Source of the DNA: Mesodorylaimus sp. YZB2_4
Taxonomy: Eukaryota > Nematoda > Enoplea > Dorylaimida > Dorylaimidae
Direction: 5' to 3'
Length of the DNA: 64,000 nucleotides
Assembly: GCA_030248295.1 (NCBI GenBank)
Contig: JASANH010000167.1
Span: 1-64,000 of the forward strand
Part shown: positions 1 to 64,000 of the stretch, piece by piece
How positions within the stretch are numbered: position 1 is the stretch's first letter
How the letters are laid out: the number at the start of each line of letters is the position of its first letter
The notes under the pieces: generated by a model
Seen by the model: only the letters and a program-made list of their open reading frames with translations
Database searches by the model: none
What the model was told of the DNA's origin: nothing
Translations under genes and position numbers: made by a program

Positions 1-480
1 CAACAATGGATGCTTCTGCGTGAAAAACAGTATGACTTCCTCCCAGTGCGCGGGGGGATGGGTCTACACGGGTCTCTGCAGGTACGAATTACTCACAGCG
101 CGGTCCCAATCACCGGACACTAGCAACGTACACCGTTTACTTTGCCGGGTAGCGGACACCTCCACTACAGATCGGTCGTACACAAATACACGAGCGGGTA
201 ATATACGTAAGGAGCAGGGAAGCCGAACCTGGTGGCCTGACACGGCCGTACTAGACGGAATCACCAATGTGAACTGAGGACTTCGAGGCCACACCGTGTC
301 AAGTGGGCTGACGGCCGAAAACCAGTACGGAGAGATACTGGTTTGATCTGGCTAGATCTGACCCTGTGCTGGGAGGGCTGAACACACGGAAGTACTAACA
401 CGTGCTGGAAACACGCGTGCCATGCGGATGAGGGTGGAGGCACCACTTGCACGGAGAGGTGCGGGTTTCAACAGCAACGT

Positions 481-770
481 CTAGACGTCTTTGGGATGAG
501 AAGATTGAAAGATGAAAACTACATAGGTGCTGTGAATACCACAAGAGTGGAAGTGTTCACCACTTTCAGCGCAAGTCAAGACTGTTTAATTGCAAACTTG
601 CAAATAAACTGCACAAACTTCTTATCAAAGTCTGAATGTCTTATGTCGCCTCAGATATTCTCATTGTCTGTTAAGCACCACTCCGTAGCTAGCGCTTTAT
701 TGAGCCAGCTGCCGCAAGATGGTGTGACAAAATAAGAAAAGGGATCAGGCCTTAACCAAGCAACACTTCT
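481..770 (+). repeat. Dispersed repeat copy 1 (pair with 6890-7165)
   Basis: This segment, from the GAAGATTGAAAGATGAAAAC stretch onward, matches 6890-7165 with scattered substitutions. The similarity continues in patches beyond it: the AACACTTCTGTACGT segment at about 765 and 7170, and GCAAGGCTATTCCAGT at about 986 and 7327. An open frame runs through both copies but shows no recognisable domain. The sequence is probably non-coding or a decayed piece of a mobile element. Confidence 0.75.
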
Positions 771-819
771 GTACGTGCAGAGGCAAGGAGTCTCCCAGAT
801 AACGCGTGTCGGGAGAGGT

Positions 820-896
820 GCTATCTGTTTTCTTTAGAAATGTACACGCGGCCTATGCGGAAACGTGCAGAGCGTGCATATTCCTAAAGAAAACAG
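820..896. repeat. Palindromic element, copy 1
   Basis: An imperfect inverted repeat. The left arm reads CTGTTTTCTTTAGAAATGTA and the right arm ends in CCTAAAGAAAACAG, so the RNA or single strand would fold into a long hairpin. A second copy lies in the opposite orientation at 22000-22075. Its loop-side sequence (CTATGCGG..AACGTG) is conserved along with the arms. Confidence 0.6.
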
Positions 897-2998
897 GTTA
901 TACCAAAGATATTCATAAATTCGGACGTGAAAACATTTTCCGAATGTGTGCTGTCCTAATCGATCGGTCTACTAATCAAAGGAGCAAGGCTATTCCAGTC
1001 AGGAAGGTTGGCCAAAATGGAGAAAGATCAGGCAGGGATAATGTCCTCCTGCAATCTGCACAGTTGAATCTGCGAATCATGCATAGATGTGCTGGGCTAG
1101 TGGCCTGGTGGGTTGGTCTCTACCGCCACGTGCGGTTGCCAGTGAGTTCGACCCCCGGCCTGACAAACCATTTCGTATATCCATTTGCCCTGGAGTATGC
1201 ATCTGTGATTGGTGATCTAATACATTTTGAATATGAATACAGCGAGCACCTTAAGCATCGCATTAGAGCCCGAATTGAAGCCTTTCAAGTTCATGTTTAA
1301 TATGCAGCCAAGCGAACTCAGGGGCTGCAAAACAAAACGAAGATTACACTAGACAAGAAAAGGGAGTGGAATGCTACAAGAAAGAAAGAAGGAGGTCTAC
1401 AAAATCACTGAAACGTAGCCTTCGAGATAACGAATCTAAAGCAACATTGGGGGCCAGCTCATTTTCGACGTACAGTAGGGCACCCATCATGGAAGTGGCT
1501 TTTCAGCACTCCAGCAATACAGCAATTTTAACTATTACATGTTTGAAAAACTCTGAACCTTGATCAGTGGTCAGCACCCACCAAATGGTAAAGGCACTTT
1601 CAGAGATTCAGAGATTTTTTGAACCGAGCACAAAAGTACACAAGCACACCTTCACACTCTGTATCACTAATCACTATTGCTTAGGCTACCTACCTCCCAC
1701 CGATAGAAGATGCGACGACCCCGTCGCTTATCCCGATAGAAAAACCACTTCCCAAAAAAAGATGGTTCCGCAGACTGTATGGGAATTAGCTGGCTAGGAT
1801 GGTCATTCAGGTATTTGTTCTAAATGACCTAGACCATGACGGCGCGCTCAGCGATTCGACGAGGACTACTCCTCCATCGATAGCCCCAGGGTCTGTGACG
1901 CCAATGTAACCTGGCGTGGCAGGCGCATAAGAGACATTAGCCAAGACGAAAATCCCGTGTTGCGTCTCCGCAAGTATTGAAACCTTCCCATCTACCTCTG
2001 ACTCACCCTTTTCCCACTACCACCTATCATCTGGCTGGACCTTTCCCGTTAGTGCCAAGTTGAACTGCAAGATCGAGCGGTTGCGCTTTACATCCACTGC
2101 GCTTCACACAGCGTCGGAAATGGGCACTCTTTCCGACACTCCGACATGAGCAAGTCAAGTTACGTGTGCCTGTAGCATCATGCCAACATGTGCCCACGAG
2201 GCGCGACGGTGTCATTATCTGCCTCCTGTATGTTTAGATGAATGCAGCACCGCAGTATTCAGCAAAAGTCACAACAGATATTATGCGCAACCAATTAATT
2301 GAACCAACTATAAAATGGGGTCGTGTTTCCATTCATTCTCGATTACGGTACTCTACCTTTGTTCGATGAAACATGACATGACCCGCAACAAGTACTTTGC
2401 GCATGGTGTACGTATGGAAAACTGCTAGTAGCAGCGATGAAAAGAATTCGTTGTGATATGAAGAATGGGAACTTTATCTCCATAAATTACTCTTTCCAGG
2501 AAGACTGATAGGGAGTGCATGTTTATCATTTACAGTAAATAGCGATACATTACCCTTCCCCGCCCTCCATTGACCGAAAATGAATTATCTTTGCTGGGTT
2601 GGCGACAAAGGGGAAATGTTTTGAGGAAAACCGAGTACCCAGACATTGCGCCAATGCAGACAATGAAGAATTCTGCCCTCCGCCTAGGTCGGTGATTGAT
2701 AAGGTGGAGGCGGCAGGTCTGAGATCTGCGGCCATGCCGACAGTGTGGACACAAGTCTCAAGCGCGATCTGATAAAATTTACCATTTCAATGTTGGCTCG
2801 ATTATGTCGATTGTCACCATACCAACAGAGGACAGACAATCAATTCATGATCGAAACAATAAATGCGGCGCGGGACCAGCACCGACTCCATTCATCCAGG
2901 ATATTCGGGACGGAGCATCCTAGTTTGAGTGCAGTTTTGAATATTTGAACCTGCCCTCCAGCAAAGGCCTCGTCATTACGATAGGTACCAGTTCTTGA

Positions 2999-4672
2999 AT
3001 GGCTGCCGTAGGGATTCTGCTGTATGTCATCACTGGCCTGATCTTGACCGGAGTGGCAGTGTGGGACGTGATGATCATCATCACAGATTTCGTCACCGAT
3101 AACCAAATGACTTCGGTCAGTGTGGGCAACATCACCGATACTTTCCCCTTCATCAAGCAAGCCAGAGTTTGTCTAAGTTATGACTCAATTTTTATGGAAT
3201 GGCCATCATCGTACATGGGTTCATCAGACGAGTACGACAAAGCCGAGGCCAAGGTCATCGATACTATCGTAGCCAGTAGTCAGGTCAATGGGTCATTCTG
3301 GGACAAAGATAACACACAAATCCCAGAGCCAGTCGACTCGACAGACCTACTGAATCTGTTTATGTTTTACAAAAAGATGGTTTCCTTAGAAAAGGCCAAC
3401 GTTTTTCCAAAAATAACCTTAAATCTCGACCCAACCAACATGACCATTTTCGACTCGTTTCTCCAAAGCCAACGTCCACTGCGGCTACTGCGTGAACTGT
3501 GGGCCGAAGTAAAAACATTACTCGTCCAGATGGTTCAAGTCAAAGGCTCCATTGTCGATTATGATAAAAGCTACCAGAAAATGGTTCTCGACAAGGTCGA
3601 CTTTGTGAATGGGATATTCAAGCCTTGTTTCCCAATCACAATTACTCAAGACCTGAGTGTGCACACGGCGGAAATTGATTACAGTTTTGCCTTAACTGCG
3701 ATGACATACACTCCGAATCCGAGATTGCCTAGCACGGCCATGTATGGTGGTACTAATCTTAGTGTGCAGATCAATGGCGAATGGCTGCCCATTGAAAAAA
3801 AATCCAATGCTATGTCAATGATGAGTCCTGGCAAAACAGTCTATACAATTCTCATATCCAATAATGGGCTTTTTGATAAATCAGAATTCCCACCATGCAT
3901 GAACGATTTTGTGAACCACCAAGACTGTTTGGAAAATGTGCGAGCGAAGAGTGTTGCCGACATTTGTGGATGCAAACGTTTCACGGACTTGGCAAAATGG
4001 GCGATGCTGAATGACACAGACTTGGAATCGATCAATAACGGGACCCTGTGCACGGCAACCCTGTACCAGCAATGCCTCGAAAGTAAGGGGGATCAGATCG
4101 AACAAGCATTGAAGAAGAGGACGTGCGAACCGTGCGTCCAAATGAAGAACGCCTACCAAATTACGGCTGTTGATGAGCCTTACAGTTCCGATGCAAAGTT
4201 TCGCGTCAAATTCCGCTGTATCGATCGTTCCTACGTCCACTTTCAAGAAAAACCGCAGTACAGTATGACCCAGCTGATCTCTCAAGTTGGTGGTGACCTA
4301 GGCCTGTACACGGGTTTTAGTATGCTGTGGATTTTACAAGTGTTTTTGTTCTTTTTCAATGGCTATCGACAAAGCAGGCAGTCGAGAGTGGCGCATGGAA
4401 CCAAAGGCAAAACTGGTGGCGGCTGCTGTGGAGTGTTCGCGAAGTACCTGAATCGGACATTGTTGGATGAGCATCCGAGAGAACACGACATGGCCGTAGC
4501 TTGGGAACAGGATAAAGGGATCCGAAATCAGGTAGGAGTCATGGGAATGCGGCTCGATCGGATGGACGAATCATTTGGAAACATGAATGATAGATTGGGT
4601 TCTGTGGAGGGAAAGCTGGACGCGTTGCTGGGGAGACAGTACGCCCAGAGGAGAGGGCATCAGAAATATTAA
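2999..4672 (+). CDS. DEG/ENaC-family sodium channel subunit
   Basis: This 557-residue open frame encodes an amiloride-sensitive sodium channel-type subunit. Members form trimeric cation channels in the plasma membrane, gated by peptides, protons or force. The first hydrophobic segment is at residues 3-30. The large extracellular part includes a cysteine-rich stretch (FPPCMNDF, CGCKRF, YQQCLESK, CEPC), followed by the pre-TM2 and pore motif GDLGLYTGFSMLW, which carries the family GxS filter as GFS. After TM2 comes a basic, Cys/Gly-rich cytoplasmic tail with a short heptad-like stretch ending near residue 540. The cytoplasmic N-terminus with its conserved His-Gly motif is absent. A TGA codon directly precedes the ATG, so either a 5' exon is missing, perhaps joined at an AG near 3010, or the start is wrong. 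No intron is visible in the rest. The family is clear, the ligand unknown. Confidence 0.85.
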   Translation: MAAVGILLYVITGLILTGVAVWDVMIIITDFVTDNQMTSVSVGNITDTFPFIKQARVCLSYDSIFMEWPSSYMGSSDEYDKAEAKVIDTIVASSQVNGSFWDKDNTQIPEPVDSTDLLNLFMFYKKMVSLEKANVFPKITLNLDPTNMTIFDSFLQSQRPLRLLRELWAEVKTLLVQMVQVKGSIVDYDKSYQKMVLDKVDFVNGIFKPCFPITITQDLSVHTAEIDYSFALTAMTYTPNPRLPSTAMYGGTNLSVQINGEWLPIEKKSNAMSMMSPGKTVYTILISNNGLFDKSEFPPCMNDFVNHQDCLENVRAKSVADICGCKRFTDLAKWAMLNDTDLESINNGTLCTATLYQQCLESKGDQIEQALKKRTCEPCVQMKNAYQITAVDEPYSSDAKFRVKFRCIDRSYVHFQEKPQYSMTQLISQVGGDLGLYTGFSMLWILQVFLFFFNGYRQSRQSRVAHGTKGKTGGGCCGVFAKYLNRTLLDEHPREHDMAVAWEQDKGIRNQVGVMGMRLDRMDESFGNMNDRLGSVEGKLDALLGRQYAQRRGHQKY

Positions 4673-5640
4673 TCCGACCGGCCTGCGCATCCGTCGTCCG
4701 CACAGCATATCTCAGGAGTGAATATTTCCATTGCTCCTTAATAATAGATATATTTCAAGTTAACTGCTTTTGGATAGTTTTTGGAAATCCCCATTTGTTG
4801 CCTCGCAGCTATCTGACCTGGGCACACTAGGGGGCTTAGGAATTCAGACGTCTGCCGCACATATTTGTGGACATACTTATCATTAGGCCCAGACACGCTA
4901 CGTAAAATGGCCTGATAATATGCATTCCTGCTGGTATGACAGTATCATGCGAGACTTCTGAGCTTGCAGTTGCAGCTGCATGTTCGCATGCAGCTGCAAC
5001 AGGTTTCTTTGACGCAAAGAGCAAGTCGAAGTTTATTCACACACGGAATGTAGTAGAAATTTATCCGTTTACTCCTAAAATGAAAGACTCATTGGTCTGA
5101 AGGGTGGTGTGAATGACCGGAATTTGTCTATTGGAGAGGATTTTTTGACTCGGTGACATTTTCAGCTATTGTTTGTGATATGCACATAAATTCTGTGTCG
5201 CTCTGTCATATTTGCTAATTATTTATTGTTCGAATACAGCCGCATACTCCATTTTTTATAAACTCTTCTACTCGAGTCAGTGTCTGCTTGTTGGCCCTGC
5301 ACAAACACACATCAGCGATGGCTATGCCAAGGATGTCAATAAAATGATAGCTTCATGGAAAAAACAATTTTTTAATAATTCTTAGTTTCTGGAGCGTCGC
5401 TTTTGTGTTCTCTGAGGAACAAGTTACAATTTGGCAGAAACTATTGCCGAAAAAAAGAAGCAAGTACTCGAAAGTCATTTTTGACCCAGCAAACTTTTCT
5501 GTCTGAGTCGTCACGGTTGGTTCTGCCCACATGAAGCTGCGAGCTGCAAGCTTCAAAAGCGTAAAAAATACGACCTAACCAAATCAGTTGCTAATTAGCT
5601 GGAAAATTCATCGTTACCAGTCTGATCAGCACTATCATTA
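4673..5640. other. Intergenic sequence after the channel gene
   Basis: Apart from the stem-loop at 4969-5000 I see only AT-rich sequence with short open frames that I take to be chance. No canonical polyadenylation signal stands out close to the stop codon. Confidence 0.4.
4969..5000. other. Perfect 14 bp stem-loop with TTCG loop
   Basis: GTTGCAGCTGCATG is followed by TTCG and then by its exact reverse complement, CATGCAGCTGCAAC. In RNA this would be a very stable hairpin closed by a UUCG-type tetraloop. It lies about 300 bases past the stop codon of the channel gene, so it could fall in that gene's 3' UTR. Its function is unknown. Confidence 0.7.
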
Positions 5641-5918
5641 TTACGTAGGGAGTTAAAAAAGTTCGTAGGTGGAGACCTCCCGCATGAGCTACAGCAGTGA
5701 AATTTGTACTTTGCATTGCCACAATCCCACTATGTAGAGCCCCTCCAAAAATCACGCAGATCCAGTCACGGGTTCTTTAAAAATGTGATTGATGTTGAGG
5801 TGGATCAGAGAAATTAAAAATTTGACAAATTTTGCGCATCAGTCTGTCATCAAGTAGTTAACTAGTGAAAGCCTGAAGCACACAGAAATTTACTATCGAA
5901 TGGCTTTAGTGTACGGCA

Positions 5919-6665
5919 ATGATGGACCTAAATTGCCGACAGCGAAAAAGCTGTCAGCTTTGTTCAAACATGGGGGGAGAATCGATTAGAGATGACCCAA
6001 GATCTAGACGACCAACTGAGGCGAGACCGAACAACAAATGTTATGTTAAGGCAATGCTTGTGAAAGAAGACCTTCAAACTAACGTTGCCACGATTCCTAG
6101 AGGAGGAAGTGGATCTGAGTCAAAGTCACGAATCGATACAGCGGCTGCCGAAGGGTGCAGATTCGCCATAATATTCCGCGTTCAGCAGCCATCGGGCGAG
6201 TTCATGGCAACAACTTTTTGGGATTGCAGCGCAATGTTAGTCATTGATTACATGCCAGCCAGGGCCACAATCACTGGGCAATATTTTGCTGATGTTATCC
6301 GCCGATTGCGTGAAGAGATCAAATTGAAATGGCTTGTGATGATTTTAAGAAGCAGGTACTGCTCCTGACTGACAATGAGCCAGTCCACAAAGCGCGCGTT
6401 GCTCAGGCTGCCATCAGGGATGGGGGTTCAAGCAATTGCTCATCCACCGTGCAGTCCAGACCTGGCATTTAGCGATTACTACCTATACAGAAACCCAAAA
6501 AGTTTATGGGGGAAAGATTTTCGAGTGATGAGGAAGTGAAATCAGCGACAAAAGAGTTTTTTGAGGGGTGTAGGAAATCCTTCTTTTTAAGGGGTATGCG
6601 CGCGTTGAACCAACGTTTGAACAAGTGCATCGATCTCAGGGGATGTTCAGTTTCAATATGGTCAG
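5919..6665 (+). mobile_element. Mariner-family transposase remnant, frameshifted
   Basis: The translation carries mariner transposase hallmarks spread over at least three frames. An N-terminal part contains GGESIRDDPRSRRPTEA. The catalytic-core segment FMATTFWDCSAMLVIDYMP continues into ITGQYFADVIRRLREEIK. After a frameshift comes LLTDNEPVHKARVAQAAI, and the C-terminal part is FSSDEEVKSATKEFFEG..FFLRGMRALNQR. These resemble the usual mariner MATVFWD, ITGEYY, DNAxxH and DDEELKxA..FFLEGI blocks in the correct order. Frameshifts and substitutions show it is dead. Terminal inverted repeats were not clearly found. An AAAAAAGTTCGTAGG motif near 5656 could be the left end. Confidence 0.85.
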
Positions 6666-6889
6666 GCTGCGAGCTTCTTGAACTCCCCTCGTATTTTGGC
6701 TTTAAAGATATATGGTAAGCAAAGAGGGTTTCTTGAAGGCATTGAAAGGAGATGGTGTGCCAACAATGGATACTGTTGGGTGCGTTTCTATTGGACTTCC
6801 AGCTCATTTATGCGATGTGTTTATCGATTCTTGATGATGTCGTAAGAAAAAGACGAAACATTGGAGAAAAGAATCGATACTTCCACGTG

Positions 6890-7165
6890 AAAAACAGCAA
6901 CGTCTGGACGGCTTTGTGATAAGAAGATTGAAAGATGAAAACTACATAGGTGCTGTCAATACCACAAGAGGGGAAGTGTTCACCACTTTCAGCGCAAGTC
7001 AAGACTGTGTAATTGAAGACTTGCAAATAAGCTGTACAAATTTCTTTTTAGAGTCTAAATGTCTCATGTCACCACACATATTCTCATTTCCTGTTAAGCA
7101 GCACTCCCTTGCTAACGCTTTATTTTAGCCAGCTGGCGTACGATGCTGTGACAAAATAAGGGATC
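6890..7165 (+). repeat. Dispersed repeat copy 2 (pair with 481-770)
   Basis: Second copy of the repeat at 481-770, in the same orientation and sharing the GAAGATTGAAAGATGAAAAC core. It lies directly downstream of the mariner remnant and is followed by the same AACACTTCTGTACGT segment as copy 1. Confidence 0.75.
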
Positions 7166-7648
7166 GGGCCTGAACAGCAACACTTCTGTACGTACAGAGC
7201 CGAGGAGTTCCAGTTAACGTCAATCAGACGGTGTTATGAGAGATATCGATGAATTCGTCGTGACAACATTTTCCGAATATGTGTTGTGCTAAAAACCGAA
7301 GCAATCAGTCTCTAATCAAAGGAGCAAGGCTATTCCAGTTAGAGGGTTGGCCCTTGGGAGGCACGGTAAACATGCCTGAGGGGTCGTCGAGGAATCGGGG
7401 TCTTAATGATCGATTCTCTGCAGGAATAAGCCTGTCTACCAGGCTTGGGCTTTTGAAGACCTTGGACCGCTCGCTTGTAAGATCAGCCCGAACCCGCCGG
7501 TACGTGAGCGAAGAAGAGCTGTCGCACACACTCGCAAACAACACCCATAGCAGCATACTGTTAGAGGTCGACCACGCAAAAAAGTTTTGGTTGACGCGTG
7601 AGATTACCATGAACGTAGAGAAAAATAATGAACTGTGATTTCGACAGA

Positions 7649-8035
7649 TCAATTGAGGCCAGCCAGATCGACCCATGAGGACACAAAGTCTATGGCAGGC
7701 TGAATTAGGCGTTTGGCGTCATCGAGGGACTGTAGCGGAGCCAAGATACCAATATCGTCGGTGTATGCTTGATTCCTGAATTCTGGGAAACTCTAGTTGA
7801 ATCGACGGAGCCACAAATAAAGTAAGACTGAGGATGCTGCCATGCTGGACGCCAGAAGTCCCCTTGGTGAGACTGCACGAGTATTCATCGACCACTTCGC
7901 ATTGAGAGCGACCAGTCAAATACGACGACAGCCAACATATGAGTTTAGATTTGATGATTATGTTGAAGGTCCAAAAAAATGCCAGCCACGAATTCATACA
8001 TCTTGGAGTTTTGAGAGTCCAAGTATGCGCCTTCT
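7649..8035 (-). mobile_element. Non-LTR (LINE) reverse transcriptase fragment, broken
   Basis: On the minus strand the translation gives LICWLSSYLTGRSQ, then a degraded form of the VPQGSILGPLLF block (SGVQHGSILSLTLFVAP). After a frameshift comes YTDDIGILAPLQSLDDAKRL, ending at a stop at 7649. YTDD (7754-7765) sits where the reverse transcriptase (F/Y)xDD catalytic box should be. The order of blocks matches the fingers/palm region of CR1/jockey-type LINE reverse transcriptases. The copy is truncated at both ends and frameshifted, so it is not functional. Immediately 5' on the same strand (8036-8175) lies sequence shared with a SINE family found elsewhere in the window. Confidence 0.85.
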
Positions 8036-8175
8036 CTAGGAGCACCACCAGGTGAGGGCATCTTGGGCTTGACACAGATTTCGTTGAAATGGCAAGCGGG
8101 CTGTGAACCATGTCAGTGTTCGACAGCCCAGACTGCCCACTCATTTGGCTGTCCTTTTTCCACTCGGAGCACCTA
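8036..8175 (-). repeat. SINE-like family F4, 3' body fragment
   Basis: The minus strand matches the second half of the F4 element at 17873-18215. Shared landmarks are GTGCTCC..GTGGAAAA, GTCGAACAC and GATGCCCTC..GGTGCTCCTAG. The tRNA-like head is absent. Confidence 0.6.
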
Positions 8176-8326
8176 TAGGGTGTGACTTATGAATTATGAG
8201 TTTACTTTCAATGAAGCAGTTACACTGCACTCAGGCATTGAAAGACATGGAAAAGAGCAGAACATTAAAAACTGAAAAAAGTACCTAACAGAATAAGTTA
8301 TGACCAAGGAAGAGACAAACCATTCG

Positions 8327-8610
8327 AGGACGGCGTACGGAACCAAAGGCAAATCGGGCAGCAGCTGTTGCGGCTTGCTCGCAAAGTACCTCAACCGAAC
8401 CTTATTGGATGAGCATCCGAGAGAGCACGCCGTGGCCGTAGCTTGGGAACAGGAGAAAGGGATCCGCAATGAGGTAGGAGTGATTGAGATGCGAGGATAG
8501 AGTGGAAGAATGCTGGGGCAAAGTGACCGGTAGACTGGGTTCTGTGGAGGGGAAGCTGGACGCGTTGTTGGGGAGCAATATGCCTAGAGGAGGGGGCATC
8601 CGAAGTATGA
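8327..8610 (+). pseudogene. DEG/ENaC C-terminal fragment, duplicated and frameshifted
   Basis: The translation GTKGKSGSSCCGLLAKYLNR followed by TLLDEHPREHAVAVAWEQEK closely matches the cytoplasmic tail of the channel encoded at 2999-4672, from about residue 465. A frameshift or stop follows VGVIEMR. The match then resumes in another frame with LGSVEGKLDALLG. Only the post-TM2 tail is present, with no pore or extracellular part. It is a partial duplication about 4 kb from the parent gene, now decayed. Confidence 0.85.
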
Positions 8611-9931
8611 GTGGCCAAGTCAATTTCACTCCGACCCATTTATCATCTGGGGAGGGTACGCAGCTTGTACGGATCGAAAGTCGCAAGCTGCCAAAAGGAG
8701 ACGATAATTGTTAGATTAATTGTTGATATCGAATTAGCATCTTTGCGGCTGCAGCTTGGGGCCAGCGTCCCTCTCACACTACGTCAGTATATTTCTTTTT
8801 CTGATCATATGACTATTCAATCATCATTATGACATGTCTGGTGTGACAGATATGAGCATCGTGCTGATGCTAGGAAATGCCCTCGGGTGAGAAAAAGAGC
8901 GCTTTATTTGGTATTTCAGTTCTATGCGTAAGGTCCCGCATGAAATGTATGGTTCATTGTGCAACGACCAAATTTAGTTTGCTGACCAGCGCTACCTATA
9001 AAAATTGCGCACTAGCTTTGCGATGGCGCATTGGAAACAGAATCTAGACGAAGTTTTTTAAAATGAGTGGCCGCTGGTCAGTTGGAGTGTCTATATCGAT
9101 CAAATTACTTAGATTTACTTAGATTCCCCTCTGTTCTTTCCTTTGTGGCCATGAAAATCATCAAAAACTAAAATTGGTGGCTCCACAATATGTTTTCTAT
9201 TTCCTTTATTTGTTCTTTCGTATTATGCAGCCTCATTACTGTGAACCCTTTACCGTACATGCCCCTGCGGCTTATGCCTATGTATATTTTGAACTGGCTC
9301 AGGTAGATTTTTTGTGTGTATTTGCTACATTATGTTTCACAAGATCTCTTTCTACTGGGTTTATGTTTTGAGTTCGATGTGCGATGATCTCTTCCCTCCC
9401 AACAACTCTATCCTGCTTTGAATTTATCGTAAGTTGAAGAAAATGTGGGAGCTGTGGCCTATGAATTGTATTTGAAAATCTGCAGAGCATGTACTGCAAC
9501 AAGCCACGTTTCGATTGTGTGATAAGTCATGATTGATTGACATTCAAGATAATGGGCTGCAGGACGAAAAAAAGAGTATAACAAAAGTTCCATGATGAAA
9601 CCCACTTATAAGGTGACATACCCCACGGTGTTTTTTGAGCCCCATTCACTCTATTAATGCTGCTTGGTGCGCCTGTTAACGCTGCACTAATGAGCAAGGG
9701 GGGAATAATAGCGAAAAGATATAAAAATACACTAGATCACTTTCCGCGAATCCAGCGCAAGAAGATGCTACTGTTGATGCTGATGCCACTGTATGCTCAA
9801 TTTTTGTGTGATCGAGCGGCGCCACTTCTCGCAATGTTCAAATATGCACACAAGGTTTAAGAAAAGCTTCATTTTTGGGTAGTCCTGACTTGTTATAGTC
9901 CCGTGCTTACACCATTTCTACATTAGCATGT
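8611..9931. other. Intergenic sequence, no gene seen
   Basis: Short open frames only. None has a domain, a signal peptide or splice sites that join coherently. Confidence 0.4.
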
Positions 9932-10320
9932 TTTTTTTACCCATTCTAGTCGGTCCAGGGGAGGGTCGATTTTTGAGGCGGGCTAGAGGGCTTGTTAATG
10001 GACCCTATCTTGCCATCGACTAGGGTCCATCCGGGATGCATGCCTGGCAAGGGCGCGTGTTATTCGCAGCCCCGCGATGTCGGTGGTTACCCCAGCCCGT
10101 ACCCCGTGAGCTGGCCACGATTCGAGAGTCTCCCGCCGCATGAGGCCTCTCCATCGACCCCGGAGGGATGAAGGGTGAGTCACCCACCGCCACGAGCAAG
10201 GCGCACAGACAACTAGACCAAGTTCTCAGACGGTCAGAGCTGAACTCGCGGCCGACCGGCTTCCAAATCTGCCAAGCAAACTGTGACACAAGCCTCTAAC
10301 CACCACACCACCCAGGCGGC
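9932..10320 (-). mobile_element. tRNA-derived SINE with 15 bp target-site duplication
   Basis: The 389 bp segment is bounded by a perfect direct repeat, TCTACATTAGCATGT, at 9917-9931 and 10321-10335. Just inside the left copy is a T-run, which is a poly-A tail on the minus strand. At the right end the minus strand begins with a tRNA-like head: a GGTGGTTAGAGGC type A-box region, then GCGAGTTCAGCTC in the B-box position. Head, tail and long duplication are what LINE-mobilised SINEs show. This copy looks intact and fairly recent. Confidence 0.85.
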
Positions 10321-10379
10321 TCTACATTAGCATGTGCCCTTATGCCTTCTTCCGTACTGAATGGGCAGCATTGTGTGTC

Positions 10380-10445
10380 CCTTACCCTCGAGTGCGCATA
10401 CATTATGTATCAGTGTTTGGTTTTGTGGTAAAACATGAAATGGGC
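10380..10445 (+). repeat. Short dispersed repeat F1
   Basis: Copy of family F1, marked by CTTACCCTCGAGTGCGC followed about 45 bases later by AACATGAAATGG. Related copies lie near 15478, 18622, 41647, 47461 and 57040. Confidence 0.55.
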
Positions 10446-10899
10446 ACTGTTTCATGATATGACACAGGCGTGACACGGCTGTGGCAAGCAGACATGAACT
10501 TATCTGCGTGCAGTCCTAGTCAGACACCAAGCGAGGCAACGGTTTACAACAGCTTTCATAGCTTAGCGGCCACTTAATCAAAAAACTTGAGCCCTTTGTG
10601 TATCCTGTACCCATGTGGCTGCTGGTCAAGTCCGCAGTCCCTTATCAGTGTACTGGTTCACTTGTTGCTGGCAGAGTTGCCCTTCATGCAACTTCTGTCA
10701 GCCAAGGAGAATCGGTCTGAAAGTAACGTTACATTGGTTATGGGTTGAGCACTTTTGGATTGTCTTTTTGTGCACCTTAATCAACTAGTTTGTTCCCCGC
10801 CGAGCATCTTCATTCCGTCGCACACAAGAAATCAGAAAACTCTACCTGAAACCATATTTTACATATCGCAGCAATTATGTGATTCTGAAAGGTGAAATT

Positions 10900-11638
10900 C
10901 AGCGTTGCCAGATGCAGCTAGAATCCGCTAGATCTGGCGGATTTTTTGTCCGGCAGCGGGAAATCCGCTGAAAACCCCAAAATTAGCAGCAAAACAGATT
11001 TTGCAGCTAATTTTGGGGTTTTCAGCGGATTCTAGCGGATTTTTGCCAATATATGTTCAAGTAGCCTGTGCGGGAAGGTTTTTTAAACAGCTCTCCCATT
11101 TTTCTGCGACTCTTGAGACAGTTTTGTTCGTGCGTTGAGGTCTGAAGGGTCATTGTTGACAAGGGATGGGGTAGGCAACACAATAATTTCGACTATGGGT
11201 CTACGATTTTGAATAAAAGACCGTATTTGACAACAAAGTCATAGTTGAGTGCTCAGTCGGTGTTAAGTAGGACTAACCACAGTCGTCCAGCCTTTGGCAC
11301 GAGTGTGGGTCTCAAAGGCAGTTCCCCTTTCTTCTGTCCCCCTTGTTTGGTATAAATAGAAATTGTTTTTCTTCCCTCCCCCTGGCCTTCGAACCCCCGC
11401 TCAGTATAAACGATCCTTGAAAAATGTAGTAGATGGTACAGCAATTAAGCATATGTCAGTAAACGTCTCCTCATATGCCGCTATCTGCTGTATTCCATGT
11501 TTTATTAGCTAAGATAGCTCAGTTCTGCGATACACTTTTGGCGAATTTTTTAGCGGATTTTTTAACACATACAGCGGATTTTTAGCGGATTTTCAGGACC
11601 CTGGCAGCGAGTTTTAAATTTTGCATCTAGCAACGCTG
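10900..11638. mobile_element. Non-autonomous hAT-like element (MITE) with 8 bp TSD
   Basis: The element starts CAGCGTTGCCAGATGCA and ends TGCATCTAGCAACGCTG, imperfect terminal inverted repeats of about 17 bp. It is flanked by a perfect 8 bp direct repeat GTGAAATT (10892-10899 and 11639-11646). An 8 bp duplication with CAG-type termini is characteristic of hAT transposons. There is no transposase inside, so it is non-autonomous. The left part contains a long internal inverted repeat (about 10966-11037) built from AATCCGCTGAAAACCCC and its complement. The motif AGCGGATTTT recurs near both ends, as subterminal repeats often do. Confidence 0.85.
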
Positions 11639-12417
11639 GTGAAATTGGCAAGTTCTCAAACTTGATATGTGGAACAAACACCGTGGAGGAGCCCAGATTA
11701 GAATATTTGCAAGATGTGTAAAAATGGTTTCAGGTTGAGGATTCCTCAAGCTGCTGGTAGACCAAGTTGACAAACTTGGGTTCTGAAGATACCTTGTTTG
11801 ATTGAACGAGAACCCAAATTTTCGAGATCTTTCACTTGGGAAGACAGCTAGTTTTCTTCTCGAATCGGGCAAGGTGCCAGAGAGTTGCTAATCTTCGACA
11901 TAATTTATTTATTCTTTCTCAAGTAATATCTCCAAAACTCATTTGCTAGGTAATATCTCGAAGAATATTTGCATGGAGCTTCTTAACTGATGCAAATAAC
12001 TGAGATACGATAAAGAATATTTGTCTGTCATCGCTAGTTTCTTCGCTCGTACGCAATATTTCATAAAAGCGAATGACGTATTTCGTAACATAAAATTTTG
12101 TTTCACGAAATTGCCCTATGAAATGAGGCTATATTAGCTTTCTCGAAAACATCTCAAGAGTCGTTCCCGACGATGCTCAAGCTGATTACAAGTGATAAAA
12201 AGATTCCGACATCGTCCAATAAAGATTGTCGAGCGTGATTAAAAAATGGTTTTTTCGGTCAGGGCAGAGAAGGACGGTTATCTAGAAAGTAGGTACAAGA
12301 TCCACACCAGTGTTCTGTGCAGAGAGTCTCTACCACTTTGGGGGAGCATGGATCTCATATAGTCATGGTCAATGACGCAGGATCTGTAGTTTTGATGAGA
12401 CTGTATTGCATCGTACA

Positions 12418-12500
12418 GCTAGGCGGGCCATGGCGGAGGGACTTCCTCTGGCTGGGAGACGTCAACCCGTCGGATTGATGTTTCAGCCGCAGATATATTC
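12418..12500 (-). repeat. Dispersed repeat F2
   Basis: Copy of family F2 in the minus orientation: GGCCATGGCG, then GGCTGGGAGACGTCAACCCG, then GATGTTTCAGCCGCAG. Other copies lie near 39280, 41003, 44463, 46465, 57232 and 59555. Confidence 0.65.
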
Positions 12501-13009
12501 TGGATACTCGTCGCTTCCATCCCACACCCGCTGGTCACAGTGTTGCATAGACCAGTGTCACGCCGGTGTCGCACTAGGCTTGGATACTTTCAGAATAACT
12601 ATTCTATTGCGATCAGCGCCTGTTTTGGTGATACGCCGACCTTTGCCTCGTTACTGCGCGCTTACTTGCCGTAGCGGAAGTGCGATGCAGGGGTTCTTTA
12701 CTAATTGTAAGTATCGATACCAAGTACGCACTGGGTGCATTAGGTACCTGCACCGAGTGCAAGTGCGACTCGTCTCACGATCAGCCGCCGCCGGGACTTG
12801 GAGAAACAAGTCGATAAATAGGGACCACTTGGATATGGAACTTGGGCATTTTCGTCTACCTTGACCTCTTGACTCCGTTAAAAGTGGCCGATTTTAGTTT
12901 TAGCGGGTGGGAGCCACCAAAATCATCTTATATGTACTAGTGATCACCCTATTTGTCAGCCAGGATTATATGACTGATTTGAAATATGTTACAGTACGGC
13001 TTGCAAGTA

Positions 13010-13330
13010 TTGTAGGTGAGTTGGGTTTGTTAGTGCAGCCTTCTCTGACGATAAGTCTTACGAAACCGACCCGGAGTGGCGGGCGATCCCCGTTTTTTTT
13101 GCTCCTTTTGAATCAGAATGGCCAGTGGTGTGGAAATCATGTGCGGAATTTAGTGTACTGTGAACAGTAGCTGTATGCTTGCGCTTATCCCTCCCACCAA
13201 TCTTGGGATCCTAATCCCAGTCGGCAGTCGTTGTTCCAGGGTGGATAGAATACAGTCAAGGCCCCAACAGCAGCACATACATCGGCGTCCCTCTGCGAGT
13301 CTCCACTAGGAGCACCTCCACGCGAGGGCA
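13010..13330 (+). repeat. Inverted repeat partner of 18760-19015
   Basis: This segment includes GTGTACTGTGAACAGTAGCT and CCAATCTTGGGATCCTAATC. It reappears as its reverse complement at 18760-19015 with few differences. The two copies are about 5.5 kb apart and flank the receptor gene at 14443-15411. Confidence 0.75.
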
Positions 13331-13625
13331 TCCTGGACTGCACACCGACTTCCTCGGACAATGGCGGGTGTACTGTGAACCCTGTCACATGGTGACATGG
13401 TGAGTCATCCACGACCTAGCCTGGAAGGTGCAACTCTCAGCTCCTGATGAGGGTTCGTGATTCGAACCACGCACGTGTGGACGGCTGGGTTATCACAAGG
13501 GTCACCGAGGGATTATGGCTCGCAAACCGACCTCCGTGGGGATCGAACCTTGGACGAGTCCAGCCATTCGCTCCCAAGCAATGCGGAGAGACGCATGCCG
13601 AACCACTGCACCACCAGGGCCGCCA
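13300..13625 (-). mobile_element. tRNA-derived SINE-like element, family F4
   Basis: Read on the minus strand it opens with GGTGGTGCAGTGGTTCGGCA (an A-box-like head), then AAGGTTCGATCCCCA (a B-box match) and the conserved GGTCGGTTTGCGAGCCATAA. The GAGGTGCTCCTAG tail lies near 13308. The same order is seen at 17873-18215 (plus) and 50915-51183 (minus). Confidence 0.7.
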
Positions 13626-14442
13626 ATACTTTCTTTATGCACATGGTGGGCAATTACAATCCCAAAAAATTGCTGGTCTTCAGCTTCATAATACAAAACA
13701 ACTTTGCTGTTCGTCATTTTTATGGCACCTGCGCGCCTCCGAATGACATACTGTAGTGATAATATGAGTCATGGCCTAACCGGTTGTTCATTAGCATAAG
13801 TCTCATTTATGCGTCTGACTAGTTTTGGGGCCTGTGTCGTTCTTTGGTTCATGTTGGTGCCTTTTTCCTACTCACTCTCTGTTTCTGCTCGTGCTGAAAA
13901 CAGCCGCCTCCTCCTCGTGTCCTGTCTTCGCGTATACCAAACACCGGGTCAGACCCGTGGCAAGGTAGCATGCCCACACGACTACAATACTGTAGAGCAC
14001 ACAATTCACGATTAATTTGAAGCAAGAGTGAAGCTTTACAGCGACGTGGAAGAGAAAAGATGTACAGTAAGTGCTCAGCCATAAAAAAATGGCAAGCGAT
14101 ATAATACGCGTCGAGTACCACAAAAGTCTCGGTAAAACTGATAAAAAATGCTCTTTCTCATCGTCAGCAAATACAACACTGAATTTCTACTCAAAAAACT
14201 GAACAGAATTCTGCATCCTCCGAAACACGACGTCTAACAGTTCTGAAATGAAGTTATCAGGTTACATGAGATCGGAGCCCTCTTGTATCTGCGATGTAGC
14301 AACAAACAAGCGGATCAAAATGTTGATTCTCAAAACATACAACCTTGAATTTCCACTCAAAAACTGAACAGAACTCTGTATTTTTCGTTTCTTCACAGCT
14401 CAGCGAATCTCACCGAAAATGACACCAACTCGTATGAGCGAC

Positions 14443-15411
14443 CTAAGTGACAGCTGGTCCGACACTGTTTTCTTTCTCCCTCCAACAACAGCAAAACACT
14501 CTTCTAAAGGCTCTTCTATAGGGACGCAACATGGTCAAAGTGGCAGCTCCCCGACAACACGAATTGACCAAGTAGAGACAAGTGTACAGCTGTTTTTGAA
14601 TGAGATTTTGGCGATCGACCGACACGACTTTGGCCACGTGGTAGGTTGTGTGAAATAGAATAGGGAACATCATATCGGCCAATAGAAAGTACAAAATCTC
14701 CTTATTTTGGCGCACTACGTTATTTCTTAGAATCTGATCATCCTTGTGATTTTTTAATTTTATATAAATTTTATAATTACAGAAGATCATAGTGCCATCG
14801 CAGAACGAGACTAATGGGACTATGATCATGACATAGTAGAATATAGTCCATCCAATGGGCTTGTCCTTCAGGACTATGCAGCAGTGCAGATTATCGTAGT
14901 CGAACCCACTCAGACCCCTCAAAACGAACACCAAAGGGATCATGGAACAAAAGATCCAACACCCAATAATCATACAAAATACGTTCCTACCTGTGTAAAT
15001 TTTATCATATAAATATTTCTTGTACAAAGAAATATAGCGATTTAGGGAAAGAAAAGGTGGGAAAATGAATTCGAAAAAAGCTGTGGTAAAAGTGAAAAAA
15101 GTTAGCCATCGGCAGACCTGGGGGCTCCTGTGCTCGCGATACAGGACGTACTGAGTTTGGCCTGTCACGAATGACAGACTGCACAGGAAATCGGCCATCG
15201 ATAAGCTGGCCACCATCACGTGCATGTGGTTCTTACGCAGGTCGGTGCAGGCGGTGAGGAGCATGGGCAATGCGTTCAAGATGACGCCCAGAGAACCGAA
15301 AAACGAGTACAGGCATGCCGTCTCGACACGGTCTTGCCATTCGGCCAGTGATAGGTGCCATGTCGAAGAGGTGTTCGCTGAATCCGCGACATCCATGGTG
15401 CTGGTATTCAT
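14443..15411 (-). CDS. Seven-transmembrane receptor, rhodopsin-like (class A)
   Basis: An intronless 322-residue receptor, expected in the plasma membrane and to signal through G proteins. Potential N-glycosylation sites (NTS, NTSS) precede TM1. TM1 lies around residues 33-56, and TM2 (66-88) includes the expected Asp in SMADFLCS. A Cys at the start of TM3 could pair with the CC in the second loop (LHCCIVL). TM3 ends in LNRYISLYKKY, where NRY replaces the usual DRY. TM5 is around 185-215. TM6 lacks the usual CWxP, and TM7 ends in a degenerate LRPYRRAF region instead of NPxxY. The Cys-rich tail FCCCW could be palmitoylated. The overall look is that of divergent orphan or chemosensory class A receptors such as the nematode Srsx-like group. 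The ligand cannot be inferred. Confidence 0.85.
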   Translation of the reverse strand: MNTSTMDVADSANTSSTWHLSLAEWQDRVETACLYSFFGSLGVILNALPMLLTACTDLRKNHMHVMVASLSMADFLCSLSFVTGQTQYVLYREHRSPQVCRWLTFFTFTTAFFEFIFPPFLSLNRYISLYKKYLYDKIYTGRNVFCMIIGCWIFCSMIPLVFVLRGLSGFDYDNLHCCIVLKDKPIGWTIFYYVMIIVPLVSFCDGTMIFCNYKIYIKLKNHKDDQILRNNVVRQNKEILYFLLADMMFPILFHTTYHVAKVVSVDRQNLIQKQLYTCLYLVNSCCRGAATLTMLRPYRRAFRRVFCCCWREKENSVGPAVT

Positions 15412-17872
15412 TTTTTGGATTGCGAAAGCCTGAAACTTCGAGGATTGTAAAGCATGTCGTTTTCATAGGTTAAAACATGCCGTTCCTTAGCCCTCGAGTG
15501 CGCTGTATGGTACTTGGCAATGGATAAAATATGACATGAAATGGCATACTGTTAGCGCATGTGGTGCATTAATAGGCTCAAAGGAAACAAAACCTGGCTA
15601 AAAGAGGCTGCAGAATGTTATTAAAACTAGAACCCCAGAACTTTATTGTATTTCCACCACATGTCAGTACCTTCTAAGCGCATGACTGTGCACTTAGGGA
15701 TAAACGACATTGAACAAATAAAAATAACCTGTTGGAAAGCCGAAAAGAGGCAACGAAACCATGTCATAGCTTGTCTAAATGTCAGCTATCAAAGAAAGTC
15801 GGCTCACTGTTGAACGCACAATAGAAACAGAAATCCTTACCTTTGGAGACTTCAAAAGACGATAGTGTCCAAGCACCCGTAAGCTGAATATGACAGACCG
15901 CATGCAGATATGAGACAGGCTGGTCCGATTCTTAGGTTTATATCTACGATAAATTTATTCAAGCGTAATTTCGATCCACGAAGAACGCAATAAAGTCGAG
16001 GCTTTTTAATAAGCTTTAATGCGCCGGCTTAGTTATCCGCCGCATGGGCACATGATGACTTTAGGCAGGGTTTGACGGAGGTACATTTTCTGTGTTACCC
16101 TTGCTTAATCTTGTTATCCGAGGCTCCTGTCTTACATGAACGCAAAAGGAGAAAAAGTGCCATTATCCCTTATCTAGCTGACAGGGTGCAACATGAAGTT
16201 TTGGTAGAACCTCGGGTGGCAACGCGTGCAGGACACGTTCTGCCAAAGAGTTGCATATTTATCTGTCCTTCAAACACAATTCGTCTGCAAACTGCTCGCA
16301 ACCTGGAGATTAAAAACGGTGGAAACTAGCCGCGTTATTTTCCACTATTGCCCGCAATGTATGCTCCTGCATGGTGATGGACAAGCACCCTCATCTGCAA
16401 AAGTTGGTGCCTATTGTACCATAGGCAGTTGAGGAAGCCCCTAACTGAAACCATGTTTTACACATTCGGCTCAGTGGGAGGCGCGGTGAATGGAATGGAA
16501 TGAAACTGAGTCATCTTTTACTCAACCAACAGGCAAACAGAGCATACAAAGTTGAGTGCTACAGCTTTCTCAAGAATTTCGTTCAACTGTACTGTACATA
16601 GGGGTCCAGCAGACTAACTTTCTTTTCTGAATCCATGACTCTGCATTGGATGCTAGTTGGCCTGTCTACGATTCGCGTACATCATCGTTGCAAGTCATTT
16701 TTTCCTGGCGATCAAAGAACAAAATTGTAGTTTATACGTTGAAACTTGTGACGCAGTTCGATCCAGCGGCTTATCCTCTGTCACTGAACCGATTATCATA
16801 GGAGCAGTGGGTTCGATCCCCGCCAGAGATTCATGTTTTTTGTGTTAAATCTACTTCCAGAATGTTCATTTTTTAGACCTCTAAAGTATATATTTTCCAC
16901 TTCGGAGGACAGCGTTATTGGCTCGGACCTCGCATAAGGCACAGCGCTAAAGATTTGGCAGTCTGCAGTCTAATCCACTTATTCTTTCTCGAATATCTCC
17001 AAAAAATATTAACGCATATCTGGCACATGACAAAGAAAATATAAAATATTTGCACAGAAGCGGTGAAAACTGCCACGATTTTCGGCATGTAATATGGCAT
17101 ATTCGGTAAATGGCGAAATTTGGAATGATAAGTTTCGATTGAGTTTATTCCTCGATATGATAATGCTTTCCGAAAGGCCTTATTACCAAGAGTTCAATTT
17201 GACTTTGCAGACGATAGACATAAATCATTTAGGTACGAAGAGATTGAGGACACAGAGATAAAAAAAATGGCGTTAGGCATGTGAAAGCAGAAAAAATAAT
17301 CGATTGCAGATACTATGATTTACTGTGCGCAGGCAGTTTACGAAATTGCACAAAGGACCCATCCAGAAAGGACGGCTACCGGAAGCGTTTTTTGACCCCG
17401 TACCTCCACTTGTCATCCTTGACCGCACCCCCTTAGAAATGGACATCCGGCTTAGCAGACACCCTCTAGCTAATATTCACTCCAAAAAAGAAATGCTCGC
17501 AGGCTCGACCGATCAGCCAATGAGAGCGGGTGGAAAAATTTTAATTGCTGATCCAGCAGTCAGCTCGGCAGCTAAAATTTTCCTCATTGCTTCTGGGAAA
17601 ATGGTGTTGTATGGCACTATGACAATGGAAAAATCCCAGTTTTGCTCCCGGATCAGCACTAATTCGCGCATTAGGCATTGCTTTGTTCTTCTGTGTTCTT
17701 TGAAGTGATCTGGTAAAGGTGACAGCGAGGAAACAGGGCAGGCGGGCGAGGGTGCGGTACCAAACCGAAGACGTCACCCCCTATTTATTTCTTGTAACGG
17801 ATCAGGATCTGATACAGTCAGGGTTCAATCGGTCGATGCTGTCTCTCTCAGCATATCTTCGTCTTCTCTGGT
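15412..17872. other. Intergenic sequence with short repeats
   Basis: No gene recognised. It contains an F1 repeat (15478-15545) and a tRNA-like B-box (GTGGGTTCGATCCCCGCC at about 16807-16824) without a cloverleaf that I can complete. The ORF at 17325-17708 shows no domain. Confidence 0.4.
15478..15545 (+). repeat. Short dispersed repeat F1
   Basis: CCTTAGCCCTCGAGTGCGCT followed by GGCAATGGATAAAATATGAC. This is the clearest plus-strand F1 copy. Confidence 0.65.
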
Positions 17873-18215
17873 CCCCGAGATGGTGCAGCCAGCGAGTCGG
17901 CATTCCCCTACACGTATTGCTTGAGAGCGAGTGGCAGGTTCGATCCCCGGTGATGGAGGTCGGTTTGCGAACCATAAACCCCCGCTGACCTTGCACGCCA
18001 TACTGTGGGTGACTCACCCGATTCCAGAGAGGTGCTCCAAGTGGAAAAGCGGAAGCCAAACGAGAAGACAGTCTCGGCTGTCGAACACCGACAAGGTTCA
18101 AAGCCCGCCCGCCATCGTCCGAGGAAGTCGGTGTCCATTCTAGAATGCCCTCGGTTGGAGGTGCTCCTAGTGAAGGTAGCTGCTGTGAGAGCAGGCCACC
18201 TCACGGCCTCGCTTA
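17873..18215 (+). mobile_element. tRNA-derived SINE-like element, family F4 (fullest copy)
   Basis: The head has GATGGTGCAGCCAGCGAGTC, then CAGGTTCGATCCCCGG (B box), then GGTCGGTTTGCGAACCATAA. The body has GTCGAACACCGACAAGGTTC and GAGGTGCTCCTAGTG near the 3' end. This order matches 13300-13625 and 50915-51183 in inverse orientation. The second half also matches sequence abutting the LINE remnant at 8036-8175. Confidence 0.7.
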
Positions 18216-18621
18216 TCATATCATGACTGCTGGCCAGTGTCATGACGTGATGTGTCCGTAATGGCCCTGGGTAAAACAGATGAAATGTCCAGTGGGGGAC
18301 CAATCAGCAACCAATAACAAATAGCGTGCTGCAATCACAGAATACGACATGACAGTTACTTGGTAGAAGGGTATAAGTCATACACGCGTACTTTTCCTGC
18401 TGCCTTTCCTCTCGTTTAGCAGACGCCTTTACCATTTTTTATAAAGATTTGCAAATCATAATTTATCAACAATTCTCCTAAAGCGTGGCGAAAGCAATAT
18501 GAAATTTTTCTCGGAACACTGTTTCGATGCTGAATTAATCAGAACAATGTCCAAACATTTAGCCTTCCTGCACAATGCATTGCTGCAAAGAAATCACAGA
18601 GCTAGAATTTATAACTGACTT

Positions 18622-18690
18622 TTTCCATCTGTGAATACTTCATCCATAGCCAAGCACTATGCAGCACACTCGAGAGCTAAGGAACACAAA
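18622..18690 (-). repeat. Short dispersed repeat F1
   Basis: The reverse complement of family F1: ATAGCCAAGCACTATGCAGC then ACTCGAGAGCTAAGGAACAC. Confidence 0.65.
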
Positions 18691-18759
18691 TCGACAATCA
18701 TTTTTACCCAGTCAAGAGTCGAACCCTCCTCTATGGGTCTGAGCCTTCGACCTGCGGTT

Positions 18760-19015
18760 GGTTAGTGGAGACACGCAGAGGGACGCCGATGCTGGTGGTC
18801 TCCTTGACTGTATTCTATCCACCCTGGAACAACGACTGCCGACTGGGATTAGGATCCCAAGATTGGGAAGGGGGATAAGCGCAAGCATACAGCTACTGTT
18901 CACAGTACACTAAATTCCGCACATAATTTCCACATCACTGGCCATTCTGATTCAAAAAGAACAGAAAAACGGGGATCGCTCCGGATCGCTTTCGTGATTC
19001 GCGATAAGAAAAACG
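18760..19015 (-). repeat. Inverted repeat partner of 13010-13330
   Basis: The reverse complement of the 13010-13330 segment, including GATTAGGATCCCAAGATTGG and AGCTACTGTTCACAGTACAC. It probably belongs to a transposon family whose ends I cannot define here. Confidence 0.75.
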
Positions 19016-19794
19016 TTTTCACGATGATTGAGAACACATTCATTGGGATATTCAGTGATAATCGCACGTATTCGTGTGTTTGCCAGAGACACTGCAAGTT
19101 TCTCTGACTAATTACTAATTGCCTGTCGTCTCTGTCCGCAGTACTCGCTTCAAGCCCAATTATCTTGTCCTGAAAATTATGCAATCAGCACATTGGTCAG
19201 CATTTGATTCCAAAAAAGGGAACAAAATGATCAGTTTGCAAAGTAAAGGGGATTCGAGGAGAGCCGAAGACATAACCACGAAGACTGTGACGGTGATGGA
19301 TGCGCAACTACGGAGACTGTGACTGGGCGGTATGTGGGTACATGTGGCTGATGGTGCGGTGGGAGTATAGAGATGTGGGAGATAAAAGTCCCAATCGCTA
19401 TCCTTGTCCTCTTATCATACACTGTAAGCTCCAGCACAGGCGAATACACGATTTCGTGTAATCAAATTGGCAGTACACATAGTAGATAAAATTTTTCCAT
19501 GCGCGCATAGTGATCTGGGGCCTATCTGGACCTGATAATATTGTTATATCAGCTTTCTGAGATGATCAGCATTCTGACAGGAGGTCAATACTGCATGTGG
19601 AAAATAAGCTTATTTCATATATATGAAAGAACATTATTGTGGTGAGTTGTGGTCCTCTTTGATAGTTTACTGTATAAGACAAGCATGCACGTACTGGGAA
19701 TACAAGCCCAGGAACCTACAGCACGATGCTACATATCCGTGATTTTACTGGGTGATCGCACGTCATGATCCTTGGCTGGTCAGCCTGTTAGTAC

Positions 19795-20070
19795 CATCAA
19801 GCAGCTACTGTACGATGCCTGTGCTAGAAGATAGTTCTCGCGGTTCTTCAAAACTACAGTACTTGACGTTACAAACGAGGTCTCTACAGTTATGGGAAGA
19901 TTTTTTCGGCGCCATTCGGGCACCGTTCGACGGAATTTGATGAAATTTGACCCCAGCATGCGGGGCATAGTATCCGAGAACCCTACCATGGGATTTCGCG
20001 ATATTTTGATCGGTTCGGGAGATATCGATCGAAAACGACTTGTAAAGTGTGGACCCCGTACTGTAGAATA
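19795..20070 (+). repeat. Dispersed repeat F3
   Basis: Family F3 copy with TACTGTACGATGCCTGTGCT, AGAAGATAGTTC, GGGAAGATTTTTTCGGCGCC and GATTTCGCGATATTTTGATC. Reverse-oriented relatives occur at 49495-49660, 58290-58570 and 60800-61000. Confidence 0.7.
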
Positions 20071-20814
20071 CGGATCGGACCAGCGAAGGGTCAACAGTTT
20101 CGCAGGAACTAGTTGCAAGTTTTTTCATATTTTTCCAAGTTCCTAAACACATCCTCAACTCATGGTGCGAGTGTGTACTTTTGCGCGTCTGTCGTCAGAT
20201 CAGAGCAGATATGTCTGCCCTTCATCGTCCTCTTCAGCCCCAGAGAATTCTCGTTCAGCAAGCATTTCCTGTGGAAAGTGGCCCGATCTCATCTAAACAC
20301 CCGTTTCATGGTCACCAGGCAGAATAGGCATACTTTTTTGGACCTATTCATTTCGCACTCAATTGACCTCGAGCCAGGAAGACGTGCCTTCTCTGGCTCT
20401 TCATACCGTCTATGGTTTGCTCGTGTCCTTTTCCAGCACGCCTATTCGTCTTGGTCGGGTCGGCATGGATTGCCCGAGGCGAAAATACCAGAGCGTCGGA
20501 TGTCCTTGTCATTTTCGCTCGTCTGTATTCCTTTTTCCCGTCTTTGTTCGTGTTCGCCCCGCGCATGGTGCTTGTTCCAATGTTTATAACAGAAAGCAGA
20601 AGTCGAGGATTTTTCATTCTATGTTTCATAGTGTGTATTTTCGACAGGATTTTGTCTGTCTGAGGGACAGGAGCTGTTTAGTGTTTCGTGGAAATCGGCC
20701 TTCAGTCTGACCGCATTAAACTGATGGGTGGCTTAGATTGGGGGGATTGTGGGGAAACCCTAGCTGAAACTGACTTTTACTCGTCCTAACCTGAAAGAAT
20801 GTCGGACTGCTGGA

Positions 20815-21245
20815 TGTGGGTGTTTAAATTAGATTTTCAGATTCTGCAAGCAGTGATGATCACATCCAGGGAAATGTGAATGGATCTGGTTTCATTCTGT
20901 TTTCTCCTACGTTTTCACTAGTGTCCTTATTGTCATCCATGTCTTGCAAATTTCATAACAATTTTTGTGGAAATAAAAAAATTTGGTGAAGTCAAGATTT
21001 GAATTAGCTGTGAAAACTTTTTCACTGCCCAGTATGCAAGAACGGTGCATTTCCAGGCTCAAGGTTGGAAGGTTCAATGAATAGTCCAATGCAGGGATGG
21101 AAATGTCACTTTTTTGAGTGGGTGTGTAAAAAAAGTTTCAGATGAAGACTTCTGCAAGCACTGATAATCAGATCCATAAAAATGTGAATCAGATTCGACT
21201 CTTTTCTCCTTTGTCGTTTCAACTTGCTATCCTTTTTGTGTTCAT
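20815..21245 (+). repeat. Diverged local duplication (20815-20945 and 21118-21245)
   Basis: Two segments about 300 bp apart share the order GGGTGTxTAAA, TTTCAGAT, TTCTGCAAGCA, GATCCA, AATGTGAAT and TTTTCTCCT. They look like an old tandem duplication. Further weak similarity (TTTCAT, GTTTCAT and GACAGGATTTT) links about 20620-20660 with 22950-22995. Confidence 0.5.
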
Positions 21246-21999
21246 TTGTTGGTTGTGACATCTCTTCCGTTCTGTGTTGCACTTCCAGCCACCCTCCCCC
21301 CTCCTGTGGACGTGATGATGCTCTCACGCTAATTGGTCGTGGCCGTGTCAAATTAAGTATGGCAGACCTCGTTTATTGTGTGCATTGGACAAGCCGCAAC
21401 CTCCTTGTGGGACAGGCGAGGGTGGCGAGTCCTCGTTTCCTTCCTGTCCCTCTTTTGTGTTCTATGACCGCAAAAGGCGCGCGTGAGACTCTCTCATCTC
21501 TTTTCAATGTAGGTAGGTTGTAAAGTAGCGAAAATATTTTTCTTTGTCCTTTCGGCGACTAATCATAAGTTTTCGACGAATGCGGGTTAGGAATGGTGGG
21601 AAGTGTTTGTTGGGTGAGAATGGGAAAGTGGTAGTTGGTAGAGTTCGAGTCAGATCCGTGCAATACTCGAAGGACAGAGGAGTTTAGCGCCTTGAGGAAA
21701 CCATTTTCGTTCTTTTTGACTGGTGGTGCATCGTTAGCGCCAGCTTTGACCAAACCGAACCAGGGCTTGGACCAGCCTGTGTGCTTGTGTTCACTGAGTG
21801 GCAATGCAAACAGAGAAGTCATTAGTTAAAATGGATTCTGGTGAAAGGCCATTCATAAACTAGGACTTATCCTGGGTGTCTCCTGATCTTCACCATTCTA
21901 ACAAGCTGTTCAGTTTTGTCGTCTAGCCTGACTGGCGGCAAGAAAACTGTGTTTATTCCAGTCTTGGTCGTGGTTCGGCCTTCGATTAGGGTCCAGTAA

Positions 22000-22075
22000 C
22001 GTGTTTTCTTTGAGACTATACACGCCCTCCACGTTACCGCATAGCCCGCGTGTACATTCCCAAAGAAAACAGAGA
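22000..22075. repeat. Palindromic element, copy 2
   Basis: Arms GTTTTCTTTGAGACTATACA and TGTACATTCCCAAAGAAAAC can pair. The reverse complement matches the element at 820-896 nearly base for base, including the loop-side CTATGCGG and AACGTG. Confidence 0.6.
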
Positions 22076-23039
22076 GTATTAATAGCCACCTAATCCGGTT
22101 CGGGTCCTGGTTTGGTTACAAAAGCTGCTTGGTCGAACCTGGCCTGAGCCCACTGGTTTTTGATCAGGCAGTCCTGGAGCATTCTCGCGTTGACTGCTCC
22201 GTTGCCTCATCGCTCAATCTGGCTGTGGGCAGGTGGTGTGCACTAGTCGCGGGGTCTATTGGCCGCTCCTCTATCTTATCACTCCATCTGGCTGAGGCAG
22301 GTTGCGTGACTGACAATGAGACCGGCAGTAGCCTCGTGAACAGCTAGGTTTGAGCATCAATTTTTGGTTGATTAGGTCTCCACGTCGCAACATTGCATAA
22401 ATTGAGTCGATTACTTGTTGTTCACCATTCCCAGGCCGCCTCGTGCAACACACGTGGCCCTGATCGTAAGCACAGTGGTCATTGTTGCTCTTCCAAATCC
22501 CCCTTTTCCTCCCGTTTCCCACTTTGGCCCGCTCTGACCGACATTGCCATTGACAGAAGGCGAGGGCGGATGGCATCAATTAGTTACGCCATGCCTCTCT
22601 GGCCGTCCATCCGTGGATGGCCAGGGTGGCTGGTTGACGGGAGCTCTGACCGTGACAATTATCCCGATTGAGCATGTTTGGGAACGGGTGTCAGATGGCG
22701 TGTCCGTTACATTTTCACTGCTGGACTGTTTACATTTGATGGGTTGCTCGTCCGAGAAAATGGATCAGGTTTGGTAGCATTGTATTGTGAGATGGATATG
22801 TCAACCTTGAAAACATATGGCTGGCTATCGAGCCTGTCATGACATGTTTTCAAGATGAAATAAAGCTGTCGAAAGACTACTTCATTAGCCCCAATCGACT
22901 CTTCTACCTTGGCTCTGAGGCATATTGATCTAGTACACAGGCTCCTTTTTCATTTCATGTTTCATTGTGAGTATGTTTTTGACAGGATTTTAAAGCCATC
23001 CAGTGGCGTTTAATTCGGAACGCTTCAGAATTCGAAAAA

Positions 23040-23600
23040 TTTGCTTCAGATACCTATATATTCGATGTGCGTAAATATAGCTTCAGATATGCTCGAGGTG
23101 GGTAAAATATAGTTTAAGATATTGTATATCTTTTGCGACGGGGAGTTTTCTTAGCTACAAATGTGGAATTTCTACCTCTTGTCTCAGTTTTCTTATCCAC
23201 TGTTTCGACAGCGAATGACCGTGAGACGACACTGTGTGCTACGCAACTCTGTCAGGGAATGCACAAGGCAAAGATGAAACTGACAGTGGGAGTGACTATG
23301 GCACATGGCAGTTGGAGTGTCGGTAACTGGAAGAGCCACGCTCTTGAGAAAGGTATAAAATATAGTTTCAAGAAGGGACTTGCTTGGTGATGGTAAAATA
23401 TGGTTTCGGATGCCTAACACAATGCATGCACCTTGGCAAGGGAAACCATTTTCAGTAAGGGCTAGGACCACATTCTTCTTGCAGGACGTGTAAAATATAG
23501 TTTCAGATACGTGTAAATGATTGACTTCCTTTGTATGCGTAACATATGATTCCAAATATGGACTTTCTTAGGGTGTGTAAAATATGGTTTTGGGTACGTC
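23040..23600 (+). repeat. Cluster of short interspersed direct repeats
   Basis: The motif GTAAAATATAGTTTCAGATA, with small variations, occurs about seven times at irregular spacing (near 23070, 23103, 23350, 23392, 23488, 23577 and others). Spacing is too irregular for a satellite array, and no coding potential follows the motif. Confidence 0.5.
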
Positions 23601-26073
23601 TTGTGTAAATTTCCAAGATGGGCTTTTTAGCTGCCAAATGTGGAGTTTAGGGTCGGTGATTTCCCACCATCTTCACCCACCTCTCTCCAATGCACGCATG
23701 ATTGATCACTAAACTTCAAATGAGAAACGACGTAATAACCTGGCGAAGTTTGCTTTATGTGTGTGCGTCCATGCGGCCCACGTGCTCATCGTGCATCGTG
23801 GTTGCACACTTGTCCACTCCCTGCCAGCACCTATTTTGTAGGGTAGCATGTCTGTATTGGGTAATAGAATGGTATGAGTGAATCATGATTTAGGTACCAC
23901 ACGGACCGGTTTGAGGCCATTGAGAGAGACTCCTCGTTCGTCTTCTCGACGAGCACAGGCCACATCGTTTGCGCGAGGGTGTCAGTGAACGCTCGTTTTC
24001 TTGTGTCCTCCCTCCGCCAATGCCAACCATGACTGGTCTCACTTCGATGCCAGTGAATTTTAGAAACATACACCAACTTAAGGCCGAGTGGATGTTATTT
24101 GATCTCTCAAGAATCTTGTTTGTTATGTGAGTAAGTTGGTCAGACGAGCTTGGGTACTTGGGAGGGCAGATAGGAGTTGAGTGGGTTGGCTGGGGGTGTG
24201 AGCATAGGTCTCACGTGAGAGTGCTGCTTCGGGCGAAGGACAGTCCAAGAAATTGAGTGCTGGCGATTGTTGCACGCGATAGCGATCATATATTGTAACA
24301 TCTTTGTAAGAACTTTGAAACATCGTATTTCAATGGTCTCTGCAAAACGTGATGTTTCATTGTGACTTATTTTGCAATTTAATTTTTTTACTCCCACTAA
24401 CAACACTGATAGCAATTGTGGTAAGTCGCTATAATATGCCACTCTATTATGGCAGGTGCCTTGGTACATTCATCATGGCCAGAGTGTTTTGGGTTCTGCT
24501 GTAGGTTAGTCAAGCAAAATTAGGTCCACTTAGGTTCTCTGATAATTGTGTTGCTGATTTTATCTGTTTTTCTTTGATTGCTAAGATCAGCTTGGCTGTT
24601 AACACCGCTCGCATACCTTAGCTGGTTAGTCCCATAGTTAGTTGGTAGCCCACATCAATCTTTTCGATTGCGCAGTTCGAACTGTGATATTCTGTGCTCT
24701 TATCATCCCTTGTCGCTGTAATCCTGGCGCAGGATTTTACTTCTAAAATTGTACTTTTTCACTGCTTCAGCTTTTCCTCTGTTAGCCGTGCCCAAAAATT
24801 ACAGGCAAATTATGGAGGGCGGGGGGGTCGGCTGGGCTGTAGAATGCAATGGGTTCGCCTCACGCACAGGGTGGCCGACCAGAAGAGTGGATCCCGGTAA
24901 GATAAACTGAAAAAGTTGGCACGGCTAACAGAAAAACACTGGCAGCTAATACAAAGTGGTGTCTAGTGTTTTGACAAGCACTTGACTTCTTTTTTCTGTT
25001 GCGATTTTTCATTCATCATTGCACGTCCAGCGTGATTGTATTTTGAATACTGCACCCTGACTGACTCATCATCGACCCAAATCGCGAACTAAACTACTCA
25101 AATTCTTTCATCATTAATCTTTTTTCAGCCCTCAGCATTCCATGGGCGCGTTAGAATAGTGGTATAGTCGCCAGCTATTCAGTCAGCTGTTGCTTCTTTT
25201 CTTGTCTGCCATGAATGATGATGGCTTTCTTTCATGTAATATAAATGTTTTCGCATGTAGCCAAGTGGTGGAGGCCAGTCGAACAGTTGTCTCCTCCATT
25301 AGTCATTGTGCCGAATCGAAAATCTGGTCGCTGAGAAAGTGTTTCATTTTGCGAGTGCACCCACATTTTTGATTTTCTTATTGATAAAAGCATTTTTGAG
25401 TATAATAAGGGTGGGAATTTACAGTCGTCGCATCCTGGGATCACATTTGCGCTGGCTGAATGTGGATATAACGCTGACAAAATTAGCTTTTTTGCATACC
25501 GTTTTCTTACGTCTGATTTGCTTCCTTTTCAACATTTTTTTCCCGCGTTTGCTTTCCTATACTTCGACCAAATATTTTAACTTGAATTCAAATTTCCCGC
25601 GGTTTATTTGATTTCCAGGTAGATGCAAATATTGTCTGTTGTGGCCGCGAAATCGTTTGGCGCGTTGTTTGAGCGCTGGTCCCTCTTGGAGCCAGCCGTA
25701 CGTCTTCCAGGGCAGCTGTTAATTTTACCTACATTTTTGTTTATTTAGACGATGCGACATTTTACTGGAAATCTAATCGACGAAATGCCATTTGTGAACA
25801 GCTTTGAATTCTGACCATCTCCGACTCGACCGACCGTCCGGCCTTTTGCTCAGTATTTGCGTTGTCTGGAACACGAAACTAAAATCGTTCTTTTTATTGA
25901 CTTTATTGGAACATTTATTGCCTCTTTTCGTATTTAACCTGATTTTTAGGTGAAAGATTTTCGTTTCATTTTATTCCTACTTTTAAAACGTGCGGTAGGA
26001 TTTTTGCTTATTTTCTGGTCTCCTTCGAGTTGACACCATTTTTGTGGATTATTCATCCTTTTGACAAACGATT

Positions 26074-43780
<17,707 letters not shown>

Positions 43781-44462
43781 GCGGAGTGGGTCGTGTTGGA
43801 AGGATGGGAGTAATGTTAGCTAGGCATGGTTTATAGGCGGGATTATCTAGGTACTAAGTTGGGCGATTGTTTGTATGCTGTACTAGGTGAGGTGTAAGGT
43901 TATACAATGCAATGCTGTGCGAGCTACATTGATTGCCAGTGTCTTCGTGCTGCATATTGTCGACTAGCACGTGCTGATGCGGAGATTGACTGACCATTAT
44001 GTACTTGATGACACGAGAAGTGGCCGACCTTATTTAGCGTGCGAAGCCGCGAAATACAAGGACGTTCTGACCAGAAATAGGGTGAAACAGAATGAAAGCA
44101 TGAGGTCTGAGTGGGAATCGAACCCGCACCGAAGATGGGTCTAGTAGACAAGGTGACAAGGAGAGGTTTACTGAGTGGGGACGATCAGACATAAGGGACT
44201 GTCAGGATTGATGCAATCATAGTTCACTCACAAATTCAAGGTTTCTTAGGTAATTTGTGGATGCGACGGCGTTTGTCAGTGGGTGTGAACAGACTCAGGC
44301 CGCCTTGAGTGCGCCAGAGTCGACGTTTGCCCAGCCATCGATCTCGTAGAGCGGGCCTGGAAAGCAGGACGTACAAGTTCAAGTTCTCGGCTTGCTCGTC
44401 TTGCCTGCACCCTTTTGTGACTGATGCAAACTGGCCAGGCAGGCAGAGCAAGCAAGTCTTGC

Positions 44463-44530
44463 GACTGCACCTATGGCTGAAACATCAACCCGACCGGGTT
44501 GACGTCTGCCAGCCCGGCTGAGGGTAGCAC
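44463..44530 (+). repeat. Dispersed repeat F2
   Basis: Contains TATGGCTGAAACATCAACCC and GGGTTGACGTCTGCCAGCCC. Confidence 0.65.
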
Positions 44531-46464
44531 TGCTCTGGTGTGATGTGGAAGTGCCCCCTGTGTCTGGTTGCAACAACTCATTGGGTGTTGTCTTGTACCT
44601 GGCTCCTACCAGTTAAAACTGGGCATCGCAGTGTTGTATCTGATAACAGGGAGGGTGTCGGTAAGATATGTGTATGTCGACGATTGGCTGGGATTGATCG
44701 AGTGGCAAGATGAGTGGTTGATACGTGTGGCGCGCCGCCAATTCTCAGAGGCAAGATCTCAGAGGAAAGCGCATGAAGCAGTAATAAACTCAAATGAAAC
44801 TCAAATTGATCAATGCGCAGCTCGTGCATTGTACACAAAACTTGATGCATCAGGAATGGTATTTGCGAGCCCCAGCGTGAAAACCGCCTGCTTAGTCGAC
44901 TTTGACTACCTCGATAGCAGTCTAATAAGCTGGATAGCCCTGCAACAGAGAAGAGACTGCGGGAGTGGATGGTCTCCTAGTCGTAGGGGCCAGGGACATC
45001 GACCCGACGGGTCTTGCCCCGCCTGGAGGTGCTCGCCAAGCGCCTGGTCAAGGCAATCGCATATACCACGCCCCCTAGTGGCCGAACTCACCTATTTGCC
45101 ATTTACTCTCATCCCACACACATCAGTGCACTGAGGGCACAGAACATACGAGTATTCATAAGCGGGATCTATTCCTGCCACAGGATTCTACAGTTGTGCT
45201 GACTGGTACACTGTGGTACATCCACTGATCCGACTCGTTGATGTCGACCCAGAAGCTAAGTTGCTTCAAATGTGAAGGCCGCGTAAAATTTGACCACATC
45301 AAATTTGAAGCTGGGCAGACTTTTACAGCTACAAATTTGCTGCAGAAAAAAATGTCGCCCTCTTTCGACAACCGCCACACGCCAGCCGTTCGGTGCGAGG
45401 GCTTCTCGCTGCCGTCCGTTGGCCAGATTTGGTCACCGTCGTCGTTTATGAGCATATAAGCAACTGCCTGCTTCAAATTTGAAGCGATCAAATTCTGCCC
45501 AGTCAAATTTGACGCGGACTTTACATTTGAAGCAACTTTAAAGTGGGTGTTTTGAGATGACTCCTTAGGCAGCTTCTGCTGACACTGTTACCGTATGATT
45601 GCTGTGTAGTCCTACTGATGTGGAGGGAAGGTTATATGACCTCCGCATATGCACAATGAGGTCAACCTGTAACGGGTTGGACACGGCTGGAATATGGTAA
45701 TCGCTGAGTGACAAGGCGCCAGTGATGCTCAGGCTTGATGCTCAGGCACAGTCATGCTCGGGTGCCCTACCTGAAACCCTAGTTTACCCTTGAGATCCAT
45801 GCTAATGGCTGAGCCTAGGGTGGATTGACTCCCAAGTGCAGCAGGATATGCGCCTGGCCTCTCTTTGGTCCCTAAATGTCTGGGTCGAGGGTGCGGCCTG
45901 TCTGCTTCCTGTTATTGTGCCCGTGCCAGTGTGTCGTTGTGCTCGTTCGTGTGCGGCTGCTTAGTAAAGCACTTGTGGAGATTGGCTTCTTGTTTTGGGT
46001 CGGGCTCAAGCCCTTACAATACGGCGACAGAGCATATCACAATTTTATGCTATCACTGTGATGGCATATACGAGGGTGGTGGGGTGGTGGGAGGTAAGTG
46101 TATACAAGTGTTGTGATCTTTCGGTTAGTCCTGGCTCGACCGAACCACGACCCGAACCGGACCAGACCGGCCAGACCAGGACCGAACCAGGATCGAACTA
46201 AACCACTTCTTGACGCTAGCCAGGCTTAGACCAGACAAGCTTTCTATTTTTGCACTGCCAGTCGGTGTGAAATGATGCCAGGCACGCGGGTTGGTTCTAG
46301 TTCGGTCTGGTTTGGTTCCAAAATGCTGGTCCTGGGTCAGCTCGGCCGGTTCGGCGGTTAGGTCGAAGCTGTATCTTAGTTGTGACCTTGCAATCAGACA
46401 GACGAGTTAGCTCTGTGACCAAGCCTGGCAGTTGCAAAATAGAAAACTGCGACTGGAGGCGACT

Positions 46465-46560
46465 GTACCTGCGGCTGAAACATCTGCGTTAGGGGCTGAC
46501 GTTTCCTGCCCAGGGGAGATCGATTACACTCCCCCACTCACCACGACCTACCAGGCACCT
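46465..46560 (+). repeat. Dispersed repeat F2
   Basis: Contains TGCGGCTGAAACATCTGCGT, CCCAGGGGAGATCGATTACA and CTCACCACGACCTACCAGGC. Confidence 0.65.
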
Positions 46561-46766
46561 GCAGGCTAACAGCTCAGAGACCAGCCAACTGAAGCAAGCA
46601 ATGATTTTGTTGGATGACACTTATGAAATGGTTCTACTTACTTCATATTCACGTTTCATACGAGTACAAGCAAGGCTTGATTATAACGTTCTGTACGCCA
46701 GCCTTGTTATGGCATACTGCACATAGAATGACTGACTTACTGACCCAGTGTCTGACTTTCCATGAC

Positions 46767-46970
46767 CTACCGTTTTCCAGGACCCTCGACCACTTCCTCG
46801 CCCATCCCATCCACGGCCTGACCAACTTCGCCGTCACTGGCCTCTGGTGGATGTTCGTCATTGAAAGCACGTCCGCCTCGGAGATAGAAGTTGGGATGCC
46901 ATGGGCCAGTCGCGTGGACAGTGGCCAGTAGAGCCAGACAAAGGAAGAGGAGTACAAGAGCGGATTTCAT
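46767..46970 (-). CDS. Secreted peptide precursor containing TGPWHPNFYLRGGR
   Basis: A 67-residue ORF begins with a textbook signal peptide (MKSALVLLFLCLALLATVHA) predicted to be cut before TGPWHPNFYLRGGR. The rest is acidic and ends in EGPGKR. An Arg and a terminal GKR give possible processing and amidation sites, so this looks like a neuropeptide or small secreted-peptide precursor. The final codon lies in AAACG/GTAGGT, which could equally be a splice donor in phase 2, the same layout as exon 1 of the gene at 51885-48786. If so, the ORF shown is only a first exon and another lies at lower coordinates; I did not find it with confidence. I do not recognise the peptide family. The signal peptide makes a real gene likely. 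Confidence 0.65.
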   Translation of the reverse strand: MKSALVLLFLCLALLATVHATGPWHPNFYLRGGRAFNDEHPPEASDGEVGQAVDGMGEEVVEGPGKR

Positions 46971-48785
46971 GATCTGACTGAGCTTAGACTCGGTGCTGGG
47001 TGAACGAGGTAGGCCGGCTTGTCAGAACACCAACAGAAAATGGCTATGGCATTGGTGGCCCATGTTGAAAGTGCGGGCTGCGAGAAACTGTCTTTCTTTC
47101 AACAAAATGTTCATCGAGTTAATTAAATTTGTTCAATTCTCAAATGCTTTTAGGCAATACTCAAAAGGTTCGAAATGGGCCAGTTTCACGCATGAGTGCT
47201 TTCTGCTGGTTAACGAACGTCTCTGGGGTTTCTAAAGTTGATTATTTTTGTAGTTCCAAAAAGAAGTGTAATTTTATGGAATGTTGTGCTGCTTGCGAGC
47301 AGAGACCTCTGATAACGAAATCAGCCAGCAAAGTGCAGATGGAAGAGAAATGAGTATCGGCCGACCGAAATGGTAGGTGGACACCCAGGGCCTTGTTCCT
47401 TGAAAGGAATCGATGGTGAGACTATTATGCGTAAAGTTTGTTGCTTTTTGAGCTTCAATGTCTTGTCATACTTTATCCGTAGCCCAGCAGCATTCAGCGC
47501 ACTCGAGGGCTAAGGAACACAATGGAAAATGGCAGAATAGTCGAGTATCAGAAGAGAGGTCCTCTTTGAAAGACCACACTCGCAGGATAAGGGTGTAGGT
47601 TATCACGCGGATTGTGTATGTGTAGCTCGTTACTGATTGGGATTCGATCACAGTGGATATATCATAAACTGTATTCCTGGGGCATTCATGCATATAAGAA
47701 TCGGTTAGTTATACCTATGAATGTGCAAAAAAGAATGTATTCTGGTAATATCCAAGCGTAGAAAAATTGTTATAATGGGTCTAGTTGGCAAAAAGTCGTG
47801 GACGATATACTGCAGAATTCGCATGTAAGTTCTATCAGCTTAAGTCTAGTGCCTTTATTTAAAAATGGGTGGACATCCTCACAGAACATGAAATTCATTC
47901 AATGAGCACACCATTCTTCACCTCTCCATCTTTGATGACATCATGACAAGGTGCCTGTAATGGTGGCCATATTGCATACTGTCGTCTTTTATCCTGGGAG
48001 AAGAAACTGAGTATTCGATGTATATAAATGTAGACGTTGTTTGTGCGTACACTGTATATAATACTGCAGATATAGACTTCTGAATGTCGTATTTTCTTTC
48101 CTCGCAGGCTGTGATTCACAATATATATTATATATCACTGTACTTGCGTACTTATGTGTATGTGTTATGCATGTATTTTACGCATATGCAAACTGCATGT
48201 AGTACATATATACTTCTGTATGTTGTATTCAACCTGCGCAGGCCGCGATGAACGTTGATATGTACAAATACATACTTAATGTGTGCACGAGAATATATAT
48301 ACATTATATGTCGTTCCACAATTATTTCAGTGATGAGATTTATAAAGAAGTCCATATTTCTTGACTACATCCGACTTCTTTATTTTTAATTCTTACGGGT
48401 ATACTGTATATATGGCTTATAAGTAGCTTCTTCAATTACTGTAGATGTATATGCATTTAATGTGCGTACCTGTGGTTTTTTGGATGATATATGCAGATAT
48501 ACCAATGTCTATGCCAGCATATGCACATACTGTAGCAGCGTGTCTCATTATTCTCCCATCGATGCCCGGATTGTTCTTGTCATTGCGCCATATTTACGGG
48601 ATGTCAGTTAAAACACGAGAAAGAAACAGCTTATACGCGCACTGATACCATTGTCAGCCCTGCCACTGCGACCAGACGGATATATGCTGTCTGGCCATGA
48701 AAGATCCATCCTACACGCCAACGTAATCAAAGATTACGCTGTCCAATCGGCTTCTTATATCGTGGCATCGACCTGGGTGCCGTCG
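46971..48785. other. Intergenic region, no gene seen
   Basis: AT-rich sequence with runs of TATATA-like words (48000-48420) and an F1 repeat (47461-47525). Open frames are short and unsupported. Confidence 0.45.
47461..47525 (-). repeat. Short dispersed repeat F1
   Basis: Contains GCGCACTCGAGGGCTAAGGA, the reverse complement of the F1 core. Confidence 0.65.
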
Positions 48786-51700
48786 TTAACGTCTGCGACC
48801 AAATCTAAAACAGTCAAGTCCAGTCCAATCAAGCACGCGTGGGGAATGCGACTGGTGCTTACCGCGGACGTTGCATACTTCCGAGCACAGTTTCCAGGTC
48901 CATGAGCGAATTGCCTCGCTTATCGCTGCAAAGAAAGAGAGCGGTTACAGTAAGCCAGGTATGTTAGGCATTATTACTTGTAGAGAAGGTAGTCGTCGAG
49001 CGAGTCATCGCGAATGAAAGCGCGTTTACCAAATCTCGGTCTTTGCATTGAACCCAAAGCGCTCTCCAGTTCGTTCATGTAGCCGGGTTGACTGGCCCGC
49101 TTCCAGTCTTCGAACGAGATCGAACGTTTTTGTATGCTGAAAATAAAATCTTGTTAGAAATCATCATCGTTTTATTCCTCACCCAAGCATATGAAGTCAC
49201 ACTTATGCATAGTATATGGTGAGGAATACCTCGGCTGTGCATGGCGGTGCATAAGCATGAATACGAAGACAGTTTGGTGTACCAGGTAATAAGGATACAT
49301 ATGAATATAGACTGGTAATGTCCCCATGTACTCTTACTGTAGATTGTATTTCATATGCTTTGATATATATAGTATGCGCATGAGCTCAAGGGTATCATAT
49401 TTATTACCCAGCTAGTTGCATCCCTAAATTTGTATCACATTGCACACCCCCTGGCCAAAGTTGTGCACTCTTATTCTACAGTACAGATGTCCATTCTTTA
49501 AAAGGAGTTTTTGAGCGGCAAAATTTGACGAAATTCCACCATAGGGTCATCGGATACCATGTTTCCCATACTGGGGTCAAAAATCATCGAAATCCATCGA
49601 ACGGTTCTCAAATCGTGCCGAATAACCCCCCCCCCCGAACTGTATTGACTGTATAGACACGGCCTCCACCATGAAGGCACCTGGATCTTGGAAGATCAGA
49701 ACGAGAGAATATTAGACAGACTCATCAGTATGCTGGTGCTTCTTCATATATATAACCAGTGACATATGGCACGTTTCAGGCACGGATGAATTCTGATCAC
49801 CATGCTAGCAACGTCAAAAGCCAACTGTATGATGCTCGTGCTAGAGGACTGTTTATGAGCAAAGTGCTGTATTTTTGCACGGGCATTGTACAGTTACTAC
49901 TTGATTACTATCACATGAGCGAGGTTATTTCGTAGCACTAGCATTGTGCCATGTGTTTTTCGTTATATATAAAAAGAAGCATCAGCATACTGAGTCTGCC
50001 TAGCGGACTGTGAAATACTGTAGTAATTTTCGAGAACGCTGATGTCGCAACCTTACGTTCCTGTTCTGATCTCACAACTCGCACGCGTGGCCAGGGGCCG
50101 TATCCGCAACGGTCCCCTTCAAGCAAAGTGCCCTTTCTCACGACAGTGCCTTGTCTAGGCCGAAAGGACCCACACTGGGAGCCCCTTTCGCGGTATCCGC
50201 AATGGTGCGTTTCGTTGGACAGGGACCATTGTGGACACGGCCCCAGGTGCTTTCATGGTGGATGCCGTGTCTATACAGAACGCGTTGTTGTGACAGTTGT
50301 AGACCAATGGTTCAGAGCAAATCTGGCGTGTTAGTGTACGTTTCGAAAGTGTCTGCTCGGAGGTACCCTCATGAATAGGCATTTTTGTGATGACAGGAAA
50401 AAGCGCAATAAAAAAATGAAGAATTGGGCGCACAAAATGACAGAGGAACCCATTCTTCATAATTCATGTTCACTTATGGGGGATGTTGGTGAGGGGCTGA
50501 TGGATTTCAGAATGGCCCAACCCGCAAGTAGGGCATATATTTTTTAGGACCTATTCGAGAACATATCGACCAAAGATTGTTGATATTGGCCATATGAAGG
50601 GTCGATACCGGACAATCATTTGACAAATCAGAGGAATAGTGACAGCTTAGACTTCGTATATGATCAAATTTTCAAATTTTGTTGACGTTTCAGCGTTGTC
50701 GGCGATCATCTGCTCAGGGAAAATCAGTGGAAACGGCTAACAGGAAACTTTAACAGAACAGGGTAAGTCAAGAAGACTGAAACAGGGTTTATCTTTCTTT
50801 TCTTGATAAAAATTTTGTGGGCCAGAGTCCGTTTTTCGCCTCTGGCTGGTTAGAAGTCCCACCTTCTAAGCCCGGCTGTGCGGGGATTAGCTCACACAGC
50901 AGCGTCCCTGTGTGCGTCTTCACTGGGAGCACCTCTACACGAGGGCAGCTTCTGGCGATAGCGGGTGCTGTTACCCTGCTACTGTGCGACAGCTGAGACT
51001 GTCCCCTCGGGTTCTGTCTCGGACCCTCCCATTAGTACCAGGGGATTCACAGCCTGGCATGCACAGTCAGTGAGGATTATGGCTCGCAAACCGACCTTCA
51101 TCACTGGGGATCGAACCCCCAGCCGCTCGCCACCAAGCAATGCGGCTAGGCGAATGCCGAACCGCTGCACCACCGCGACCGACTAGGTCCATCTTTTGAC
51201 TCAAACTGACCAGCACATGCCAGTCAATATTGCCAGCACTGACCTAACCTAGTCCAACCTGATGCTCTCACGAGGGTCCTCAGTTCCAAGCCCGAAACTT
51301 GACATTTTCTGACACCGTTTGAATATAGCATCAGATGAGCAGAATGTACATAAATGCGACTCACGCATTACACGAGGCATTTTGCGATCCATGAGGGACT
51401 CAGTACGCTGATGCTTCTTCTTATGTATAACCAAAACACAAGATATGCGCGTAGTAGTGCATGAGCAGTGTTTATCATATGGATGGAACTCGGTTTAGGG
51501 GAGCCAGGTAGACAAGAATGCCTAAACTGTAGCCTCATACGCTGCCATGTTGGACAGAGCATCTGAGCCCCTCTACTGTATACGTAACCACGCCAGGGAC
51601 GGCACCATGTCGTAGCTATCTCTGGTGCAAGTCTGTGCAAGATATTTTTCAGATTATGCGGGGCTTCTGGGGAGTGTGACCTGATCTTATAGTCCCACCC

Positions 51701-51885
51701 TTTGTTGGTCCAGCAGAAAGGCAGTTCAGTAACGCACATTGCATCCCTACCCCTCGCACTGTCCAGCAAACTTACCGTTTGTTGGAGTCTTGTTCTTCGT
51801 TTGACACGACCGTTTGCGTGAATAAAGCCAACGCGTATACGCAAACGAATAGGGCGCAATAATAAGTTTTACCAGTCACGGCCAT
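48786..51885 (-). CDS. Neuropeptide precursor with two RPRFamide peptides (NPF/FLP-33-like)
   Basis: Four exons, read 51885-51776, 49136-48978, 48925-48863, 48804-48786, with GT-AG ends and all three introns in phase 2. They give a 116-residue protein. Residues 1-28 are a signal peptide (MAVTGKTYYCALFVCVYALA...). Dibasic KR sites at 36-37, 40-41, 49-50, 74-75 and 92-93 and a terminal RRR bracket two related peptides. The first ends ELESALGSMQRPRFG at 73, the second ends DLETVLGSMQRPRFG at 113; each Gly donates the C-terminal amide. The last intron splits the Arg codon of the second RPRF between its second and third bases, the intron position known for NPY/NPF genes. RPRFamide C-termini occur in invertebrate neuropeptide F, and nematode FLP-33 ends KPRFG. 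The peptides should be secreted from neurons and act on a class A receptor. Introns 2 and 3 are only 52 and 58 nt; intron 1 is 2.6 kb and contains an F3 repeat. Confidence 0.85.
49495..49660 (-). repeat. Dispersed repeat F3 inside an intron
   Basis: The reverse complement shares TCGATGGATTTCGATGATTT, TGACCCCAGTATGGG and GGTATCCGATGACCC with the F3 copy at 19795-20070. It contains an 11-base C tract (49626-49636) and lies in intron 1 of the RPRFamide gene. Confidence 0.6.
50915..51183 (-). mobile_element. tRNA-derived SINE-like element, family F4, inside an intron
   Basis: The minus strand starts GTCGCGGTGGTGCAGCGGTT, followed by GGGGGTTCGATCCCCAGTGA (B box) and GGTCGGTTTGCGAGCCATAA. It lies within intron 1 of the RPRFamide precursor gene, in the same orientation as that gene. 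Confidence 0.7.
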
Positions 51886-54800
51886 CTTTTTATTCCAGCT
51901 TCCTGACTGTGTGTTAAGATAATGATCAAGGTCGACGATCGTCCGTCCTTCGCTTCGACTCTCGTAGAAACTGGCCCGTCTTGGAATTTATTCGCTTTCA
52001 AAAAGGAACCTGAAACTTATGAGGAAAATATTATGAGAGAGATTTCCATTTTAGGCTGAGATCATGTCGACTGGATTTGAAAATTAAGTTGATATAAGAA
52101 GACAGCAAATATTTGCCAACGCATTCGAGTACGGGTATTAATGCTTGAAGGGACAATCAGCTATGGAGCATAGGAAAATGGCACGATCGGTAAAAACATC
52201 CTAAATTGAACTAAAAACCCTTCGGCTAATTTGCATGCCCCTAATTAGCGGCCCACTAAATCTGCGTCAGAAAACTTATGAAATCTTAGAATAGAAAATC
52301 CTTTTTCCCCTTCGAGCATCATAATTCCATTCGAAAACACCCTAGCTAAGTTGAGAACATACCAAAACTCACGCCATCTCCCGGTGGCACTCCCGCCTCG
52401 GGTCTAGCTAACGCATTAGCAGGCCTCCATGTAAGGCGGGTGTCATTTTGCGGGCCGTGATCTGCTAAGATGTGTTAGTCTAATTCAAGAATCCATGACC
52501 AATGTGTCGACCACCCGCCAGCATCAAAGGGGCCTCCTCCCCTCTATATGTCACGGGCGGCGAGGAAGAAAGCTCATTTAGGAAGGCGGTAAAGACTAAT
52601 AAAACAGAGCCAGAAGCAAAGATGCGCGAGACAGAGCAGCAATATGGATGTTCTCGTTTACACAGTATGTACCCAGGATTGGAATTCAGACTACGCATAG
52701 GCCTCGATTGCAGATCGGATGTCTCGGAGTGAGACTAATAATCAGGGCGATCATGATTGTCCCACTGATGTAATATTGACATTAGGTGGGTGGGCGGGGC
52801 TTAGACCTGGCAAGGCTAATATCCCTGTTACTAACTATATTTGGACAGGGCTAGCTAATGTTACTGTTTGAATAACATTTGCATGGTGGCCAAAAATACG
52901 CCCTCGTTATTAGGCTTGTGCTGAAATTAAAGCAGGGCTAGATGATATTCTTATTTGTGAGCGGGGCAGGCTTTTTTATGAGTCTTGCATAAAAGTTGAG
53001 CGAAATCAGGGTTGTTTCGGGTTTATGGTATATGGCTAGAAACAAACAATACTCGGCTGGGCGTGGAAAAATATGAGCCTAGTCTATTAGAGAAAAAGGT
53101 ACTCTCGCCCTAATTAGCCCTTTATGCGTCATAATGATAAGTAGAAGGTGCGAGTAGGCTGGCCAGGGGTAACATGGGAAAGATGATGAAGATGTTTAGA
53201 GGGAGAGGACAAAATGTTGTATAAAAGGTCAATGGATTGAATAACTCGGAAGGCACAAATGAGAACAAGGATGTTGGAACATCAGCCAAAAACATTCTGC
53301 GTGACAGACCAAATGTACAAAGAAAGAATTAAGGAAGCAAGTGAGTCTTCCATTTTAAACACATGTGTAAGCAAGTTTCTGCAGATAAACTCAACGGAAT
53401 CATGCTTCAGAGTGGCTTAAAAGGTTGGCGAGTTATTAGAACATCTTGTGGCTCCATTGCGTGCTAAAAGCATTAGGGTCTCTACGAAGGGTTATCCTGA
53501 TCACCCTCCATGCGTAATACTCTGGGTTAAGTATTAGAGAGGAGCTGAACTGAGTTAATTTTGAGGGGATTGTTGCTCTCCACCTTTCTATAACTTCGTT
53601 CATTTTGGCTTGCAATTTCTGTCAAAGAATTCAATGATTTTGCTCCCTAAACTAGCGCGGGCACCAAAGTCATAGAATATACTGAGCACAGGCTCACCTT
53701 TTCGCAGTTCCCCATCGAGAACATCAAGACTGGCGTCCATGGGATGGATTACACAACATATATACCACATACTGTCGTGTATGGGTTCGCCACACTACAC
53801 CGGGGAAACTATTCGAGGATATTTAACCAATTGAGTCCAAGGACGAACAAATAAAATATAAGGCAGCCAATTGAGTCTTTACTCGTAAGAATGCTGCTTA
53901 TTTTTGAATGTACGAATAAACATAATATGCAGGTGTAGTTTACTTTGACTCTCTACTTTATGCCAGCCCTGATTTGTCTTTTCTGTGTACTGGGCAGTGT
54001 TTTGATGTCTATTCTACCTGAGCAATTACATCATATACCACACCAAAAACTTTTAAGCCTTTATGACATAAAGGTTTTGACTTTTGGATTTTGATTGATG
54101 TGATAGGTTTATATTATATATTTAAAATATCCATATTACAGTTGACATATTCCTAGCGCATATATAATATTCATTGTATCCATCGCACGGGAATAAAAAA
54201 TACCCTTTAAATCAATAACACATGTCTCAATTTTCGATCAACACCTTATCTTAAGGATCAAAACACAACCTCAAACTTGAGCCCTGACCTGACTGGGACT
54301 GAAACCTGTATATCCAAGATTCATAGCCCAGTGAACACCATTGGTTTGCAGCTGTATAGCTACTGTACAGTAGACAGCACCAGGGTACAAATGCCCGTAA
54401 ACGTTTGTGGTACGAGAAGGTACAGTACAGAATAGGGACTGTCTAACTAAGCCGAATATCAAGGTATATCATAGCTAAGGCGAACTTAAGTCAACAATTT
54501 TCGAAGTCTCGCCCAGCTCTTTCATAAACCCAATTATATCGATTATATTGTGAATCATTCACAATATATAACCGATACAATCGGTAAATGAAAGCTGACA
54601 ACCAATTTACAGTAGCCGAAAAGTTTGACACAATCATAACCGATAAAACCTATGATAACAAATAAACTATAAGCCCTAACATACTTGGTCTTATAGATTT
54701 GGGATATTCGACTACATTGTCAGATATAAATTTGAAATCAGAAGGTTAGAGAAGATGAGCGCATAAAAACGATCAATGATTGAAAACTTTCTTCATATAC

Positions 54801-55099
54801 TCCCCGTATATATGTATAGCAGCCATCAACAGGCACGATGTCACCACAATACAGCATGCTGAAGCGTCTCTAGAAGTGATCCAACACCGAGTGGGATCTC
54901 GCCAAGCTGGAACACCCGGACCTAATAGAATGAGTTTGTCCGAGGCCTGCATTCCATTTCCAAGTGTGCCTCGCCTTCTATACACGGCACAGGCCGCACT
55001 TCCCTGGGCTTGCCATACCGCTCGAATGTGCGAAGTTGCAAAGAGTGGAACATGATAACTTGGTCAAGCAAGCATTTTCTTTGCACCTTTACCCTTTGT
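51886..55099. other. Upstream region of the RPRFamide gene; no further gene seen
   Basis: Should include the promoter and any 5' UTR exon of the minus-strand gene starting at 51885. Beyond that I see AT-rich DNA and a small perfect palindrome near 54548. The short ORFs show no domain, signal peptide or joinable splice sites. Confidence 0.4.
54548..54574. repeat. Short palindrome, 12 bp arms
   Basis: TATATTGTGAAT, a C, then ATTCACAATATA. It lies next to related ACCGAT/ATCGGT words. It may be chance in AT-rich DNA or a transposon end. Confidence 0.5.
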
Positions 55100-55758
55100 T
55101 TAGGCTCGGATGAGTAACTGACTAAAATGTAGACTCAGGAAGGGCATTCGAGTAGGCTCGAGGGTACTTGGCTCACTTCGGTCTCTTCCGGCTGCTTGAT
55201 GAGCAGGATGCGCGATCAACATTTGAATAGGGTCTAACAGAGAGTTAGCAGAAGAGTTGGATCGACCGAGATAAAGAGGGACCTGGAAGCAATGTAACAC
55301 AGGCTGCGGAGCGGGCAGTGCTTCCCTTGGTGGTGGTGTTTTTAGGATGGCCAAGAAAAGCCTGCGACTACTGGAGGTCAGACGCTGCTTTTCTGATCGT
55401 GAGTTTTATGGGGAGTGCGTAAGCTTCCTGCAGCCTAGCCAATCAAAAGTCACTGTCCGCCTCACGATCAGGGAAACACCATCCTGGATGAGAGAGTGGT
55501 GTATTATTGCAGCACCCAGGTTTTGGTGGAAAAACATAAGTGTTTCAACATAAAAATTATAATAACAAAAATATCTGCCAAATTATGATACTCTTAGCTC
55601 ACGGTAAAAGGATATTCGAAATCACTCATCAACTTATCACTTACGATCGCTAGCAAAAACAGAAACAAACCGCGAATCGATCGATCGCCGCCTTCTTGCG
55701 CCTGTGCAATGACGATGGAAGCAGAGAAGGATAGACTGGGTGGCACAGAAAGCCACAT
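55100..55758 (-). CDS. Possible two-exon secreted peptide precursor (tentative)
   Basis: A minus-strand frame from an ATG at 55758 runs to a consensus donor (ATC/GTAAGT, last exon base 55645). An acceptor (TTGCTTCCAG, exon from 55282) joins it in phase 0 to a frame ending at 55100, giving about 98 residues. The join carries a hydrophobic stretch (GLFLFLLAIVPLYLG), followed by RSNSSANSLLDPIQM and a later QAAGR that could be an amidation and cleavage site. The resemblance to pigment-dispersing factors (NSxxINSLL...AG) is weak and may be accidental. The hydrophobic stretch lies some 30 residues from the Met, unlike a normal signal peptide, and an alternative acceptor exists just before residue 20. 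Treat this as a hypothesis. Confidence 0.22.
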
Positions 55759-57039
55759 GGGCAATCCACAAGAGGGCGGGTCATAATTTAGAAGTCGTGT
55801 TCCCCTCATAAAATGTGAAAAGTGTGGCTTATGGGAGCTGTAACTGTAAGTAGGGTGGTTTCGTTCAATACCGGCTTTTGCATCTTTGAACGGAAGCTTA
55901 TGGGTGAAATCTATTCGCCACGCTGGTAAAAATGCCATGGAAGTGCTGGTGGCAACTTTGAGCCAACCGGAATCGTTGTCATTGTATGAAGTGAAACATG
56001 TGATGTCAAACGTGTGACCATGTGAGTTGACTAGTACTGGCTTATGTGGTCTAAAGTGGGCTTGCCTCGCCCTAGGATAGATTAGGGCTGACTAGGGCTG
56101 GGATCAAGTGAAAGGAACCACCCCACGCTGTTCAAGGACACTTCTCGACGACTTTTACTATCCCACACCAAAAAGGCCGTGTAGACCCACAACTCAACTC
56201 GGGGGACAGACTCACGCGGCGGCCGTCGAAGGGGCTTTGGAGCTCACAGAGCAGTTCAGACCAGGATGCCGCATTCGACCTCGATCTCGCTCTCGGACTC
56301 GATTTTAGGAGAGCGGAACGGTTCTCGAGCCAGTGCACCAATAGGCCGGCGAATAGCCTTGAAACTCACCGCTGTATCTGACTTGGTTAAGTCAGTTGGA
56401 TTGGATTGAAACTTACATTACTGTACTGTAATAAGATATGCACCAGCTCCATCTAATTTTGGAAAAATGAATTACATCACGCCGTCAGCCCATCGCGTGA
56501 CAGTCGCAAACGCCAAAAATATTTTCGGTTTGTACCCTCATCTAATGTGTGTGCGCAAGAGTTTTGGTGCGCACGCGTGAAATTGTTGCATCAAGAATCC
56601 ATTGTTGCTGTGAGCCAGTGCAACGCACAGTCACATACAAACCCACTGATGCCGCCCAGCTACAAGATCAGTCAGGATCGAGTTCACCCAAACATGACTA
56701 TGCTTGCAATAAACGAGGATTCACCTTATGCTTTCCTCAGCTCACCACAAGCGAAGGGTGTGTAACTTGTGACCCAGCTAAATTCCGCAAAAAGACAGTG
56801 GCCAGACTCTTTTGAAAAGTCAGTGCCAGTGCCATTGTTGTCCTCCTACAGTTAGTTGGGACAAAGTGGTTTGGCTTAAATAAGAAAGTCCACATAAATT
56901 TTGAGCGTAATAAACCCTGCGCCTTTGATTTTTGATGGGATAATTTGTTAAAAGAAGAAAGCAGAGGAATTAGTATGGGTACAATGAAAAATTCGTAATG
57001 TTTTCGCAATTTGATATGTAATAGCTCATGGTAATACTT

Positions 57040-57100
57040 GTCATACCTCGATCCATAGCCAAGCACCATAGAGAGCACTCGCGGGAGTCGAACCCTCCCC
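57040..57100 (-). repeat. Short dispersed repeat F1 with tRNA-like tail
   Basis: Contains ATAGCCAAGCACCATAGAGA and then GGGAGTCGAACCCTCCC, a B-box-like motif, suggesting that F1 is a fragment of a tRNA-derived element. Confidence 0.6.
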
Positions 57101-57231
57101 TGTAGTGCGCACCCAGCGTGAGAGGCAGACGCCTAACCGCTAGTGAAACCAAGCCTGGCAGAAATAGGAGGGAGGCGGCCGAGCGGAGTCGGCGGGTCGA
57201 ACACTCCGACTGGAGTAGGCAAGTATTGCGA

Positions 57232-57330
57232 CCATACCTACGGCTGAAACATTAACCCGAGGGGTTGACGTCTTTCAGCCAGGGGAGAGTATCGATTACT
57301 CTCTCCCACTCGCCATGGCCCACCAGGCAC
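57232..57330 (+). repeat. Dispersed repeat F2 (good copy)
   Basis: TACGGCTGAAACATTAACCC, GGGGTTGACGTCTTTCAGCC, AGGGGAGAGTATCGATTACT and CCATGGCCCACCAGGCAC. The mirror copy is at 59555-59650. Confidence 0.75.
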
Positions 57331-58289
57331 GAGGGTTACACTAGGCCACGATCCGGGTCAAATAGGTAGATAGGTTTAGAAGTACATAAAAGGAGGATTC
57401 TGTCATCCAATATATTTTTGTATATTTTCATTCGGGGGTTGAGAATTTGGACTGAGGAGTCACCATGTGCTCTTTTTGTAATATCCTTTACATAGGGTAT
57501 GCAAAACACAGAGCATGTCAAAAATGCCTCGCAACATTTGTGCCTAGGAATTATGGGCCCGTAAATATCATTATCTGGGGTAAACGCCACTTCTAGAAAT
57601 GCTTGGAAAGCATGTTGCCCAATCGGATTCTAGAAGAGTGCTGCAAAAACTTTGCTTTCAAAAAGAATTCGGCTCTGATTGAGATGAAAGTGCACACTAG
57701 TGCATGTAGCGATGAAAGTAATACTACTGTGGGACCTACAATATTCGTGTAGTCATATAAAACAAGTGATACATCAAACCAATGTGCCAACTGACCCTGG
57801 TGCATCCTTGTTGGACCAGCTGAAACTTTGCTCATATTGGAAATGCCTGCCTTAAATCTGCCAAATCGCATGGACCCCAATATTTTACAAATATCAGGAT
57901 CAAGGAAATGGACATGCTGGAGTTGGGTCGGCCAGCTCCATCGATGCTTGCGAATAATCTGGCAAAAGTGATCGTACAGGGGAATCGATTTCCATTATGT
58001 CCAGGAAAAAAGTGTCCTCCATCGCATGGGTTTTTCTTCAGTGCGACAAGCCGCAGATATTTGCAAGATATTTGGGCCGCGCCATTCGGCGGATGTCGAT
58101 TGTGATGAGCTGGTGTCGACATACCTACACTATTACAATACCTGAGCACTGTATCTACTGATTTCATAAAAGTCAGTTCATATGAGTGGGGACTACATAT
58201 ATCGATGATTTGTTTGCACATTCGCTCACCGCATTGAAAATATGGATTCCCTGAGAGACAGTCGAACAGTTCCCACTCGCTGGTTTAAG

Positions 58290-58570
58290 TTACTCATATT
58301 CTATAGTACTGGGTCCACCTTTTGAATGGTGCTCTTGATCGATCTCTCTCGACCCGATCAAACTTTCGCGAAATCCAACCGCAGGCACATCGGGTACCGT
58401 GTTCTGAATGCTAGGGTGTAAAATCGTGGAAGTCCAGCGACGGGTGCTCAAATGACGCCGAAAAAACCCTCCCAGCTCATTTCTAACGTCAAAAGAGATA
58501 TTTTTTGTAGAACCGCCAAGAACTATCTTCTGAGCTCTCCGCAACATTTCAGTCGTGGGGGCCAAGAAGA
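58290..58570 (-). repeat. Dispersed repeat F3
   Basis: The reverse complement of the F3 copy at 19795-20070 over most of its length, including the GAACTATCTTCT / AGAAGATAGTTC landmark. Confidence 0.65.
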
Positions 58571-59554
58571 TAGTTTTACAGCATATAAGTCCACAACTTT
58601 CACAAGGGATCCTTGGTAAAAGTGTGGGCCCAGTGCGTTTGGCTGCTTCGATAATTTCAAACCAATAGCTTGGAAAGCTTACAGTGCACGAGGGATGGTA
58701 CTTAAAGTTATGATGTTTGTGAAAGCTTACAAAAGTTAAGAACTCGTCATCGTCAACTTAATGGCACTATCAGTCACTGACACTCATCGACCGCATTTGC
58801 ATTGTACGTACTATGCACATCGGACAAGATACACTGAGATAGTCGATTTCACAATTTTTCGCTCGCTTCCCGCTACCATATACATAGTGCGTTTACGGAG
58901 TGCCGAATATGGATAGTGCAAGTACCGTGTGGCTATGCTCAGACCGAGCCAGAACTCACGCTGAAGCAAGCGGGCGAATTCTTATGCGGTATCAGTCATT
59001 TCATCGTAGAGCGTGCAGAGTCTATGATTATTACGCGAGCTCAAAATTTTTATAACCTTTTAGAAACATCATGACATGAAATACCAGCCTTCATGCACTG
59101 TTAGCCGTCCTAGAATATTGATGTTTTTCAGGCGATTGATATTTACAGTATGAACACCAAATTTAGTACTAAGCTATTGTAGTCTTGTTAGCTCGATGTA
59201 ATTCCAGATTCCTCCTGCCACGAGGCTCCATATGGATTCTCTCTGTCCTAAACCTAAATCTGACATCAGGTTGTGACGCTCTGTTGGCATGTCTTGCAGG
59301 ATACGAAAACAGTTTCTGCACTTATCCAGTATTTGCTGTTGACAAAAGACCACGCACCAACCACTTGAGTATTCTAGCTAATGCAGTCTGTTGTAAGCGT
59401 GCATAGCCGATTGCTCCTCCTCATTCGCTTCCCTGTGCCTTGGTCCTCTCTGGTGATCGTTGCTCCCCGAGTTGTGAGTCTTAGCAGCCCGTGTGTGCGG
59501 GTGGAGAGATAAACCGTGTGTGCAGGAGGTGTCGTGGCTTGTGTAACACCTACC

Positions 59555-59650
59555 GGGCAGGCCATGGCGAGTGGTAGAGAGTAATCGATACTCTCCCCTG
59601 GCTGGGACGTCAACCCCTCGGGTTGGTGTTTCTAGGTCAGGTATAGTCGC
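59555..59650 (-). repeat. Dispersed repeat F2
   Basis: GGCCATGGCGAGTGGTAGAG, AGTAATCGATACTCTCCCCT and GACGTCAACCCCTCGGGTTG. The inverse of the copy at 57232-57330. Confidence 0.75.
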
Positions 59651-60314
59651 GAGACTTGCCTACCCCGTGTCCCGCCGACTTCGGTCGGCTGCACACTCTC
59701 ACCCACGCCTGTCTGCACGGTGGCACTTTGGCCCTCCATTGGCTTGTCCTAGCACTTCCTAGAATACGCCAAGGATTTAACCCGCTTCTAGCCCAAACTT
59801 TTTGTCTCCTTACAGGCTCTAGGCCCTCTCCTGGCTCAGGGAATGTCTTTTTCAGTCCGCTGATGAAGACTAGTGCGTTTAGAACTTGGTCCTAAGATCC
59901 TTAGCACCCTCGACTCCCATATTACCTGCTCGCTTATTCTTGCACGACCGATCCGCAAGTCGGCATAGTGAACTCTGCCAGGTCCATTACCTCCTCACGA
60001 TCAGACCCACAACTCGGGGTACAACGAGCACAGAGAGGGCTGAGGCGCAAGGAAATACAGTGCTGCGCCAGAGGAGGAGGAGCACTCGACTGTGCGTACA
60101 GTGCATGACTGCATGAGCTTCAATACTTAACGGCGATGATGGAAATCAAAATCAGTCACTGTATCCGTCGAGTCCGTCAGGTCTCACGGTGCAAGCACCC
60201 TACTGTACATACCTTTCAATCATGCGAAATGTGGCATGTGATTTCACCCTCTGCACAGCCGGGTGTTTCCGTTGAGCAGCAGACCCCATCGCGAAGGCCG
60301 ATAAACAACATTAG

Positions 60315-61300
60315 CGCCGCTAGAGACCAATTGCTTTTACGCCGTACAAGCAAAAACTTTCCGAAAAGTAGGGCTGTCAGAGGACTGTCGATGACTGTGG
60401 CCAGCAACCAAGTATCCGTCTAAATCTTCCGCCGTTTCGTCTTTATTTTCCAAGTGTGGCTATCAGTTTTAAAAAGGAAAAATCCTGTATGCTGGCAGTA
60501 CTAGCCTTCTCCTTTTCGAACATGAAACTTCTGCCTAGCAATGTACTATCAGAAGGATTCTGGCTTGACATGCTACCCGGCTGACAAAAATTGCATGTAG
60601 GCCAATTCTCTGGTTAGATAGTCTGGACTTGATAAGCAGTCCCACAGGACCCCTGGACTCGACTGTGCAGTAACTGTTTTTGATTTTCCGTTAGCCCGTA
60701 GTCGGTCGAACTCTTGGGTCCACAGACCCAACGCATGTTATAACACAGGGCGAAACGGTTTTATCTGCATATCTCGACAACCAGCCATTATTTTGCAAAA
60801 CCGTTTGGTAGTATCATAGGTTGATAGGTAGGACATGCTAGTACCAAAAATTATCGAAATCGATCAAGCGGTTCTCGAGCGGCGGCCCGAAAACCCCAAA
60901 AAAGTGCCCAAAATCAATAATAACTTCAATTGAAACATGAATCGTACGAAAGGAAGAACTATCTTCTAGCACAGGCATCGTACAGTTGATGCTGCAAACA
61001 GTGAGACCAACTAGGGGTTAAGCAGGATCCAGCAGGATTGAGCAGGAGTGAGCCGAGGCTACTGTAGTGAGAGAGCCAGAAGCAGAGAGCCATCGCTTTT
61101 ACGCCGTACAAGAAACATCTTTGAAAAAAGTTGCACTATCAAAAACTGACTGTTCTTGACCAAATATCCGACTAAATCTTCCACCGTGTTGCCTCTATTT
61201 TTTTAAGAGTGACTATCAGTTTTAGAAAGGAAAAATCCTGTGTGCTGGCAGTAGTAGCCTTCTCCGTACGGTCATAAAACTTGTGCCTAGCAATGTTCCT
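60315..61300 (-). repeat. Direct duplication (60315-60555 and 61085-61300)
   Basis: Two copies about 770 bp apart share TTTTACGCCGTACAAG, ATCTTCC(G/A)CCGT, GGAAAAATCCTGT(A/G)TGCTGG and CCTAGCAATGT. On the minus strand both keep an open stretch that translates to EKA(S/T)TAS(I/T)QDFSFLKLI, so a decayed or terminal exon is possible. No family is recognised. Confidence 0.6.
60800..61000 (-). repeat. Dispersed repeat F3 (diverged)
   Basis: Contains TTATCGAAATCGATCAAGCG and GAACTATCTTCTAGCACAGG followed by CATCGTACAGT. This is the reverse complement of landmarks in the 19795 copy. Confidence 0.55.
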
Positions 61301-61776
61301 ATTGGTTGTTGGAACATGATCCAAGGAAGCAATTGAGTAAAATGCAGTGTTTTGTTGACATTTGGCACTGGCAGGAAACGCCTCGTCCCCATTACAAGAA
61401 TGCTCACTAATTGCGACGAGGATCAACAAAAATCGCGTGACTGCCTCGTATGCGTCGTTGAGGAGAATGTGATGAAAGAAAAATAGTTTTATGGCCATCG
61501 TCTTGCCTAGTTGGAGCGATGGCAATCATCATTCAATTTAGCCCCAATAAATCACTTGAACATTTAATTGAATCCACGCTACTCTCCTTTTTCGCTCACA
61601 TTTTATAGTCGAGTGGATGAAAGGCATCCCAGTTTTGTGTAATATTGGGGCCGGGGTTGGTTGACCAGTTTGCTGCGGGATCTTGTGGATATTTCTTGAA
61701 CGTGGCGAGGTAAGTCTGGTGATTGGGCGGAAATTGATAGAGCGAGTACATCAGATGTAAGGTAGGGCACACATTT

Positions 61777-61843
61777 GGGGGGGGGGGGGGGGTTAGTGTA
61801 GTGCATGAGAGATGTGTGGCAATGTACACATCTGGGGGGGGGG
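61777..61843 (+). repeat. Two poly-G tracts (16 and 10 G) in a short duplication
   Basis: G tracts at 61777-61792 and 61834-61843. Each is preceded by ACACATxT, and both lie in a small local duplication. Confidence 0.85.
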
Positions 61844-62282
61844 CAGAAGTGACCAAAACAGTGGCATTCTTGTACAGACGAGAGGCTGGAAGTGATTCGT
61901 CAAATAAGCGACGTCTCGGGCACCTTTCCAGTTCAGTTCACACAAAAGTGTCGCATCGCATCGAACTATATCGAATTTAAAAAGCGCTCCTACTATAGCG
62001 TCCTTGACAGCGTAGCTAAGCCCGACACCACGTGGCAGGCTTCCAAATCTTACAAACGCGTTTACGCACAGGGGACTCTACAGTTTTGATTAATTGGTTC
62101 TGTTAGATTGGTCGGCAGCAAGAGTCAGTATAATCCGAGAATCGTACTAGTGAATTGTGCGTTGCCTTTCCAAACTGTCGTATCTTTCATTCCTTTTGGT
62201 ATCAACTTTGATGAGACCCCAAAACTGACCCCTATACTGATATGGCATTACTGTACGACTTTTTTAACTTTTTAGAAGCATC

Positions 62283-62643
62283 ATGGCACACGGCATTTCC
62301 GCTGCAGTTTCTATTCTCCCATTTTTGATTCTATTGCTGTCAAAATTTGAGCAAACAGAAGCATCTCCAACGAATTCCATAAAATATAAAAATCTTGTTA
62401 AAAGACTGGTTGATAATCAACTGATTGGAAACAACGAACGTGGATTGCTGGTGAAAGCGTATGGAAATATTCACCAAGCAGCGACTGCATTGAAAACGAT
62501 TTTGGATCACAATGGTAAAATTTAGGAAATTTTTTATTTTCAATCTTAATAAAGCATTTCTTGTAGGTTATTTGACAGAAACGAATGAGAATGTGGACAA
62601 ACGAGCTGCCGCGGACAAATGGGAATATATGCACTTTGGATAG
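62283..62643 (+). CDS. Neuropeptide precursor with single C-terminal KWEYMHFamide
   Basis: Two exons (62283-62514 and 62567-62643), joined across a 52 nt GT-AG intron in phase 1, give 102 residues. The N-terminus has a signal peptide with core VSILPFLILLLS, cut near residue 27. A helical-looking spacer with KR sites follows. The last residues are DKR, AAADKWEYMHFG, stop, so cleavage after KR and amidation by the terminal Gly would release one peptide ending in EYMHF-amide. KWEYMHFG resembles nematode FLP-14 (KHEYLRFG) at five of eight positions. It also faintly recalls sulfakinin/CCK-type DYxxMxF ends. The usual Arg before Phe is His, which is unusual for an RFamide. The gene lies tail-to-tail with the KNEFVRFG precursor at 63461-63077, about 430 bp apart. 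Secretory neuropeptide status is well supported; the family assignment is tentative. Confidence 0.8.
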
Positions 62644-63076
62644 TGCCCCTCCTCTGTCAATATACTTGGTTATGACCTGACGATCATGCTTTTCTTGCTA
62701 TGATCTTATGATCCCCAGAAACGTGGGGTGTGGTAAAGAATAGCAGTGGGTGGTGGTGGCTGCAACTGACACCACAGTGCTGCATGCAGAGCAGAAGCTG
62801 GACGTGGGGAGCTTGCACGTATGTAACTAGTTATGGTTGTTCAAAAACGTCACTGCAATTCTTCCAGTTTTATGGACCTGGCGGGGCGTCTCGCTGTCAG
62901 TGTGGACTGCAAGGTCATCTGGCTCCTGTATCCTGCTGGGATCCCAATAATGGACCTTTATTGGCACAACGCTGGAGTCACAAGACCCGCTGCCACAGGA
63001 AGTAATCTCACTCGACTACTGTATATTTGTTATCATTATGTGCAAGTTCTATTTTTCCACAGAAAGCTGTTTCTTT
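62644..63076. other. Gap between two convergent peptide genes
   Basis: Presumably the 3' UTRs of both genes. An open frame from a non-ATG start at 62730 encodes a Cys/Trp-rich stretch with no signal peptide. I do not regard it as a gene. Confidence 0.4.
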
Positions 63077-63461
63077 TCAGCCAAATCGCACAAACTCGTT
63101 CTTCCTCTTTTCGATGGCTAGAAAAATATAAAGCATAATTTTAGCTTTTGTTTGGCTCACAAACTGATGGAAATTGCTTACCTTCGGAACCGTCGTCGCT
63201 TTTCTTTCCAAAACGAACAAATTCGTTTTTGCGCTTGCCAAAACGGACGAATTCGTTCTTGCGTTTACCAAAGCGCACAAACTCATTTTTACGCTTGCTC
63301 ATATCTACAGCAGTAGAAACAAAAGATTTTTGAGGAACCTGAACAATTATGAAATGTTTTACCGTGAGAATCTTCCGCGGATGCGTCGTCCAAGTCGGAA
63401 CGTCCGAATCGCACAAACTCATTTTTTCGTTTTTGCATGTCCGCACCTGCAGTACATAGTC
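63077..63461 (-). CDS. FMRFamide-like peptide precursor, five KNEFVRFG copies (FLP-8-like), 5' end missing
   Basis: Three exons on the minus strand: about 63461 (or 63446)-63363, 63304-63182, 63117-63077. The two introns join in phase 1 and have GTAAAA..GTAG and GTAAGC..CTAG ends. The first exon has QKR, one KNEFVRFG and a single Arg, then an acidic spacer. The second has SKR and three copies separated by KR, then KK and an acidic spacer. The third has EKR, a last KNEFVRFG and a stop. Processing would give five identical KNEFVRF-amides, which differ only at Val from KNEFIRF-amide of nematode FLP-8. The signal peptide exon is not certain. An ATG frame starting [19 protein letters not shown] at 63548 is in a different frame. 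It could join by a 68 nt intron, or the true first exon may lie beyond the window. Confidence 0.85.
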
Positions 63462-63548
63462 CTGCAGCTTGAAGCTAGACTTGCCCCACTGCGATGCAAT
63501 GACTAGGTCAAGACAGACCAGAGTGGCACCGGCTACTGCTCCAAACAT

Positions 63549-64000
63549 TCAAGCTGTTTTCTTGACAATGTGTAGAAATCCATAGAAAGTAGTCACCTTA
63601 CCAGGCTTCGAACCCAGGACTTCCCCTACTGAAGAGGCTTATAGGATACAGCCAGAGCAAGACTGCTATGTGCTTATTCCCCCCTGAATTGTGGAAAATG
63701 TCACCTGTTCTTTGTCTCATTGTTGTTCGCAGCCATGGAAGCTCCCATCTGAAACCGTAGTTTACCCTTGTGCAGTTATGTGCCATTTTCGGTCTTATTA
63801 TTCGGCTGCCCTATTCTTTATAGCTGTTTTTACGAAGCCAGCGTAAGATCTCTCTGCTGGCGGTGCCACATAGCCGCACGTGCGGATAAAAGTTGGTTTC
63901 GTAAGGGTTTCTGTGGGTACACCTGCTGTGTTTCAGCAGCACCTTATCACCCTCTGGTCACCTTACCAAGCTCTGGCACCAATTTTTCAGCCAAACGTTC
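63549..64000. other. Window end; possible 5' part of the FLP gene
   Basis: A tRNA-like motif (GGGTTCGAAGCCTGGTAAGG on the minus strand, around 63594-63613) suggests SINE sequence and includes a consensus donor. No signal-peptide exon is obvious before the window ends. Confidence 0.35.

Follow-up and report, generated by a model that had tools for sequence, protein, structure and literature searches.

In the 64-kb window studied here (the whole stretch of DNA that was analysed, 64,000 nucleotides), we found a minus-strand gene whose 116-residue product holds two RPRFamide-type peptides, and it is best explained, in our judgement with good probability, as an NPF-type precursor gene with a duplicated peptide-coding exon. 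The two-peptide gene model is confirmed on the DNA, and its expression is predicted. The product is assembled from four exons (110, 159, 63 and 19 nt) and three introns, with the ATG at 51885 and a terminal stop that ends at 48786. All three introns are GT-AG and all are phase 2 (2639, 52 and 58 nt). A sequence-only reading had proposed a four-exon gene of 116 residues at 48786-51885 with phase-2 junctions, and our reassembly reached the same end points. The features, from the start codon onwards, are as follows.

51776..51885, minus strand: exon 1, which opens with the ATG and encodes MAVTGKTYYCALFVCVYALALFTQTVVSNEEQDSNK (a hydrophobic, signal-like stretch and a spacer); its last two bases, CG, belong to a split Arg codon
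49137..51775, minus strand: intron 1, 2639 nt, GTAAGT..TTTTCAG, phase 2
48978..49136, minus strand: exon 2, 159 nt, symmetric 2-2, with IQKR, copy 1 of the peptide SISFEDWKRASQPGYMNELESALGSMQRPRF-G-KR and a spacer AFIRDDSLDDYLLY
48926..48977, minus strand: intron 2, 52 nt, phase 2
48863..48925, minus strand: exon 3, 63 nt, symmetric 2-2, with DKR, copy 2 of the peptide GNSLMDLETVLGSMQRP and CG of the terminal Arg codon
48805..48862, minus strand: intron 3, 58 nt, phase 2, within the terminal Arg codon (between CG and A)
48786..48804, minus strand: exon 4, 19 nt, with the last base of Arg, then Phe, the Gly amide donor, RRR and the stop TAA

Copy 2 is complete across exons 3 and 4 as GNSLMDLETVLGSMQRPRF-G-RRR, followed by the stop, and LGSMQRPRFG is common to both copies. 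The RPRFGKR of copy 1 is uninterrupted, with its terminal Arg codon intact within exon 2, whereas the same codon of copy 2 is cut between CG and A by the last intron (48863/48804). This arrangement of two peptides, the second with a split Arg codon and the first without, had been described in the sequence-only reading and can be read directly from the exons. The signal-like start in exon 1 was called by eye, and together with the phase and the splice sites it is what supports the first join, from exon 1 into exon 2. A further exon near 50700 was dropped, since the direct junction of exons 1 and 2 is in phase 2. The frame is kept when either exon 2 or exon 3 is skipped, so that the combinations 1-3-4 and 1-2-4 are both in frame, and exons 1-3-4 alone have the layout of an ordinary one-peptide NPF gene. 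When intron 2 is retained, the frame closes at once (..LLYK and stop), which gives a one-peptide precursor.

The long first intron also contains repeats. An old repeat at about 51048-51174 is 77-79% identical to 17890-18007 and 13510-13615, and is probably a SINE, with a stretch that looks tRNA-like by eye. The tRNA scan of the 64-kb window called no gene, including at this repeat, and Rfam at the gathering threshold returned nothing for the window. In addition, short inverted repeats of MITE-like form, 80-89% alike, lie in the same intron at 49713-49772, 49946-50002 and 51397-51440.

The two downstream joins of the model were examined against other splice choices within set ranges. From copy 1 to copy 2, among GT/AG pairs with introns of at least 30 nt, a single pair gives an open frame, and it is the pair of the model. 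After copy 2, with donors up to 40 nt from CAACGTCCGCG and acceptors 30-1500 nt further on, a single pair yields R[FY]G with a basic residue, which is again that of the model. The pattern of exon 4 (AG, then N TTY GGN [KR][KR]) has two matches across the 64 kb; each is on the minus strand, and one of them is exon 4 itself. Furthermore, the longest peptide present twice within a 400-nt stretch has 8 residues, and 1000 dinucleotide shuffles reached 6 at most (the longest shared peptide was 3 residues in 467 of them, 4 in 494, 5 in 35 and 6 in 4). A chance origin of the gene model is unlikely.

The two copies are related to each other. Exons 2 and 3 share [ED]LE..LGSMQRPRFG, both are symmetric, and each opens by completing a split codon and has KR one or two codons further on. 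Over 15 aligned codons, 6 are identical, 6 have synonymous changes and 3 have conservative replacements; therefore, the copies look old and constrained and not like an assembly duplicate, and we read them as an old duplication that selection has maintained. That two related copies are present and that only one has the Arg-codon intron had been recognised earlier, and both points are seen in exons 2-4. The simplest reading would be an internal duplication of an NPF exon, with one copy keeping the ancestral intron. In the simplest history, the Arg intron was lost from copy 1 or was never carried there; copy 2 with exon 4 would retain the ancestral NPF gene structure, and exon 2, which lacks the Arg-codon intron, would be the copy that was added.

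The NPF-like character proposed from the sequence is supported by the peptide ends and by the Arg-codon intron. Both copies have an RxRF/Yamide-type end with Gly and basic residues (RPRF-G-KR and RPRF-G-RRR). A phase-2 intron in the terminal Arg codon is published for NPY/NPF genes (PMC8536682 among the sources), and this position, which the sequence-only reading had taken as a mark of the family, matches copy 2 but not copy 1. If the dibasic sites are cut, the predicted peptides have 31 or 22 residues for copy 1 and 19 for copy 2, and copy 2 has 37 if its inner KR is left uncut. In the literature, a length of 36-40 residues is given as typical of NPY/NPF, annelid NPFs range from 29 to 43 residues (PMC6389622), and crab NPFs are reported at 67 and 70 residues. 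The C-terminal extension with a further intron, described as typical of NPY/NPF, is absent from the present gene, where the stop stands directly after GRRR. By eye, the paired Tyr and most of the N-terminal prolines of NPY/NPF are also absent from both copies. The profile search of the 116-residue protein that the sequence-only reading had proposed gave no placement with NPF/NPY: with E values of up to 10 allowed, Pfam returned no family. Profiles can miss peptides that are short and divergent. No relative of the precursor was found among PDB sequences, and a scan of IMG/VR with the 116-residue precursor gave six pattern-matching stretches, none of them confirmed.

The residues upstream of RxRF were scored for similarity against shuffles, with p values uncorrected for the number of tests. 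The NPF/NPY panel consisted of six peptides, four of them as provisional sequences; PMC3794971 gives the human NPY sequence and the complete Aedes NPF. Against this panel (four of its sequences provisional), the joint p was 0.006 for copy 1 and 0.0017 for copy 2, and the best single NPF match was that of Drosophila, one of the provisional sequences (p 0.004 for copy 1 and 0.00015 for copy 2). Other single comparisons of copy 2 gave p 0.03 with krill, 0.18 with Moniezia and 0.16 with human NPY. Across both copies, Moniezia NPF and human NPY gave p 0.07-0.18, which is not significant; over a longer stretch, these two gave p 0.013 each for copy 1, and 0.08 and 0.10 for copy 2. With the FLP/PrRP panel taken as a whole, copy 1 gave p 0.036 and copy 2 gave p 0.092. 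For copy 1, the score was 11 against the second FLP-34 peptide and 10 against the best NPF; as that FLP-34 score is no lower than the best NPF score, and given the panel p, NPF and FLP-34 are not separated for this copy. The upstream resemblance to NPF thus appears to lie above shuffles, as a weak signal, and copy 1 seems about as like FLP-34. Starfish PrRP, taken as a negative, gave p 0.89 for copy 1 and 0.79 for copy 2. A PrRP identity was set aside, since starfish PrRP resembles neither copy and the intron phase differs: the intron of PrRP genes is in phase 1 and mostly interrupts the N-terminal or central portion of the peptide.

The strongest competitor, which we consider somewhat less than evenly probable, is a narrower form of the NPF reading in which the gene is a divergent orthologue of nematode flp-34 and shares an old duplication with it. 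PMC11658156 regards flp-34 as the NPY/NPF orthologue and describes its apparent loss in clade 2. For flp-34, PMC4058706 lists two RxRF/Yamide peptides, ALNRDSLVASLNNAERLRFa and ADISTFASAINNAGRLRYa, and the second is marked 'non-FLP' in one table there; the present gene likewise has two RxRF/Yamide peptides. The FLP-34 gene of C. elegans is reported with an Arg-codon intron (PMC8536682), a flp-8-type gene lies about 11 kb from the two-peptide gene, and position -9 is Leu or Ile, and position -13 Leu or Phe, in FLP-34 and the present copies alike, as judged by eye. In the similarity scores, copy 1 against the two FLP-34 peptides gave p 0.04 and 0.04, and 0.06 and 0.03 over the longer stretch. 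However, the values for copy 2 were not significant (p 0.11 and 0.13, and 0.20 and 0.16 over the longer stretch), both present copies have RPRF in place of the RLRF/RLRY of flp-34, and one paper lists two precursor isoforms for flp-34. The sequence-only reading had called two peptides in one precursor a non-standard layout, which holds for classical NPF, but flp-34 of nematodes is listed with two peptides.

We regard it as possible, but clearly on the doubtful side, that the gene comes from a lineage of nematodes or nematomorphs unsampled for flp genes and is an intermediate between the one-peptide NPF and the flp-34 of crown nematodes, which has two peptides. If so, the gene gained a second NPF exon by internal duplication, only one copy kept the old intron, and splicing of the symmetric phase-2 exons could release either copy alone or both together. 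The RPRFamide ends, the diagnostic intron and the internal duplicate would link NPF to the two-peptide flp-34. One paper calls the existence or loss of NPF/NPY orthologues in nematodes an open question, and PMC11658156 asks for genome data from clades 1-5 and from Nematomorpha.

An FLP-33 type of gene, that is, a nematode NPY-like peptide ending in ..GIQKPRFamide and not NPF proper, is an unlikely identity. The FLP-33 peptide APLEGFEDMSGFLRTIDGIQKPRFa has FED and Q[RK]PRF in common with copy 1 by eye, but outside the last four residues the similarity is near shuffle level (p 0.08-0.11). An FLP-33 precursor typically has one peptide, against the two copies found here, which end in RPRFamide and not in KPRFamide with the FLP-33 sequence. 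Finally, the long, repeat-bearing first intron might suggest an inactive or mis-assembled remnant, with unexpressed exons or with one copy as an assembly duplicate, but this is highly improbable against the open frames, clean splice sites, conserved peptides and six synonymous differences between the copies.

For the NPF-type precursor that we prefer, a course of action can be proposed from what is established in NPF/NPY-type families. Guided by its signal-like start, the precursor would enter the secretory pathway, where convertases would be expected to cut at KR and RRR and the glycines would be converted to C-terminal amides. In this way, two RPRFamide peptides, one of 22 or 31 residues and one of 19, would be released together. 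They would presumably act on G-protein-coupled receptors of the NPF/NPY type, NPR-11-like if the host is a nematode. The basic cleavage sites and the Gly amide donors on which this proposal draws are present in the frames of both copies.

Several other genes of the window were examined. The flp-8-like gene, on the same minus strand, is made of exons 63446-63363, 63304-63182 and 63117-63077, which join in frame and hold five KNEFVRFG copies; no signal-peptide exon was found for this gene (63446-63077). The ORF with three of these copies matches the Pfam FMRFamide-related family. In nematodes, flp-8 encodes the peptide KNEF[I/V]RFa (PMC4058706); this gene and three other flp genes were found in every nematode clade studied (PMC11658156). 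KNEFVRF strings had no match in the open-licence literature. A short ORF at 46970-46767, minus strand, opens with a signal-like segment, continues with TGPWHPNFYLRGGRAFNDEH.. and carries a GKR site ahead of a GT; it had no Pfam match and is perhaps a third peptide precursor. Its GGRAF is reminiscent of nematode nlp-21 peptides. A DEG/ENaC-type channel is encoded by a single ORF at 2999-4672, plus strand (Pfam ASC), and its nearest solved structure is an FMRFamide-gated channel, at a weak level (E 1.6e-4). A 7TM receptor of 339 aa is also a single ORF, at 15462-14443 on the minus strand; its Pfam matches are 7tm_1 and, at lower strength, the family of Srx chemoreceptors, and its nearest solved structure is somatostatin receptor 1 (E 4e-7). 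Indirectly, the flp-8-like gene and this receptor make it probable that the host is a nematode or belongs to a group close to nematodes. On the plus strand, the segment 40460-42721 has two ORFs with ankyrin repeats and then a BTB domain (Pfam); the gene resembles ABTB2. Earlier exons of this gene may lie upstream of 40460, and none there has a Pfam match above the cut-off.

Two RxRF/Yamide peptides from one gene, as in flp-34, and the duplication of whole NPF genes are already known. Among the matches listed in the open-licence literature, no NPF precursor had RPRFamide in both of two copies, and none had the family's Arg-codon intron in a single copy only, which is a weak negative. In that literature, the GSMQRPRF-type strings of the two copies had no match, and a search for two NPF peptides matched one paper, on locust NPF. 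We suggest that an intron in one copy only could serve as a datable marker for a conserved single-peptide gene gaining a second ligand.

Overall, the gene can be compared with four known systems. With flp-34 it shares two RxRF/Yamide peptides per gene as listed, a reported Arg-codon intron and a peptide length of 18-19 residues, like that of copy 2; it differs in that flp-34 has RLRF/RLRY and the similarity is weak, and the two peptides and the intron of flp-34 are reported at the level of the gene. The RMRFamide and KPRFamide ends of flp-27 and flp-33 resemble RPRFamide, and the FLP-27 gene has an Arg-codon intron, but these genes typically have one peptide per precursor, and FLP-33 is without significant upstream similarity. 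Classical bilaterian NPF/NPY resembles the present gene in the signal-like start, the RPRFamide with its Gly-basic site and the phase-2 intron in the terminal Arg; unlike it, the present gene has two peptides, one without the intron, which are shorter if the dibasic sites are cut, and has neither the paired Tyr nor the C-terminal extension. Whole NPF genes are also duplicated in annelids (PMC6389622). In the tandem NPF genes of the Pacific abalone, the whole gene was duplicated and the Arg-codon intron conserved (PMC8536682), in contrast to the exon duplicated inside one gene here.
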